Assembly: GCF_902832845.1 (NCBI RefSeq)
Contig: NZ_CADFDB010000017.1
Span: 51,474-115,473 of the forward strand
DNA: 64,000 nucleotides
DNA from: Burkholderia metallica
GTDB lineage: Bacteria; Pseudomonadota; Gammaproteobacteria; Burkholderiales; Burkholderiaceae
Direction: 5' to 3'
In this document: in pieces, positions 1 to 64,000 of the stretch
Numbering within the stretch: position 1 is the first letter of the stretch
Layout: each line of letters starts with the position of its first letter
Made by a program: the position numbers and the translations under genes
Notes under the pieces: generated by a model
Seen by the model: only the letters and a program-made list of their open reading frames with translations
Told to the model about the DNA's origin: nothing
Database searches by the model: none

Positions 1-44
<44 letters not shown>

Positions 45-107
45 TCAGTGCCGATCAAGCGAAAAAGGCGCGCTCGACGACTGCGGAGCACGCCTTGTAA
101 GTCGGTG

Positions 108-129
108 AAAAAACGGCTTATTTTAGCCG
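108..129 (-). terminator. Probable weak intrinsic terminator before lepA
   Basis: Read on the minus strand, a 5-bp stem CGGCT/AGCCG with a 6-nt loop is followed by six T residues. It lies between the CxxC gene and lepA, so it may separate the sigma-E operon transcript from lepA. The stem is short and some read-through is likely. Confidence 0.5.
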
Positions 130-240
130 AAAAGGCCTAGGACGGGCGGGATTTCGGACGCCGCGCCGTGCAGCGGGCCGCCGCGGGCGTCTGCCCCGGT
201 CACCCGTTGCGAAGCGAAGCCGGCCAGCGGCGCGCGGCGC

Positions 241-477
241 TCAACGCCGGGCTGCCAGGACGGCGCGCACCCGGGCGCCGTCGAACCGGTGACGGCACAC
301 TTCCGCGCCGTCCAGCAGCAGCACGGGCACGTCCTCGTCGTAGCGGGCGACGAGTGCCGCATCGGTGTCGATGTCGACATATTCGACCGCGACACCGAAT
401 TCGGCCGCCACCGGCGCCAGTGCGTCGCGCATGTCGTCGCACAGGTGGCACCAGCCGCGGCCGTAGAGCGTGAACAT
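241..477 (-). CDS. Glutaredoxin/thioredoxin-fold small protein (DUF836-like)
   Basis: This encodes 78 aa starting MFTLYGRGWCHLCDDM, with a CHLC redox pair at residues 10-13 just after the first beta strand and a VPVLLLDG segment carrying the cis-Pro expected of the fold. This matches the small glutaredoxin-like DUF836 family. An upstream start giving 96 aa is possible, but the family begins at the MFTLYG strand, so ATG 475-477 is chosen. It lies 7 nt after mucD and is probably cotranscribed with the sigma-E operon. A cytoplasmic thiol-disulfide role is inferred; no substrate can be named. Confidence 0.8.
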   Translation of the reverse strand: MFTLYGRGWCHLCDDMRDALAPVAAEFGVAVEYVDIDTDAALVARYDEDVPVLLLDGAEVCRHRFDGARVRAVLAARR

Positions 478-484
478 CGGCGCG

Positions 485-1987
485 TTACTTCTGGCGCGGC
501 CGCACGGGCACGAACTGCGTATTGTCGCCACGCCGCACGAGCACCGCGACCGCCTTCTGCGGATCGAGCTGCGCGGTCACGTCGGCGAACTGCTTCGCGT
601 TCGTGATGTCGGTGTCGCCCACACGCAGCACGATGTCGCCGCGCTGCAGGCCCGCACGGGCGGCCGGGCCGTCGACGCCGTCGACCTGCACGCCGTTCTT
701 CAGCTTCAGCGTCTTCATCTGCTCCGCCGTCAGGTCGCTGACCGTCAGACCGAGCGAATTGGCCTGGCGCGGCTTCTGCGGCGCGTTCTTGCGCTGCTCG
801 GCCTTCGCGGTCGTTTCCGACGGCGTCTCCGCGATCGTAATCGGCAAATCGCGAGCCTGGCCCTTACGCCACACGCTGACCGTCGCCTTCGTGCCGGGCT
901 TCGTGTCGCCGACCATGCGCGGCAGATCCGACGCCGCCTCGACCGGACGGCCGTTGAACTTCAGGATGATGTCGCCCGGCTGGATGCCCGCCTTGTCGGC
1001 CGGACCACCCGGCTCGACGCTGCTGACGAGCGCGCCTTCGGCCTTCGGCAGCCCGATCGAATCGGCCACGTCCTTCGTCACTTCGCCGATCGCCACCGCG
1101 ATCCGGCCGCGCGTGACCTTGCCCGTCGCCTTCAGCTGGTCGGCCACGCGCATCGCCTCGTCGATCGGAATCGCGAACGAGATGCCCATGAAGCCGCCGG
1201 TACGGCTGTAGATCTGCGAGTTGATGCCGATCACCTCGCCCTGCATGTTGATCAGCGGGCCGCCCGAGTTGCCGGGGTTCACAGCGACGTCGGTCTGGAT
1301 GAACGGCAGGTAATCGCCCGTGTTGCGGCTCTTCGAGCTGACGATGCCGGCCGTCACCGTGTTGTCGAGGCCGAACGGCGAACCGATCGCGACGACCCAC
1401 TCGCCGACGCGCACCTTGTTCGAATCGCCGATCGCGACGACCGGCAGGTTCGATGCCTGGATCTTGACGACCGCGACGTCCGTGCGATCGTCGACGCCGA
1501 TCAGCTTCGCCTTGAATTCGCGCTTGTCGGTCAGCGTCACGTAGATGGTGTCCGCATCGTCGACGACGTGCGCATTGGTCATCACGTAGCCGTCGGCCGA
1601 CACGATGAACCCGGAACCGACGCCGCGATTCTGCTCGGTATCGGGCGGATTGTCCGGCGCCGGCGCGTTCTTCGGGTTGCCGCCGCCATTGCCGCTACCG
1701 TTGCCGGGCGCCTGCGGCAGCGGAATGCCGAAGAAGCGCCGGAAGAATTCCGACATGTCGCCGTTGTCGAAGCCCGGCGGGAGCATCCCGCGCGGGCCAC
1801 TGCTCGTCGGCACGTTGGCGGTGGTCCGGATGTTCACGACGGCCGGCCCGACCTTCTCGACCAGGTCGGCGAAGTCGGGCAGGCTGGCAGCGGGAGCCGT
1901 CACCGCGAACGCGGCATGCGGCACGAGCGGCAGGCAGGCAGACAGCGTCGCCGCCACGAGCCATTTGCGCAGCGTGAGTTTCATCAT
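485..1987 (-). CDS. mucD: Periplasmic serine endoprotease, DegP/HtrA family
   Basis: This 500-aa exported protease begins with a signal peptide ending near HAAFA. The trypsin-like domain shows the triad His140 (TNAHVV), Asp170 (RTDVAVVKI) and Ser241 (GNSGGPL). Two PDZ domains follow, at roughly residues 295-385 and 405-495. A Gly/Asn/Pro-rich linker sits near residues 92-118, in the region of the HtrA LA loop. HtrA proteases degrade or refold damaged envelope proteins. It closes the rpoE-rseA-rseB-mucD run, 15 nt from rseB, so it is likely a sigma-E target and feedback component. Confidence 0.95.
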   Translation of the reverse strand: MMKLTLRKWLVAATLSACLPLVPHAAFAVTAPAASLPDFADLVEKVGPAVVNIRTTANVPTSSGPRGMLPPGFDNGDMSEFFRRFFGIPLPQAPGNGSGNGGGNPKNAPAPDNPPDTEQNRGVGSGFIVSADGYVMTNAHVVDDADTIYVTLTDKREFKAKLIGVDDRTDVAVVKIQASNLPVVAIGDSNKVRVGEWVVAIGSPFGLDNTVTAGIVSSKSRNTGDYLPFIQTDVAVNPGNSGGPLINMQGEVIGINSQIYSRTGGFMGISFAIPIDEAMRVADQLKATGKVTRGRIAVAIGEVTKDVADSIGLPKAEGALVSSVEPGGPADKAGIQPGDIILKFNGRPVEAASDLPRMVGDTKPGTKATVSVWRKGQARDLPITIAETPSETTAKAEQRKNAPQKPRQANSLGLTVSDLTAEQMKTLKLKNGVQVDGVDGPAARAGLQRGDIVLRVGDTDITNAKQFADVTAQLDPQKAVAVLVRRGDNTQFVPVRPRQK

Positions 1988-2002
1988 GTGGAAGCCGTAG
2001 CG

Positions 2003-3055
2003 TTACTTGGAAGCCTTGTATTCTATGGCAGACGCGAACTGCTGCAACGTGGCCGGCGGCACTTCGCCGAGCACGGTGATCCAGTAGTCGCCGCGGCGCT
2101 TGACGAGCACGTTCGTCGCGCCGGTGCTGCCCGCGCCTTCCTTGCGCGTATTCTTTTCGGCCGGCTCGATGAAGACCGAGATCGTCGCGAGACCGTCGGT
2201 GAAGACGGCCTGATCGACCGGAATCGGCGGCTCGCCCGCGTCGCGCGCAGCCATCGGGCGGCGCACTTCACGAATCTTCTGGAAGCCGGCGACACCCGGC
2301 GCGAGCTGCCAGCCCTGCGCTTCCATGTCGACCGTCGCGACCGGCGGCCGCACGACCGTCCAGCCGTTCAGGTTGCGCATGCCGGCCGCGATCGCGGCCT
2401 TGTCGCCCCCCGCACCGCCCGTCTGCAATTGCGAGAACGCGATTTGCTCGAGCACGTGATCGTTCGCGTCGAGCGTCTGCGAGCGCAGCAAGAGCCCCGT
2501 GCGCGCGTCGGCCCACAGCTTGTACGTGAAGCGGTATGCATCCTTCGGCACGAGCTCGACGACCTGCGCGTCGATCCCGGCCACGCGGTCCTTGCCGAGC
2601 GACTTCGCGTCGTAGACGGACATCACGTGTTCGCCGCTCGCACCGAGCAGCGACGGGAACGAATCGCGCGTCTGACGGCGCTCGACCACGCACAGCTTGC
2701 GCTCGGGCACGAACGTGTACAGCTCGTCGTTGTGACGCAGCAGCTTGCGCGGCTTGCCGTCGAGCGTCTCGATGCGCTCGAACTCGCCTTCGCGGGACGC
2801 GACGTGCGCGATGCGCGACGACTGCACGTACCCGCCGCGCTGGTAGACGAACGTGCCTTCGTAAGTCTGCTGCTGCGCCGCCTGCTGGACGCGGTCGAGC
2901 CAGTCGGCGGCACCCTTGCGGGTCGCGACGGGATCGTCCGGTTGCTGGGCGCCGGCAGGAAGGGATTGAACGGACAACAGGGCGGCTGCGCAAAGCAGGA
3001 GGGCCGGCAGCCGCTTCCATCCGGAGATGGCGTGATTCAACTGCAATGTCCGCAT
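2003..3055 (-). CDS. rseB: Sigma-E factor regulatory protein RseB/MucB
   Basis: The 350-aa exported protein has an N-terminal signal peptide (residues 1-37) followed by the two-domain MucB/RseB fold. Recognisable parts are the early block YEGTFVYQRGGYVQSSRIAH and the C-terminal domain with GWQLAPGVAGFQ and a FTDGLATISVFIEP segment. RseB binds the periplasmic part of the anti-sigma factor and shields it from cleavage, releasing it when lipoproteins or LPS intermediates accumulate. The start is ATG 3053-3055. It is 5 nt downstream of rseA, so translation is probably coupled. Confidence 0.95.
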   Translation of the reverse strand: MRTLQLNHAISGWKRLPALLLCAAALLSVQSLPAGAQQPDDPVATRKGAADWLDRVQQAAQQQTYEGTFVYQRGGYVQSSRIAHVASREGEFERIETLDGKPRKLLRHNDELYTFVPERKLCVVERRQTRDSFPSLLGASGEHVMSVYDAKSLGKDRVAGIDAQVVELVPKDAYRFTYKLWADARTGLLLRSQTLDANDHVLEQIAFSQLQTGGAGGDKAAIAAGMRNLNGWTVVRPPVATVDMEAQGWQLAPGVAGFQKIREVRRPMAARDAGEPPIPVDQAVFTDGLATISVFIEPAEKNTRKEGAGSTGATNVLVKRRGDYWITVLGEVPPATLQQFASAIEYKASK

Positions 3056-3060
3056 CGGGG

Positions 3061-3678
3061 TTATTGGCCTGGCGTGGTGTTCACGGCTGCGCGGATCAGC
3101 GGCATCGAACCCGTGACGACGGGCTGCTGCGCGAATTGCTGATGCGCTTCAAGGTATTGGTCGAGGCTGGCGTCGCGGATGATGTTGACGTCCTGCAGCC
3201 CCGGCTGGGCCGATGCCTGCGCAACCGTCACGCGCTGCAGGTTGCCGCCTCGCGGCGCACCGGCCGACGCGACCTGGACGGCGCCGGGCGCACCGGCCGT
3301 CTGCATTTGCGGGACGACAATCCACGTCAGCGTAGCCGCCGCGGCCGCGACCGCGAACGCGGGCACGACGCGCCGGCGCAGCGACAGCAGCCTGCGCGCG
3401 ACCGGCGCGGCGGCCGGCGCGAGCAGGTGCGGCTCACTTTCGAGCGCAGCCGACATGCGCGCGGTGAACGCGACGCTCAGCGCGGGCGACAGCGCCAGCT
3501 CGTCCGAGCGCAGCGCATCGCCGATCAGGTGGTAATGGGCCCACGCAGCGCGATCCGCGCGGTTGAGCTCAGCCAGAAACTGCCCGTTGTCCGGGCCATC
3601 GAACATTTCGCCGTCGACCAGCGCGGAAAGGCGCTCGCCGCGCGAGCACGCTTGCGACTGCGTATTGACCGACCCCAT
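3061..3678 (-). CDS. rseA: Anti-sigma-E factor RseA/MucA
   Basis: This encodes 205 aa from the preferred ATG at 3676-3678, which has GGGGAG a few bases upstream; GTG or ATG starts up to 7 codons earlier are possible. The N-terminal RseA domain (RGERLSALVDGEMFDG, then a WAHYHLIGDALRS block) binds and sequesters sigma-E. One transmembrane helix near residues 105-125 (FAVAAAAATLTWIVV) is followed by a periplasmic tail for RseB. It lies 87 nt downstream of rpoE. Envelope stress would trigger its regulated proteolysis. Confidence 0.93.
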   Translation of the reverse strand: MGSVNTQSQACSRGERLSALVDGEMFDGPDNGQFLAELNRADRAAWAHYHLIGDALRSDELALSPALSVAFTARMSAALESEPHLLAPAAAPVARRLLSLRRRVVPAFAVAAAAATLTWIVVPQMQTAGAPGAVQVASAGAPRGGNLQRVTVAQASAQPGLQDVNIIRDASLDQYLEAHQQFAQQPVVTGSMPLIRAAVNTTPGQ

Positions 3679-3765
3679 GATGCTCCCCATCTTGCACACC
3701 CCGTCGTGACTTCACGACTCTTAACCGTAACTAGACCCCGACCCGCGTCGCTCCGCCTGTCGCGC

Positions 3766-4365
3766 TTACCAGCGCTTGCCTTCGGGCGTATCGAGCAGCG
3801 GACGCAATTTGGCAGCGATTGCCTCGCGTGCACGGAAGATCCGCGACCGGACCGTCCCGATCGGACAGCCCATCATTTCCGCGATCTCTTCGTAGCTCAG
3901 GCCCTCGATCTCGCGCAGCGTGATTGCCTGGCGCAGTTCTTCGGGCAGCAGAGCCATTGCAGCGTTGACCGTCTCGGCAATCTGCTTGCTCATCAACATC
4001 GATTCAGGCGTGTTGATATCCCTTAGTTGGTCTGCGTCGGAGAAAGTTTCCGCTTCCTCCGCATCGGCCTCGGTCGAAGTCGGCGCCCGGCGGCCTTGCG
4101 TCGCAAGGTAGTTCTTCGCCGTATTGACGGCAATCCGGTACAACCACGTATAGAACGCCGATTCGCCGCGGAATTGCGGCAGCGCACGATACGCCTTGAT
4201 GAACGCGTCCTGGGCCACATCCTCGACCTCGGCGGGATCCCGCACGAGGCGCGAGATCAGCCGAATGATCTTTCGGTGGTATTTGGAGACCAGGAGTTCG
4301 AACGCTGCCTTGTCGCCCTTCTGTACGCGCTCGACCAGAGCCTGATCGATTTCTTTTTCACTCAC
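3766..4365 (-). CDS. rpoE: RNA polymerase sigma-E factor (RpoE/AlgU)
   Basis: This 199-aa ECF sigma factor has region 2 around residues 10-95 (VQKGDKAAFELLVSKYHRKI, then AQDAFIKAYRAL and FYTWLYRIAVNTAKNYL). Region 4 carries the DNA-binding helix (LREIEGLSYEEIAEMMGCPIGTVRSRIFRARE). It begins with GTG at 4363-4365; no nearby ATG would preserve region 2. Located first in the rpoE-rseA-rseB-mucD run, it directs transcription of envelope-stress genes and normally its own operon. The product name is secure from sequence and context. Confidence 0.97.
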   Translation of the reverse strand: MSEKEIDQALVERVQKGDKAAFELLVSKYHRKIIRLISRLVRDPAEVEDVAQDAFIKAYRALPQFRGESAFYTWLYRIAVNTAKNYLATQGRRAPTSTEADAEEAETFSDADQLRDINTPESMLMSKQIAETVNAAMALLPEELRQAITLREIEGLSYEEIAEMMGCPIGTVRSRIFRAREAIAAKLRPLLDTPEGKRW

Positions 4366-4404
4366 CTGACAAATCCGTTAACTAGGGATGCAACGCGGAG
4401 CGTT

Positions 4405-4431
4405 ATTGTAGCGTTCCGGCGCGGGGCGCAA
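4405..4431 (-). promoter_or_regulatory. Possible promoter of the rpoE operon
   Basis: On the minus strand TACAAT (4405-4410) is preceded by TTGCGC (4426-4431) at a short 15-bp spacing, about 40 nt upstream of rpoE. A GGAAC motif lies in the spacer. I cannot decide between a housekeeping and a sigma-E promoter from sequence alone. Confidence 0.3.
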
Positions 4432-4456
4432 GTTACGGTCGGTAACCGCGCCGCCG

Positions 4457-4921
4457 TCACACCCGCCCCGCCGCGCCCGCCGTTCTCGCCAGCACGGACA
4501 GCGCGCTGAACGATGCGGCGTCGAGCGCATCGGCCGGAATCAGCAGCGGCCGGGCCCGCCGGGCACCCTGCCCGACCGACAGCACCAGCAGCAGACTGCT
4601 CCAGTGCGCATGACCCGTCACGCGACCGCGGGCCAGCAGGCGCCCGGTGCGACCAAACGCCGCGATTTCCCCGAAAGCATCGATCCGAAGCTCGGCCGGC
4701 AGCCGGCGGGCACAGGCTCGCGCGGCGCACACGGCCAGCAGCGCGGCCGTGACGGCCGACACGCATGCGCCGGCGGCAGTGCCCGCGCGCGGCGCCCAGA
4801 ACAGGTAGACCGACGCGGCAGCCGATGCGACAAACGCGGCCAGCACGAGATACGACACGGCCGAGGCCCGCAACGCAAAGCGCTGCGGACGCCCGGCCGG
4901 AGCATCGAATGGACTCGTCAA
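4457..4921 (-). CDS. Small conserved membrane protein, unknown function
   Basis: This 154-aa protein has two hydrophobic segments near residues 20-45 and 50-68, then a C-terminal soluble region with GEIAAFGRTGRLLARGRV and HWSSLLLVLSVG. The first in-frame start is TTG at 4919-4921, overlapping no other gene and 12 nt after fabF, with a weak ribosome site. There is no internal ATG. The arrangement recalls short inner-membrane proteins found between fabF and rpoE in this genus. I do not recognise a function. Cotranscription with fabF is likely. Confidence 0.6.
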   Translation of the reverse strand: MTSPFDAPAGRPQRFALRASAVSYLVLAAFVASAAASVYLFWAPRAGTAAGACVSAVTAALLAVCAARACARRLPAELRIDAFGEIAAFGRTGRLLARGRVTGHAHWSSLLLVLSVGQGARRARPLLIPADALDAASFSALSVLARTAGAAGRV

Positions 4922-4933
4922 GCGATTGCGGCG

Positions 4934-6166
4934 TCAGACGCGCTTGAACACCAGCGTGCCGTTGGTGCCCCCGAAGCCGAAGTTGTTCTTCACGGCGACG
5001 TCGATCTTCATGTCACGCGCGGTATTCGCGCAGTAATCGAGATCGCACTCGGGGTCCTGGTTGAAGATGTTGATGGTCGGCGGCGACACGTTGTTGTGCA
5101 GCGCCAGCACCGTGAACACCGATTCGAGGCCGCCCGCGCCGCCCAGCAGGTGGCCCGTCATCGACTTCGTCGAGTTGACCACCATCTTGTACGCGTGCTC
5201 GCCGAAGGCCGCCTTCACCGCGTCGGACTCGTTCTTGTCGCCCAGCGGCGTCGACGTGCCATGCGCGTTCAGGTACTGGACCTCGTCGGGATTCACGCCG
5301 GCGTCGCGCAGTGCCGCGACCATGCAGCGGCGCGGGCCGTCCATGTTCGGCGCGGTCATGTGGTATGCGTCGCCCGTCATGCCGAAGCCCGACACTTCCG
5401 CGTAGATCTTCGCCCCACGCGCCTTCGCCGCCTCGTACTCCTCGAGCACCATCACGCCTGCGCCCTCGCCCAGCACGAAGCCGTCGCGGTCCTTGTCCCA
5501 CGGACGCGACGCGGTAGCCGGATCGTCGTTGCGGGTCGACAGCGCGCGCGCGGCGGCGAAGCCGCCGATGCCGAGCGGCGACACCGTCGATTCGGCACCG
5601 CCTGCGACCATCACGTCGGCGTCGCCGGCCTGGATCAGCCGCGCGGCCAGGCCGATGCTGTGCAGGCCGGTCGTGCAGGCGGTGACGGCCGCGAGGTTCG
5701 GGCCCTTCAGGCCGAACATGATGCTCAGGTGGCCCGAGATCATGTTGATGATCGAACCCGGCACGAAGAACGGCGAGATCCGGCGCGCGCCGCGATCGAC
5801 GTACGTCTGGTGCGTATCTTCGATCATCGGCAGGCCGCCGATGCCGGAACCGACCAGCACGCCGATGCGTTCCGCATTGGCTTCGTTCACTTCCAGCCCG
5901 CTGTCCCGGATGGCCTGGACGCCGGCGGCGATGCCGTAATGGATGAACGTATCCATGTTCCGGGCTTCCTTCGCCGGGATGTACTCCTCGGCGCTGAAAC
6001 CCTTCACTTCGCCCGCGAAATGGCAGGCGAGGTTCGACGCATCGAACTTCGCGACGGTGGCGATACCGGACTTGCCGGCGACGAGATTGGCCCAGCCGTC
6101 GGCAACATTATTGCCAACAGGCGAAATCAGCCCCAGGCCTGTAACAACAACACGACGGCGGCTCAC
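4934..6166 (-). CDS. fabF: 3-oxoacyl-[ACP] synthase II (KASII)
   Basis: FabF condenses malonyl-ACP with growing acyl-ACP in fatty-acid elongation and sets the unsaturated chain length. The Cys-His-His catalytic set is visible: [11 protein letters not shown] (Cys near 163), [11 protein letters not shown] and [10 protein letters not shown]. The GTG start at 6164-6166 ([11 protein letters not shown]) has AAGAGG upstream and gives 410 aa, the usual size; an upstream start would add 12 unlikely residues. It follows acpP by 167 nt, a gap that contains alternative hairpins. Confidence 0.96.
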
Positions 6167-6191
6167 GGTAACCTCTTTTCCATTATTGGAT

Positions 6192-6246
6192 GACAAAAAC
6201 AAAAGCCACAGTGGCCACAGGAACCAGCCCTGCGAGCCCTGTGGCT
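6192..6246 (-). terminator. Terminator/attenuator-like hairpins between acpP and fabF
   Basis: In the minus-strand transcript the arm AGCCACAGG (complement of 6238-6246) can pair with CCTGTGGC (complement of 6214-6221). It can instead pair with CTGTGGCT (complement of 6204-6211), which is followed directly by a TTTGTTTTTG tract. The second pairing resembles an intrinsic terminator and the first would compete with it. This could keep acpP mRNA in excess over fabF mRNA. Confidence 0.55.
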
Positions 6247-6333
6247 GTTAGTCCGTCCGGCGCGAGGCCGGCAGGATGGCGCGTCAATCGCGAAGACCGC
6301 GGCGACGTGGCGGACAAGCGCGAAAGGCGCTCG

Positions 6334-6573
6334 TTACGCCTTGACGTTTGCGCGAGCGTAGTCGATCGCTTGCTGAACGGTCGTGATCTTCTCTGCTTCT
6401 TCGTCCGGGATTTCCATGCCGAACTCGTCTTCCAGAGCCATCACCAGTTCGACCGTGTCGAGCGAGTCGGCGCCCAGGTCGTTCACGAACGAAGCTTCGT
6501 TCTTGATCTCGGCTTCCGCGACGCCGAGTTGTTCAGCGACGATCTTCTTGACACGTTGTTCGATGTTGTCCAT
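6334..6573 (-). CDS. acpP: Acyl carrier protein
   Basis: This 79-aa acidic ACP carries the phosphopantetheine site Ser37 in the [10 protein letters not shown] motif. The helix II/III sequence [18 protein letters not shown] is typical of AcpP. ATG 6571-6573 has a very strong ribosome site (GGAGGGG), in keeping with its high abundance. It carries acyl intermediates for the Fab enzymes encoded on either side and donates acyl chains for phospholipid and lipid A synthesis. It lies between fabG and fabF, the usual proteobacterial order. Confidence 0.98.
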
Positions 6574-6717
6574 TACCCCTCCGAGGGAAAGTTCAGATTT
6601 ACAAGTGCGCGCATTTTATCAGGTTTGCTGACGCCAAAACGCGCGTTGGCTTGATGGTCGATCAAGCGCCGATCCGCCTGAAAATCAGGATACGGCGCGG
6701 ATGGTAAACGAAAATCG

Positions 6718-7467
6718 TTACGACATGTACATGCCGCCGTTCACGTGCAGCGTCGTACCGGTGATGTAACCGGCCTGCGGCGATGCGAGGAACGCGACGG
6801 CATGGGCGATGTCCTCCGGGCTGCCGAGGCGGCCGAGCGGAATCTGGGTCTTGAGCGCGGCCTGCTGTTCTTCCGGCAGCGTCTTCGTCATGTCGGTGTC
6901 GATGAAGCCCGGCGCCACGCAGTTCACGGTGATGCCGCGGCTGCCGATTTCGCGCGCGAGCGCACGCGTCATGCCCGCCACGCCTGCCTTCGCGGCCGCG
7001 TAGTTGACCTGACCCGGGTTGCCGGCCGAACCGACCACCGACGTGATGTTGATGATGCGGCCGCCACGCGCCTTCATCATCGGGCGCAGCACCGCGCGCG
7101 ACAGGCGGAACACCGACTTCAGGTTGGTGTCGATCACCGCGTCCCAGTCCTCGTCCTTCATCCGCATCGCGAGCTGGTCCTGCGTGATTCCCGCGTTGTT
7201 GACGAGCACGTTCAGCGCGCCGAATTCCTTCACGGTCGCATCGATCAGCGCCTCGGCGGCGGCCGCGTCGTTGACGTTCAGCACCGCACCGCGGCCCGTG
7301 ACGCCCGCTTCCGCGAACGCCGCGCTGATCGCGGCGGCGCCCGATTCGCTCGTCGCGGTGCCGATCACCGTCGCGCCCAGGCGCGCGAGTTCGAGCGCGA
7401 TCGAACGGCCGATGCCGCGCGATGCGCCGGTGACGATCGCAACCTGTTTATCGAGAGTCTTGTCCAT
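6718..7467 (-). CDS. fabG: 3-oxoacyl-[ACP] reductase
   Basis: This 249-aa short-chain dehydrogenase has the NADPH-binding GASRGIGR motif near residues 14-21, the NNAG motif near 89-92, and catalytic Ser, Tyr and Lys in ITSVVGSAGNPGQVNYAAAKAG. It reduces beta-ketoacyl-ACP during elongation. Length and C-terminal HVNGGMYMS match FabG closely. It lies between fabD (36-nt gap) and acpP (144-nt gap). The larger gap before acpP probably holds an extra acpP promoter, although I could not fix a clear -35 element. Confidence 0.97.
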   Translation of the reverse strand: MDKTLDKQVAIVTGASRGIGRSIALELARLGATVIGTATSESGAAAISAAFAEAGVTGRGAVLNVNDAAAAEALIDATVKEFGALNVLVNNAGITQDQLAMRMKDEDWDAVIDTNLKSVFRLSRAVLRPMMKARGGRIINITSVVGSAGNPGQVNYAAAKAGVAGMTRALAREIGSRGITVNCVAPGFIDTDMTKTLPEEQQAALKTQIPLGRLGSPEDIAHAVAFLASPQAGYITGTTLHVNGGMYMS

Positions 7468-7503
7468 GAATCGAATATCCGTTTCTTGGGAAAAGGCGCC
7501 GCG

Positions 7504-8436
7504 TCAGGCGGTCACCAGCTTGAGCGCTTCGTCGAGCGAGGCCGGATCGAACACCGACGCGCCCGTCAGGCTGCTGTCGATGCGCTTCGTCAGGCCCGCG
7601 AGCACCTTGCCCGGCCCGCATTCGATCACGTGCGTGACGCCCGTGCCGGCAATGTGCTGCACGCACTCGACCCAGCGCACCGGGCCCGCGGCCTGGCGCA
7701 CCAGCGCATCCTTGATCGCGGCCGGATCGCTCACCACGGCGACGTCGATGTTGTTGACGACCGGAATCTGCGGCGCCTTCACGTCGACGTTCGCGAGATA
7801 GTCGCGCAGCTGATCCGACGCCGGCTTGAGCAGCGACGAATGGAACGGCGCCGACACCGGCAGCGGCAGCGCGCGCTTCGCGCCCTTCGCCTTCGCGATC
7901 TCGCAGGCCTTTTCGACCGCGGCCTTGTTGCCTGCGATAACGACCTGCGCGGGCGCATTGAAGTTCACCGCTTCGACGACGCCCGCTTGCGCGGCTTCGG
8001 CGCACACCGCGCGCACCGTATCGTCGTCGAGGCCCAGGATCGCGGCCATGCCGCCCTGGCCCACCGGCACGGCCGTCTGCATCGCCTGCGCGCGGAAGCG
8101 CACGAGCGGCACGGCGTCCTTGAACGCGAGCGCACCGGCCGCGACGAGCGCCGTGTACTCACCGAGGCTGTGGCCGGCGACGATCGACGGCGCCGGGCCG
8201 CCTGCCTGCTGCCACGCGCGGTAGCACGCGTAGGCGGCGGTCAGCATCACGGGCTGCGTGTTGGTGGTGAGATTCAGCTCTTCGGCCGGGCCTTCGGCGA
8301 TCAGCTTGCCGAGATCCTGATTGAGTGCATCGGATGCTTCCTGAAGCGTCTCGCGCACGACGGCCAGATCGGCGAATGCGTTGAGCATGCCGACCGCCTG
8401 CGAGCCCTGCCCCGGAAATACGAATGCAAATTTCAT
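7504..8436 (-). CDS. fabD: Malonyl-CoA:ACP transacylase
   Basis: FabD moves malonyl from CoA to ACP, supplying the elongation unit. The 310-aa protein starts MKFAFVFPGQGSQ at ATG 8434-8436 with GGGGA upstream; the frame stays open much further upstream only because of GC-rich codon bias. The catalytic GHSLGEY motif (Ser near 92) and the later GPGKVL segment are present. It sits 83 nt downstream of fabH in the fab cluster. Confidence 0.97.
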   Translation of the reverse strand: MKFAFVFPGQGSQAVGMLNAFADLAVVRETLQEASDALNQDLGKLIAEGPAEELNLTTNTQPVMLTAAYACYRAWQQAGGPAPSIVAGHSLGEYTALVAAGALAFKDAVPLVRFRAQAMQTAVPVGQGGMAAILGLDDDTVRAVCAEAAQAGVVEAVNFNAPAQVVIAGNKAAVEKACEIAKAKGAKRALPLPVSAPFHSSLLKPASDQLRDYLANVDVKAPQIPVVNNIDVAVVSDPAAIKDALVRQAAGPVRWVECVQHIAGTGVTHVIECGPGKVLAGLTKRIDSSLTGASVFDPASLDEALKLVTA

Positions 8437-8519
8437 ATCGTCCCCAATTGAATCGATTCGGACGGCGCACGCGAATGGCGCGCCGATGGGATCCGCGCGC
8501 AGCAGTCGCGCGCCGCGGA

Positions 8520-9509
8520 TCAGTAGCGGAAGACCGACGCGCCCCAGGTGAAGCCGCCGCCGACGCCTTCGATCAGCACGTGCTGGCCGCGCTGGATGCG
8601 ACCGTCGCGCACCGCGGTGTCGAGCGCCAGCGGGATCGACGCGGCCGACGTGTTGCCGTGCTGGTCGACCGTCACGACCATGCGTTCCTGCGGCAAGCCG
8701 AGCTTGCGGCAGGTGCTGGTCATGATGCGGATGTTCGCCTGGTGCGGAATCAGCCAGTCGATCTGCTCGGGCGCGAGATTCGCCTTCGCGAGCGCCTCGA
8801 TCGCGACCTTCTCGAGCACGTTGACCGCGAGCTTGAACACGGCCTGCCCGTCCATGTAGAGGAACGCGCTGCCCTCGATCACGCCGCGATTCACGTTGCC
8901 CGGCGTGCAGAGGATGTGCGAATAGCTGCCGTCCGCGTGCAGCGCGCTGCCGAGCACGCCCGGCTCTTCCGACGCGGACAGGATCACCGCGCCCGCGCCG
9001 TCGCCGAACAGCACGCAGGTCGTGCGGTCCTTGAAGTCGAGGATGCGCGAGAACGTCTCCGCGCCGATCACGAGCGCCGTGCGATGCTGACCGCTGCGGA
9101 TGAAGCTGTCGGCCGTCGCCATCGCGTACGCAAAGCCCGAACATACGGCCTGCACGTCGAATGCCGCGCCGCCGTTCTTGATGCCGAGCTTGTTCTGCAG
9201 CAGGCATGCGGTGCTCGGAAACACGAAATCGGGGGTCGAAGTCGCGACGATGATCAGGTCGATCGACTGCGGATCGATGCCGGCCGCTTCGATCGCGCGA
9301 CGCGACGCCTCGAGCGCGAGGTCGCTCGTCGTGACGTCCGGCGCGGCGAAATGGCGCGCGTGGATACCCGTGCGTGCAACGATCCATTCATCGCTCGTCT
9401 CGATGCCATCCTTCGCAAGACGATCGGTCAACTGCTGGTTCGTGACGCGGTCGGGCGGCAGGTAGCTGCCCGTGCCGAGCACGCGGGAGTAGAGAGTCGA
9501 TTGGGCCAT
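8520..9509 (-). CDS. fabH: 3-oxoacyl-[ACP] synthase III (KASIII)
   Basis: FabH starts fatty-acid synthesis by condensing acetyl-CoA with malonyl-ACP. The 329-aa protein has the catalytic Cys123 in [11 protein letters not shown], the His of PHQANIRI and the Asn of [15 protein letters not shown] 9507-9509 immediately abuts the plsX stop codon (TAAATG), indicating translational coupling. The length is normal for the family. Together with plsX it links phospholipid and fatty-acid initiation. Confidence 0.97.
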
Positions 9510-10616
9510 TTATGCTTTAGAGGATTGCGCAGCGGAAGGTTCGGCGTGAGGGCCTGCGGCGGGGCTTGCATGGCCCGCGCCGCCCGAGTCGTGTTCGCCT
9601 TCGCCGAGCGACACTGAATTATCCGCCATCGCGCGCGCGAGGCGCTCAAGCACGCCGTTTTTGACGGCATCATACCCGCGTTTGATCGCCCACTCAAACG
9701 CGTAGGCATCGGCCGAACCGTGGCTCTTGATCACGAGGCTCTTCAGCCCCAGCAGCGCCGCGCCGTTGTACTGGCGGTGGTCGACGCGCTTCTTGAAACG
9801 CATCAGGACAGGCAGCGCAAGCAGCGCCATCAGCTTCGACATCAGCGAACGGCCGAACTCCTCGCGGATGATGTCCGACAGCATCTGCGCGAGCCCCTCG
9901 GACGTCTTCAGCGCGACGTTGCCGACGAAGCCGTCGCACACGATCACGTCGACCGTGCCCTTGTAGATGTCGTTGCCTTCGACGTTGCCGCGGAAATTGA
10001 GCGTGCTGGCACGCAGCAGCTCGCCTGCGCGCTTGATCGTCTCGTTGCCCTTGATCATCTCTTCGCCGATGTTGAGCAGGCCGATCGTCGGGCGCTCCTT
10101 GCCTTCGAGCGCGGCCACGAGTGCGTGCCCCATTTCCGCGAACTGCAGCAGGTGCTGCGGCTCGCAGTCGACGTTCGCGCCGAGGTCGAGCATCATCGTA
10201 TAGCCGGTCGGGTTCGGCAGCGCGAACGCGATCGCCGGCCGCTCGATGCCGGGCAGCGTCTTGAGTACGTAACGGGAAACGGCCATCAGCGCGCCGGTGT
10301 TGCCTGCGGAGATGCAGGCCTGCGCCGCGCCTTCCTTGACGTGGTTGAGGGCGACGCGCATCGAAGAATCCTTCTTCTTGCGCAGCGCCACTTCGACAGG
10401 ATCGTCCATCGCCACGACTTCGGTGGCGGGAACGATGGTCAGCGCGGGATCGTCGAGGGCTTTCAGCTTCTTCAGCTGAGCGCGGATCGCGCTTTCGATG
10501 CCGACGAGCATCAGGTGCGCATCGGGATGCGCGCGGACGAACTTGACTGCCGCGGGAACGGTCACGGACGGGCCGTGGTCGCCTCCCATGCAATCGATTG
10601 TGAGCTTTACGGTCAT
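9510..10616 (-). CDS. plsX: Phosphate acyltransferase PlsX
   Basis: PlsX converts acyl-ACP to acyl-phosphate for the PlsY pathway of phosphatidic acid synthesis. The 368-aa protein opens with [18 protein letters not shown] and carries [22 protein letters not shown] and [15 protein letters not shown], hallmarks of the family. The C-terminal ~35 residues are a His/Ala/Gly-rich extension. It follows rpmF, with a terminator-like hairpin in between, and its stop abuts the fabH ATG. Confidence 0.96.
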
Positions 10617-10639
10617 GGAATGCGACGAATTTCAGGCAC

Positions 10640-10669
10640 AAAAAAGCGGCAGTTGAATGCCGCCTTTTT
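10640..10669 (-). terminator. Hairpin with T-tract between rpmF and plsX
   Basis: On the minus strand a GCGGCA/TGCCGC stem with loop TTCAAC is flanked by A5 upstream and T6 downstream. It is symmetrical enough to act in either direction, but it lies inside a same-strand gene run. Partial termination here would reduce plsX-fab transcription relative to yceD-rpmF. Confidence 0.75.
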
Positions 10670-10745
10670 GTCGAGCCAGGAAAGTGTCAAGCGAACCAGT
10701 TGTCACGCGAACGGCAACCGTAGCGCGCAACGCGTGACTTGACGC

Positions 10746-10925
10746 TTAGTCGTTCTTCGTCTTGACGACTTTCTTGCCGCGGTAGTAGCCGTTCGGGCTG
10801 ACGTGGTGACGCAGGTGCACTTCACCCGTGCTCGGCTCGACTGCCAGCGGCGCTGCCGTCAGGAAATCGTGCGAACGATGCATGCCGCGCTTCGACGGCG
10901 ACTTCTTGTTTTGCTGGACTGCCAT
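10746..10925 (-). CDS. rpmF: 50S ribosomal protein L32
   Basis: This 59-aa basic protein begins [20 protein letters not shown] and ends [12 protein letters not shown], unmistakable L32. It includes the usual [22 protein letters not shown] centre and, like many L32 proteins outside the zinc-binding type, has no Cys pairs. The ATG is at 10923-10925 with GGAG upstream. It lies 98 nt downstream of yceD and upstream of plsX; the yceD-rpmF-plsX-fab linkage is widespread in proteobacteria. Confidence 0.97.
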
Positions 10926-11023
10926 GACTAACTCCTAAATAATTTTCCGGATTCTAACACAGCCCGATCCGGCGCTTAACTACCCTGGCCCAAAGCCTTT
11001 ACGCCTTCCCGCGCCACAACTGC

Positions 11024-11659
11024 TTAGTGTTTCTTGGTGCCGTCACCGTCCTTCTTCAGCGCTTCCAGCGCTGCGAACGGATTCGGCCGTTTGCCTTCGT
11101 CCCCGGCTTCGTCGGACGTGTCGTCCGTCTCTTCCGCGGGACCGCTCGCGCCCGACACGAGGCTTTCGTGAACTGCCGGGCAAACCTCGTGCTTGGGCAC
11201 GAGCGGCAACGAAAGCAGCAATTCCTCTTCGATCAAGTCGACGAGATCGAACTGGCGTGAGCCCACGATCACATCGGCTTCATCGTCGTCGAGCGGAAAT
11301 TCTTCAGCTTCTTCTTCGGTCGCAACGACCCGGTACGTCATGTCGACGTCGAACGTCTGGTCGTACGGGGTCATGCAGCGCTGGCACACGAGCCACGCAT
11401 GGCCGTGCACCGCAAGGCGCAGATACGGCTGCTGCCCGTCGGCGCCATCGTCCTGCAACTCCTTCTGGGTGAACCCTTCCGCCTGCCACGTGAAGACCGT
11501 GTCGCGATCCGGCGCGTCCGCGGGCACTTCGTTTAACATGCGCGGCAGTTGCGAGAGGCGCACCGCGCCTGCTGCCTGCCGCCCGCTGCGGGCGAATTCG
11601 AACAGGTCGACCGCGTGCGGATCAAGCGCCGCCGCCGGTTTGCCAGAAGAGGTGTTCAT
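11024..11659 (-). CDS. yceD: DUF177/YceD family 23S rRNA accumulation protein
   Basis: This 211-aa acidic protein has a DUF177 core including LVCQRCMTPYDQTFDVDMTYRVV and a DLVDLIEEELLLSLPLVPKHEVC block, which contain the conserved Cys residues. YceD proteins support 23S rRNA accumulation and sit next to rpmF in most proteobacteria. A Glu/Asp-rich stretch (EEEAEEFPLDDDEAD) and a charged C-terminus follow. It is the first gene after a strong promoter, so it heads the yceD-rpmF-plsX-fab transcript. Confidence 0.9.
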   Translation of the reverse strand: MNTSSGKPAAALDPHAVDLFEFARSGRQAAGAVRLSQLPRMLNEVPADAPDRDTVFTWQAEGFTQKELQDDGADGQQPYLRLAVHGHAWLVCQRCMTPYDQTFDVDMTYRVVATEEEAEEFPLDDDEADVIVGSRQFDLVDLIEEELLLSLPLVPKHEVCPAVHESLVSGASGPAEETDDTSDEAGDEGKRPNPFAALEALKKDGDGTKKH

Positions 11660-11797
11660 GTGCGCTCCCGCCTACAGGCTGACTTGCGGATCCGGCTTGG
11701 TACCGCTCGCGTACGGCTCATCCGCGGATGACGTACTTTACTTCCGAAGACCCGGCAGGCGCCACCACAGCGGAAGCCTGCCGACGAAAAGCGGGAA

Positions 11798-11826
11798 AGC
11801 ATACCTGTTTTACCTTTTGCGGTCAA
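11798..11826 (-). promoter_or_regulatory. Sigma-70 promoter of yceD-rpmF-plsX-fab operon
   Basis: On the minus strand TTGACC (11821-11826) and TATGCT (11798-11803) are separated by exactly 17 bp, in the space divergent to maf. It is about 140 nt upstream of the yceD start and would drive the whole cluster. Confidence 0.75.
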
Positions 11827-11889
11827 TCACTTAAGCTTGCGTCCGCGCAACGCCGCACCACAACCGACGACTCACCGACCCAACCGACC

Positions 11890-12522
11890 ATGCCGGATAC
11901 CGTTTGCCGCCCGCCGCGGCTGATTCTTGCCTCCAGTTCACGCTACCGCCGCGCCCTCCTCGAGCGCCTCGGCATCCCGTTCGACGTCGTGTCGCCCGAC
12001 CTCGACGAAACCCCGCACGACGGCGAAACGCCCGCCGCGACCGCACTGCGCCTCGCCGGCGCGAAGGCGCGCGCGGTCGCCGCGACGATCGACGCGCCGG
12101 ACGGCGTGCTCGTGATCGGGTCGGACCAGGTCGCGACCTTCGACGGCCTGCAGATCGGCAAACCCGGCACGCACGCGCACGCGCTCGCTCAGCTCGTGTC
12201 GATGCAGGGCCGCGAAGTCGAATTCCACAGCGCGCTCTGTCTGTACGACAGCCGCACGGACGACGCGCAGGTCGAGGACGTCGTCACGCACGTGCGCTTC
12301 CGCTCGCTGCCCGAGGCCGAGCTCGACGCGTACCTGCACGCGGAAACGCCGTACGACGTCGCCGGCAGCGCGAAGTCCGAAGGGCTCGGCATCGCGCTGC
12401 TCGACGCGATCGATTCGAACGATCCGACCGCGCTCGTCGGCCTGCCGCTGATCGCGCTCACGCGCATGCTGCGCGCCGCCGGCTACCCGCTCTTTGCAAC
12501 CACCCGTGGAGACCGCGCATGA
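11890..12522 (+). CDS. Maf family nucleotide pyrophosphatase (YceF-like)
   Basis: This 210-aa Maf protein contains the N-terminal LILASSSRYRRALLERLG motif, the DETP loop, the GSDQVATFDG motif and the KSEGLGIALLD segment. These proteins hydrolyse modified or canonical nucleoside triphosphates. The conserved SSxxR at the N-terminus fixes the start at ATG 11890-11892, although the frame is open further upstream. YceF of E. coli acts on m7GTP; placement next to yceD and rpmF favours that subgroup. It overlaps the next gene by ATGA. Confidence 0.92.
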   Translation: MPDTVCRPPRLILASSSRYRRALLERLGIPFDVVSPDLDETPHDGETPAATALRLAGAKARAVAATIDAPDGVLVIGSDQVATFDGLQIGKPGTHAHALAQLVSMQGREVEFHSALCLYDSRTDDAQVEDVVTHVRFRSLPEAELDAYLHAETPYDVAGSAKSEGLGIALLDAIDSNDPTALVGLPLIALTRMLRAAGYPLFATTRGDRA

Positions 12523-13241
12523 CCGCCGGCACGCTTTACCTCGTCCCGAACACGCTCGGCGAAGGCGACGAATCGATGCTCGCCGCCGTGCTGCCCGCGG
12601 CCGTGCAGGCCCGCGCCGGGACGCTCGGCTATTACATCGGCGAGAACGCGAAGACCACGCGTACATTCCTGAAGAAAATCGGCACGACGCGTCCGATCCA
12701 GGAAATCGAGATCAGCGAGCTGAACGTCAATACGCCGGCCGGCGCGATCGACCGGCTGCTCGCGCCCGTGCTGGCCGGGGCGGACGCCGGGCTCGTGTCG
12801 GAAGCCGGCTGCCCGGCCGTCGCGGACCCCGGTGCACTGCTGGTGCGCCGCGCGCACGAGCGCGGCGTGAAGGTCGTGCCGCTCGTCGGGCCGAGTTCGA
12901 TCCTGCTCGCGCTGATGGCATCGGGCCTGAACGGCCAGAGTTTCGCGTTCAACGGCTACCTGCCGGTCGACGCGGCCGCGCGCGCGAAACGCCTGCGCGA
13001 ACTCGAGCAACTGTCACGCAAGGCGCGCCAGACGCAGATCTTCATCGAAACGCCGTACCGGAATCACGCGATGCTCGACACGCTCGTCGCGACCTGCGCG
13101 CCGTCGACGCAGATCTGCGTCGCAGCCGACCTGACCCTCGCGACCGAGACGATCGCGAGCCGCACCGTGGCGGACTGGAAAAAGGCGCCTGCGCCGAATC
13201 TGCACAAGCGCCCTGCGATCTTCCTGCTGCTGGCGAACTGA
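12519..13241 (+). CDS. SAM-dependent methyltransferase, RsmI/tetrapyrrole methylase family
   Basis: This 240-aa protein starts MTAGTLYLVPNTLGEGDESM. It includes GLVSEAGCPAVADPG and VVPLVGPSSILLALMASGLNGQSFAFNGYLP, the SAM-binding signature of the RsmI fold. The second half carries FIETPYRNHAMLDTL. Length and start differ from true RsmI (about 280 aa), so this is the shorter paralogous group often found beside maf. It overlaps maf by 4 nt, suggesting coupling. The rRNA target is unknown. Confidence 0.88.
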   Translation: MTAGTLYLVPNTLGEGDESMLAAVLPAAVQARAGTLGYYIGENAKTTRTFLKKIGTTRPIQEIEISELNVNTPAGAIDRLLAPVLAGADAGLVSEAGCPAVADPGALLVRRAHERGVKVVPLVGPSSILLALMASGLNGQSFAFNGYLPVDAAARAKRLRELEQLSRKARQTQIFIETPYRNHAMLDTLVATCAPSTQICVAADLTLATETIASRTVADWKKAPAPNLHKRPAIFLLLAN

Positions 13242-13300
13242 AGCCGCGGCGGCCGAACCGCGTCGCGACGGGCGGCCTATTGCGGCCCGCCCGCTTCAGG

Positions 13301-14293
13301 TCAGCGCAGGCTGACCGACGCGCCGCCGGCCGTCAGCGCCTTCATCGCGGCACTGCCGACGGCCGCGCCGAACTTGCGCGCGACTCGGTTCGTCAGGCTT
13401 TCCTTCACCGTATAGTCGACGAGATCGGGCGCCTTCAGCACGTCGCGCGCGACCGTGTCGGTCGTGCCATAACCGTCCGCCAGCCCGAGCTCGACGCTCT
13501 TCTCGCCGGTCCAGAACAGGCCCGAGAACATGTCGGGCGTCTCGTGCAGCCGCTTGCCGCGGCCATCCTTCACGGCCTTGATGAATTGCGCGTGCACCTG
13601 GTCGAGCAATGCCTGCGCATGCGCGTCCATCTTCGGCGTTTCCGGCGAGAACGGATCGTAGAAGCCCTTGTTTTCGCCCGACGTGTGCAGGCGCCGCTCG
13701 ACGCCGAGCTTGCCCATCAGGCCGGTAAAGCCGAACCCGTCCATCAGCACGCCGATCGACCCGACGATGCTCGCCTTGTCGACGAAGATCTTGTCGGCGG
13801 CGGACGCGATGTAATAGCCGCCGGATGCGCACATGTCGGTCACGACGACGTACAGCGGCGTGTCCGGATGCTTCGCGCGCAGCCGGCGGATCTCGTCGTA
13901 GACCATCCCGGCCTGCACCGGGCTGCCGCCCGGGCTGTTGATCCGCAGCACCACGCCGGCCGTGCCGTCGTCGTCGAACGCGGCGTCGAGCGCCGTGATG
14001 ATGTCGTCGGCGTTCGCGCTGACGCCGGCCGCGATCTCGCCGTCGATCGTCACGAGCGCCGTATGCCGCCCGCTCGACGTGAACTTCGCGTCGCTCGAGA
14101 AATCGATCAGCGCGAACGCCAGCAGCACGAACACGCCGAGGAACGCGAAGCGGAAGAAGATCTTCCAGCGCCGCGCCGCGCGCTGCTCCTTGACGGCCGC
14201 CAGCGCGATCCGCTCGAGCGCCGCGCGCTCCCAGTTCGGTTCACGGCTGTCGGGAAGGGAGGAGGATTGCGGGGAATTCGGTTGGTCGGCCAT
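13301..14293 (-). CDS. sppA: Signal peptide peptidase SppA-type, S49 family
   Basis: This 330-aa membrane-anchored S49 peptidase has one N-terminal transmembrane helix near residues 45-65. The catalytic domain includes LRINSPGGSPVQAGMVYDEI and the nucleophile Ser in MCASGGYYIASAADKI, followed by VGSIGVLMDGFG and the catalytic Lys region. It is the short SppA form (E. coli is about 618 aa). It probably cleaves remnant signal peptides in the inner membrane. It lies 12 nt downstream of the Rieske gene. Confidence 0.92.
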   Translation of the reverse strand: MADQPNSPQSSSLPDSREPNWERAALERIALAAVKEQRAARRWKIFFRFAFLGVFVLLAFALIDFSSDAKFTSSGRHTALVTIDGEIAAGVSANADDIITALDAAFDDDGTAGVVLRINSPGGSPVQAGMVYDEIRRLRAKHPDTPLYVVVTDMCASGGYYIASAADKIFVDKASIVGSIGVLMDGFGFTGLMGKLGVERRLHTSGENKGFYDPFSPETPKMDAHAQALLDQVHAQFIKAVKDGRGKRLHETPDMFSGLFWTGEKSVELGLADGYGTTDTVARDVLKAPDLVDYTVKESLTNRVARKFGAAVGSAAMKALTAGGASVSLR

Positions 14294-14305
14294 GCAGTGA
14301 TGTCG

Positions 14306-14707
14306 TCAGTCGGTCGTAGCGGAAACAGCGGGACGCAGGTCGGCGTCGGGCACCCAGAATACCGCACGCCCGTCGGACGTGTCGCGCTCGTCGACCTCGA
14401 CCGGCCGCAGGCGGCCGCCGCGGCACGGGCCGCCGACGCACTTGCCGGTGTTCGGTTCGTAGATCGCGCCATGCGTCGCGCACATCAGGTACAGGCCCGA
14501 CGATTCGAAGAACTGCCCTTCGGCCCAGTCGAGCTCCATCGGCACGTGCGCGCAGCGGTTCAGGTAGCCGTACGCGCGGCCCTCGTAGCGCACGAAGAAT
14601 ACGACGGCCTGCTCGCCGCGCAGCGTCGCATCGACGCGCACGCCGGCGCCGCCGTCTGCCAGCGCGTCCGATGCGCACACGCGCACGGCGTCCGGCGCCG
14701 CGCTCAT
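14306..14707 (-). CDS. Rieske [2Fe-2S] domain protein
   Basis: This 133-aa soluble Rieske domain shows the cluster ligands CxH (NRCAHVP) and CxxH (MCATHGAIYEPNTG). It has no transmembrane helix or oxygenase domain, so it resembles free-standing Rieske ferredoxins. Its ATG overlaps the stop of the HAD gene (ATGA), and sppA follows. The electron partner is not evident; no oxygenase or reductase gene is nearby. Confidence 0.9.
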   Translation of the reverse strand: MSAAPDAVRVCASDALADGGAGVRVDATLRGEQAVVFFVRYEGRAYGYLNRCAHVPMELDWAEGQFFESSGLYLMCATHGAIYEPNTGKCVGGPCRGGRLRPVEVDERDTSDGRAVFWVPDADLRPAVSATTD

Positions 14708-15363
14708 GCGTGCTCCCGCAGCCAGGCGGCCAGCGCGTCGACGTCCGGCGCGACGAAACGCGGCGCGAGCGCCGCCAGCGCCTCGGCCGTGTGCGCGCCG
14801 TACGCGACGCCGACGCCGGCCGCGCCGGCACTCGCGGCCATCTGCAGATCGTGCGTCGTGTCGCCGATCATCACGGTGCGCGCCAGGTCCTGCCCCAATT
14901 CACGGGACAGCTCGTGCAGCATCGCCGGATGGGGTTTCGAGAAGGTTTCGTCCGCGCAGCGCGTCGCATCGAACAGGCTCGTCAGCTTCGACTGATCGAG
15001 CACGCGGTTCAAACCGACCCGGCCCTTGCCGGTCGCGACGGCGAGCAGATAGCCCGTGTCGCGCAATTCGGCGAGCAGTTCGCGCACGCCGGCGAACAGC
15101 TCGATACGCTGGTCGTCGAGCAGATAGTGATAGCGGTAGCGCTCGGCGAGCCGCGAATAATCGGACGGATCGAGGGTCGGAGCGGTAATCTGCAGCGCAT
15201 CGCGCAGGCCGAGGCCGATCACGTAGCGCGACGCCTCGTCGGACGGCGTGGGCAGGCCGAGATCGCGGCACGCGGCCTGGATGCTGTGCGCGATGTGCGC
15301 AGTCGAATCCATCAGCGTGCCGTCCCAGTCGAAGACGATCAGGTCAAATTGCTGTCGAGCCAT
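14704..15363 (-). CDS. HAD hydrolase, phosphoglycolate phosphatase-like
   Basis: This encodes 219 aa. HAD motif I is FDWDGTLMDST near residues 9-19, motif II lies in AVATGKGRVGL, and motif IV is MIGDTTHDLQMA. The start at ATG 15361-15363 (MARQQFDLIVFDWDG) is preferred over an upstream one that would intrude into rluC. It lies 5 nt after rluC. Similarity is to Gph/pyrophosphatase-like HADs; the substrate is not fixed by sequence. Confidence 0.88.
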   Translation of the reverse strand: MARQQFDLIVFDWDGTLMDSTAHIAHSIQAACRDLGLPTPSDEASRYVIGLGLRDALQITAPTLDPSDYSRLAERYRYHYLLDDQRIELFAGVRELLAELRDTGYLLAVATGKGRVGLNRVLDQSKLTSLFDATRCADETFSKPHPAMLHELSRELGQDLARTVMIGDTTHDLQMAASAGAAGVGVAYGAHTAEALAALAPRFVAPDVDALAAWLREHA

Positions 15364-15368
15364 GCGGT

Positions 15369-16373
15369 TCAGGCGGTATCGCGCAGTGCGCTGAGTTGGT
15401 CGAGGAAGCGCCGGCATTCGTCCGGCAGCGGCGCATCGAACTGCAGCGCCTCGCCGGTCAGCGGGTGGGCGAGCCGCAGCCGGTACGCATGCAGGAACAT
15501 CCGTTTCAACGACGGCTGCGCGTTCGCGCGCGCCAGCGCCTTGTTCAGTGCGAAATCGCCATACTTGGCGTCGCCGGCGATCGGCAGGCCGAGATGCGCG
15601 AGGTGCACACGGATCTGATGGGTCCGACCCGTTTTGAGTTCCGCTTCGACCAGCGCGTATTCAGGCCAGCGGTCGATGAGGTTGAACACCGTATGCGACG
15701 GCAGCCCGTCGTCCTGCACGCGCACGCGGCGCTCCCCTTCCGGGGTCGAATACTTGAACAGCGGCGCCTTCACCGCGCGGCGGCGGCCCCAGTCAGGCTG
15801 CCATTCGCCGTGCGCGCATGCGAAATAGCGTTTGTCCATCCTGTTTTCGCGAATCTGCTCGTGCAGGCCCACCAGCGCCGTTCGCTTTTTCGCGAGCATC
15901 AGGATCCCGGACGTCTCGCGGTCGAGCCGGTGCACGAGTTCGAGGAATTTCGCGCGCGGGCGCGCCTGGCGCATCTGCTCGATCACGCCGAACGCGACGC
16001 CGCTGCCGCCGTGGACGGCGACCCCGGCCGGCTTGTCGATGACGAGCATCGCGTCGTCCTCGTACAGCACGTTGAAATTCGCGGGCGGCACGACGGGCGT
16101 ATCGGCGCGCGCGAGGTCCGCCGCCGCCACGCGCACGGGCGGCACGCGCACGACGTCGCCGTGGGCAAGACGGTACTGCGCGTCGACCCGGCCCTTGTTG
16201 ACGCGCACTTCGCCGCTGCGCAGGATCCGGTAAATATGGCTTTTCGGCACGCCCTTACAGACGCGCAGCAGGAAGTTGTCGATCCGCTGACCGGCCGAGT
16301 TTTCGTCGATCTCGATCATCGATACCTGGCCGCTTGCGAGCGAATTCTGGGATATTTTGCCTAACTCATTCAT
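15369..16373 (-). CDS. rluC: 23S rRNA pseudouridine synthase RluC
   Basis: RluC makes pseudouridines at 955, 2504 and 2580 of 23S rRNA (E. coli numbering). The 334-aa protein has an N-terminal S4 domain (QRIDNFLLRVCKGVPKSHIYRILRSGEVRVN) and the catalytic motif HRLDRETSGILMLAK with the nucleophilic Asp. The C-terminal GRTHQIRVHLAHLG block is typical. The start is ATG 16371-16373. It heads the rluC-HAD-Rieske-sppA run and is divergent from rne. Confidence 0.95.
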   Translation of the reverse strand: MNELGKISQNSLASGQVSMIEIDENSAGQRIDNFLLRVCKGVPKSHIYRILRSGEVRVNKGRVDAQYRLAHGDVVRVPPVRVAAADLARADTPVVPPANFNVLYEDDAMLVIDKPAGVAVHGGSGVAFGVIEQMRQARPRAKFLELVHRLDRETSGILMLAKKRTALVGLHEQIRENRMDKRYFACAHGEWQPDWGRRRAVKAPLFKYSTPEGERRVRVQDDGLPSHTVFNLIDRWPEYALVEAELKTGRTHQIRVHLAHLGLPIAGDAKYGDFALNKALARANAQPSLKRMFLHAYRLRLAHPLTGEALQFDAPLPDECRRFLDQLSALRDTA

Positions 16374-17095
16374 ACTGAATATAATTTTGCCCAGCCTGAC
16401 GTTGAGGGTGGCCTGACCGGCCGGCCCCGGCTGAATTGGGCAAGGCGCAAGCGCAAACCGCTATTTTACTTGCGCCGGGGGTCCGCTGCTCGCCCCTGAT
16501 CAAAGAGATGCAGCAAGTTGCACGCACGGCGCCGCTCGCCGGCAAGGATCGCGCCCACAGGCGGATTCGGTCGGCAAGGCGCCGCGGTAACGGAAAGTTG
16601 GTTGAAAAGAATTTGATCGGCAGCCGGACGGCGCGAAGTGCGTCCGCAGGCTGCCGGTTGCGAATATTACGGCGTTGCGCCCGATTTGGCTCCGCGAAGC
16701 GTGCGGAGCTTGGCGACGTCAAACCAGGGAAGTACACCCCAAGCGGGAAAGTCGGGCTGGATTCGATACTCCCCGCTGCGGCCCAAGCCGCAGCATCTGC
16801 CGCCCGTCGGCGCGCGCGACGCATTGCGCGCGCCCGTGGCAATGCCCGGACTCAGGCTTAGCGCGCTTGTGCAGCGTGCGGTGTGTGAACGCCGTGCTTT
16901 GAAACCGTATTCGCAGGTGCCCTATGGCCGCCGGCCCCGTCTTTCGGGCCCAAGCGCCTCTTCAGGCAATTCTCCCCGCCATCTTTCCCGCTCCAGCGTG
17001 CTTGTGACAACACAACAAGGTGCGGCCTGCCGTCGTTACCGCCCTCGCGTCTGACAACCGCGAGGCGCCGGCAGCGGAGCCGCCTGGAGTCGTTC
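16374..17095 (+). promoter_or_regulatory. Long structured intergenic region, likely rne 5' leader
   Basis: No convincing gene fills these 722 bases between divergent rluC and rne. Two strong hairpins stand out in the plus direction. GCTGCGG/CCGCAGC is at 16775-16794. A 9-bp GGCGCGCGC/GCGCGCGCC stem is at 16809-16834. In E. coli the long rne leader senses RNase E activity and autoregulates the gene; the same is inferred here by length and structure. Promoters must lie within, but I could not place them reliably. Confidence 0.55.
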
Positions 17096-20000
17096 ATGAA
17101 ACGCATGCTGTTCAATGCGACGCAGCAGGAGGAGCTGCGCGTCGCCATCGTCGATGGGCAAAAGCTCATCGACATCGACATCGAGACAGCCGGGCGCGAA
17201 CAGCGCAAAGGCAATATCTACAAAGGTGTCATCACCCGTATCGAGCCGTCGCTCGAAGCGTGCTTCGTCAACTACGGCGAAGACCGCCACGGCTTCCTGC
17301 CGTTCAAGGAAGTCGCGCGTCAATACTTCAAGGAAGGCATCGACATGCGCTCCGCGCGCATCCAGGATGCCCTGCGCGAAGGCCAGGAGCTGATCGTCCA
17401 GGTCGAGAAGGAAGAGCGCGGCAACAAGGGCGCCGCCCTCACCACCTTCATCTCGCTCGCCGGCCGCTACCTCGTGCTGATGCCGAACAACCCGCGCGGC
17501 GGCGGCGTGTCGCGCCGGATCGAAGGCGACGAGCGTCAGGAACTGCGCGAGACGATGGCGCAACTGCAGATCCCGGACGGCATGAGCATGATCGCCCGTA
17601 CCGCGGGCATCGGCCGCAGCGCCGAGGAACTGCAGTGGGACCTGAACTACCTGCTGCAACTGTGGCGCGCGATCGAAGCGGCGTCGCAGAGCGGCAATGC
17701 CGGCCAGCCGATGCTGATCTATCTGGAATCGAGCCTCGTGATCCGCGCGATCCGGGACTATTTCCAGCCCGATATCGGCGAAATCCTGATCGACACGAAC
17801 GAAATCCACGACCAGGCCCGCGCCTTCATGGATATCGTGATGCCGGACAACGTCGCGAAGGTGAAGCGCTATCACGACGACGTGCCGCTGTTCTCCCGCT
17901 TCCAGATCGAGCACCAGATCGAGACCGCGTACTCGCGCACGGTGCCGCTACCGTCGGGCGGCGCGATCGTGATCGACCACACCGAAGCGCTCGTCGCGAT
18001 CGACGTGAACTCGGCGCGCGCGACCAAGGGCGCGGACATCGAGGAAACGGCCACCCGCACGAACCTCGAAGCGGCCGACGAAGTCGCCCGCCAGCTGCGC
18101 CTGCGCGACCTCGGCGGCCTGATCGTGATCGATTTCATCGACATGGAATCGGCGAAGAGCCAGCGCGAAGTCGAGCAGCGCCTGAAAGACGCGCTCAAGC
18201 ATGACCGAGCGCGCGTCCAGATGGGCAAGATCTCCCGTTTCGGCCTGATGGAACTGTCGCGCCAGCGCCTGCGTCCGGCGCTGTCGGAAGGCAGCCACGT
18301 GACCTGCCCGCGCTGCAACGGCACCGGCCACATTCGCGATACCGAATCGTCCGCGCTGCAGGTTCTGCGGATCATTCAGGAAGAAGCGATGAAGGAAAAC
18401 ACCGCGGCGATCCATTGCCAGGTGCCGGTCGAGGTGACCGCCTTCCTGCTCAACGAAAAGCGTCAGGAAATCAACAAGATCGAGTCGCGCTTCAAGGTCG
18501 GCATCGTGCTGATCCCGAACAAGCACCTCGATACGCCGCACTACAAGCTCGAGCGCCTGCGTCACGACGACGCACGCCTCGACGATCCGCGCGCGTCGTG
18601 GAAGATGGCCGAGGAAGCGGCCCGCGAACTCGAGTCGGAAACCGGCTACAGCAAGCGCGCGGCGGAAGTGAAGCCGAAGCAGGAAGCCGCGGTCAAGGGC
18701 ATCACGCCCGAGCGTCCGGCCCCGAGCCCCGCACCGCAGCGCCCGGTCGAGCCCGTTGCAGCGCCCGCACCGGTCGCGCCGGCAAGCGGCGGCTTCATCG
18801 GCTGGCTGAAGGGCCTGTTCGGCGTGTCGCCGGCACCGGCGCCCGCACCGGCCGCTCCGGCACCGGCGAAGGAGCAGGCAGCCCGTCCGGCTCGCGGCGA
18901 ACGCGCCGAGAAGTCCGAGCAGCGCGGCGAACGCGGCGGCGATCGCAACCGCAACCGTCGCGGCGGCGCCCAGCAGGCGCAAGGCGGCCGCGACCAGGCG
19001 GCAGCCGGCCGTGGCCAGTCGCAACGCCAGGAACGCGAAGGCAAGGAAGGACGCGAGCCGCGTGAAGTGCGTGAGCCGCGCGAAAACCGCGAACTGCGCG
19101 AGGGTCGTGAACCGCGTGAAGGTCGCGAGAACCGCGAAGGCCGTGAGGGTCGCGAAGGTCGCGCCCCGCGCGAAGGCCGCGAGCCGCGTGAAAGCCGTGA
19201 GCCGCGCGAACCGCGTGAGAGCCGCGAACCGCGCGAGCGCGCCGAACTGCCGGAAGGCGTCGACGCAGCCGGTCGTGGCGAGCGCCAGGAACGCGGCGAA
19301 CGTCGCGAGCGCGGCGAGCGCCGCAAGCCGACCCAGCATGCGGCTACGCTCGAAACCGTCACCCGTGGCGAAACCCATCCGGAACCGGAAGCCGACAAGG
19401 CCGCGGCTGAAGCCCTGCCGGGCGCCGAGCTGGCAGCCGATGCGGAAGCCGGCGCGCGTGATGGCGACGAACGCCGCCGTCGCCGTCGCGGCCGCCGCGG
19501 CGGTCGTCGCGAGCGCGAGGAAGACGGCGCAGTCGTCGACCACGCCGAGCAAGGCGCGGAAGGCGAAGGCACCGTGCAAGCCGTGACGCCGGAAGCACCG
19601 GCTGCCGTCGAGCCGGCTCATACGGCCGCACCGGCAGTCACCGTGGTTGCGGCGGCAGCGAGCGCCGTCGTCGTCGAAGCCGTGATCGAGCACCGTGCCG
19701 AACCGGTTGCGCCGGCCGCTGTCGAGCCGCAGCCGGCACCGGTACACGTCGAAGCAGCCCCGGCTGCACCGGCCGAGCCGGCAGTCGTCGCCCACGCAGC
19801 GGAACCGGCACCGGTCGCACCGGCTGTCGAAACCGAAGCCGGTCCGGCTCCGGTCGCGGTTTCGCCGACCGACGCGTTCGAAGTGCCGGCAGCGCCTGCC
19901 GCCGTCGACGCACCGCAACCCGCACCCGTCGAGCAGGCCGCACCGGTCGCGACGAGCGAAGCCGCTCCGGTGGCAGTCGAGCCGGCCCGTGTCGAAGCAG

Positions 20001-20272
20001 CGCCGATCGAAGTAGCGCCGGTCGAAGCTGCCGCAGCTCCGGCGCCTGCACCGGCCCCCGCACAGCCGGCAGCCGCGCCCGCTTCGGCGAGCCTGGACGC
20101 CGTGCTGGAGCAGGCCGGTCTCGTCTGGGTGAACACGGACGCCGGCAAGTTCGCCGCCGCGCAGGAAGCCGCATCGCGCCTTCCGCGTCCGGCTCGCGTG
20201 CCGCGCGAACGCAAGCCGCTGCCTCCGGTCGATACGACCCCGATGCAGCAGGTTGAAACGACGCATCACTGA
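17096..20272 (+). CDS. rne: Ribonuclease E
   Basis: This 1058-aa endoribonuclease drives mRNA decay and rRNA/tRNA processing. The catalytic half matches E. coli numbering: S1 domain near 38-118, Mg-binding Asp303 (IDVNSAR) and Asp346 (IDFIDME), and Zn-link Cys404/Cys407 ([10 protein letters not shown]). From about 530 onward the scaffold is low complexity. It holds a WLKGLFGV amphipathic segment near 570, an Arg/Glu repeat near 653-715, [14 protein letters not shown] near 795, a long Ala/Pro/Val region, and a conserved tail ([12 protein letters not shown]). GGAG precedes ATG. Confidence 0.97.
19052..19240 (+). repeat. Degenerate Arg-Glu codon repeat inside rne
   Basis: The DNA is an imperfect tandem of 12- to 15-nt units reading cgcgagccgcgtgaa or close variants. 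It encodes REPRE, REGRE, RESRE and RENRE steps in the RNase E scaffold. Such a charged repeat likely forms an RNA- or protein-binding intrinsically disordered segment. Unit number could vary between strains by slippage. Confidence 0.85.
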
Positions 20273-20292
20273 CCGACGCGTCGTCCGACCCG

Positions 20293-20319
20293 AAAAAGCC
20301 CGCCGCCGGCGGGCTTTTT
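20293..20319 (+). terminator. Intrinsic terminator of rne
   Basis: The stem GCCCGCCG/CGGCGGGC is flanked by A5 and followed by T5, 20 nt after the rne stop codon. Confidence 0.9.
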
Positions 20320-20403
20320 CACGTCCGCGCTGCGGGTTTCCGCCCCCCGGCCCGGCTCGCCGCTTGCGGCTAAAATAGAGGTCTGGTCCGCACTTCTTCC
20401 AAC

Positions 20404-21516
20404 ATGTCCCGACGCATCATTCCTCTCGCCGACGTCAGCGGGATGCCGGACGTCTCCGGCGTCGCGCACGCCCCGAACGGCACGCTGGCCGACACATTCG
20501 CCAGGCCGCTGCGCGACCTGCGCATTTCGGTGACGGATCGCTGCAACTTCCGTTGCGTGTACTGCATGCCGCGCGCCGTCTTCGACAAGGACTACCCGTT
20601 CCTGCCGCACAGCGCGCTCCTCACGCACGAGGAAATCGAACGCGTGGCGCGGCTCTTTGTCGCGCATGGCGTCGAGAAGATCCGCATCACCGGCGGCGAG
20701 CCGCTGCTGCGCAAGAATCTCGAATTCCTGATCGAGCGCCTCGCACGGCTGACCACGCATGACGGCCGTCCGCTCGACCTGACGCTCACGACCAACGGCT
20801 CGCTGCTCGCACGCAAGGCGCGTGCGCTGAAGGACGCCGGGCTCACGCGCGTGACGGTCAGCCTCGACGCGCTCGACGACACGTTGTTCAAGCGCATGAA
20901 CGATGCCGAGTTCGCGAGCGCCGACGTGCTCGACGGTATCTTCGCCGCGCAGGCCGCCGGCCTCGCGCCGGTCAAGGTCAACATGGTCGTGAAACGCGGC
21001 ACCAACGACAGCGAGATCCTGCCGATGGCCGAGCGGTTCCGCGGCACCGGCGTGATCCTGCGCTTCATCGAATACATGGACGTCGGCACGTCGAACGGCT
21101 GGAACATGACCGAGGTGCTGCCGTCGGCGGACGTGGTCGCACGGATCGCCGAGCACTTCCCGCTCGTCCCGCTCGACCCGCACACCGCGGCGGAAACCGC
21201 GCAGCGCTGGGGCTATGCGGACGGCAGCGGCGAGATCGGCGTGATTTCGAGCGTCACGCAGGCCTTCTGCGGCGACTGCACGCGCGCGCGGCTTTCAACC
21301 GAAGGCAAGCTGTACCTGTGCCTGTTCGCATCGACGGGCCACGACCTGCGCGCGCTCGTGCGCGGCGGCGCGAGCGACGCCGAGATCGCGACCGCGATCG
21401 CCCGCATCTGGCAGGCGCGCACCGACCGCTATTCGCAACTGCGCGGCAGTGCATCGGCCGACGCACTGCCCGACGGCGGCGGCAAGCGGGTCGAAATGTC
21501 GTATATCGGCGGCTGA
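20404..21516 (+). CDS. moaA: GTP 3',8-cyclase MoaA
   Basis: This radical SAM enzyme begins molybdopterin synthesis by converting GTP to 3',8-cyclo-GTP. The 370-aa protein has the SAM-cluster cysteines 47, 51 and 54 in [10 protein letters not shown]. The second cluster is marked by [21 protein letters not shown], and the C-terminus ends in the essential Gly-Gly (SYIGG). An extra ~25 residues precede the core. It heads moaA-mobA-moeA on the plus strand, 27 nt before mobA. Confidence 0.97.
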
Positions 21517-21542
21517 CGCGCCGCCCTTCCCGCCTTCCGACG

Positions 21543-22160
21543 ATGCCCGCTTCCACCCCGCCTTCGATCGCCGGCCTGCTGCTCGCAGGCGGGCGCGCCA
21601 CGCGCATGGACGGTGTCGACAAGGGCCTGCAGCTGCTCGACGGCACGCCGCTCGCGCTGCACGTGCTGCGCCGGCTCTCGCCGCAGGTCGACGAGACGCT
21701 GATCAGCGCGAATCGCCATGCCGATCGCTATGCCGAACTCGGTGCGCCGTTCGACGCGCGCATCGTCGCGGACGAAACCCCCGACTTTCCCGGCCCGCTC
21801 GCGGGCCTGCTCGCCGGCATGCGGGCGGCGCGCGCGCCGCTCGTCGCGTGCTCGCCGTGCGATACGCCCTATCTGCCTGCCGACCTCGTCGCACGGCTGC
21901 TGGCGGCGCTCGACACGCGGCAGGCCGACATCGCGATGGCGGTGACCGTCGACGCCCGGCAGGCGCGCTCGCCGCAGCCGACGTTCGCGCTGCTGCGCAC
22001 GTCGCTGGCCGACGATCTCGCCGCCCGGCTCGCGGCCGGCGACCGCAAGGTGCGTGCGTGGTACGCACGCCACAAGACGGTCGAAGTCGAGTTTCGCGAC
22101 GAGCGTGCGTTTTACAATGCCAACTCCTGGCAGGAACTCGCCGCGCTGGCCCGCCGCTGA
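21543..22160 (+). CDS. mobA: Molybdenum cofactor guanylyltransferase
   Basis: MobA adds GMP to Mo-molybdopterin to form MGD for DMSO-reductase-type enzymes. The 205-aa protein has the nucleotide-binding LLLAGGRATRMDGVDKGLQLL near residues 11-31 and the CDTPYLP motif. ATG 21543-21545 places the glycine-rich loop at the usual distance from the N-terminus. It sits between moaA and moeA. Confidence 0.95.
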   Translation: MPASTPPSIAGLLLAGGRATRMDGVDKGLQLLDGTPLALHVLRRLSPQVDETLISANRHADRYAELGAPFDARIVADETPDFPGPLAGLLAGMRAARAPLVACSPCDTPYLPADLVARLLAALDTRQADIAMAVTVDARQARSPQPTFALLRTSLADDLAARLAAGDRKVRAWYARHKTVEVEFRDERAFYNANSWQELAALARR

Positions 22161-22272
22161 CGGCACCCGTGCGGTTCCCGCCCGGCGCCCGCCGCACGCG
22201 AAGCCCGCGCCCAGGCATCCTCCCCGCGCCACCGGCCACGAACCCGATACGCCTTGCGGCGCAGTCCGACTG

Positions 22273-23571
22273 ATGATCACGCAATCCTCCTCCGCGTCCC
22301 GAAGCGCACCCGATTCCGATGCCCCGCTGTCGCTCGCGGACGCACAGGCGCTCGCGTGCCGCTTCGCGGTGCCGGTCGACGCGTGCGCCACGGTCGCGCT
22401 GCGCGATGCGCTCGACCGCGTGCTCGCGGCCGACGTGAACGCGCCATTCGACATTCCCGCGTACGACAACTCGGCGATGGACGGCTATGCGTTCGACGGC
22501 AGTGCCGGCACGCACGCGGCGCCGCCAGCCGACGTCGCGCTGACGATCGCCGGCACCGCGCTCGCCGGCCATCCGTTCGACGGCGCGGTGACGGCCGGAT
22601 CATGCGTGCGCATCATGACGGGCGCGCCGATGCCGGCCGGATGCGACACCGTGATTCCGCAGGAACGCGTGCGCGTCGACGGCGACACGATCCACTTCGC
22701 CGCGCACGACATCGCGCGCGGCGCGAACTGCCGCAAGGCCGGCGAGGATCTCGCGCGCGGCGCCTGCGCGCTCGCCGCGGGCCGCATCCTGCGGCCGTCC
22801 GATCTCGGTCTGCTCGCGTCGTTCGGTTTCTCCGAAGTCGCGGTGCGCCGGCGCGTGCGCGTCGCCGTCTTCTCCACCGGCGACGAATTGCGCGAGCCCG
22901 GCGCGCCGTTCGGCCGCGGCACCCTGTACGACAGCAATCGCGGGATGCTGATCGCGATGCTCGAAAGGCTGCATGTCGACGCGATCGATCTCGGGATCGT
23001 CCGCGACGACCCGGCCGCACTCGAAACCGCCTTGCGCGACGCCGTCGCCGCGCAGGCCGACGCGGTGATCACGTCGGGCGGCGTATCGGTCGGCGAAGCC
23101 GACTTCACGCGCGACGTCATGGCCACGCTCGGCGACGTGACGTTCGCCAGCCTCGCGCTGCGCCCCGGCCGGCCGCTCGCGTGCGGCACGCTCGCCCGCC
23201 CGGCCGACGGCGCCGGTCACACGCTGTTCTTCGGGCTACCCGGCAATCCGGTCGCGTCCGCCGTGACGTTCTACGCGATCGTGCGGCCCGCGCTGCTGAC
23301 GCTGGCCGGCGCGCAGGCGCAGCCGCCGGCGATGTACACGGCGCTCAGCACGCACGCGCTGAAGACACGCACGGGGCGCACCGACTACCTGCGCGGCATC
23401 GCGACACGCGCCGCCGACGGCCACTGGCACGTCGCACCGGCCGGCTCGCAGAGTTCCGCATCGCTGAGCGGCCTGTCGGCCGCCAATTGTTTCATCGTCC
23501 TGGGCCACGATACCGCGGCAGTCGACGCGGGCACCCCGGTCGATATCCTGCCGTTCGACGGCCTGATCTGA
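22273..23571 (+). CDS. moeA: Molybdopterin molybdenumtransferase MoeA
   Basis: MoeA inserts molybdate into adenylylated molybdopterin. The 432-aa protein contains PAYDNSAMDGYAF, RIMTGAPMPAGCDTVIPQE, VFSTGDEL, the SGGVSVGEADFTRD motif and FGLPGNPVASAVTF, in the canonical order. ATG 22273-22275 follows mobA by 112 nt. The three moa/mob/moe genes are clustered here, while mogA lies separately near 49.9 kb. Confidence 0.96.
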   Translation: MITQSSSASRSAPDSDAPLSLADAQALACRFAVPVDACATVALRDALDRVLAADVNAPFDIPAYDNSAMDGYAFDGSAGTHAAPPADVALTIAGTALAGHPFDGAVTAGSCVRIMTGAPMPAGCDTVIPQERVRVDGDTIHFAAHDIARGANCRKAGEDLARGACALAAGRILRPSDLGLLASFGFSEVAVRRRVRVAVFSTGDELREPGAPFGRGTLYDSNRGMLIAMLERLHVDAIDLGIVRDDPAALETALRDAVAAQADAVITSGGVSVGEADFTRDVMATLGDVTFASLALRPGRPLACGTLARPADGAGHTLFFGLPGNPVASAVTFYAIVRPALLTLAGAQAQPPAMYTALSTHALKTRTGRTDYLRGIATRAADGHWHVAPAGSQSSASLSGLSAANCFIVLGHDTAAVDAGTPVDILPFDGLI

Positions 23572-23610
23572 ATTCCACTATCGGTATATTTCTACGGGGG
23601 CAATCCGCAC

Positions 23611-23886
23611 ATGAAGAAGCAAATTTCGTCGATCGCCGCGGGGCAGACCGCCAAGGCGCTGATTCTCGTCTACCTGACGTTCAGCGTGCCGATCGTGCTG
23701 CTCGGCATTCTCGTCGCTTACGTCCGCTACGGGATGGTCGAACTGAGCACGATCCTGAGCGCGCTGCTGCTGAACGCGATCCTCGGCTTCGTGCTGCTGT
23801 GGATCGCATGCCACGCGTACAACTGGGTCGCATCGCGCTTCGGCGGCATCGAGATCGTGCTGTCCGATCCGCCGGAGGAAGCGTGA
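23611..23886 (+). CDS. Small two-helix membrane protein, unknown
   Basis: This 91-aa protein has two hydrophobic helices near residues 17-40 (LILVYLTFSVPIVLLGILVAYV) and 47-70 (ILSALLLNAILGFVLLWIACHAYNWV). The C-terminus is short and acidic (SDPPEEA). It overlaps the following GNAT gene by GTGA, so they are probably coupled. I do not recognise a family function; the context with moeA is probably incidental. Confidence 0.75.
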   Translation: MKKQISSIAAGQTAKALILVYLTFSVPIVLLGILVAYVRYGMVELSTILSALLLNAILGFVLLWIACHAYNWVASRFGGIEIVLSDPPEEA

Positions 23887-24368
23887 GCGGCACGCCGCTG
23901 ATTCGCGCGGCCGAGGCTCGCGACGTCGGCGCGATCCTCGCGCTGATGCGCGAACTGGCCGAGTTCGAAAAGCTCACGGATCTGTTCGTTGCGACGCAAG
24001 CCGATCTCGCCGACGCGCTGTTCGGCGAACACCCCGCCGCCGAGGCACGGGTGGCCGAGCAAGACGGCGCGATCGTCGCGTATGCGCTGTTCTTCCACAA
24101 TTATTCGACGTTCCTCGGCCGTCGCGGCCTTTATCTCGAAGATCTGTACGTGCAGCCGTCGCAGCGCGGCACCGGTCTCGGCACCGCGATGCTGCGCCAC
24201 CTCGCGGCGCTGGCCGTCGAGCGCCGCTGCGGACGCTTCGAATGGTCGGTTCTCGACTGGAACCAGCCTGCGATCGATTTCTACGAAAAAATGGGCGCCA
24301 CCGTGCTGCCCGACTGGCGCATCGTTCGCGTCACGGGCGACGCGCTGGACACGCTGGCCGGGCAATGA
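23883..24368 (+). CDS. GNAT N-acetyltransferase, diamine acetyltransferase-like
   Basis: This 161-aa GNAT protein begins at GTG 23883-23885 (SGTPLIRAAEARDV). It carries FFHNYSTFLGRRGLYLEDLYV and the acetyl-CoA loop PSQRGTGLGTAMLRHLAALA, and ends with WNQPAIDFYEKMGA. The HNYSTFLG...LYLEDLYV block resembles the spermidine/diamine N-acetyltransferase group, so a polyamine or related amine substrate is plausible but not shown. Confidence 0.85.
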   Translation: MSGTPLIRAAEARDVGAILALMRELAEFEKLTDLFVATQADLADALFGEHPAAEARVAEQDGAIVAYALFFHNYSTFLGRRGLYLEDLYVQPSQRGTGLGTAMLRHLAALAVERRCGRFEWSVLDWNQPAIDFYEKMGATVLPDWRIVRVTGDALDTLAGQ

Positions 24369-24401
24369 CCCCGCACCGGCCCCGTGCCGGTGAACGTTGC
24401 A

Positions 24402-24435
24402 AAAGAATACGGGCGCCTCGGCGCCCGTATTCTTT
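24402..24435. terminator. Bidirectional terminator between the GNAT gene and rmuC
   Basis: A near-perfect inverted repeat AAAGAATACGGGCGCC/GGCGCCCGTATTCTTT with a 2-nt centre lies between convergent genes. The T-rich ends are modest in both directions. Confidence 0.75.
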
Positions 24436-24458
24436 CCGACAGCGACACGCAGCACGTG

Positions 24459-25937
24459 TCATGCGTCGTCCGCATCGGCGCCGTCGGCGCCTTCCGCACC
24501 CAGCAGCCCCGCCGCCGTGTCGCCCGGCAGCGCCTCGACCTGCTTCAGCTTGCGGCTCATCACGCGCGTACGCTGCTCGGCGGACTCGATCGAGCGCGTG
24601 ACCGTTTCGAGCTGCGCCTTCGTGCGCGCGAGCACGTCGCCGAACTTGCCGAACTCCGTCTTCACAGCGCCGAGCACCTGCCACACCTCGCTCGAGCGCT
24701 GCTCGATCGCGAGCGTGCGGAACCCCATCTGCAGGCTGTTCAGCAGTGCGGTGAGCGTCGTGGGGCCAGCCACCGTCACGCGATAGTCGCGTTGCAGCAG
24801 GTCGGTCAGCCCCGGGCGACGCAGAATCTCCGCGTAGAGCCCTTCGGTCGGCAGGAACAGCAGCGCGAAATCGGTCGTGTGCGGCGGCGCGACGTACTTC
24901 TCGGCGATCGTGCGCGCCTCCTGCCGCACGCGCGCTTCGAGCGCGCGCGCCGCTTCCTCGACCGCCACCGCATCGGCGCGCTCCTGCGCATCGATCAACC
25001 GCTCGTAGTCTTCGCGTGGGAATTTCGCGTCGATCGGCAGCCATACGGGCGGCGCATCGCGCGTGCCGGCTTCGCGCCCCGGCAGCCGGATCGCGAACTC
25101 GACGCGTTCGCTGCTCTTCGGCACCGTCGCGACGTTCTTCGCGTACTGGTCGGGCGTCAGCATCTGTTCGAGCAACGCTTCGAGCTGCACTTCGCCCCAG
25201 GTGCCACGCGTCTTCACGTTGGTCAGCACTTTCTTCAGGTCGCCGACGCCCGCCGCGAGCGTCTGCATCTCGCCGAGCCCGCGATGCACCTGCTCGAGCC
25301 GGTCCGACACCAGCTTGAACGATTCGCCGAGCCGCTGTTCGAGCGTCGCGTGCAGCTTCTCGTCGACGGTGCGGCGCATCTCCTCGAGCTTCGCCGCGTT
25401 GTTCGTCTCGATTTCCTTCAGCCGCTGCTCGAGCGTCGCACGCACCTCGCCGATCCGGCGGTCGTTCGCCTCGGTCAGTTGCGTGAGCTGCCGGTGCAGC
25501 GTGTCGCCGAACAGCCTGAGCGCGCCCGTCTGCTCGTCGCGCGCCTGCTGCGCCTGCCGCTGCAGGCTCTCGCGCATCGCGTCGAACTGCTGCGCATTGC
25601 CGGCCACGAGCTTGCCGAGCTGCTGCGCGAAACCCTCGATCTGGTTGTTCTGTACGGTCGCCACGCTCGTCAGTTGCGCGGCGAGCATCTGCTGAAGCTG
25701 CGAGAAACTGCCGGCCAGCTCGGTGCGCGAGCCGCGCGCGCTCTCGACGATCTCGCCGCGCAATTCGCGTTCGAGCCGCTCGACCGCCCGCGCCTGCGCA
25801 TGCGCGGCGTCCTCGATCTGGTCGCCCAGTACCGCCGTATCGTCGTGACGGCCCCCGCCGCGCACGAGCACGACGATCGCCACCGCGAGCGCGACGGCCA
25901 GCACGACGACCGCCGCCAGCAACAACGTCATCGTCAT
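24459..25937 (-). CDS. rmuC: DNA recombination protein RmuC homologue
   Basis: This 492-aa protein has an N-terminal transmembrane helix (LLLAAVVVLAVALAVAIVVLV), then a long coiled coil near residues 40-235 rich in Gln/Glu/Arg. The RmuC nuclease-like domain follows (TRGTWGEVQLEALLEQMLTPDQY, LPIDAKFPREDYERL, DFALLFLPTEGLYAEIL). RmuC limits inversions at short inverted repeats in E. coli. Its ATG overlaps the preceding dehydrogenase stop by 4 nt. Confidence 0.94.
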   Translation of the reverse strand: MTMTLLLAAVVVLAVALAVAIVVLVRGGGRHDDTAVLGDQIEDAAHAQARAVERLERELRGEIVESARGSRTELAGSFSQLQQMLAAQLTSVATVQNNQIEGFAQQLGKLVAGNAQQFDAMRESLQRQAQQARDEQTGALRLFGDTLHRQLTQLTEANDRRIGEVRATLEQRLKEIETNNAAKLEEMRRTVDEKLHATLEQRLGESFKLVSDRLEQVHRGLGEMQTLAAGVGDLKKVLTNVKTRGTWGEVQLEALLEQMLTPDQYAKNVATVPKSSERVEFAIRLPGREAGTRDAPPVWLPIDAKFPREDYERLIDAQERADAVAVEEAARALEARVRQEARTIAEKYVAPPHTTDFALLFLPTEGLYAEILRRPGLTDLLQRDYRVTVAGPTTLTALLNSLQMGFRTLAIEQRSSEVWQVLGAVKTEFGKFGDVLARTKAQLETVTRSIESAEQRTRVMSRKLKQVEALPGDTAAGLLGAEGADGADADDA

Positions 25938-26929
25938 GCGCGCGGCTTCCCGATCACGTCAGGGTTGATCGGATTCGGCGGCTGCCCGGCGCGCGGCCCT
26001 TCGCCGAGTGCGGCGATCAGGTTGTCGGCGGCGAGGTTCGCCATCGCACGACGCGTCTTTTCGGTCGCGCTCGCGATATGCGGCGTCAGCACGACGTTCG
26101 GTACCTCGAGCAGCGCCGGATGGACCGTCGGCTCGCCTTCGTACACGTCGAGGCCGGCCGCGGCGATCGTCCCGTCGCGCAACGCGGCGGCCAGCGCCGC
26201 GTCGTCGACGATCCCGCCGCGCGCGATGTTGGTCAGCGTCGCGGTGGGCTTCATCCTGGCCAGCTCGGCCGCCCCGATCGTGTGATGGTTCTCCTTCGTG
26301 TACGGCAGCACGAGCACGACGTGATCGGCACGGGCGAGCAGCGCATCCTTCGGCACGTATTCGGCATTCAGCTCGGCCTCGATCTCGGGCGCGACCCGCG
26401 AACGGTTGTGATAGATCACCTGCATCCCGAAGCCGCGCGCGCGGCGCGCGAGCGCCTGGCCGATGCGCCCCATCCCGATCACGCCGAGCGTCGAGCCGTA
26501 AATGTCGGAACCGAGGAAACCGTCATACGCCCACTTCTGCCAGTGGCCGGCGCGCAGCCAGTGCTCGGATTCGGCGATCCGGCGTGCGGCCGCCATCATC
26601 AGCGCCCAGCCGAAATCGGCGGTCGACTCGTTCAGCACGTCGGGCGTGTTGGTGCCGAGCACGTTCGCCGCATTGAACGCGGCCATGTCGAAATTGTTGT
26701 AGCCGACTGCCATGTTCGCGACGACGCGCAGGCGCGGCGCCGCCGCGAGCGCGGCCGCGCCGACCGGATCGCCGGCCGTCAGTGCGCCGTCCTTGTCGGC
26801 CAGACGCGCGGCGAGCGCGTCGGGCGCGAGTGCGTCGCCGTTGTTCCAGTCGACGTCGAAATACTGCTTGAGCCGTTCGATCACGTCCGGAAAGATCGGA
26901 CGCGCGACCAGGATCTTCTGCATCGCCAT
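25934..26929 (-). CDS. 2-hydroxyacid dehydrogenase (glyoxylate/hydroxypyruvate reductase type)
   Basis: This 331-aa NAD(P)-dependent D-2-hydroxyacid dehydrogenase has the Rossmann motif GVIGMGRIGQALARRARGFG near residues 148-167. Catalytic residues are in NIARGGIVDDAAL (Arg), DVYEGEP (Glu) and TPHIASAT (His). It resembles GhrB/GyaR enzymes that reduce glyoxylate and hydroxypyruvate; 2-ketogluconate reductase is an alternative. The start is ATG 26927-26929, with a second in-frame ATG two codons on. rmuC follows with an ATGA overlap. Confidence 0.9.
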   Translation of the reverse strand: MAMQKILVARPIFPDVIERLKQYFDVDWNNGDALAPDALAARLADKDGALTAGDPVGAAALAAAPRLRVVANMAVGYNNFDMAAFNAANVLGTNTPDVLNESTADFGWALMMAAARRIAESEHWLRAGHWQKWAYDGFLGSDIYGSTLGVIGMGRIGQALARRARGFGMQVIYHNRSRVAPEIEAELNAEYVPKDALLARADHVVLVLPYTKENHHTIGAAELARMKPTATLTNIARGGIVDDAALAAALRDGTIAAAGLDVYEGEPTVHPALLEVPNVVLTPHIASATEKTRRAMANLAADNLIAALGEGPRAGQPPNPINPDVIGKPRA

Positions 26930-27005
26930 CTCCGCATGCGGCGGACGGATCGTTGCGCGCCATGCGCTGCCGGAACCGCCCGCCCGAGGGTTGAAAATCG
27001 TCAGC

Positions 27006-28436
27006 TTACGCCGTGAAGAAAAGCCACGACGTCAGCAGGAATACCGGTATCAGCACGACCAGCGCCCAGCCGAGATACGCGAAGAAGCTCGGCATCTTCA
27101 CGCCGCGCGATTCGGCGATCGCCTTAACCATGAAGTTCGGCGCATTGCCGATATAGCTGTTCGCGCCCATGAACACCGCGCCCGCGGAAATCGCGGCGAG
27201 CGTCGACGCGCCGGTCGTCATCAGCGACTGCGCATCGCCGCCCGCGAGGTTGAAGAACACGAGATAGGTCGGCGCATTGTCGAGGAACGACGACAGAATG
27301 CCCGTCGCCCAGAAGTACATCGCGTCGATCGGCTTGCCGTCCGGCCCCGTGACGAGATGGACGATCTGCGCGAACGCGCCGTCGGCACCCGCGCGCAGGA
27401 TCACGATCACCGGCGCGATCGTCACGAAGATCCCCGCGAACAGCTTCGCGACTTCCTCGATCGGCGCCCAGTTGAATGCGTTGCCCTCGCGCGCGGAGCG
27501 CGGCGTCAGCGCGAGCGACGCGAGCGTCACGACCGCGAGCGCGACATCGCGCACGAGGTTCTGCAGCGCGACGTGCGTGCCCCAGACATCGAACGTGACA
27601 TCCGGCTTCCACACGCCGCTCATCAGCACGAGGCCGATCACGGCGGCGAGCAGCACGAAATTGATCTTGCCGTCGATCGACAGCCTGGCGCTGTCGGGCG
27701 TCGGGTCGAGCGTGGCCGGCCGCTCCTCGCCGCCCTTGCGGTAGAAATACGTATCGAGCGCGAAGAACAGCGTCAGCAGCACCGCGCAGATGAACAGCAT
27801 CGGCAGCGCGAGGTGCGTGGTCGTCCAGAAGAAGCTCACGCCGTTCAGGAACCCGAGGAACAGCGGCGGATCGCCAAGCGGCGACAGCGACCCGCCCGCG
27901 TTCGCGACGAGGAAGATGAAGAAGATCACGACGTGCACGACGTGCTTGCGGTTGTCGTTCGCACGCAGCAGCGGCCGGATCAGCAGCATCGCGGCGCCCG
28001 TCGTGCCCATCACGCTCGCGAGCAGCGTGCCGAGCGCGAGGATCGCGGTATTCAGCTTCGGCGATCCATGCAGGTTGCCGTTCACGCAGATGCCGCCGGC
28101 GACCGTATAGAGCGCGGTGAGCAGCACGATGAACGGAATGTATTCCTCGAGCAGCGCGTGCACGAGCGTGCCGAACGCGGTGCCCGCGCCGAACGCGAAC
28201 CCGAACGGAATCAGGAACACGATCGCCCACCCGGCCGCGATCTTGCCGAAGTGGTGATGCCAGAACACCGGGGCGACGAGCGGGAACAGCGCGATGGACA
28301 GCAGGATCCCGGCGAACGGGATACCCCACAGGGCAGACAGCGTGGCGCCGTCGAGCGTTGCGGCCGATGCCAGCGCCGGGACGGCGCCAAGCGCAACCCC
28401 CGACGCCATGCCGGCCCAGGCGGCATGTCGTTTCAT
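27006..28436 (-). CDS. Ion transporter-superfamily antiporter, NhaD/CitM-like
   Basis: This 476-aa membrane protein has about 12 predicted helices and a short hydrophobic leader. Re-entrant-loop signatures of the ion transporter superfamily are VANAGGSLSPLGDPPLFLGFL near 185 and SSFLDNAPTYLVFFNLAGG near 385. Similar proteins are named sodium:proton antiporter or CitMHS-like. The GD and DNAPT motifs favour Na+/H+ exchange. It lies 43 nt from lutC. The substrate remains inferred. Confidence 0.8.
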   Translation of the reverse strand: MKRHAAWAGMASGVALGAVPALASAATLDGATLSALWGIPFAGILLSIALFPLVAPVFWHHHFGKIAAGWAIVFLIPFGFAFGAGTAFGTLVHALLEEYIPFIVLLTALYTVAGGICVNGNLHGSPKLNTAILALGTLLASVMGTTGAAMLLIRPLLRANDNRKHVVHVVIFFIFLVANAGGSLSPLGDPPLFLGFLNGVSFFWTTTHLALPMLFICAVLLTLFFALDTYFYRKGGEERPATLDPTPDSARLSIDGKINFVLLAAVIGLVLMSGVWKPDVTFDVWGTHVALQNLVRDVALAVVTLASLALTPRSAREGNAFNWAPIEEVAKLFAGIFVTIAPVIVILRAGADGAFAQIVHLVTGPDGKPIDAMYFWATGILSSFLDNAPTYLVFFNLAGGDAQSLMTTGASTLAAISAGAVFMGANSYIGNAPNFMVKAIAESRGVKMPSFFAYLGWALVVLIPVFLLTSWLFFTA

Positions 28437-28479
28437 GCAGAACTTCCTTGGTCGAGTGGTAGTGGATGCGGCGGGCGCG

Positions 28480-29142
28480 TCATGCGCCCCGTACGACGAT
28501 CACGTGAACGCGGTACGGGCCGTGCGCGCCCAGTACGATGGTCTGCTCGATATCGCCCGTGCGCGACGGGCCCGACACGAAATTGACCGCGCGCGGCAAT
28601 TCGCCGCGCTCCGAGCGGATCAGTGCAAATGCGTCTTCATGACCGGCGACGATCCGCGACGCGGGAACGAGCGCGATGTGCGTTTCCGGCAGCAGACCGG
28701 CCGACGCATAGGTGTCGGGGCCGGACAGCAGCACCAGCGAGCCCGTTTCGGCGGTCGCGCAAAAACAGCCGGTGAGGCCGACCAGATCGCCGTCGCGCGG
28801 TTTGCGGCACTCGACCGACAGGCCGGCGCCGGCCCAGTCGAGATCGGCCAGCGTGCGCCATGCAACGGCCTGCATCGGCAGGCCCTGAGCGGAAAGATAG
28901 CGGGCGGCGGCGGCAGGCGCGTCGGCCAGCGTCGCGACTTCGTCGACCGTGGTCGACAGCCGCGCCGCTTCGTCGACGAAGGCAGCGACGAGGTCGGCCG
29001 GCGCCGGCGGGCGCGGGCCCTGCGGATGACGGGCGAGGTAGTCGGCCACGCCGTCGCGCTCCGCTGCGTCGGGTTCGGCCGCGCGAGCCTGCGCCGCGCG
29101 AATGCGCGCGAGGATCTGACGACGGGCAGCGGAAGTGTCCAT
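28480..29142 (-). CDS. lutC: LUD-domain lactate utilization protein LutC
   Basis: This 220-aa protein has a LUD domain with VGLTGCFCATAETGSLVLLSGP and the late ALVPASRIVAGHEDAFALI and GPSRTGDIEQTIVLGAHGP blocks. LutC normally works with LutA and LutB in oxidation of L-lactate to pyruvate. The start is ATG 29140-29142 (MDTSAARRQIL). No lutA or lutB gene is next to it; the neighbours are the antiporter and pncB, so the partners must lie elsewhere or be absent. Confidence 0.85.
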   Translation of the reverse strand: MDTSAARRQILARIRAAQARAAEPDAAERDGVADYLARHPQGPRPPAPADLVAAFVDEAARLSTTVDEVATLADAPAAAARYLSAQGLPMQAVAWRTLADLDWAGAGLSVECRKPRDGDLVGLTGCFCATAETGSLVLLSGPDTYASAGLLPETHIALVPASRIVAGHEDAFALIRSERGELPRAVNFVSGPSRTGDIEQTIVLGAHGPYRVHVIVVRGA

Positions 29143-29229
29143 GAACGGTCCTCGTGACGTTGGCGTGCAATACCGTCGGATTATACCGGCCGCCCCTGCC
29201 GCCACGCACCTTGGCCGAACGGCCGGCGC

Positions 29230-30429
29230 TTACTTCGACGCGTCTTCCTCGACCGGCTGCGCGATGCCGAACACCTGGCGCAAGTACGCGAGATACGCCT
29301 TGTCGTCGCACATGCTCTTGCCCGGCGAATCGGACAGCTTCGCGACCGGCTGGCCGTTGCAGCGGACCATCTTGATCACGATCTGCAGCGGCACGTAGCC
29401 GAGATCGTTGGTGAGGTTCGTGCCGACGCCGAACGCGAGCTTGCAGCGGCCGCGGAACCGTTCGTACAACTGCATGACCTTCGGGATGTCGAGCGCGTCC
29501 GAGAACACGAGCACCTTGGTACGCGGGTCGCACCGGTTCATCTCGTAATGGCGCAGCATCCGCTCGCCCCAGTCGAACGGATCGCCCGAATCGTGGCGCG
29601 CGCCGTCGAACAGCTTGCAGAAGTACATGTCGAAGTCGTTCAGGAACGCGTCCATCCCGTAGACGTCCGACAACGCGATCCCGAGGTCGCCGCGATATTC
29701 CTTCGCCCACATCTCGAAGCCGTAGATCTGCGAATCGCGCAGCCGCGGGCCGAGCGCCTGGCATGCCTGCAGGTACTCGTGCGCCATCGTGCCGAGCGGC
29801 GTGATGCCGTGCTTCATCGCGTACAGCACGTTGCTCGTGCCCGCGAACTGCGGGCCGAGCCCGTCGCGCAGCGTGAGCGCGACTTCCTCGTGCCAGACCT
29901 TCGAGAAACGCCGGCGCGTGCCGTAATCGGCGATCTTGCAGTCGGCGAACTCGGGCTCCGCGCCGAGCAGCTTGATCTTCTCGCGCAGCCGCTCGCGGCC
30001 TTCGCGATAGTCGGGCTCGCGCTGCGTGTTGCGGAAATACACTTCGTTGACGATCGCGAGCACCGGGATTTCGAACAGGATCGTATGCAGCCACGGCCCA
30101 GTGATCTCGATGTCGATTTCGCCGTTGCCCTTCGGCGACGGCGTGATCGAGATGTACTTCTCGTTCAGGTGGAACAGCGCGAGGAAATCGACGAAATCGC
30201 TCTTGATGAAGCGCATGCGCCGCAGGTAGTCGAGTTCGACGTCCGAAAAACGCAGCGCGCACAGGCCGCGCACCTCGTCGCGGATCTCGTCGATGTACGG
30301 CACGAGATCGACGCCGGGCGTGCGGCACCGGAACCGGTATTCGACGCTTGCGGCGGGGAAGTGATGCAGGACGACCTGCATCATCGTGAACTTGTAGAGA
30401 TCCGTGTCGAGCAGCGAAGTGATGATCAT
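29230..30429 (-). CDS. pncB: Nicotinate phosphoribosyltransferase
   Basis: PncB makes nicotinate mononucleotide from nicotinate and PRPP in NAD salvage. The 399-aa protein begins [20 protein letters not shown] and includes [24 protein letters not shown] and the catalytic-site region [32 protein letters not shown], whose His is autophosphorylated in the family. ATG 30427-30429 is preferred; the open frame extends upstream without meaning. The length fits bacterial PncB. Confidence 0.96.
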
Positions 30430-30749
30430 GTTTGCGGCACCGCCAATATCGAGACAGGGCCCGGCGCACCGCGCGCCGCCCGGTCTGTCGGCCATGTTAC
30501 CCGAATGCGTGCCCGACCATCGTGAAACCGCCTGGCGCCCTGCTCCCGGCGCACCGTCACCCGGCCGTACGACCCGCGTACGCCCCGGTGTCGACATCCT
30601 TCTGCGTCCCCCGAGTACGCGCCATAAACTAATCACGAAACGATATAAGCCGGATAGCCGACCACGTCATGCGGGTTTTGCGCTTCAGTTACAATGCCGG
30701 TTTTGGCGCAAACGCCACCCCATATATACCGCCAAGCAGGAGCGTTTTA
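30430..30749. other. Intergenic region between divergent pncB and fdxA
   Basis: These 320 bases hold no gene I can support. On the plus strand a TACAAT box at 30690-30695 could be the fdxA -10, but its -35 is poor. I see no hairpin or riboswitch for pncB. Confidence 0.5.
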
Positions 30750-31073
30750 ATGACTCACGTTGTGACCGAAGGCTGCATCAAGTGCAAATACACGGATTGC
30801 GTGGATGTGTGCCCGGTGGATTGCTTCCGTGAAGGTCCCAACTTTCTCGCCATCGATCCGGACGAGTGCATCGACTGCGCCGTGTGCGTCGCCGAGTGCC
30901 CGACCAATGCGATCTATGCCGAAGAAGACGTTCCGGGCGACCAGCAGCAGTTCACCGCGTTGAATGCCGAGCTGGCGAAGGGCTGGCCGTCCATCACGAA
31001 GACCAAGCCGGCACCGGCCGACGCGGACGAGTGGAAGGACGTGCAGGACAAGCTGCACCTGCTCGAGCGCTGA
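30750..31073 (+). CDS. fdxA: Ferredoxin FdxA, 3Fe-4S/4Fe-4S seven-iron type
   Basis: This 107-aa ferredoxin has [25 protein letters not shown] and [14 protein letters not shown]. The spacing, with a seven-iron 3Fe-4S plus 4Fe-4S arrangement, matches the FdxA family (Azotobacter FdI-like). The C-terminus after residue 60 is the usual extension. ATG 30750-30752 has AGGAG upstream. It acts as a soluble electron carrier; specific partners cannot be read from the context. Confidence 0.94.
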
Positions 31074-31121
31074 TCGCGCCGCGGCACCGAAAAAAATTTC
31101 GCGTTCCGCCGCCCGAAAGTA

Positions 31122-31150
31122 TTGACACGTTAGCGAACGCTCCATACAAT
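31122..31150 (+). promoter_or_regulatory. Strong sigma-70 promoter of the tRNA-Asn pair
   Basis: TTGACA (31122-31127) and TACAAT (31145-31150) are separated by 17 bp. The predicted start is near 31157, about 20 nt upstream of the first mature tRNA. Confidence 0.9.
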
Positions 31151-31176
31151 CTCGTTTCTCTGCTGTTGTTGTTTGT

Positions 31177-31252
31177 TCCCCGATAGCTCAGTCGGTAGAG
31201 CGCCGGACTGTTAATCCGTAGGTCCCTGGTTCGAGCCCAGGTCGGGGAGCCA
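31177..31252 (+). tRNA. tRNA-Asn (GTT), copy 1
   Basis: The 76-nt cloverleaf has acceptor TCCCCGA pairing with TCGGGGA, D-loop AGCTCAGTCGGTAGAG, anticodon GTT at 31210-31212 in loop CTGTTAA, T-loop GGTTCGAGCC and encoded CCA at 31250-31252. The outermost anticodon-stem pair is a C-U mismatch. It is identical to copy 2. Confidence 0.98.
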
Positions 31253-31265
31253 AAAAACACGAAGG

Positions 31266-31290
31266 CCCGTTGAAAGTGGACGGGTTTTTT
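31266..31290 (+). terminator. Hairpin and T6 after tRNA-Asn copy 1
   Basis: CCCGT (31266-31270) pairs with ACGGG (31280-31284), followed by six T residues. It may end part of the transcript before copy 2, or serve as a spacer processed from a dimeric precursor. Confidence 0.6.
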
Positions 31291-31324
31291 GTTGGAAACA
31301 ACACACGCAGATGTACCGATTTAT

Positions 31325-31400
31325 TCCCCGATAGCTCAGTCGGTAGAGCGCCGGACTGTTAATCCGTAGGTCCCTGGTTCGAGCCCAGGTCGGGGAGCCA
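31325..31400 (+). tRNA. tRNA-Asn (GTT), copy 2
   Basis: This 76-nt gene is identical base for base to copy 1, including the encoded CCA at 31398-31400 and anticodon GTT. The 72-nt spacer differs from the upstream flank of copy 1, so only the tRNA itself (plus about one flanking base) is duplicated. Confidence 0.98.
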
Positions 31401-31407
31401 AATAGCG

Positions 31408-31440
31408 AAAGGCCCGTCATTCGACGGGCCTTTTGTTTTT
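31408..31440 (+). terminator. Intrinsic terminator after tRNA-Asn copy 2
   Basis: AAAGGCCCGTC/GACGGGCCTTTT with a small ATTC loop is followed by GTTTTT. It is a strong end for the tRNA transcript. Confidence 0.9.
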
Positions 31441-31518
31441 CGGCCGCTCTCTCGGCTTTCATCGGCCGGTCCCGCGCATGCTAGAGTCTCTGTCCCGCAT
31501 TCGCATCCGGTTCCGTCG

Positions 31519-32004
31519 ATGAAGCATCGTCTCTTCCGCTCAGCCCCCCTCGCCCTCCTGCTTTCCGTGTTCGCCGCGGCACCGCTCGCGCACGCGGAGG
31601 AAGTCGGCAGCGTCAACACCCATTTCCGCGTCACGGGCTCCGATCGCGTGGTCGTCGAGGCGTACGACGATCCGGTCGTGAACGGCGTGACCTGCTACGT
31701 GTCGCGCGCCCGCACCGGCGGGATCAAGGGCACGCTCGGCGTCGCCGAAGATCCGAGCGAAGCGTCGATCGCATGCCGGCAGGTCGGCCCGATCAGTTTC
31801 AAGGAACCGCTCAAGCAGCAGACCGACGTGTTCAGCGAGCGCATGTCGTTCATCTTCAAGACGCTGCACGTCGTGCGCGTGGTCGACAAGAAGCGCAACA
31901 CGCTCGTCTATCTGACCTACAGCGACCGCGTCGTCAGCGGCAGCCCGAAGAACGCCGTCACCGCGGTGCCGATGCCGGCCGGCACGACGATTCCGGTCAA
32001 GTAA
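31519..32004 (+). CDS. creA: CreA family exported protein
   Basis: This 161-aa protein has a signal peptide (residues 1-26, cleavage after AHA) and the CreA core: [52 protein letters not shown] and [22 protein letters not shown]. CreA proteins are conserved periplasmic proteins of unknown biochemical role. The gene stands alone after the tRNA pair. Confidence 0.9.
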
Positions 32005-32061
32005 GGCCCGCCCGGGCGCGCGAGCGATACACTGTCGGTTCGACCGCTCTCGCGCCCGCTC

Positions 32062-32961
32062 ATGTCCGCCGCCCGCCTTCCAGACTCCGCACGCTACTGG
32101 CGCACGCCGCTGCTGCCGGATGCGGATCTCCTCACGGCCACCTATCGCGACCACACGTTCGCCCCCCACTGGCACGACGCGTACACGATCCCCGTGATTC
32201 TCGAAGGCGCGGAACGCTACACCTACCGCGGCAGCGCCCATGTCGCCGAAACCGGCTCCGTGCCCGTGATCAATCCGGGCGAGGTGCATACGGGTTCGCG
32301 CGCAGCCGACGAAGGCTGGTGCTATCGCGTCAGCTACATCCCGGTCGAATTCATCCGCGAACTCACGAGTGCGATTGCCGACCGCCCGCAGGACGCGCCG
32401 TGGTTCGCGCCCGACGTGATTCGCGACGCCGATCTCGCGGCCCGGCTCACGCTCGCGCATCGGATGATGGAGGCCGGCAGCGAACGCGCACTCGGCGCGC
32501 AGGCGCACGGGCAGCCGGCGAACGACTCACCGGGCGACGCACCGCGCATCTACGATCCGCTCGCCGCCGAAACGGCGATGCTCGACGCGTTGTCGACGCT
32601 GATCGTGCGCCATGCCGACGCACTGCCGCGAGCGGCGCCGCTCGCGGCGGACGAACCGCGCGTCGACGCGATGCGTGAATGGCTCGCCGCCGATCTCCTG
32701 TGCCCGGTGACGCTCGACGAAGTCGCGCAGGCGGCCGGCCTGTCGCCGTTCCACGCGGCGCGCCTGTTCACCCGCACGACCGGCATGCCGCCGCATGCAT
32801 GGCGCAACCAGTTGCGCCTACAGCGCGCACTGGCGCCGCTGCGCGCGGGCGTGCCCGTCGCCGACGTCGCGGCGGCCAGCGGCTTCGTCGACCAAAGCCA
32901 CTTCACGCGGCATTTCAAACGCATGTTCGGCGTGCCGCCCGGGCGCTGGCAGGCGAGCTGA
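32062..32961 (+). CDS. AraC family transcriptional regulator
   Basis: This 299-aa regulator has an N-terminal cupin-like ligand domain (HDAYTIPVILEGAERYTYRG, NPGEVHTG) and two C-terminal helix-turn-helix motifs (TLDEVAQAAGLSPFHAARLFTRTTG and PVADVAAASGFVDQSHFTRHFKRMFG). Ligand and targets are unknown. The azlCD exporter genes lie 150 nt downstream on the same strand, so it is a reasonable candidate to control them. Confidence 0.92.
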   Translation: MSAARLPDSARYWRTPLLPDADLLTATYRDHTFAPHWHDAYTIPVILEGAERYTYRGSAHVAETGSVPVINPGEVHTGSRAADEGWCYRVSYIPVEFIRELTSAIADRPQDAPWFAPDVIRDADLAARLTLAHRMMEAGSERALGAQAHGQPANDSPGDAPRIYDPLAAETAMLDALSTLIVRHADALPRAAPLAADEPRVDAMREWLAADLLCPVTLDEVAQAAGLSPFHAARLFTRTTGMPPHAWRNQLRLQRALAPLRAGVPVADVAAASGFVDQSHFTRHFKRMFGVPPGRWQAS

Positions 32962-32990
32962 CGCGCGGCGTCCGGCCCACCACCGCCATA

Positions 32991-33020
32991 TCGCCCGATA
33001 CCGCCCGATACCGCCCGAGC
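32991..33020 (+). repeat. Three 10-bp tandem units after the AraC gene
   Basis: Units TCGCCCGATA, CCGCCCGATA and CCGCCCGAGC lie consecutively in the AraC-azlC gap. They could be an operator array or slippage product; no function is evident. Confidence 0.6.
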
Positions 33021-33108
33021 TCCCCGGCGCAGGCAAGCGGCCCCGCACCGGTCCGCAAGCGCAAGAACATACAAGCCCGCCCACCCGCTGCCCGCTATCC
33101 TCCCGTTC

Positions 33109-33876
33109 ATGGAGGCATACGCTTTGAACCCAATACCCGCATCACCCGCCCGCCGCCCGCTCAACGAATGGCTCGACGGCGCGCGCGACACGATCCCGAT
33201 GATGATCGGCGCCGCCCCGTTCGGCGTGATTTTCGGCACGCTCGTCGGCGGCGGCCCGCTCGCCGCATGGCACGGCGCGCTGATGTCGCTCGTCGTGTTC
33301 GCGGGCTCCGCCCAGTTCATCGCGCTCGGCCTGATCGCGGGCAGCGCGAGCTTCGCAGTCGTGCTCGCGACCACGCTGATCGTGAACCTGCGTCACCTGC
33401 TGTACAGCGCGACGCTCGCGCCCTATGTCGCGCACCTGCCGCTGCGCTGGCGCGCGACGCTCGGCGCGCTGATGACCGACGAAGTGTTCGCGGTCGCCTA
33501 TGCGCACTACCGGCACTTCCCGCCCGGCACGATCGGCCCCCACTACTTCTTCGGCTCGGGCCTCGCGATGTACCTGAACTGGCAGGTCTGGACGCTCGCG
33601 GGCATCGGCTTCGGCGCGGCGTTCCCGGGCCTGCAGTCGCTCGGCCTCGATTTCGCGATGGCGGCGACCTTCATCGCGATCGTCGTCCCGCAGCTCGGCA
33701 CGCTGCGTTATTTCGCGGCGGCCGTGACGGCCGGCACGCTCGCGTACTTCTGGCAGGGCTGGCCGTACAAGCTCGGGCTGCTCGGCGCGGTCGCCGCCGG
33801 CGTCGCGATCGGCGTCGCGCTCACGCTGCTGCACGACCGCACGCGCGCCGGCTCGCGCACGGAGGCCGCCTCGTGA
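33109..33876 (+). CDS. azlC: AzlC family branched-chain amino acid permease
   Basis: This 255-aa protein has about 7 membrane helices and the AzlC core FGVIFGTLVGGGPLAAWHGALMSLVVFAGSAQF, followed by NLRHLLYSATLAP. With AzlD it forms an exporter of branched-chain amino acids or analogues. The ATG at 33109 lacks a good ribosome site. A TTG at 33124 lies 9 nt after GGAGG and may be the true start, which would remove 5 residues. It overlaps azlD by GTGA. Confidence 0.9.
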   Translation: MEAYALNPIPASPARRPLNEWLDGARDTIPMMIGAAPFGVIFGTLVGGGPLAAWHGALMSLVVFAGSAQFIALGLIAGSASFAVVLATTLIVNLRHLLYSATLAPYVAHLPLRWRATLGALMTDEVFAVAYAHYRHFPPGTIGPHYFFGSGLAMYLNWQVWTLAGIGFGAAFPGLQSLGLDFAMAATFIAIVVPQLGTLRYFAAAVTAGTLAYFWQGWPYKLGLLGAVAAGVAIGVALTLLHDRTRAGSRTEAAS

Positions 33877-34211
33877 GCTACGCGCTGCTGATTCTCGGGA
33901 TGGCGGTCATCACGTACGCGATCCGTTCGACGCTGTTCCTGTTCGGCGAACGGCTGGCGTTTCCGCCGCTCGTGCGGACCGCGCTCGGCTTCGTGCCCGT
34001 CACCGTGCTGACCGCGATCATCGTGCCGATGGTCGTCTCGCCGCACGGCGGCACGGCCGAGCTGACGTGGCGCAATCCGCAGCTGGTCGGCGCGCTCGCC
34101 GCCGTGCTCGTGTCGGCCGCGACCCGCCGCCCGCTCGTGACGATCGCAGCGGGGCTCGCGGTGTTCTTTTTCTGGCAAGGGGTCGTGCTGCCGCACTGGC
34201 TGCCCGCCTGA
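33873..34211 (+). CDS. azlD: AzlD family transport subunit
   Basis: This 112-aa protein has four hydrophobic helices, starting with the GTG at 33873 overlapping the azlC stop (SYALLILGMAVITYAIRS). It contains the conserved ITYAIRSTLFLFGERLAFPPLVRTALGFVP block. AzlD is the obligate small partner of AzlC. The overlap implies translational coupling. Confidence 0.9.
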   Translation: MSYALLILGMAVITYAIRSTLFLFGERLAFPPLVRTALGFVPVTVLTAIIVPMVVSPHGGTAELTWRNPQLVGALAAVLVSAATRRPLVTIAAGLAVFFFWQGVVLPHWLPA

Positions 34212-34242
34212 GCACACGCTCGGTCGCGCGTGCTCAAGTTTT
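34209..34242 (+). terminator. Terminator overlapping the azlD stop codon
   Basis: TGAGCACACGC pairs with GCGCGTGCTCA with one mismatch around a 6-nt loop, followed by AGTTTT. Confidence 0.6.
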
Positions 34243-34372
34243 CGCCCGGCGCGTCGATATAACGGATGAAGACCCGCCACCGGCCTCGGCGCGCACCGGT
34301 CAGTCGACGCGGCGCCCGCTCCGGTGCGCCGTGCCGGCCGCCGGCTTGCGCGGGCCGCCATCGAGACGATTC

Positions 34373-35161
34373 ATGGGCCAGATCACCCTTTCCCTCAAGG
34401 ACGACACGCTCGAGTCCCTGCGCAAGGACTACGACGCGTTCGTCCGCGTGTCGCTGAAACTCGACCCGCAGTTCGCGACACCGTCGTTCGAGGATTTCCT
34501 GCGCGCCAAACTGCTCGACAACATGGTGCCGCTGACCGAGCACGCGGTGCAGCGGATGCTGCAGGGCGGCCAGTACGCGTGGGCCAAACGCACGCTCGAC
34601 AAGGAGTTCCCGGACGTCGTCGCGATCCTGATGCGACAGGCCGGCGAATTCGGCTTCGGCTTCGCGTCGCGCTCCGAATGGACCCCGGACGAGCTCGCGA
34701 AGGCGTGCCGCGACTGGGCGAAAGCGATCGTCGCCGAAGCGCAGGGCGACCCGTCGCTGGTCGATCCGCTCGCATCGCAGATCAAGGGCGCCGCGCAAGA
34801 CATCCAGACCCTCGAGGAACTGATGCAGACGCCCGCGTGGCGGCTCGCGGAATCGCTGCGGCAACGGGTCTACGAGGCCAAGCTCGCCTGCGAGATGAGC
34901 GTCGGCAGCACCGCGCGCGACAAGCTCGGCGAACTGCGCGGGCTGCTGCGGCTCGGGCTCGCGCACGGCTCGTTCCAGAAGCAGGAAGCGCAGCAGATCA
35001 TGGAATACCTGCGGCTGCTGAAGCCGGAGATCTTCGTCGAGGAGCCGTACGACGTCTTCGCGCGGTTCGCCGCATGGCTGCGCAGCGTATTCACCCCGGC
35101 TGCCGCGCGGCCGGCGCAGGGGCCGGTGCAAGGACAAGGACAAGGACAGCGCCGGCCGTAA
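34373..35161 (+). CDS. Conserved hypothetical 262-aa protein
   Basis: This soluble, mostly helical protein opens with ITLSLKDDTLESLRKDYDAFVRVSLKLD and FEDFLRAKLLDNM, which recall a CopG/Arc-like or type II antitoxin-like N-terminal helix. The rest holds LDKEFPDVVAILMRQAGEFGFGF and LRGLLRLGLAHGSFQKQEAQQIMEYL. The last 20 residues are Gln/Gly/Pro-rich. ATG 34373-34375 has no strong ribosome site. There is no membrane helix or signal peptide. I do not recognise the family. Confidence 0.7.
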   Translation: MGQITLSLKDDTLESLRKDYDAFVRVSLKLDPQFATPSFEDFLRAKLLDNMVPLTEHAVQRMLQGGQYAWAKRTLDKEFPDVVAILMRQAGEFGFGFASRSEWTPDELAKACRDWAKAIVAEAQGDPSLVDPLASQIKGAAQDIQTLEELMQTPAWRLAESLRQRVYEAKLACEMSVGSTARDKLGELRGLLRLGLAHGSFQKQEAQQIMEYLRLLKPEIFVEEPYDVFARFAAWLRSVFTPAAARPAQGPVQGQGQGQRRP

Positions 35162-35188
35162 CGACGCACCCCTGCGCGCCCGACCATG

Positions 35189-35223
35189 AAAACGGCCCGG
35201 TGCGCACGATGCGAACCGGGCCG
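35189..35223 (-). terminator. Terminator of the Ala/Gly-rich exported protein gene
   Basis: A 9-bp CGGCCCGGT/ACCGGGCCG stem is followed on the minus strand by TTTT. It lies 59 nt beyond the stop of the minus-strand gene. Confidence 0.7.
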
Positions 35224-35281
35224 CCGGATGGCCGCCTCGACGCGCCGCCAGGCACGGGCGTCGCGCGGCGCCGGACACCGC

Positions 35282-35677
35282 TTACTGCGTGGCGCCCTGG
35301 GCCGATGCGCCGCCTTGCACGCCGGCCGATGCGCCGCCTTCGGTCGCTTCGCCGGCCTTCGTCTTGGCCGAGCCCGCATGGCTCTTGGCCGACTTCGCGG
35401 CATGCTTCGCGTGCTTCTTGGTCGAGTGGACGGCCGACGACCCCGTATCCTTCGCGCCGTCGGCTGCCGCGCCGACCGCATCGGTCGCACCGCCGGCCGC
35501 ATTGCCCGACGCGTTCGCGCCCGCACCGCCCTGCATGCCGACACCCGCAGCCGGCGTCTGCGCCTGTACACCGGCACCGGCTGCGCCCTGCGCCGCGGTG
35601 CCCGTCTGGGCAAAGGCGGCCGACGTGGCGAACGCCGTCAGCGCGGCACCGATCAGCATCGTACGAATCTTGGACAT
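35282..35677 (-). CDS. Ala/Gly-rich exported protein with Lys/His repeat
   Basis: This encodes 131 aa. The signal peptide (MSKIRTMLIGAALTAFATSAAFAQ) is followed by a low-complexity mature protein of Ala, Gly, Thr and Gln. A basic central stretch (STKKHAKHAAKSAKSHAGSAK near residues 85-105) recalls histone H1-like or acid-shock tails. ATG 35675-35677 has GAGGAG upstream; a longer open frame upstream is not coding. Location is probably periplasmic. The function is unknown. Confidence 0.8.
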   Translation of the reverse strand: MSKIRTMLIGAALTAFATSAAFAQTGTAAQGAAGAGVQAQTPAAGVGMQGGAGANASGNAAGGATDAVGAAADGAKDTGSSAVHSTKKHAKHAAKSAKSHAGSAKTKAGEATEGGASAGVQGGASAQGATQ

Positions 35678-35945
35678 GACAATTCTCCTCAGGAAGTTGT
35701 GAGCCCGGACCACGGTGATGCGGTCCGATGCGCCCCGCCGCAACACGCGGCAGGTACGACAAAAGACCCGCGGCCCGCACGACCGGTTCTCGAATCTCTC
35801 AGACTGTTACCCACCGTTTCATTTGCTGACGAATCGCTCACACTCCCTCACAACTGAGGGCGGCCGTCGGCCGCGCTCGCGCGCCGGCCCGCGGTGCCGT
35901 ATGATGCGGAGCGATTCCTCCCGCGCATCGCGCACCATCTTCGTC

Positions 35946-36164
35946 ATGCCCAATCTGGATTTCACGCTGACCGGCGAATACGTCGAGCTGCACAACCTTC
36001 TCAAGATCACCGGCCTCGCGGACAGCGGCGGTTCCGCGAAACTGATCGTCGCGTCCGGCGCGGTGAAAGTCGACGGTGCGGTCGAGCTGCGCAAGACCTG
36101 CAAGATCCGCGCAGGCCAGGTCGTGCTGCTCGGCGACACGCGCATCGCCGTGCGCGAGGCCTAG
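35946..36164 (+). CDS. S4-domain RNA-binding protein (YbcJ-like)
   Basis: This 72-aa protein consists essentially of one S4 domain: YVELHNLLKITGLADSGGSAK, then VKVDGAVELRKTCKIRAGQVV. It resembles the YbcJ/YaaA-like small S4 proteins that bind structured RNA. ATG 35946-35948 (MPNLDFTLTG) is the family-typical start, although the frame is open upstream. The RNA target is unknown. Confidence 0.85.
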   Translation: MPNLDFTLTGEYVELHNLLKITGLADSGGSAKLIVASGAVKVDGAVELRKTCKIRAGQVVLLGDTRIAVREA

Positions 36165-36301
36165 CACCCGAGCCGTTCCCCCTGCCTGCGACATGGCCAT
36201 CGGCGCGCGCGTTCGACACGGTTCGAATAAAGCCGTAAGCTAGCCGTCTCTCAAAATAAATACATATAGCGCGGGCCCGCACCCGCGCGAGCGCCCATTC
36301 C

Positions 36302-37678
36302 ATGTCGCATTCCGGTCTTACGCGGACGGCCGCCGCGCCGCCGTCCCTGTCCAGTCACGCCGCCGATACCGCGCGCCTCGCCGCGCCGCTCGCGATCGCG
36401 CAGCTCTCGCAGATGGCGATGAGCGTCACCGACACGGTGCTGCTCGGCTCGCTCGGCCCCGATTCGCTCGCGGCGGGCGGCCTCGGGGCGAACTTCTTCT
36501 TCGTCATCGTGACGGTGCTGCAAGGCGTGCTGTCGTCGGTCAGCGTGAGCGTCGCGCATGCGCGCGGCGCCAAGGCCGACGAGCGCGTGCCGCACATCTA
36601 CTGGACCGGCTTCGTGCTGTCCGTGCTGCTCGCGATTCCGGCCATCGTCGCGCTGTCGCTGTCCGAACCGATCCTGTTGATGTTCCACGAGCCGCCGTTG
36701 CTCGCGCATCACGTCGGCGAATATACGGGCATCCTGCGCTTCGCCGCGCTCGGCAGCCTGATCGGCGTCGGGCTGATGCGCGCCTTCCTGCCGGCGATCG
36801 GCGCGGCGCGGCGGCTGCTGTGGGTGTCGATCGGCGGCGTCGGCGTGAACGGCGTGCTGAACTACGGGCTGATCCACGGCGCGTTCGGGCTGCCGCGCCT
36901 CGGCTTCCTCGGTTCCGCGGTCGCGACGACGATCACGATCTGGCTCACCGCGCTCTCGCTGATCTGGCTGCTGCACGGCCGGCAACGCTTCCGTCATTTC
37001 GTCACCGCCGCGCGCCCGAAGCTGCCGATGATGGGCGAACTGATCGGCATCGGCTGGCCGGTCGCGATCACGTACGGGGTCGAGTCGACGCTGTTTCTCG
37101 CGACGGGCCTGACGATCGGCGTGCTCGGCGCGACGTCGCTGGCCGCCCACCAGATCGCGCTGAACGTCGCCTCGGTGGCGTTCATGGTGCCGCTCGCGAT
37201 CGGTCAGGCGGCCAACGTGCGGGTCGGCTACTGGGTCGGCGCGGGGGCGCCCGTCGCCGCGCGGCATGCGGGCTTCGTCGCACTCGGCCTCGGTGTCGCG
37301 TTCATGTCGCTGTCGGGGATCGTGCTGATCGTCGCGCCGCATGCGATCGTCGGCCTGTACCTGAACCTCGACGATCCGGCCAACGCGGCCACCGTGTCGC
37401 TCGCCGCGTCGCTGCTCGGCATCGCCGCGGTGTTCCAGATCGTCGACGGCGCGCAGACCGTCGCGTCGGGCGCGCTGCGCGGCCTGAAGGACACGCGCAT
37501 CCCGATGCTCGCGGCAACCCTCGGCTACTGGGGCATCGGTTTTCCGACCGGCTACTGGTTCGCATTCCACGTCGGCCTCGGTGCGCGAGGCCTCTGGTGG
37601 GGCCTCGCGGCCGGCCTCGCAAGCGTGGCCGTGCTGATGGCATGGCGCTTTCATCTGAAGAGCGCGTCGCCGCACTGA
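36302..37678 (+). CDS. MATE family multidrug efflux transporter
   Basis: This 458-aa membrane protein has 12 predicted helices in two related halves. Family motifs include LAIAQLSQMAMSVTDTVLLGSLGPDSLAAGGLG near residues 30-60 and TSLAAHQIALNVASVAFMVPLAIGQAANVRVGYWVG in the second half. It matches the NorM branch, which exports cationic drugs in exchange for Na+ or H+. Substrate range cannot be read from sequence. Confidence 0.92.
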   Translation: MSHSGLTRTAAAPPSLSSHAADTARLAAPLAIAQLSQMAMSVTDTVLLGSLGPDSLAAGGLGANFFFVIVTVLQGVLSSVSVSVAHARGAKADERVPHIYWTGFVLSVLLAIPAIVALSLSEPILLMFHEPPLLAHHVGEYTGILRFAALGSLIGVGLMRAFLPAIGAARRLLWVSIGGVGVNGVLNYGLIHGAFGLPRLGFLGSAVATTITIWLTALSLIWLLHGRQRFRHFVTAARPKLPMMGELIGIGWPVAITYGVESTLFLATGLTIGVLGATSLAAHQIALNVASVAFMVPLAIGQAANVRVGYWVGAGAPVAARHAGFVALGLGVAFMSLSGIVLIVAPHAIVGLYLNLDDPANAATVSLAASLLGIAAVFQIVDGAQTVASGALRGLKDTRIPMLAATLGYWGIGFPTGYWFAFHVGLGARGLWWGLAAGLASVAVLMAWRFHLKSASPH

Positions 37679-37786
37679 GCGCGACAACACGCGAAATCCG
37701 GGCCGGCGCTATGCTAGTCGGTTGAAGCCCCCGAGACGCCGCGCAAGCGGCGCGACTGCCTCACGATACGCCTGATAACGTCTGTT

Positions 37787-37806
37787 GCCGCGCGACGACG
37801 CGCGGC
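37787..37806 (+). repeat. Hairpin in the MATE-fumC gap
   Basis: GCCGCGCG/CGCGCGGC with an ACGA loop is followed by CCTTTCCCCTTTT just ahead of the fumC ribosome site. It may be a weak terminator of the MATE gene or a fumC leader hairpin. Confidence 0.5.
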
Positions 37807-37833
37807 CTTTCCCCTTTTCTGGAGGAGTGGATC

Positions 37834-39228
37834 ATGAACGAAGCAGTGCGGATGGAACGCGATACGTTCGGCGAGATCGCCGTGCCGGCCGACCGGCTGT
37901 GGGGCGCGCAGACCGAGCGCTCGCTGCAGAATTTCCGGATCTCGACCGAGAAGCAGTCGCCCGAGCTGATCCACGCGCTCGCGATCGTCAAGCGCGCCGC
38001 GGCGGCCGTGAACCAGTCGCTCGGCGTGCTGGCCGACGACAAGGCGCGCGCGATCATCGCCGCGGCCGACGAGATCATCGCCGGCAAGCATCCGCGCGAA
38101 TTCCCGCTCGCCGTCTGGCAGACGGGTTCCGGCACGCAGACCAACATGAACCTCAACGAGGTGATCGCGAATCGCGCGAGCGAACTGATGGGCGGCGAGC
38201 GCGGCGAAGCGCGCAAGGTGCATCCGAACGACGACGTGAACCGCGGCCAGTCGTCGAACGACGTGTTCCCGACCGCGATGCACGTCGCGGCCGCGTATGC
38301 GATCGTCAATCACCTGCTGCCGGCGCTGCGCACGCTGCGCACGACGCTCGACGCAAAATCGAAGGCGTTCGCCGACATCGTGAAGATCGGCCGCACGCAC
38401 CTGCAGGACGCGACGCCGCTCACGCTCGGCCAGGAGTTTTCCGGCTACGTCGCGCAGCTCGACCAGGGCATCCGTCACGTCGAATCCGCGCTGCCGCACC
38501 TGTACGAACTCGCGCTCGGCGGCACCGCGGTCGGCACGGGGCTGAACGCGCATCCGGAGTTCGCGGTGCGCGTCGCCGAGGAAATCGGCCGGCTCGCGAA
38601 GCTGCCGTTCGTGACGGCGCCGAGCAAGTTCGAGGTGATGGCGGCCGCCGATGCGCTGGTGTTCGCGCACGGTGCGCTGAAGACGGTCGCGGCCGGCCTG
38701 ATGAAGATCGCGAACGACGTGCGCTGGCTCGCGAGCGGGCCGCGCTGCGGGCTCGGCGAGCTGTCGATTCCGGAGAACGAGCCGGGCAGCTCGATCATGC
38801 CGGGCAAGGTGAACCCGACACAGTCGGAAGCCGTGACGATGCTGTGCTGCCAGGTGTTCGGCAACGACGTCGCGGTCAACGTCGGCGGCGCGAGCGGCAA
38901 TTTCGAGCTGAACGTGTTCCGGCCGATGATCGCGCACAACGTGCTGCAATCGGTGCGACTGCTCGCCGACGGCGCGCAGAGCTTCAACGATCACTGCGCG
39001 GTGGGCATCGAGCCGAACCGCGCGCGGATCGACCTGCTGCTGAACGAATCGCTGATGCTCGTGACGGCGCTCAATCCGCACATCGGCTACGACAAGTCGG
39101 CGCAGATCGCGAAGAAGGCGCACAAGGAAGGCACGACGCTGAAGGCGGCCGCGCTCGCGCTCGGCTATCTGACCGAGGCGGAATTCGATGCGTGGGTGCG
39201 CCCCGAGCAGATGATCGGGACGCGCTAA
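37834..39228 (+). CDS. fumC: Class II fumarate hydratase
   Basis: Fumarase C interconverts fumarate and L-malate in the TCA cycle without an iron-sulfur cluster. The 464-aa protein has the superfamily signature [16 protein letters not shown] and conserved [24 protein letters not shown] and [17 protein letters not shown] blocks. ATG 37834-37836 follows GGAGGA closely. The length is that of E. coli FumC. It stands as a single gene, convergent with the thioesterase. Confidence 0.97.
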
Positions 39229-39276
39229 CGGCAGGATGGCGCGGGGGCGCGCCGCGATGCGCGGCGCCCGCGGCGC

Positions 39277-39789
39277 TCAGACCGCGCCCTTCGCCACCTC
39301 TTCCGGTTTCATCTCGACGAGCTTGTCGAGCGCGGCCCGCACGTCGGCCGCATATTTCGCGAGCACCTTCTGCTCGTCGGTCTCGGGCACGAACGGCGGC
39401 ACCGGCACCGGGTTGCCGTTCTCGTCGACCGCGACGAACACGACGAGGCAATCGGTCGTCTGGCGCAGCATGCCGCCCTTCGGATCGCCGGCATGCACGG
39501 ATACGTGGATGTGCATGCTGGTGCGGCCCGTCGCGACGACGCGCGCCTTCAGCTCGACCAGATTGCCGACCATGATCGGCCGCTGGAAACGGATGTTGCC
39601 GACGCTGACCGTCACGCAATAGCGGCTCGACCAGACGGCCGCGCACGCGTACGCGACCTCGTCGATCCACTTCATCAGCGCGCCGCCGTGCACCTTGCCG
39701 CCGAAGTTTACGGACGACGGCTCGGCGAGGAAGCGAAATACGGTTTCGGTGCGGTCGAGGGCGGCCGGTACGGGGGACGGTTGGGACAT
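39277..39789 (-). CDS. Acyl-CoA thioesterase (hotdog fold, YciA-like)
   Basis: This 170-aa hotdog thioesterase has the VNFGGKVHGGALMKWIDEVAYACAA active-site region near residues 27-50, with the catalytic Asp, and HVSVHAGDPKGG later. It resembles YciA/BACH proteins that hydrolyse broad-range acyl-CoAs. The start is ATG 39787-39789 (MSQPSPVPAALDRTETVF). It is convergent with fumC; a GC-rich hairpin at 39246-39270 separates them. Confidence 0.9.
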   Translation of the reverse strand: MSQPSPVPAALDRTETVFRFLAEPSSVNFGGKVHGGALMKWIDEVAYACAAVWSSRYCVTVSVGNIRFQRPIMVGNLVELKARVVATGRTSMHIHVSVHAGDPKGGMLRQTTDCLVVFVAVDENGNPVPVPPFVPETDEQKVLAKYAADVRAALDKLVEMKPEEVAKGAV

Positions 39790-39923
39790 CTTGGTGGCTC
39801 CAGGCGGCGGGGGCGCTGTAATCGGGCCATTATACGTTGGTTGCACTGCAGCAACGCGCCGCGGGGCGCCCCGCGTGGCGCGGCTGCCGGGGCCGTGCCG
39901 GGTGCGCACGCGCCCGGCGGCGG

Positions 39924-40064
39924 TCAGCGGCGCACCGTGATGCCCTGATCGATCGTTCCGTACATCTCGATGCTGCCGCCGCGCTCGCCGGCCGAACCCG
40001 CCCCGCCCTGCGCACAGGCCGCGCAAACGAAAGCGGCGGCCAACAAACAGAAAATCGTCTTCAT
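39924..40064 (-). CDS. 46-aa exported peptide, possible lipoprotein
   Basis: This short gene encodes MKTIFCLLAAAFVCAACAQ followed by a Gly/Ser/Glu-rich segment and the tail SIEMYGTIDQGITVRR. It has a clean signal sequence with a Cys near residue 17 (possible lipobox CAAC) and a mature part of under 30 residues. The ribosome site is weak. Small exported peptides ending in a MYGxIDxGIT motif occur repeatedly in Burkholderia, from memory. The function is unknown. Confidence 0.65.
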   Translation of the reverse strand: MKTIFCLLAAAFVCAACAQGGAGSAGERGGSIEMYGTIDQGITVRR

Positions 40065-40259
40065 CGTTGCTTCGTGTCACGTGCGGCGGCCCGCTGCCGT
40101 CGCTTTCGGCCATTCTACGCGCGCGCAGCAAGCGGTCGCAGCCCGGTGCGCAGCCTCGACGCCGCCGACATCCGTGCATCCGACATTTCAGCCGAAAGCG
40201 AAACATCGAATGCGCGCGCCCACTACACTGATGATCATCCCGCCAGACGAGACACGACG

Positions 40260-40967
40260 ATGACCGACCAGGACGACCACCACTTTCCGGGCCTGAGCCG
40301 CATCGGCTCGCTGATCGCCGATCCCGGACGCGCCGCGATGCTGTGGGCGCTGATGGACGGCAGCGCACGACCGGCCGGCGAACTGACGATGATCGCGGGG
40401 CTGTCGCCTTCCGCCGCGAGCGCCCACCTCGCGCGCCTGACCGATGGCGGCCTGCTCGCGCTCGACGTGCGCGGCCGCCACCGCTACTACCGGATCGCGT
40501 CGGCCGACATCGCGGCGTCGCTCGAGGCGCTCGCAAACGTCGCCCGTGCGGCCGCGCCGCATCGCCCGGTGCCGTCGCCGTCCCGCACGGTCCCCGCCGA
40601 ATTGCGGTATGCGCGCACCTGCTACGACCACATGGCCGGCGAACTCGCGGTGCGCATCTTCGACGGGCTCACCGCGCGTGGCTGGCTGCTTGCGGACGGC
40701 GACGCGATCGAGACCACCGAGCTCGGCACCCAGGCGCTCGCGCAATGGGGCATCGACGTCGCCAAGCAGCGCACGCGCCGGCGCCGCTTCGCGTGCGGCT
40801 GCCTCGACTGGAGCGAGCGGCGCTCGCACCTCGGCGGCGCGCTCGGTGCGGCGCTGCTCGAGAGCTTCTGCGCGCACGGCTGGATCGAGCGCGCGGCGCG
40901 GCCGCGCGTGCTGCGTGTCACCGTGCCCGGACAGCAGGTTTTCGACGGGTGGCTTACGTCCGCTTGA
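40260..40967 (+). CDS. ArsR-type winged-helix transcriptional regulator
   Basis: This 235-aa protein begins MTDQDDHHFPGLSRIGSLIADPGRAAMLWALM, with the helix-turn-helix TMIAGLSPSAASAHLARLTDGGLLALDVRGRHRYYRIA near residues 40-80. A larger C-terminal region contains FACGCLDWSERRSHLGGALGAALLESF, seen in long ArsR-like regulators. A metal- or ligand-sensing Cys role (CGC near residue 180) is possible. ATG is at 40260-40262. It is upstream of the FecR/DUF6600-like gene, 145 nt away. Confidence 0.85.
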   Translation: MTDQDDHHFPGLSRIGSLIADPGRAAMLWALMDGSARPAGELTMIAGLSPSAASAHLARLTDGGLLALDVRGRHRYYRIASADIAASLEALANVARAAAPHRPVPSPSRTVPAELRYARTCYDHMAGELAVRIFDGLTARGWLLADGDAIETTELGTQALAQWGIDVAKQRTRRRRFACGCLDWSERRSHLGGALGAALLESFCAHGWIERAARPRVLRVTVPGQQVFDGWLTSA

Positions 40968-41112
40968 CGCCCGCATTGCGTCTTCACGACAACGGCGCGC
41001 GATCGACAGGTTTTGTTACATCGCGTGCCATTCGACTTACAAAACACCGCGCATTGAAACAGGCCGAGCGGATATCGTGAACTCAGCGGCACGAATCGAC
41101 GTGCCGTCGATC

Positions 41113-43659
41113 ATGACGAAGACGCTCACCATGGCCACCCTGTTCACGCTCAAGCGCACCGCCCGCTGCACGCTGTTCGCGTTCGTTGCGCTTGCGGCAC
41201 TGCCCCCCGCATTCGCGCAATCGCCCGCGCCGTCCGCAGCCGTCGCACAACAACCGGGCGGCGATCCGCCCAGCCGCGTCGCGCGGCTCAATTACCTGTC
41301 GGGCGCCGTGACGACCGAACCGGCCGGCACCGATACGTGGTCGTATGCCGCGGTGAACCGGCCCCTGACGACCGGCGACCAGATCTGGAACGACGCCGGC
41401 GCGCGCTCGGAACTGCACGTCGGCTCGACCGCGGTACGGCTCGGCGAATCGACGAGCCTGTCGGTGCTGAACCTCGACGACACGACCACCCAGCTGAAAG
41501 TGGGGCTCGGCACCGTCTCGACGCACGTTCGCGCTCTGCCGGCCGGCGGATCGTACGAAATCGACACGCCGAATCTCGCGCTCGGCATCGCGGGCCCCGG
41601 CGACTATCGCGTCGACGTCGCACCGAACGGCGCGAGCACGACGGTCACGGTGCGCAGCGGCAGTGCGACCGTCTACGGCAGCAACGGGCAGTACCCGCTG
41701 TCCGCGGGCCAGCAGGTCGTGTTCACGGGCACCGACCTGCAGGTCGCGCAGCAATCCGCCGCGCCGGGGCCCGACGCGCTCGACCAGTGGGCCGCCAGCC
41801 GCGACGCGGCCGAGGAGCGCTCGGTGTCGGCCCGTTACGTGTCCCGCGACGTCCCCGGCTACCAGGATCTCGACGCGAACGGCACGTGGCGCGAAACCCC
41901 GAATTACGGCCAGGTATGGGTGCCGAACGACACGCCGGCCGGCTGGGCTCCGTATCACGACGGCCACTGGATCTGGCAGGCGCCGTGGGGCTGGACGTGG
42001 GTCGACGACGCGCCGTGGGGTTTCGCGCCGTATCACTACGGCCGCTGGGCCTACGTGGACGATAGCTGGGCGTGGGTGCCGGGCCCGCAGGTCGTCAGCC
42101 AGCCGCCGGCCTATGCACCGGCGCTCGTCGCGTTCGTGGGCGGGGGCGGCGGCCCCGACTGGAGCGTCGCGCTCACGGTGGGCGGCGTCGCCGCTGCCGG
42201 CTGCGCGTGGTTCGCGCTCGGTCCGGGCGAAGCGTGGCATCCGGGCTGGGGCCGCTGGAGCCCGCACTACTACGACCGCGTGAACCGCAACATCGTCGTG
42301 AACAACGTCAACGTGAACAAGACCGTGAACGTGACGAACATCACCAACATCAACAAGACGTACGTCAACTTCCGCGCGCCGCACGCGATCACGGCCGTAC
42401 CGGCGTCCGCGTTCGTGCACGGCCAGCCCGTCGCGCACTTCGCGCAGCACGTCGATCCGCTGCAATGGCGCAATGCGCACGTCACGCCGGGTACGCCGGG
42501 TATCGCACCGGTGCGCCAGAGCTTCACCGGCGGGCTGCGCAATGCGAGCTACCGGCCGCCCGCGGCGCTTGCGCAACACCCGTACGTCGCGACGCGCAAT
42601 CCTGCCGTGCCGGCCGCGTATCGCGACCAGGCCGCAGCCCATCTCGCGCAGCAAGGCGGGCGTGTGCCGGGTGCCGGCGCGCCCGTCGTGAATACGAAAG
42701 TGCCGGCCGACTATACGGCTCGCCCGGTCCGCGTTCCAGGCAAGCCCGGCGGCGGCGCATGGGCGATGCACAACGTGCAGCTCGTGAATCCGCACGGGCC
42801 CGTCGTGCAGCCGGCCCGCGCGCCGCACGAAGGCCAGCCGGCCGCCGCGCAGGCCGGGCGGCCAAGCGCACCGATGCCGGGCATGCCGAACGCCGCACGG
42901 CCGGCGAACGGCGAAAAACCCGACGCAGCGCGTTTCGCCAACGGCGGGATGCCGCCGGCGCCCGGCAACCCGATGCCGAATCAGGCGCGCGGGCCCGGCA
43001 ACGGCGTCCCGCATCCGCCGACGGCGAACAACACGCCGCCGGGCATCGGCAATGCGCACGCGACCGAAGCGCCGTCGCCCGCGTGGATGCAGCCGCACAC
43101 GCCGATGGAGCGTCAGCGCCCGGCCCCGCCCACCGCGCTGCATGCGGCCGGACAGAATGCGCTGCCGCCCGTGCGTAGCGCAGCGGTACCGCATCCGGAC
43201 GGGGTGCCGAGCCCGCAGGGCGCGCAGCCCGGCGCCCGGAACGAAGCACCGCGTGCACTGCCGCAGCCCCGGCTCGACACTACGGCGCAGATCCCGCAGC
43301 CGCGTCCGCGCCCCGATTTCCCGACGCCGCCCCGGCATGAACAACCGCAACCGGAACGCGCGGCGCCTGCACCGCAACCGCGCGCTGAATTCGCGCAACC
43401 GGCGCCGCACCGTGAAGTCGCCCCGCCGCGCGTGAACGAGTACCGGGCGCCGGCCCCCGCCGCCCATGACGTGCCGCGGCCGCAACCGCAAGCGCCACAC
43501 GTGGAGCCGCGGCCGCAACCGGCGCCCCGCATGGAGCCGCGCCCGTCGATGCCCGCCCCGCGCATGGAACCGCGGCCGCAGCCGGCGCCGCACGTCGAGG
43601 CACCGCACCCGGGCAACCCGCCGCCACAAGGCGGCCACGAAGAGCGGCATCGCCAGTGA
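41113..43659 (+). CDS. Exported FecR/DUF6600-like protein with Pro-rich tail
   Basis: This 848-aa protein has a signal peptide (cleavage near PPAFAQ), then a FecR-like domain near residues 55-215 (RLNYLSGAVTTEPAG, VGSTAVRLGE, VRSGSATVYG). Tryptophan-rich DUF6600-like repeats follow near 255-340 (GTWRETPNYGQVWVPN, GHWIWQAPWGWTWVDDAPWGFAPYHYGRWAYVDD). A NNVNVNKTVNVTNITNINKTYVN stretch precedes a ~400-residue Pro/Ala/Arg/His-rich tail. The start is ATG 41113; GTG 41077 or ATG 41131 are possible. It is probably periplasmic or surface-associated. The function is unknown. Confidence 0.8.
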   Translation: MTKTLTMATLFTLKRTARCTLFAFVALAALPPAFAQSPAPSAAVAQQPGGDPPSRVARLNYLSGAVTTEPAGTDTWSYAAVNRPLTTGDQIWNDAGARSELHVGSTAVRLGESTSLSVLNLDDTTTQLKVGLGTVSTHVRALPAGGSYEIDTPNLALGIAGPGDYRVDVAPNGASTTVTVRSGSATVYGSNGQYPLSAGQQVVFTGTDLQVAQQSAAPGPDALDQWAASRDAAEERSVSARYVSRDVPGYQDLDANGTWRETPNYGQVWVPNDTPAGWAPYHDGHWIWQAPWGWTWVDDAPWGFAPYHYGRWAYVDDSWAWVPGPQVVSQPPAYAPALVAFVGGGGGPDWSVALTVGGVAAAGCAWFALGPGEAWHPGWGRWSPHYYDRVNRNIVVNNVNVNKTVNVTNITNINKTYVNFRAPHAITAVPASAFVHGQPVAHFAQHVDPLQWRNAHVTPGTPGIAPVRQSFTGGLRNASYRPPAALAQHPYVATRNPAVPAAYRDQAAAHLAQQGGRVPGAGAPVVNTKVPADYTARPVRVPGKPGGGAWAMHNVQLVNPHGPVVQPARAPHEGQPAAAQAGRPSAPMPGMPNAARPANGEKPDAARFANGGMPPAPGNPMPNQARGPGNGVPHPPTANNTPPGIGNAHATEAPSPAWMQPHTPMERQRPAPPTALHAAGQNALPPVRSAAVPHPDGVPSPQGAQPGARNEAPRALPQPRLDTTAQIPQPRPRPDFPTPPRHEQPQPERAAPAPQPRAEFAQPAPHREVAPPRVNEYRAPAPAAHDVPRPQPQAPHVEPRPQPAPRMEPRPSMPAPRMEPRPQPAPHVEAPHPGNPPPQGGHEERHRQ

Positions 43660-43677
43660 GTGCCGCAAACGTGAAAC

Positions 43678-43709
43678 AAAAAAGCCCGACCGGTATCAGC
43701 CGGTCGGGC
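43678..43709 (-). terminator. Terminator of thyA
   Basis: GCCCGACCGG/CCGGTCGGGC with a 6-nt loop is followed on the minus strand by TTTTTT. It also lies just past the plus-strand FecR/DUF6600-like stop and may serve both. Confidence 0.85.
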
Positions 43710-43761
43710 CTCGTTCCTGCGGCGCGCGGATCGATGCGCGCGCGCGGCATCGATCGCGCGA

Positions 43762-44733
43762 TCAGACCGCCATCGGCGCGGTCAGCGGCTCGTGGTGGCG
43801 GTAGCCGACGAGCGAGAAATCGGACGGTTCGACCTGCTCCAGCCATTCGGGCGCGTAGACGCCCGTCTTCGCATAGTCGGGCACACGGTCTGCAATCTCG
43901 AGCCGCGGGCTGTCGTAAGGCTCGCGCGTGAGCTGCTGCTGCAGCATGTCGAGCTGGTTCTCGTAGATGTGCGCGTCGCCGATGAAATACGTGAACCAGC
44001 GCGGCGTATAGCCCGTCAGACGGCCGACGAGCGCCAGCAGCGCGGCCCCTTCCGTCAGATTGAACGGCGTGCCGAGGCCGACGTCGTTGCTGCGGATGTA
44101 CAGGCACAGCGAGATTTCGCGCTTCGTCGCGTTCGGCAGGAACTGATACAGCAGATGGCATGCGGGCAGCGCGATCTGGTCGAGCACGGCCGGATTCCAC
44201 GCATGAAACAGGATGCGGCGGTCGGACGGGTTCTCCATGATCGTGTCGAGGCACTGACGCAACTGGTCGATCGCCTTGTACAGCAGCACCTTCGGCGCGC
44301 CGTCTTCGTCGAAACGCGTGACGATCCGGAAGCCGCGGCGCGTCGCATCGGCGATCTGCGCGTCGGCGCCCGCGTCGAGCACCTTGTAGCCCGGCCACTG
44401 GCGCCATTGCACGCCGTACACGTCGCCGAGATCGTCGACGCCCTGGCGATACGGGTTCGCGAGCCACTGCGCGTTCTCGTTCGCGTTCGCGTCCCATACC
44501 TTGCAGCCGAGCGCGCGGAAATCGGCCGCGCTGCGCGATGCGCGCAGGAAGCCGACCAGTTCGCCGATCGCGGACTTGAACGCGAGCTTCTTGGTCGTCA
44601 CGGCCGGGAAGCCTTGCTGCAGGTCGAAGCGCAGCATCGCGCCCGGCATGCTGATGGTGCGGATTCCCGTGCGGTTCTCCTGCCAGGTGCCGGTATCGAG
44701 AATGGTACGAACGAGATCGAGATACTGTTTCAT
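43762..44733 (-). CDS. thyA: Thymidylate synthase
   Basis: ThyA methylates dUMP to dTMP using methylene-tetrahydrofolate. The 323-aa protein has the catalytic Cys in [10 protein letters not shown], the [10 protein letters not shown] phosphate-binding Arg block and the [12 protein letters not shown] motif. It is longer than E. coli ThyA (264) because of an insertion near residues 90-150, as is usual in this genus. ATG is at 44731-44733. It lies 41 nt downstream of the sigma-54 regulator; folA is 2.5 kb away. Confidence 0.96.
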
Positions 44734-44774
44734 GCGGGTTCCTTCGGCCGCGAGGGCGGCCGTACCCGCCAATT

Positions 44775-46172
44775 TTAGCAAGCGTGATGCGGAAGCTCCG
44801 GCAACGGCGCCGAAAACCCTGCCAGCGTATCGCCGCGATCGCGCATGCCGTGCGCGCACATCAGCCGGTAGAGCGTGACGCGCGACACGCCGAGCTCGCG
44901 CGCGGCATCCGCGAAACGGCCGCGATGGCGCAACAGCGCCTGCTCGATCGCCTGCCGTTCGGCCGCCTCGCGCGCCTCCAGCAGCGACACGGGCGCGAGC
45001 GTCGCGAACTCGTTCAGCTCGAGATCGGCCGCGGTGATCATCCGGCCCTCCGACATGACGATCGCACGGCGCACGCGATTGATCAGCTCGCGCACGTTGC
45101 CCGGCCACGAATAGCCGTACAGTGACGCGACCGCGTCGGGGGAAAAGCCGCGCAGCCGACGATGCGCGTCACCCTTGAAACGTTCGAGCATGTGACGCGC
45201 GAGCACCTCGATGTCCTTGCCGCGCGCACGCAGCGGCGGCTCCTCGATCCTCAGCACGCACAGGCGATGGAACAGGTCTTCGCGGAACCGCCCTTCACGC
45301 AGCGCCGCTTCCATGTCCACGTGCGTCGCGCAGATCACGCGCACGTCGACGGGCACCGACACGTGCGCACCCAGCCGCTCGATCTTGCCTTCCTGCAGGA
45401 AGCGCAGCAGGCTGGCCTGGCTTTCGAGCGGCAAGTCGCCGATCTCGTCGAGAAACAGCGTGCCGCCGTTGGCGGCTTCGACGCGGCCGATCTTGCGCTG
45501 GTTCGCGCCGGTGAATGCGCCGCGCTCATAGCCGAACAGCTCGGCCTGCAGCAGCGTCGACGGAATCGCGCCGCAATTGATCGCGATGAACGGCGCCTGC
45601 GCGCGCGACGAACGTTCGTGAATCGCAACCGCCGTCAGTTCCTTGCCGGTGCCCGATTCGCCGGAGATGAACACCGGCGCGTCGGTTGCCGCGACGCGAC
45701 GGATCGTCCTGAAGAGGCCGAGCATCGCATCGCAGGTGCCGACCATCTCGCCTTCGCTGCGTCCGGCGCCGACAGGCGGTGCAGCGGTCTCGGTGAGCGC
45801 GACCATGCCGTGCGCATGACCGACAGTCTCGACGATCCGCGACGTCTCGTACGGCATCGTCACGTAGTCGAAACAGTAGTCGCGAATGAGATGGCGCAGC
45901 GTGGCGTCCTGCAACTGGCCGCGACGCGTCGCCGCGATCCAGCCGATGTGCTGAATGCTCAGACAGGATTCGAGTTCGCGCAGATCCGAGGGCTTGAAGC
46001 CCGGCGAAAAATCGAGCAGTCCGGCGGTCGCGACACCATGCTGCACGACGCGCCGCACATCTCGCACGGTCTCCGCGAGATCGACACGCCAGCCGCATTC
46101 GTCGAAATGGCCGCGCAACGCGTCGTTCGGTTCGCGCGAATAGTAGATCACGTGCCGCTGATCGGCTCCCAT
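44775..46172 (-). CDS. Sigma-54-dependent Fis-type activator, VpsR-like
   Basis: This 465-aa regulator has three parts. The receiver-like N-terminus (1-125) keeps Asp54 (GLLDFSPG) but lacks the canonical Lys, reading VTMPYE there. The AAA+ domain carries Walker A GESGTGKE (171-178), the sigma-54 contact loop GAFTGA (218-223) and Walker B LDEIGDL (241-247). A C-terminal Fis HTH is near 420-445 ([22 protein letters not shown]). It resembles VpsR, a c-di-GMP-responsive biofilm regulator. The nearest target candidate is the divergent small secreted gene. Confidence 0.92.
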
Positions 46173-46537
46173 ATGCTCACCCCGTTCATCAACCGTCTAA
46201 CGATTGCCGTGCACGCAGGTCACGTGCAGAAAGGTTCGAATCGGGTCAGCCGAAGGCGGCTCGATTCGCCATGCCGATGCTCGGCAACGACAAGGCCTCG
46301 CATGATGGCGCTTATCTCGCGTCCAGTTATTTTTGTTCAAGACAGCTTATCTATAGCCACCGAATACGACAATCCGGTTTCAGTCCGGCACGCGATGCGG
46401 CCGGATGCTCGGGAAGTCGATGCATGTCAATCGTCTGCACATAGCACTTGCGCAGCGATACGTTCGGTCGTCAATGCATGCGCCGATTTTCATCCTTGAA
46501 GCGTATCGGTTGAATCCGCAGTATTCCCGAGCCCCCT

Positions 46538-46572
46538 CGTTTCACGGCTGAAACATTTTCAGCCGTTTCACG
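46538..46572. promoter_or_regulatory. Inverted and direct repeats, probable activator site
   Basis: GGCTGAAA and TTTCAGCC form a perfect 8-bp inverted repeat with a 3-bp spacer (46546-46564). It is flanked by two copies of CGTTTCACG at 46538-46546 and 46564-46572. GTTTCA and TGAAAC half-sites therefore recur. The centre is about 100 bp upstream of the predicted start of the sigma-54 promoter, a normal enhancer distance. Confidence 0.65.
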
Positions 46573-46628
46573 ACACAATTCGCAACGCTTGCGCACGAAT
46601 CGCAGGCTCGACAATGGTCACGGCGCGA

Positions 46629-46644
46629 TGGCATGCATTTCGCT
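46629..46644 (+). promoter_or_regulatory. Sigma-54-type (-24/-12) promoter
   Basis: TGGCATGCATTTCGCT has the GG and GC dinucleotides at 46630-46631 and 46642-46643, separated by 10 bp. It matches TGGCACG-N4-TTGCW except for two positions. Transcription would start near 46655, upstream of the secreted-protein gene. Confidence 0.6.
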
Positions 46645-46673
46645 GAATAAGGAAAACGTCGGAGACAGCGACC

Positions 46674-46997
46674 ATGCGAAAACATCTTTTACTTTCTTTC
46701 GTGCCGCTGGCCATCGCGGTCGCGGCCGCCGGCCCGCCCACGGCCGCACGCGCAGACGAAGGCACGCCTGCGGACCGCGCGATGCTGCTTGCGGCAAACG
46801 CACCGGGCATGCAGCACGGCAACGGGTTCGGCATCGTGACCGTGGCAGCGCCGCGATCGCCGCCGGGCGGCAGGACTTCGGTGACGCTGTGGGACGAGAT
46901 CCCGCCGCCGCAGTTGCCGGTGCCGCTCCCGGCACCGCAGCCGGACGACGTACAGCACGCGATGGAAGGCACCGCGCAAGGCCGGACGCATCAGTGA
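46674..46997 (+). CDS. Small secreted Pro-rich protein, candidate sigma-54 target
   Basis: This encodes 107 aa with a signal peptide cleaved near ARA (MRKHLLLSFVPLAIAVAAAG). The mature chain includes DRAMLLAANAPGMQHGNGFGIVTVAAP, SVTLWDEIPPPQLPVPLPAPQP and a short His-ended tail. There is no Cys or transmembrane helix. ATG is at 46674-46676. It is divergent from the VpsR-like activator and preceded by a predicted sigma-54 promoter. I do not recognise a family; an exported matrix, signal or envelope factor is speculation. Confidence 0.75.
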   Translation: MRKHLLLSFVPLAIAVAAAGPPTAARADEGTPADRAMLLAANAPGMQHGNGFGIVTVAAPRSPPGGRTSVTLWDEIPPPQLPVPLPAPQPDDVQHAMEGTAQGRTHQ

Positions 46998-47141
46998 CGC
47001 ACGCATCGATTCATTTGATCAGGATGACGTATTGATTTGAACGAACCGGGCAGCGTCGATCAGCGCCGGCGGCGTCGATCTCGCAACACGGACCGGTTTT
47101 GTGCTCCGTTCCCCGGCGGGCACGCTTTTTATTCATTCCGT

Positions 47142-47173
47142 CGCCGCGACGTTTCAGGCAACGCGTCGCGGCG
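47142..47173. repeat. 10-bp inverted repeat upstream of folA
   Basis: CGCCGCGACG (47142-47151) pairs with CGTCGCGGCG (47164-47173) around a 12-nt loop, about 100 nt before folA. It may be a leader hairpin or operator. Confidence 0.6.
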
Positions 47174-47270
47174 CGCATTGCGGAAAGGCGGATGCGCGCG
47201 CCCGGAACCGGCGCGCGGCGCGGTTCCGGTAGAATCGGCGCCATTCCGGTTTTCCTCTTCCCCGACCTTC

Positions 47271-47771
47271 ATGACGACGTTGACCCTGATCGTCGCGCGT
47301 GCCCGCAACGGCATCATCGGCCGCGACAACCAGTTGCCCTGGAAACTTCCCGAGGATCTCGCCTTCTTCAAGCGCACGACGATGGGCGCGCCGATCGTGA
47401 TGGGACGCAAGACCCACGAATCAATCGGCCGGCCGCTGCCGGGCCGCCGCAATATCGTCGTCACGCGCGATGCCACGCGCCGCTTCGACGGCTGCGACAC
47501 GGTCACGTCGCTCGCCGACGCGCTGGCGCTCGCCGCGCGCGACGGCGTGCCGGAGGCGTTCCTGATCGGCGGCGCGCAACTCTACGCGGAAGGTCTCGCA
47601 CTCGCCGACAAGCTGGTCGTCACCGAGATCGATGCCGACTTCGACGGCGATGCGTCGTTCCCCGCGCCCGACGCCGCGCAGTGGCGCGAAGTGTCGCGCG
47701 ATGCGCATGAAGCGGCCGCACCGAACACGTTCGGCTATGCGTTCGTCGTCTACGAGCGCAAGCGCGGCTGA
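47271..47771 (+). CDS. folA: Dihydrofolate reductase
   Basis: FolA regenerates tetrahydrofolate with NADPH and is the trimethoprim target. The 166-aa protein has [44 protein letters not shown] and [13 protein letters not shown], with the active-site acid in PEDL. ATG 47271-47273 is preferred; the open frame continues upstream without a homologous sequence. It shares the thymidylate cycle with thyA about 3 kb away, but is separated by the sigma-54 module. Confidence 0.96.
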
Positions 47772-47788
47772 TACGTCACGCACCACGA

Positions 47789-47826
47789 AAAACGCCCGAT
47801 CGGCCGTGAGCCGATCGGGCGTTTTC
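47789..47826. terminator. Bidirectional terminator between folA and pmbA
   Basis: A 12-bp stem CGCCCGATCGGC/GCCGATCGGGCG is flanked by A5 and T4. It serves convergent folA and pmbA. Confidence 0.9.
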
Positions 47827-47855
47827 GTTTGATCGCGGCCGATGCCGCGTGCCGC

Positions 47856-49226
47856 TTACTGCCCGGCGATCGTCATCTGCTCGATCAGCACCGAGCCCGT
47901 TTCCTTCGTGCCGCGCACGATCGAATCGGCACCGATCGCGACGATATGGCGGAACATTTCCTGCAGCGTGCTCGCGACGGTGATTTCCTCGACCGGATAC
48001 TGGATCACGCCGTTCTCGACCCAGAAGCCCGCCGCGCCGCGCGAATAATCGCCCGTCACGTAGTTCACGCCCTGCCCCATCAGCTCGGTCAGCAGCAGGC
48101 CCGTGCCGAGCTTCTTCAGCATCGCGTCGAAATCGTCGCCCGGCTGCGTGTTCGAGCTGCGCAGCGCGAGGTTGTGCGAGCCGCCTGCGTTGCCGGTGGT
48201 CTGCGTGCCGAGCTTGCGCGCCGAATAGGTCGACAGGAAGTAGCCTTCGACGACGCCGTCCTTCACGACGCTGCGCGCACGCGTGCGCACGCCTTCCTCG
48301 TCGAATGGCGCACTGCCCATCGCGCGCGGCACGTGCGGATCCTCGACGACCTGGATGTGCGGTGCGAACACCGGCTTGCCGAGGCTGTCGACGAGGAACG
48401 ACGTCTTGCGGTACAGCGCGCCGCCGCTCACCGCCTGCACGAATGCGCCGAGCAGGCCGGCCGCGAGCGGCGCCTCGAACAGCACGGGTACCTTGCGGGT
48501 GTCGAGACGGCGTGCGCCCATGCGCGCGAGCGCGCGCTCGGCCGCGTAACGGCCCACTGCCTCGGGCGCCGCGAGATCGATCGCGCTGCGCTTCGACGAA
48601 TACCAGTCGTCGCGCTGCATGTGGCGGCCGCTGCCCGCGATCGGCGCGCAGGCGATGTAGTGCCGCGAATACGGGTAGCCGGACAGGAAACCGCGCGACG
48701 TTGCCAGCACGAACTGCGAATGCTGGGCCGACACGCTCGCACCCTCCGAATTGCGGATCTGCGGGCTGACCGCGAATGCGGCGTCTTCCGCGCGGCGGGC
48801 AAGTTCGACGGCCTCGTCGGCCGACAGCGCCCACGGGTGGTACAGATCGAGGTCGCGCGGGTCGGTTTCGAGCAGCTCGGCTTCGGCCAGACCGGCCGCT
48901 TCGTCCTCGGCCGTGAAGCGCGCGATGTTGTACGCGGCGGCGACGGTATCCTTGATCGCACCCGGCGAGAAATCCGACGTGCTCGCGTTGCCGCGCTTCT
49001 TGCCGATGAACACGGTCACGCCGACCATCTTGTCGCGGTTGTGCTCGATCGTTTCGACTTCGCCGCGGCGCACCGACACCGACAGGCCGTCGCCCTCGGA
49101 GATTTCGGTCGCGGCGTCCGTCGCGCCGAGCGCCTTCGCATGGCGAAGGATGTCCGAGGCGATTTCTTTGAGCTGGTCCTGCGTGTGCGGGAAATAGCGC
49201 GCTTGTACGTCGAGATTGGCTGCCAT
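47856..49226 (-). CDS. pmbA: Metalloprotease-related PmbA/TldE
   Basis: This 456-aa TldE partner of the TldD/TldE heterodimer participates in maturation of small peptides (microcin B17, CcdA in E. coli). It has the N-terminal [35 protein letters not shown] block, the [15 protein letters not shown] segment and C-terminal [27 protein letters not shown]. TldE lacks the HEXXXH zinc motif of TldD, as here. tldD is not in the window. Confidence 0.94.
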
Positions 49227-49353
49227 CGTCTTGATATCCGGTGGCGGGCGGGCGCCCGCATGGTCAAAATGTTGCGTATCCCGCGATCATAGCAAGGTCC
49301 GGGGCCGGATACCGACAAGCTTGGGGTGTCCGCGCCGCGATACAATGCCGCCC

Positions 49354-49956
49354 ATGACACGCAAAACCCGAATCCAGCCGATCGAGCATGCCGTCGAAGA
49401 CGACGACAATGGCTACGATCGCCCCAGCAAATCCCAGTTGAAGCGCGAGATGCACGCGCTGCAGGAGCTCGGCCAGGCCCTCGTCGACCTGCCGAAAGAC
49501 GCGCTCAAGCGCATGCCGATGCCCGAAGCCCTCGCCGACGCCGTGCGCGAAGCGCGCCGGATCACCGATCACGAGGGCAAGCGCCGCCAGCTCCAGTACG
49601 TCGGCCGCGTGATGCGCTCGCTGACCGACGACGAAACGGCCGCGCTGCGCACCGCGCTCGACGCGCAGCGCGGCGTGAACAAGGCCGCGACGGCCCGCCT
49701 GCACTGGATCGAACGCACGCGCGAACAGCTGCTCGCGAACGACGACGCACTGACCGAATTCCTGCGCCAGCACCCGGAAGCCGACATCCAGGAAGGCCGC
49801 ACGCTGATCCGCAACGCCCGCAAGGAAGCGCAGCAAGGAAAACCGCCGCGCTATTTCCGCGAGCTGTTCCAGTGGATCAAGACCGCGGCCGGCACGCCCG
49901 ACGGGGATGACGAAGCGGCGGACGACGCCGGAGACGACCATGACGACGAAGCGTAA
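49354..49956 (+). CDS. darP: Ribosome-associated protein DarP/YjgA (DUF615)
   Basis: This 200-aa highly charged protein has [28 protein letters not shown], the [12 protein letters not shown] motif and [24 protein letters not shown]. These mark the DUF615 family, which binds the 50S subunit late in assembly. ATG 49354 ([11 protein letters not shown]) or 49345 may start translation. The acidic Asp-rich tail ([17 protein letters not shown]) overlaps the mogA start by 17 nt. Confidence 0.92.
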
Positions 49957-50548
49957 CCACCCGGACGAGCTCGTCGTCGGCCTCGTGTCGATCAGCGACC
50001 GCGCGAGCACGGGCGTCTACGAAGACAAGGGCATTCCGGCGCTACAGGCGTGGCTCGCCGGCGCGCTGACGTCGCCATGGCGCGCCGAAACGCGCCTGAT
50101 CCAGGACGATGCGCCGACGATCTCCGCGACGCTCGCCGAGCTCGTCGACGTCGCGGGGTGCGACCTCGTGCTGACGACGGGCGGCACCGGCCCCGCGCGC
50201 CGTGACGTGACACCCGAGGCCACGCTGGCCGTGGCGACCAAGGAAATGCCGGGATTCGGCGAACAGATGCGGCAGATCAGCCTGAATTTCGTGCCGACCG
50301 CGATCCTGTCGCGGCAGGTCGCGGTGATCCGCGAGACGGCCGACCATGCGGCGCTGATCATCAACCTGCCCGGCCAGCCGAAGTCGATCCAGGAAACGCT
50401 CGAAGGGCTGCGCGACGCCGACGGCAAGTCGACCGTGCCCGGCATCTTCGCCGCGGTGCCCTACTGCATCGACCTGATCGGCGGCCCGTACGTCGAGACC
50501 GACGCCGCGGTGGTCGCGGCGTTCCGGCCGAAAAGCGCGCGGCGCTGA
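49940..50548 (+). CDS. mogA: Molybdopterin adenylyltransferase MogA
   Basis: MogA adenylylates molybdopterin before MoeA-dependent Mo insertion. The 202-aa protein has the substrate motif [17 protein letters not shown], the [13 protein letters not shown] start strand and [24 protein letters not shown] 49940-49942 lies inside the darP coding end. It is remote from moaA-mobA-moeA at 20-23 kb, so the cofactor pathway is split over two loci. Confidence 0.95.
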
Positions 50549-50582
50549 GCCTCTACCCGGCGCCGGGCGCGCGCCGGCCCGC

Positions 50583-51260
<678 letters not shown>

Positions 51261-51374
51261 TCATCCTGGAAAATGGCGGACGGCGCGCGGCGCCGCCCGG
51301 GCGGCCGGCATCGCATCAGCGGGCCCGGTCCGCAAGAACATATAATTCTCGCATAGAACCATTTGGCGCCTTCG

Positions 51375-52634
51375 ATGTCACCCTTTTCGTTCACCCTGCT
51401 GTTCGCGCTCGCCGTGCTCGCGATGGTCGTCACCAAGCTGTGGCTCGCGTCGCGGCAGATCCGCTTCGTCGCCGCGCACCGCAACGGCGTCCCCGCGCAG
51501 TTCAGCGCGACCATCCCGCTCACCGCTCACCAGCGCGCGGCCGACTACACGGTCGAGCGCACCCGGCTCACGATGCTTGAGATCGTCGTCAGCGCGGCCG
51601 TGCTGGTCGGCCTCACGCTGCTCGGCGGCGTCGGCGCGCTCGACACCCTCCTCACCGGCTGGCTCGGCCGCGGCTACGGGCAGCAGGTCGCGCTCGTCGC
51701 GGCGGTGCTCGTGATCACGAGCGTCATCGACGTCCCGTTCGAGTATTACCGCCAGTTCGGGATCGAACAGCGCTTCGGCTTCAACCGGATGACGAAGCGG
51801 CTGTTCTTCACCGACATGCTGAAAAACGCGTTGCTCGGCGCCGTGCTCGGCCTGCCGCTGCTGTTCGTCGTGCTGTGGCTGATGAACCAGGCCGGCAGCC
51901 TGTGGTGGCTGTGGACCTGGATCGTCTGGGTCGCGTTCCAGATGCTCGTGCTGCTGATCTACCCGACCTTCATCGCGCCGATCTTCAACAAGTTCGAGCC
52001 GCTGAAGGACGACGCGCTGCGCGCGCGCATCGAGTCGCTGATGAAGCGCTGCGGCTTCGCGGCGAAGGGGCTGTTCGTGATGGACGGCAGCCGCCGCTCC
52101 GCGCACGGCAACGCATACTTCACGGGCTTCGGCGCGTCGAAGCGGATCGTGTTCTTCGACACGCTGCTCGCGCGCCTTTCCGGCCAGGAAATCGAGGCCG
52201 TGCTCGCGCACGAACTCGGCCACTTCAAGCGTCGCCACGTGATGAAGCGGATGCTCGTGTCGTTCGTGCTGAGCCTCGTGCTGCTTGCGCTGCTCGGCTG
52301 GCTCGCGCAACGCACGTGGTTCTACACGGGGCTCGGCGTCACGCCGTCGCTCGACACGAGCAACGCGGGCGCCGCGCTCGTGCTGTTCTTCCTCGCGATT
52401 CCCGTGTTCCTGTTCTTCGCGACGCCGTTCGGCAGCCTCACGTCGCGCAAGCATGAATTCGAGGCCGACGCCTTCGCGGCCAGCCAGACCGACGCGCACG
52501 ATCTCGTCAGCGCACTCGTGAAGCTCTACGAGGACAACGCGTCGACGCTGACGCCCGACCCGGTCTACACGGCCTTCTACTATTCGCATCCGCCCGCGTC
52601 GCAGCGGATCGACCGCCTGCTGCAGCGCGCATGA
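51375..52634 (+). CDS. M48 family (Ste24/HtpX-like) membrane metalloprotease
   Basis: This 419-aa protein has several N-terminal helices (an M48_N-like region), the zinc motif HELGH near residue 280, further helices, and [11 protein letters not shown] with the third zinc ligand Glu. It resembles CAAX prenyl protease Ste24-type bacterial peptidases. It likely works on membrane proteins in the inner membrane. ATG 51375 is preferred over TTG 51363. The stop overlaps the rsgA start by 4 nt. Confidence 0.92.
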
Positions 52635-53572
52635 GCCGACCGACCTCCCGCAAGCCGGCCCCGCGCGCGTCGAGCGCGCAACGTGCCGAAGGCCGCGTGA
52701 TCGCGGCGCACGGGCGCCACTACATCGTCGCGCCCGACGACGGCGGCCCGATGCTGCAATGCTTCCCTCGCGGCAAGAAGAGCGATATCGCGGTCGGCGA
52801 CCGTGTCGTGTACGAACTCGCCTCGGCCGACCAGGGTGTGATCGTCGAGATCGGCGAACGACGCAACCTGCTGTACCGCTCCGACCAGTTCAAGTCGAAG
52901 CTGTTCGCGGCCAACCTCGACCAGTTGCTGATCGTGCTCGCGACCGAGCCCTACTTCAGCGAGGATCTGCTCGGCCGCGCGCTGATCGCCGCCGAGGCGA
53001 ACGAGCTGAAGCCTCTCGTCGTCCTGAACAAGATCGATGTCGAAGCCGCGCTGCCGGTCGCGCGCGAGCGCCTCGCGCCCTACCGCGCACTCGGCTACGA
53101 CGTGCTGGAACTGTCGGTGAAGGGCTCGCCCGACGATGCACGCGCGCAGCTGATGCCGCATCTCTCCAGGCATTCGACGATCCTGCTCGGCCAGTCCGGG
53201 ATGGGCAAGTCGACGCTCGTGAACCTGCTCGTTCCCGATGCCGAAGCCGCCACGCGCGAGATTTCGGCCGCGCTCAACAGCGGCCGTCACACGACGACGT
53301 TCACGCGCCTCTACCCGCTGGAAGGCGGCGGCGCGCTGATCGATTCGCCGGGCTTCCAGGAATTCGGCCTCTACCACCTGACCGAAGGCCGTCTCGAACG
53401 CGCATTTCCGGAATTCCGGCCGCTGCTCGCCGACTGCCGTTTCTATAATTGTCATCATCTGCACGAGCCCGGCTGCGCGATTCTCGAAGCCGTCGCCGAC
53501 GGCCGCATCGCGCCGTCGCGGCATGCGCTGTACGCGCAGCTCGTGCACGAGGCAAGCCAGATCGTCCGCTGA
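52631..53572 (+). CDS. rsgA: Small ribosomal subunit biogenesis GTPase RsgA
   Basis: RsgA (YjeQ) helps mature the 30S subunit. The 313-aa protein shows circular permutation: an OB fold first, then G4 NKID before G1 GQSGMGKST and G3 DSPG. The C-terminal zinc region reads [14 protein letters not shown]. The ATG overlaps the protease stop (ATGA). A DUF2007-like gene follows 64 nt later. Confidence 0.95.
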
Positions 53573-53636
53573 TCGCGCGGTGCGCGCGACGGCCAGCCGG
53601 CGCCGTGCAGGCCGGCTTTCACCGACAGGAGCCGCG

Positions 53637-53954
53637 ATGCGTTTCAAGGCACCCGATCTCGCGACGGCGCAGCATTGGGCCAACGTGCTTCAGGTGGCCG
53701 GCATCGGTTGCGAGCTGCACAACTGCTACGCGAGGGGCGCGCTCGGCGGCCTGCCTGCCGATGCCTGCACGCCGGAGCTGTGGCTCGACGACGAACGCGA
53801 CGATGCGCTCGCGCGCCGGCTGCTCGATGCCGCGTCGCACGGCCCGTCGGCCGGCGCCGCGCCGTGGCGCTGCCGGCAATGCGGCGAGGTGCTCGAGGCG
53901 CAATTCACCGCGTGCTGGCAATGCGGCGGCGTACGCGACCCGCGCGACGACTGA
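53637..53954 (+). CDS. Small DUF2007-like protein with zinc ribbon
   Basis: This 105-aa protein starts MRFKAPDLATAQHWANVLQVAGIGCELHN, resembling the DUF2007 putative signal-transducing fold. It ends with a CxxC-x(n)-CxxC zinc ribbon (WRCRQCGEVL, then CWQCGGVRD). ATG 53637-53639 has AGGAG upstream. It is probably cotranscribed with rsgA. The function is unknown. Confidence 0.8.
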   Translation: MRFKAPDLATAQHWANVLQVAGIGCELHNCYARGALGGLPADACTPELWLDDERDDALARRLLDAASHGPSAGAAPWRCRQCGEVLEAQFTACWQCGGVRDPRDD

Positions 53955-53963
53955 CCGATCAGC

Positions 53964-53990
53964 AAAAAGGCCGGCATCGAGCCGGCCTTC
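53964..53990. terminator. Bidirectional terminator after the zinc-ribbon gene
   Basis: AAGGCCGGC/GCCGGCCTT with a 5-nt loop; an A5 run on the plus side gives a T-run for the minus-strand gene. It separates two convergent genes. Confidence 0.8.
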
Positions 53991-54019
53991 TGCCATTCAT
54001 CGCGTACCGCGCTGCCCCG

Positions 54020-54958
54020 TCACGACACCCAGACGGCAAGCGTCAGCATCAGCAGCAGAATCATCCACAGGATCACCGCGCGCCACACGAGGCCGACCGC
54101 GGATTGCAGCGTGCGCGGCGTGCAGTCGTCACCGACCGACAACGGGCCGCTGTCGCCCACTGCCAGCGCATCGAGGCTCGACGGTTCCGCGAGCGGCCCC
54201 GCCAGACGTGCGCCGAGCGCCCCGCTGCCCGCTGCCAGCAGCACGCCGTCGTTCGGGTCGGGCCACTGGCGCGTGTGGTTGCGCCATGCGTAGATCGCAT
54301 CCTCGAAATTGCCGACGATCGCGAAGCCGAGCGCGGTCAGCCGCGAGGGAATCCAGTCGATCACGAAGAACGCGCGCTGCGCGAACGTCGAGAAGGCCGC
54401 CGTGCGGTCGTCGCCCGGCGTTGACCAGCTGCGCGCGAGGTATTCGGAAATCCGGTACAGCACGGCGCCGGCCGGGCCGATCGGCAGCACGTACCAGAAG
54501 AACACGCCGAATACGTGGCGGTGCGATGCGACGACGGCGTGAATCAGCGTATGGCGGACGATTTCGCCGACCGGCATGTCGACCGTGTCGATGCCCGTCC
54601 ACTCCTGCAGGATTTCGCGCGCACGCGGCACGTCGTCGTTGTTGAGCGCGAGATGGATGTCGGTGAAGTAGTGGCTGAACTGGCGGAAGCCGAGCGTGAA
54701 ATACACGACGACGACGTTCCAGATGAAGGCAAGCACGAAGCTCACCTTGTACAGCAGGAAATAGATCAGCGCGACGATCAGCACCCACGGCAGCACGACC
54801 GCGAGCCATGCGAGGATGCCGTGCTTCTGCTTGCCTGCGTCGAGACCATGCGCGACGGTTTCCGCATGAAACTGGAACAGCGCGAACACCGGATTGTTCG
54901 GCGACAACGCGCGGACCTGTTCGATGATGAGAGCGAGGAGAACCGAAAAGAAAGTCAT
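54020..54958 (-). CDS. CobD/CbiB-family membrane protein
   Basis: This 312-aa integral membrane protein has N-terminal MTFFSVLLALIIEQVRAL and further helices including LAWLAVVLPWVLIVALIYFLLYKV and ISEYLARSWS. It is assigned to the CobD/CbiB family by general similarity, and it also resembles AmpE. No cobalamin synthesis genes are near, so a true cobinamide role is doubtful. A role in envelope or cell-wall sensing, as for AmpE, is possible but unproved. Confidence 0.75.
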   Translation of the reverse strand: MTFFSVLLALIIEQVRALSPNNPVFALFQFHAETVAHGLDAGKQKHGILAWLAVVLPWVLIVALIYFLLYKVSFVLAFIWNVVVVYFTLGFRQFSHYFTDIHLALNNDDVPRAREILQEWTGIDTVDMPVGEIVRHTLIHAVVASHRHVFGVFFWYVLPIGPAGAVLYRISEYLARSWSTPGDDRTAAFSTFAQRAFFVIDWIPSRLTALGFAIVGNFEDAIYAWRNHTRQWPDPNDGVLLAAGSGALGARLAGPLAEPSSLDALAVGDSGPLSVGDDCTPRTLQSAVGLVWRAVILWMILLLMLTLAVWVS

Positions 54959-55078
54959 GCGTGGCGCCGTCTTCGGAGTTATGTCATTTTTTGCATAACG
55001 ATAGCACAGCGTAAGCGCCGGATGGCTGCCGGCGCGGTCGCCCGACTATCGGCCGCGCGCGCCTGACGCCGTGCGTGC

Positions 55079-55765
55079 CTAGCCTGCGACCAAGAAGCGG
55101 TACAGATTGCGCAACATGGCGGCAGTTGCGCCCCAGATGAAGTATTGCCCGCCGGGTTCGCCATTCGGATAAGGCATCGCAAAAAAACGACGCTCGCCGC
55201 CTTCCCAGCGGAACACGCGGACCTGATGGTTCGCGGGATTCATCAGGAACGCAAGCGGCACCTCGAAAATCTCGGCGACTTCGAACGTGTCGGCCTGCAC
55301 GGTGAACGGCGGATGCACGAGGCCGACCACCGGCGTCACGCAGAAGCCCGTGCCGGTCAGGTAGTCGGGCAGCGCGCCGAGGATCTCGACGCGTTCCGCG
55401 GCCAGCCCGATCTCTTCCTTCGCCTCGCGCAACGCGGTGGCGGTTGCACCGCGATCGAACGGTTCGCGGCGGCCGCCGGGAAAGCTGATCTGCCCGGCGT
55501 GGTCGTTCAGGTGATCGGCGCGCTGGGTGAGCAGCACGGTGAGGCCCGACTCGCGGGCGACGAGCGGCACGAGTACGGCCGCGCTACGCGGATCGATGCC
55601 GTCCTGCAGCGTGGCCTCGCCGGGTTCGACGCTCCATTCGAGCGTGCGCGCGAAACGATCGCGCAGGCCGGACGGCGTCATCAGGCTGGAATCGATGGCC
55701 GGCAGACCGGCGCCGGTGCCTTCGACCGGCAGGACCTCGGGATCGATGATGGGGCGGCGATTCAA
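55079..55765 (-). CDS. Nudix CoA pyrophosphatase (NudL-like)
   Basis: This 228-aa protein has the Nudix box GGRREPFDRGATATALREAKEEIGL near residues 95-119, and ISFPGGRRE and LLTQRADHLNDHAGQ that typify CoA pyrophosphatases of the NudL/YeaB type. The first start is TTG 55763-55765; ATG at residue 29 would shorten the N-terminus. It probably hydrolyses CoA or acyl-CoA to 4'-phosphopantetheine and ADP. It is downstream of rplS beyond a terminator. Confidence 0.88.
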   Translation of the reverse strand: MNRRPIIDPEVLPVEGTGAGLPAIDSSLMTPSGLRDRFARTLEWSVEPGEATLQDGIDPRSAAVLVPLVARESGLTVLLTQRADHLNDHAGQISFPGGRREPFDRGATATALREAKEEIGLAAERVEILGALPDYLTGTGFCVTPVVGLVHPPFTVQADTFEVAEIFEVPLAFLMNPANHQVRVFRWEGGERRFFAMPYPNGEPGGQYFIWGATAAMLRNLYRFLVAG

Positions 55766-55814
55766 TGGGGCTCTCGGGTTCGTGTCGTATCGAGCATATT
55801 GTCGCGCCAGAATG

Positions 55815-55841
55815 AAAAAAGCACCCGGGTGGGTGCTTTTT
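55815..55841. terminator. Terminator of the rpsP-rplS operon
   Basis: AAAAAAGCACCC/GGGTGCTTTTT with a 4-nt loop lies 12 nt past the rplS stop; on the minus strand it ends in a T6 run. Confidence 0.9.
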
Positions 55842-55852
55842 CCTTACAGCTC

Positions 55853-56245
55853 TTACTCTTGGGAAGCTGCTGCGGCGCGATCCTTCGACACCAGCTTTTC
55901 CTTGATACGAGCCGACTTGCCCGAACGCTCGCGCAGGTAGTACAGCTTCGCACGACGCACATCACCGCGACGCTTCACGACGATGCTTGCCAGCAGCGGC
56001 GAGTACGTCTGGAACGTACGCTCGACGCCTTCGCCCGACGAGATCTTGCGAACGATGAAGTTCGAGTTCAGACCACGGTTGCGAATCGCGATCACGACGC
56101 CTTCGTAAGCCTGAACGCGCTTGCGGTTACCTTCAACCACGTTCACGTTCACGATCACCGTGTCGCCCGGGGCGAAATCGGGGATCGTCTTGCCGGCGAG
56201 CGCGCGCTCGATTTCTTCCTGCTCAAGTTTTGCGATCAGATTCAT
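55853..56245 (-). CDS. rplS: 50S ribosomal protein L19
   Basis: This 130-aa protein starts [19 protein letters not shown] and carries [30 protein letters not shown] and [40 protein letters not shown]19 sits at the 30S-50S interface. ATG is at 56243-56245. It closes the rpsP-rimM-trmD-rplS operon and is separated from trmD by 133 nt. Confidence 0.97.
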
Positions 56246-56378
56246 TACTGACTCCTTATGCCATCGTGTCGGCGTTAGCACCCGCCTGCTTCCAGGCCTG
56301 GCCCCGATAGAGGATGGATTCACATCAGGCGCCGTACACGCATGGACGGCGCCGCCAATTCCCGCTCGCGCAGCCGCC

Positions 56379-57173
56379 TCAGGAGGCGTCCTTCGCTTCG
56401 CGTGCGAGGTTCGCAAGCCACGCCTCGTCGGCCCGGCTCAACAACTTCTCGCGGCGCGCCCGGACGATCAGGTCCGGCCGCTTCCGCAACGTATTCCTCA
56501 ATGCTTCCTGGCGCCGCCACCGCTCGATCTCGGCATGATGCCCGCCGAGCAGCACGTCCGGCACACGCACGCCGTCGTATTCCTCGGGACGCGTGTAGTG
56601 CGGGCAATCGAGCAGGCCGTCGGCGAAGCTGTCCTGCACGGCCGACAACGAATCGTTCAGCACACCGGGCAGCAACCGCACGACGGCATCCATCATCGCC
56701 ATCGCCGGCAATTCGCCGCCTGACAGCACGAAATCGCCGAGGCTGATTTCCTCGTCGACGCAACGATCGAGCAGGCGCTGGTCGATCGCTTCGTAGCGGC
56801 CGCACAGCACGACGACGCCGGGTTCCTGCGCCATCCGCACCGCACGCTCGTGCGTGAGCGGCGCGCCCTGCGGCGACATCATCACGACGCGCGTGCCCGC
56901 AATACCCTGCTCCGCCTGTGCCGCTTTCGCGGCATCGATCGCGGCTTCGAGCGGCCTGGCCAGCATCACCATGCCCGGACCGCCGCCGTACGGACGATCG
57001 TCGACCGTGCGGTAGTTGTCCGTCGTGAAATCACGCGGGTTCCAAGTGCGCAACCCGAAGCGCCCTTGCTTGACGGCCCGGCTGGTGATCCCCCAGTCGG
57101 TCAGTGCACGGAACATCTCGGGAAAGAGCGTGACGACGTCGAACTGCACCGCGCGCTCGATAACCTGGTTCAT
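56379..57173 (-). CDS. trmD: tRNA (guanine-37-N1)-methyltransferase
   Basis: TrmD makes m1G37 in tRNAs reading CNN codons and prevents +1 frameshifts. The 264-aa protein has the trefoil-knot SAM motif [34 protein letters not shown] and [16 protein letters not shown] 57171-57173 follows rimM by 1 nt. It belongs to the classic four-gene ribosomal/tRNA operon. Confidence 0.97.
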
Positions 57174-57174
57174 T

Positions 57175-57852
57175 TCAGTAATCGGCTTCCCAGTCGACGA
57201 CGATACGACGCGCCGCCTGATCCACCGTTTTGACGTAGACGCCGACGAACGGAATCAACCGCTCGTCGGTGGTCGGCTGACCGTCTTTGCCGGTCGCCGG
57301 ATACTCGACGCGCATGATCGAATGCACGCCGTTGTCGATCATCCCGCTCACCTTCCCGAGCGCCACCGACTGCTCGTTGACGACGTCGAGACCGATCAGG
57401 TCGACCCAATAGAATTCGTCCGCGGCCAATGCCGGGAAATCTTCCCGGCGCACGAACACGCGAAAGCCGCGCATGGCGAGCGCGGCATCGCGGTCGCTGA
57501 CGCCCGCGGGTTGCGCAACGACGGTGTCGCTGTGCGTCTTCGACTGCATGATGCGGACGGAAAGCCGCTCCGCACCGCGTTCCAGCCACCAGCGGCGCGC
57601 ATTGAGCAGCGCATCGCCACCGCGGCCGGCGTCGGCATGCGTCGCCACCTTGACCCAGCCCTTCAGGCCATAGGCGTCGACTACCGCCCCGACCTCGACG
57701 GCATCGTCGGGCCACGCCTGCGCCACTTCGAGACTGCCCTGCTCGGCAGCCTGACCGGCGTTCGCGACAGCGTCGCGCTCGACCGGCTTGCGGACGAATG
57801 CGCCAAACGACGCACGCCCGCGCCTTGCATTACCGGAATCGTGACCCGCCAT
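57175..57852 (-). CDS. rimM: Ribosome maturation factor RimM
   Basis: RimM assists 16S rRNA 3' domain assembly. This encodes 225 aa from ATG 57850-57852. The core has [23 protein letters not shown] and [25 protein letters not shown], ending with [25 protein letters not shown]. It has a longer N-terminus (about 40 residues) than E. coli. It sits 42 nt downstream of rpsP and is followed by trmD. Confidence 0.95.
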
Positions 57853-57894
57853 CAATGCACCTCACAGCCGGCACGACCGGCACACCGTGCCATG

Positions 57895-58149
57895 TTAGGC
57901 AGCCGGTTGCGCCTTTTGCGCTTCCTTCACGAGACGCTGGACGGTCGGCGACAGTTGCGCGCCAACGCCTTGCCAGTACGTCAGGCGATCCTGAGCGATA
58001 CGCAGCGATTCGCCCTTCGTGGCGACCGGGTTGTAGAAGCCGACGCGCTCGATGAAGCGGCCGTCACGACGGTTGCGCGAATCGGTAGCAACGATGTTGT
58101 AGAACGGGCGCTTCTTCGAGCCGCCACGAGCCAGACGGATGATAACCAT
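57895..58149 (-). CDS. rpsP: 30S ribosomal protein S16
   Basis: This 84-aa protein reads [20 protein letters not shown] and [15 protein letters not shown], standard S16. ATG 58147-58149 is preceded by AAGGA. It opens the rpsP-rimM-trmD-rplS operon, 46 nt from the promoter -10 element. Confidence 0.97.
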
Positions 58150-58195
58150 ATGATGTCCTTCGGGAAAACCGGGTTCGAAACTACTGAAACACGCG

Positions 58196-58224
58196 ATTAT
58201 AGCCGGAAACCAGAGGTACAACAA
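58196..58224 (-). promoter_or_regulatory. Sigma-70 promoter of the rpsP operon
   Basis: On the minus strand TTGTTG (58219-58224) and a perfect TATAAT (58196-58201) are separated by 17 bp. Transcription would start near 58190, about 40 nt upstream of rpsP. Confidence 0.82.
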
Positions 58225-58302
58225 ACACTTACGCGGAAAAATTCCGCGGACGGCCTGTCCGCCGGGCCTACAATCGTCGTGTCCGGGACGTTCCACACCG
58301 TC

Positions 58303-59442
58303 ATGCCACCCCTTCGCGCCGCTTCGATGCGCGGCGGGCAGCACCGTTTTGCGGCGCTGTTCGCCGGGCTTGCCTGCCTCACGTGTGCACCGGCGCTTGC
58401 CGCGCCGTTGCCCGTGGGCGAACTCGTCGTGCCGCCGGGCTTTCACGTCGAAGTGCTGACCGACACGGTACCGACCGCCCGCGAAATGGCGTGGTCGCCG
58501 CGCGGCATCCTGTATGTCGGCACCCGGGAAGGCCGCGTGCATGCGTTCGCGATGCAAGAGGGCCGGATCACCGCGCACTACGTGATCGCGTCCGGGCTCG
58601 ACATGCCCGTCGGCGTCGCCTATCGTGACGGCGCACTCTATATATCCGCGGTATCGCGCATCCTGCGCGTCGATCACATCGACGACCGGCTCGCCACCCC
58701 ACCGGCCCCCGCCGTCGTCACCGACTCGCTGCCGACCGAACACCATCACGGCTGGAAATTCATCGCGTTCGGCCCCGACGGCAAGCTGTACGTGCCGACC
58801 GGCGCGCCGTGCAACGTCTGTCTCGCCGATCGCAGCCGCTTCGCGGTCATCGCACGCATGAAGCCGGACGGCAGCGGAAGAGAGATCGTCGCGCGCGGCG
58901 TACGCAATACGGTCGGCTTCGCGTGGCACCCCGATTCGGGCGAGCTGTGGTTTACCGACAACGGGCGCGACATGATGGGCGACGACGTGCCCGACGACAA
59001 ACTGAACCGCGCGCCGCGCGCCGGCCTCGACTTCGGCTTCCCGTACTGCCATGGCGGCGACACACCCGACCCCGAATTCGGCAGCGCCGACGTGTGCCCC
59101 CGCTACGTGCCACCCGTGCTGAAACTCGGCGCGCACGTCGCGGCACTCGGCATGCGCTTCTATACGGGCCCGATGTTTCCGGCGTCGTATCGCAATAACG
59201 TGTTCATCGCCGAACACGGCTCGTGGAACCGCAGCAAGAAAGTGGGCTACCGCGTGATGCGCGTCGTCGTCTCGGCGGACGGCAGCCATGCGCACCAGAC
59301 TCCGTTCGTCACGGGCTGGCTGCGGCCCGACGGCACGGCATGGGGACGCCCGGCCGACGTACTGCCGCTGCCGGACGGCTCGCTGCTCGTGAGCGACGAC
59401 TACGCGGGCGCCATCTACCGCGTGACCTATGCGGCACCTTGA
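58303..59442 (+). CDS. PQQ-type sugar (glucose/sorbosone) dehydrogenase
   Basis: This 379-aa exported beta-propeller enzyme has a signal peptide ending near PALAAP. The sorbosone-dehydrogenase motifs follow: [83 protein letters not shown] and [19 protein letters not shown]. Such proteins use PQQ for aldose oxidation; catalytic specificity is unproved. Two Cys (APCNVC) may form a disulfide. It is divergent from rpsP. Confidence 0.88.
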
Positions 59443-59551
59443 CGCAGCCCGAGGGTGACCTGCCCCGATCGGGCATCGTAGAATGCGTGCCGGGCCGCGC
59501 GCCCGCGCCGGCCCGCCGGCCGCCCATGCCAACGACAATACGCCGCCATCC

Positions 59552-60019
59552 ATGTCCAGCAGCACCGCCCCGTCCCGCCGCTTTCGCTCCAAGACGCTCA
59601 CCGCCGCCCTCGCGTTCCTGCTCGGATCGCTCGGCGCGCACCGCTTCTATCTGTACGGCTTTCGCGACGTGTACGGCTGGGCGCACCTGCTCGCGACGCT
59701 CGTCGGCATCCCGGGCTTCCTCCTGCTCGCCGCGACGCAGCGCAGCGCAGGCCTCGGCTGGTGGCTCGCGGTACCCGGCGCGATCTCGCTGCTGGCGGCG
59801 TTCCTCGCCGCGCTCGTCTACGGGCTGCGCCCCGACGAAAAATGGGACGCACAATTCAACGCGGAGACGGGCAAGCACAGCCAGTCGGGCTGGACCGTGA
59901 TCTTCGTCGTGATTTTCTCGCTGCTGATCGGCGCGTTCCTGCTGATGACCGCACTCGCGCTGTCGTTCCAGACGTATTTCGAGTCCCAGGTCGAAGCGGC
60001 CAAGCAGATTTCGCAGTAA
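59552..60019 (+). CDS. TM2-domain membrane protein
   Basis: This 155-aa protein has an N-terminal basic stretch, then [37 protein letters not shown], the DxFL/Y-type TM2 signature variant. Two helices follow, then [26 protein letters not shown] 59552-59554 is preferred. It is a small inner-membrane protein of unknown role. It lies 109 nt after the dehydrogenase. Confidence 0.78.
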
Positions 60020-60068
60020 GCGCAACGACCCCAACGCGCCGGCAATTCCGACCTGCGTCGCGCGCCGG

Positions 60069-61253
60069 TCAGAACAGGTTCAGTTGCAGGTCGTCGCGCG
60101 ACTGCGTCGACCGCGAGCCGGCGGCACGACCGGCAGCACGCGGCGCCGGCACCGCGGCCGGCGCGCCGCGAAACTGCGACAGATCGAGAATGCCGTTCGT
60201 GCGCTCGTTCAGCCCGAGCCGCTTGACGGCCTGACGGAAGCGCTGCCGCAGCAGGTCGGCCCAGATCCCCTCCCCCTTCATCCGCTTCGAGAAATCCGAG
60301 TCGTAGTCTTTCCCGCCGCGCATGTCGCGCACGCGGTTCATCACGCGCTCCGCACGGTCGGGAAAATGCGCGGCAAGCCAGTTCTTGAACAGCGGCGCGA
60401 CTTCCCAGGGAAGCCGCAGGATGATGTAGCTCGCGTACGTCGCACCGGCTTCCGCGCACGCCTCGAGCACGCGCTCCATGTCGGGCTCGGTGACGAACGG
60501 AATCATCGGCGCGATGCTCACGCCGACCGGTACGCCCGCGTCGCGCAACGCTCGAATCGTGCGCAAGCGTCGCGCGGGCGTCGCCGCGCGCGGCTCGAGC
60601 GTGCGCGCGAGATCGGCATCGAGCGTCGTGATCGTGACCGCCGCCATCACCTGCCCCCGCTCGGCCATCGGCGCGAGCAGATCGAGATCGCGCTCGATCA
60701 GCGACGACTTCGTGATCGCGGCGAACGGCAACCCGCGATCGTGCATCACCTGGATCACGCCGCGCGTGATGCGCAGGTCGCGTTCGACCGGCTGGTAGGC
60801 ATCGGTGTTGACGCCGAGCGCAATCGGCTCCGGCACGTAGCGCTTGCGCGAAATCTCGCGCTCGAGCAGTTCGGCCGCATTGACCTTCGCATAGATACGG
60901 CTTTCGAAATCGAGCCCCGGCGACAGGCCGAGATAACTGTGCGTCGGCCGCGCGAAGCAGTAGATGCACCCGTGCTCGCAGCCGCGATACGGATTGAGCG
61001 ATACGCTGAACGGGATGTCGGGCGACTGGTTGTGCGTCAGAATGCTCTTCGCCCGCTCTTCGAACACCTGCGTGCGCAGCGGCGCGGCGAAATCGGTATC
61101 GTCCGACTCGTGCGCCCAGCCGTCGTCGACCGCTTCGCGCTGCGCGATTTCGTACCGCCCCTGCAGGTTGTCGACCGCACCGCGCCCCTTGCGGGGCACG
61201 GGCGGCGCTATCGGAAATTCGTTGTCGGATCGATCGTCCATGTGCCCACCCAT
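60069..61253 (-). CDS. PA0069-type radical SAM protein under LexA control
   Basis: This 394-aa protein has the radical SAM cluster motif CEHGCIYC (near residues 92-99) in LNPYRGCEHGCIYCFARPTHSYLG, followed by GVNTDAYQPVERDLRITR. It is the PA0069 family, related to spore-photoproduct-lyase-like SplB proteins. Start M1 is at 61251-61253; M5 (61239-61241) has GGTGGG just upstream and may be preferred. The gene starts 6 nt from a near-perfect LexA box. A DNA-repair-linked role is inferred; the reaction is unknown. Confidence 0.88.
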   Translation of the reverse strand: MGGHMDDRSDNEFPIAPPVPRKGRGAVDNLQGRYEIAQREAVDDGWAHESDDTDFAAPLRTQVFEERAKSILTHNQSPDIPFSVSLNPYRGCEHGCIYCFARPTHSYLGLSPGLDFESRIYAKVNAAELLEREISRKRYVPEPIALGVNTDAYQPVERDLRITRGVIQVMHDRGLPFAAITKSSLIERDLDLLAPMAERGQVMAAVTITTLDADLARTLEPRAATPARRLRTIRALRDAGVPVGVSIAPMIPFVTEPDMERVLEACAEAGATYASYIILRLPWEVAPLFKNWLAAHFPDRAERVMNRVRDMRGGKDYDSDFSKRMKGEGIWADLLRQRFRQAVKRLGLNERTNGILDLSQFRGAPAAVPAPRAAGRAAGSRSTQSRDDLQLNLF

Positions 61254-61258
61254 TCGCC

Positions 61259-61296
61259 TGCACCCAATACTGTATATTTATACAGTATTGGGTGCA
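61259..61296 (-). promoter_or_regulatory. 38-bp palindrome containing a LexA (SOS) box
   Basis: The core CTGTATATTTATACAG (61270-61285) sits in TACTGTATATTTATACAGTA, matching the E. coli LexA consensus almost exactly. The symmetry continues to 18-bp perfect arms around a 2-bp centre (61259-61296). It lies immediately upstream of the radical SAM start, so LexA binding would block transcription, and the RNA could also fold near the start codon. Confidence 0.92.
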
Positions 61297-61343
61297 GCAT
61301 GCCAAGGGCGGGATAAAGGGCCCGACGGCCCGCCGCAGACGCG

Positions 61344-61832
61344 TCAGTCACCCACCGCGATCGTCAGCGTCTCCTTGATTTCTTCCATCACCACGTAGCT
61401 CTTCGACTGCACGGCGCCGGGCAACTGCAGCAGGATATCGCCGAGCAGCTTCCGGTAGTCGGCCATCTCGCCGATCCGCGCCTTGATCAGATAGTCGAAA
61501 TCGCCGGACACGAGATGGCATTCGAGCACCTCGTCGATCTTCATCACTTCCCGGCGAAACTGCTCGAACATGTTGCCGCCCTTGTGGCCGAGCGTGATCT
61601 CGACGAACACCAGCAGCGCGGCATCCAGCTGGTGCGGGTCGACCCGCGCGTGATAGCCGGTGATCACGCCATCGCGCTCCATGCGCCGCACACGCTCGAT
61701 ACACGGCGTGACGGTCAGTCCAACCTGTTCCGCGAGGTCTTTCATCGCCATCCGGCCGTCGTCCTGAAGCAGTTTCAGGATGCGCCGGTCGAGCTTGTCG
61801 AGCGAGCGTACTGGCTGACGTTGCGTTCTCAT
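61344..61832 (-). CDS. Lrp/AsnC family regulator, probable dadA regulator
   Basis: This 162-aa protein has an N-terminal helix-turn-helix (LDKLDRRILKLLQDDGRMAMKDLAEQVGLTVTPCIERVRRME) and a C-terminal RAM ligand domain (LLVFVEITLGHKG, ECHLVSGDFDYLIKAR). Start ATG 61830-61832 (MRTQRQPVRSLDKLD) is typical. Divergent from dadA with 145 nt between, it most likely senses alanine or a related amino acid and controls dadA, as DadR does in pseudomonads. Confidence 0.93.
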   Translation of the reverse strand: MRTQRQPVRSLDKLDRRILKLLQDDGRMAMKDLAEQVGLTVTPCIERVRRMERDGVITGYHARVDPHQLDAALLVFVEITLGHKGGNMFEQFRREVMKIDEVLECHLVSGDFDYLIKARIGEMADYRKLLGDILLQLPGAVQSKSYVVMEEIKETLTIAVGD

Positions 61833-61858
61833 TTCTTTCTTCTGAAAACCTGAAAAAT

Positions 61859-61886
61859 ACGATAACAAAACCTGCACATTCGACAA
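61859..61886 (-). promoter_or_regulatory. Possible promoter of the Lrp gene
   Basis: On the minus strand TTGTCG (61881-61886) and TATCGT (61859-61864) are spaced 16 bp, about 27 nt upstream of the Lrp ATG. The intervening AT-rich DNA may hold Lrp operators controlling both divergent genes. Confidence 0.45.
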
Positions 61887-61977
61887 TACCATAGCGCAAA
61901 AAACTAGATCAGCTAGAGGTTACACGGAGCCGCAGGTGCGCCCGGCCTCGACCTGGTCCCTTCCATCTGGAGCAGCT

Positions 61978-63264
61978 ATGCGAGTCGTCGTTCTGGGCAG
62001 CGGTGTGGTGGGCGTGGCAAGCGCGTATTACCTCGCGCGCGCCGGTCATGAAGTCACGGTGATCGACCGGGAAGCCGGCCCGGCGCTCGAGACGAGCTTC
62101 GCGAACGCGGGCCAGATCTCCCCCGGCTATGCCGCGCCGTGGGCCGCGCCCGGCGTGCCGCTGAAGGCCGTGAAGTGGATGTTCGAAAAGCACGCGCCGC
62201 TCGCGATCCGCCTCGACGGCACGCGCTTCCAGCTCCAGTGGATGTATCAGATGCTGCGCAACTGCACGGCCGAGCGCTATGCGGTCAACAAGGGCCGCAT
62301 GGTCCGCCTCGCCGAATACAGCCGCGACTGCCTGCAGGCGCTGCGCGCCGACACCGGCATCCAGTACGAAGGCCGCACGGGCGGTACGCTGCAATTGTTC
62401 CGTACGCAGCAGCAGCTCGACGGCGCGGCGAAGGACATCGCCGTGCTGCAGGCAGCGAACGTGCCGTTCGAACTGCTGTCGCCGGCCGACCTGAAGAAAG
62501 CCGAACCGGCGCTCGCCGCCGTCTCGCACAAGCTGACGGGCGGCCTGCGCCTGCCGGGCGACGAAACGGGCGACTGCCAGCTGTTCACGACGCGCCTCGC
62601 CGCACTCGCCGAATCGCTCGGCGTGAAGTTCCGCTACAACACGCCGATCGACGCGCTCGCGATCGCCGGCGGCAAGATCGCCGGCGTGCAGTGCGGCAGC
62701 GAGACGGTACGCGCGGACGCGTACGTCGTCGCGCTCGGCTCGTACTCGACCCGCTTCGTGTCGAACCTGATGAAGATCCCCGTCTATCCACTGAAGGGCT
62801 ATTCGATTACCGCGCCGATCGTCAACGAAGCGGCGGCGCCCGTGTCGACGGTACTCGACGAAACCTACAAGATCGCGATCACGCGTTTCGATCAGCGGAT
62901 CCGCGTCGGCGGCATGGCGGAAATCGTCGGCTTCGACAAGAAGCTGCGCGCCGCGCGCCGCGAAACGCTCGAAATGTGCGTGAACGACCTGTTCCCGGGC
63001 GGCGGCGACACGTCGAAGGCCACGTTCTGGACGGGCCTGCGCCCGATGACGCCGGACGGCACGCCGATCGTCGGCCGCACGCCGGTGTCGAACCTGTTCC
63101 TGAACACCGGCCACGGCACGCTCGGCTGGACGATGTCGTGCGGCTCGGGTCAACTGCTCGCCGACCTGATCTCGGGCAAGATGCCCGCGATCCAGGCCGA
63201 CGACCTGTCGGTGCATCGCTACCTGAAGGACGTGGCCGGCCAGACGCGCCCCGCATACGCATAA
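61978..63264 (+). CDS. dadA: D-amino acid dehydrogenase small subunit
   Basis: DadA is the FAD enzyme that oxidises D-alanine and other D-amino acids to 2-oxo acids, feeding the respiratory chain. The 428-aa protein begins [26 protein letters not shown] (FAD GxGxxG). It carries [20 protein letters not shown] and the C-terminal [24 protein letters not shown] 61978-61980 has GGAGCAG upstream. It is divergent from the Lrp regulator. Confidence 0.96.
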
Positions 63265-63303
63265 GCCGACGCCGCCCGCAGCGATGCGGGCCGGCCGGCA
63301 TCA

Positions 63304-63329
63304 AAAGAAAGGCGCCCGAGGGCGCCTTT
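63304..63329. terminator. Terminator between dadA and the acyl-CoA dehydrogenase gene
   Basis: AAAGGCGCC/GGCGCCTTT with a CGAG loop and A- and T-rich flanks serves both convergent genes. Confidence 0.85.
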
Positions 63330-63354
63330 GTCACTTCATCGAACCGTCAGCCGG

Positions 63355-64000
63355 TCAGAACTGGTCTTCCGTCAATGCGAGCACGCCCTCGTTGCCCTTC
63401 GTGCCGACGATCGACGCTTCGAGCGCGCCGGCCTGCACCAGCACGTGCTCCGCATAGCATTGCGCGAGCGCGATCTTCGCGTCGAAGAACGCCGGGTCGC
63501 TCGCCCGCTGCGCCTGCGCCGCCACCAGCGCGCGCCCCATCTGCCACCCGCACAGCACCACCCCCGCCAGCTTCAGGTACGGCACGCTGCCCGCGAACAC
63601 CGCGTTCGGGTCCTGCTTCACGTTCGCCACCACGTAATCCACCACCGACGACAGCGCCTTCGCACCCTTCTCCAGCTGCGCCTTCACCGAGGCCGCCGCC
63701 GCGCCGTCCAGCTTGCCCAGCGCCGCCACCGTCTCGCCGATCTCCGCGATCAGCGCCTTCGCCACCGCGCCGCCGTCGCGCATCGTCTTGCGCCCCACCA
63801 GATCGTTCGCCTGGATCGCCGTCGTGCCTTCGTAGATCGCCAGGATACGTGCATCGCGGTAATACTGCGCCGCGCCCGTCTCCTCGATGAAGCCCATCCC
63901 GCCGTGCACCTGCACGCCCAGGCTCGCCACGTCGTTCACCATCTCCGTGCTCCAGCCCTTCACCACCGGCACCAGATACTCGTAGATTGCCTGATGACGC
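63355..64000 (-). CDS. Acyl-CoA dehydrogenase, C-terminal part
   Basis: The frame is open from the stop at 63355-63357 to the right edge, giving the last ~214 residues. It shows the ACAD C-terminal helices: VQVHGGMGFIEETGAAQYYRDARILAIYEGTTAIQANDLVGRK, the Glu/Gly dimer and FAD region. The tail (LKLAGVVLCGWQMGRALVAAQAQ, ASIVGTKGNEGVLALTEDQF) matches the ~595-aa Burkholderia enzymes with an extra C-terminal domain. Substrate chain length cannot be told from this part. The N-terminus lies outside. Confidence 0.92.
   Translation of the reverse strand, partial: RHQAIYEYLVPVVKGWSTEMVNDVASLGVQVHGGMGFIEETGAAQYYRDARILAIYEGTTAIQANDLVGRKTMRDGGAVAKALIAEIGETVAALGKLDGAAAASVKAQLEKGAKALSSVVDYVVANVKQDPNAVFAGSVPYLKLAGVVLCGWQMGRALVAAQAQRASDPAFFDAKIALAQCYAEHVLVQAGALEASIVGTKGNEGVLALTEDQF

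Follow-up and report, generated by a model that had tools for sequence, protein, structure and literature searches.

A sigma-54 control region and small first gene, probably left behind by a lost Fap amyloid operon, in Burkholderia metallica

Results

The regulator and its divergent neighbour

The 64,000-nucleotide stretch of Burkholderia metallica DNA analysed here (the window) carries on its minus strand a gene, reg1 (44775..46172), for a 465-residue sigma-54 activator of the VpsR/BerB type. The protein comprises a VpsR receiver-like domain, an AAA+ domain and a Fis-type helix-turn-helix (HTH), and matches the Pfam models VpsR (3.2e-21), Sigma54_activat (3.3e-68) and Fis-type HTH, all three above gathering thresholds. 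It belongs to the VpsR N-terminal domain family (PF20161) with 75.7 bits against a gathering threshold of 23.7, and its N-terminal domain also matches the PDB entry of VpsR, 7y19 (E = 3.7e-9). With a GAFTGA loop, the AAA+ domain and the C-terminal HTH, reg1 has the features of a sigma-54 enhancer-binding protein. The receiver retains Asp54 and lacks the lysine, which is likewise missing at the aligned place in the PDB chain of Vibrio cholerae VpsR; the original prediction of a VpsR-type activator with a degenerate receiver is thus borne out.

Three further VpsR-like paralogues with similar HTH ends are encoded in the same genome (G000) at 57–60% identity to reg1, namely the presumed BerB orthologue (59% identical) and the products at G000:C1:373328 and C1:1586639. 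BerB binds c-di-GMP with a KD of about 3 uM according to section 3.7 of PMC5552954, and passages of that paper and of PMC9684580 describe activation of berA by BerB together with RpoN. By analogy with BerB and BrfA, it is plausible that reg1 is c-di-GMP-responsive, a link that had been put forward as a possibility.

Divergent from reg1, on the plus strand, lies the target gene (46674..46997), encoding 107 residues with a Sec-type signal sequence and a proline-rich C-terminus. No Pfam or NCBIfam family matched the protein, and its sequence has a hydrophobic N-terminus, in line with its earlier description as a secreted protein of unknown family. The AlphaFold model (mean pLDDT 57, pTM 0.13, best block residues 81–90) has no confident fold. 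Codons for a VTLWDE motif lie at 46881..46898. The right-hand neighbour on the same strand, folA (dihydrofolate reductase, 47271..47771), served as a synteny marker. Elsewhere in the window are two tandem tRNA genes (31177-31249 and 31325-31397) with identical Rfam scores.

Conservation of the control region

To the left of the target gene we identified a -24/-12 sigma-54 promoter, TGGCATGCATTTCGCT, at 46629..46644 on the plus strand, and a predicted operator or enhancer box, GTTTCA-CGGC-TGAAAC, at 46539..46554, the start of which is 90 bp from that of the promoter. These were compared across 45 orthologous loci (L009–L053, the window's own included), drawn from the 57 of 65 genus genomes with a target match. 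In all 45, reg1 is divergent from the target (87–100% identical over the compared part) and the target is an open frame with the motif, at 36–83% identity in the 44 loci other than our own. The target also occurs in B. puraquae, B. lata, B. aenigmatica, B. arboris, B. seminalis, B. cenocepacia NCTC13227 and two other Burkholderia records.

The -24/-12 element (GG-N10-GC, ahead of the start codon) is conserved at all 45 loci and stands 90 bp from the box at 43 of them, 91 bp at the other two. Matches of this score are not rare in themselves (100 first-order Markov sequences gave a mean of 7.2 per 64 kb; the window has three), so it is the conservation at fixed spacing that makes the element real, and its original placement holds on these sequence comparisons. 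The box GTTTCA-N4-TGAAAC is exact at 44 loci, the exception (L040) having GTTACA.

The operator had originally been sought in an 8-bp inverted repeat, GGCTGAAA-CAT-TTTCAGCC (46546..46564), which overlaps the conserved box in part, together with two flanking copies of CGTTTCACG (46538-46546 and 46564-46572). These repeats are present as placed, but the exact 8-bp repeat occurs at one of the 45 loci, and on this ground it was rejected as the operator; its arms are half-conserved, at least 7/8 complementary in 28. With the repeat so variable and the box near-invariant, the operator core is, on sequence conservation, GTTTCA-N4-TGAAAC, and the repeat is a partly conserved extension of it. Behind the box, 26 of the 45 loci have a third TTTCA half.

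A degenerate second box, TTTTCATCCTTGAAGC (46487..46502), stands 52 bp upstream of the main box with two mismatches. A second box with at most three mismatches is found at exactly -52 in 38 of 45 loci, and the chance of such a match within a 7-position range is about 0.001 in the window. No such copy was found in 19 of 20 loci from other genera, L124 being the exception with one at -115, or in six nfr loci. Of fourteen weaker target matches (L061–L074), every one contains the motif, 12 have an exact box, 13 a -24/-12 match and 11 the regulator nearby.

Selection on the target protein

The motif V[TIR]LWDE is present in 76 of 81 loci scanned, and absent from L120, L124, L126, L127 and L130. For the whole target gene, dN/dS was 0.41 (378 pairs, 28 of 45 loci), and for VTLWDEI alone it was 0.022 (234 of the 378 pairs, those with dS ≤0.05 or undefined being dropped); the low value in the presence of synonymous changes points to selection on the peptide. 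By a simple hydropathy rule, the N-terminus is hydrophobic in 59 of 59 scored genus loci. In other genera this feature is missing from 12 of the 15 loci scored, a point against export as the sole role of the protein. In L126 (G277:C1), the LWDE peptide has in-frame stops ahead of the motif and looks broken.

Full and reduced forms, and the probable loss, of a fap operon

Related species supply a genomic context for the target, which there opens a fap operon. In six loci with full operons (L134, L135, L136, L138, L140 and L170), the motif gene stands directly upstream of fapA, as a first fap cistron would, and is followed by relatives of L140 fapA–F in that sequence. The products in L140 match the NCBIfam models for FapA (2.4e-6), FapB (4.5e-26), FapC (8.9e-10), FapD (3.4e-61), FapE (1.4e-9) and FapF (7e-105), all below the curated cut-offs. 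L134, L135 and L170 share the order regulator, motif gene, fapA–F, second VpsR-like gene and folA. The fap operons of L136 and L138 lie away from reg1, yet end in another VpsR-like gene.

By exception, fapA directly follows the promoter in L124 and L137. Several other loci hold reduced forms. L141 and L156 have a piece of fapB with the second regulator, L139 has fapC alone with the second regulator, and L131 and L132 have only the second regulator. L158 (G027:C1) keeps the regulator, box and promoter, with the VTLWDE gene missing and a short FapC remnant before folA. Among 20 loci outside the genus with the box and promoter, an LWDE peptide lies downstream in 16 (behind stops in L126), folA is within the stretch in 15, and the regulator is upstream in 16, two of these being fragments.

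With the best 25 or fewer candidates scored per genome, a close FapF match (77–100%) turned up in at least 11 of the 65 genomes of the genus, and the 45 genomes with the short locus yielded none. By its coordinates, it lies beside the motif gene of the thyA–folA locus in G016, G022, G040, G047, G048, G052 and G059. In G024 it is on a separate contig, and in G010, G014 and G050 it is at some other place in the genome. A second, distant FapF (29–32%), part of a different cluster, is present in at least 11 genomes, six of them short-locus (G006, G011, G031, G034, G046 and G061). The window's own genome has no FapF match to the L140 query (all 34 candidates scored) and no FapA-model match, and so holds a remnant and not a Fap system. 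Across 274 genomes of the class, the FapA model gave four matches, none above the cut-off and, by eye, none with a clear box upstream.

The window itself contains a 27-nt relic of the fapB 3' end (47097..47123, plus strand; VLRPPAGT codons); the stretch doubles as a terminator-like hairpin with T5 behind it. It has one mismatch to the fapB 3' end of fap-positive loci, where random 900-nt window stretches have 9–14. Across the 45 loci, the relic has at most four mismatches in 36, five to seven in seven, and is not recognisable in two (L050 and L051); as it is terminator-like, its conservation may be functional. A passage of PMC3792158 describes the B. cepacia complex as lacking fap genes, and a listing in PMC6173800 has B. 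cepacia among Fap carriers. Judged from the intermediates and the relic, the fap genes were most likely lost from the lineage rather than gained.

The box and promoter elsewhere

We searched family genomes for the box with a -24/-12 element 78–104 bp behind it (start to start) and found the unit in 61 of 299 genomes and 7 of 25 genera, with none in the reversed control. Among the 65 matches listed, 64 are spaced at 90–92 bp and one at 81, and many of these loci are orthologous and therefore not independent. Three loci carry further genes of note. In L120 (G255:C349), from another genus, the box and -24/-12 element directly precede a gene that, judged by eye, resembles a CRP/FNR-type, berA-like gene, and L127 and L130 (G099:C1 and G079:C3) have second box-and-promoter sites before other genes, the one in L130 being followed by a Gly-Ser-Pro repeat protein with a signal-like N-terminus.

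There are two exact copies of the box in the 7.55 Mb of the own genome, one in the window and the other at C8:118028, exactly 90 bp from the -24/-12 site of an nfrBA operon (NfrB and an NfrA_C protein). NfrB matches NCBIfam PRK15489 (1035 bits) and the c-di-GMP motif NF053729, both above cut-off, and the c-di-GMP NfrB model NF008411 below its cut-off. Five other nfr loci examined (L154, L155 and L166–L168) have the box at 90–92 bp. In the region around the own copy (L060, G000:C8:112000-124500; positions 5644-6887), the nfrBA operon has its box and promoter, and divergent from it lies a small ORF that starts at about 6579 and encodes a signal-like N-terminus. A DUF2334 gene, also divergent, comes with another -24/-12-like site, at 6410.

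For a wider sample, 26 exact boxes in 21 other loci were picked from the matches listed, leaving out the nfr and thyA–folA loci, and sigma-54-like sites were scored by a scheme of our own built from the consensus. Eight of the 26 boxes have such a site at 90–92 bp, where 0.12 would be expected under an even spread; L146/L148 and L153/L169 look like the same loci across species, which leaves about six of the eight independent. Four mutually homologous loci (L162–L165, from G010, G011, G022 and G031) have an exact box 101–102 bp from the site and carry a distant fap/Fil-like cluster with FapF at about 30%, and in L144 the site is at 80 bp, so that 80 and 101–102 bp amount to one helical turn less or more. 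Twelve boxes have no sigma-54-like site at 80, 87, 90–92 or 101–102 bp. Among the genes that follow such sites are one for an ESPR autotransporter, preceded by a TPR gene (L147), one for an outer-membrane usher, at a distance of about 2 kb (L169), those for TadE-like proteins (L144 and L150), and one for a Na/Pi cotransporter (L160) that does not fit a matrix regulon. Sites also precede genes in L146, L148 and L149. The 87-bp site of L159 points away from its neighbour, a TadE gene, which was therefore rejected as the gene driven. The boxes of L142 and L143 (three exact copies each) sit beside genes that by eye resemble ParA genes, and are probably plasmid partition sites and not enhancers.

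The link to berA

The published berA RpoN site (PMC5552954) is found with at most one mismatch in 48 of 65 genus genomes, including our own, where it coincides with the berA promoter at G000:C1:1163104. A candidate berA at L057:382-1137 was discarded, the published promoter lying just outside that locus. Eight aligned berA promoters share a conserved element ending in TGAGAC at the position of the box. In the own genome, the box start is 92 bp from the TGG of the berA promoter and the box is degenerate, with one good half (TGAGAC); BerB and reg1 may thus differ in site preference. The distance from the element to -24 is 90 bp at the target, 90 at nfrBA and 92 at berA, which places the arrangement in the BerB–berA promoter class, with the element a putative BerB site at berA. 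A search of the own genome for a half-box with a promoter returned nine matches, against none in the control. Three precede a same-strand gene without an overlapping ORF (berA, nfrBA and the target), while L193–L196 overlap ORFs and L192 and L199 have no gene called nearby.

As nfrBA and berA share this architecture, and as three more paralogues exist at 57–60% identity, the original view of regulator, operator and target as a self-contained set is not supported.

Discussion

An orphaned first cistron

We consider the locus to be what remains, control region and first gene, after deletion of a Fap amyloid operon in this lineage, with reg1 still driving the orphaned accessory protein (probability about 0.7). 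The anatomy of the locus, its conservation, the fixed spacing, the sharing of the fap locus and the selection on the motif are all read from sequence. From these we infer loss of the fap genes and not gain, and the following course of events. The regulator reg1 would bind GTTTCA-N4-TGAAAC (46539-46554), perhaps aided by the weaker copy that precedes it by 52 bp. At high c-di-GMP levels, reg1 would remodel the RpoN closed complex at 46629-46644 and so turn on the 107-aa gene, the presumed first cistron of the ancestral operon. Its product would be exported via the Sec route, and the VTLWDE-Pro motif would act on a partner still present after the Fap fibre genes had gone. Any of the three other VpsR-like paralogues could also bind the box. 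Other points against this explanation are that L158 keeps the switch without the VTLWDE gene, that in L124 and L137 the predicted promoter would drive fapA directly, that berA has one good half-box, that the fapB relic is terminator-like, and that 12 of the 26 other exact boxes have no sigma-54-like site at the distances listed above.

The motif protein may instead be a feedback partner of the regulator, with the motif docking on the VpsR-like activator or the RpoN complex and the Burkholderia signal sequence secondary. The motif protein and the regulator do stay together where fap is gone, the motif is kept at the 12 scored non-genus loci whose N-terminus is not hydrophobic, fap operons apart from reg1 (L136 and L138) still end in a VpsR-like gene, and the predicted model lacks a fold, as might be expected of a linear-motif peptide. 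We nevertheless think it unlikely, given the hydrophobic N-terminus throughout the scored genus loci, the regulator without a motif gene in L158, and the box and promoter without the motif in L120, L124, L127 and L130.

An improbable reading of similar standing is that the main protein at the box is a different VpsR-like paralogue (BerB or the product of C1:373328 or C1:1586639) and that reg1 controls something else. The similar HTH ends of the three paralogues would allow this, as would the presence of the box at nfrBA and, degenerate, at berA, but the divergent position of reg1 at every orthologous locus, and its upstream position at 16 of the 20 loci from other genera (two fragmentary), is the usual layout of a local activator.

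For a self-contained set with the 8-bp repeat as operator, the divergent layout and the complementarity of the arms (28 of 45 loci) speak in favour, but a repeat exact at a single locus, a box found also at nfrBA and other loci, and the fap context make it very improbable. Slightly more remote still is decaying debris kept by chance beside a useful promoter, a reading that fits the fairly high dN/dS of the whole gene, the loss of the rest of the operon and the missing gene of L158, but not the open frame, motif included, at every one of the 45 loci or the motif dN/dS of 0.022.

A possible wider matrix regulon

Beyond the reading of an orphaned first cistron, and as a more tentative proposal to which we would give somewhat less than even odds, the box may be a helically phased enhancer (80, 90–92 or 101–102 bp from -24) of a c-di-GMP/sigma-54 matrix regulon common to VpsR-like activators across the Burkholderiaceae, covering Fap, the Nfr glycan, usher fimbriae, Tad-type pili and an autotransporter, with the VTLWDE mini-protein a linear-motif factor that outlived its amyloid.

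The box and its fixed spacing would then be a predicted DNA code for c-di-GMP/sigma-54 control of Burkholderia biofilm matrix genes, and berA, nfrBA and the fap locus would be joined in one testable regulon. As far as our literature search shows, berA is the only such Burkholderia promoter described. The search, which covered mostly freely accessible papers and did not take in the RpoN regulon published for B. cenocepacia H111, found no paper on the GTTTCA-N4-TGAAAC box or the VTLWDE gene; as far as it shows, what is new here is the orphaned first cistron, together with the phased box and the wider regulon, and the regulator and promoter are of known kinds. The pattern suggests stepwise loss of an amyloid operon with the switch and one tiny protein kept under selection, which points to some job of its own for that protein.

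Comparison with known systems

The closest described system is BerB–berA of Burkholderia cenocepacia, which (PMC5552954) has a VpsR-like GAFTGA activator of the same type (presumed orthologue here, 59% identical to reg1). The berA -24/-12 promoter likewise has a conserved element at a near-equal distance (92 vs 90 bp). It differs in having one good half-box (TGAGAC) and in its product, a CRP/FNR regulator and not a small secreted protein.

In Pseudomonas fluorescens PF07, BrfA senses c-di-GMP directly and activates fapA, as passages of PMC13101488 and PMC9207406 describe. Compared by description only, BrfA is, in those passages, a Fis-type sigma-54 c-di-GMP activator encoded beside fap, and the first fap gene is expressed from a -24/-12 promoter. 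The full fapA–F is present there with brfA downstream in reverse, whereas here fap is gone and the gene driven is an extra first cistron.

The likeness to the Fap operon itself lies in the target-type gene that comes first in the fap-like operons of relatives and in the fapB 3' relic in the window; the differences are that the own genome matches neither the L140 FapF query nor the FapA model and that the VTLWDE gene belongs to no NCBIfam or Pfam family. VpsR of V. cholerae shares with reg1 the PF20161 domain, the kept aspartate and the absent receiver lysine, but VpsR acts without RpoN, according to a passage of PMC5552954, whereas reg1 adjoins a sigma-54 promoter.
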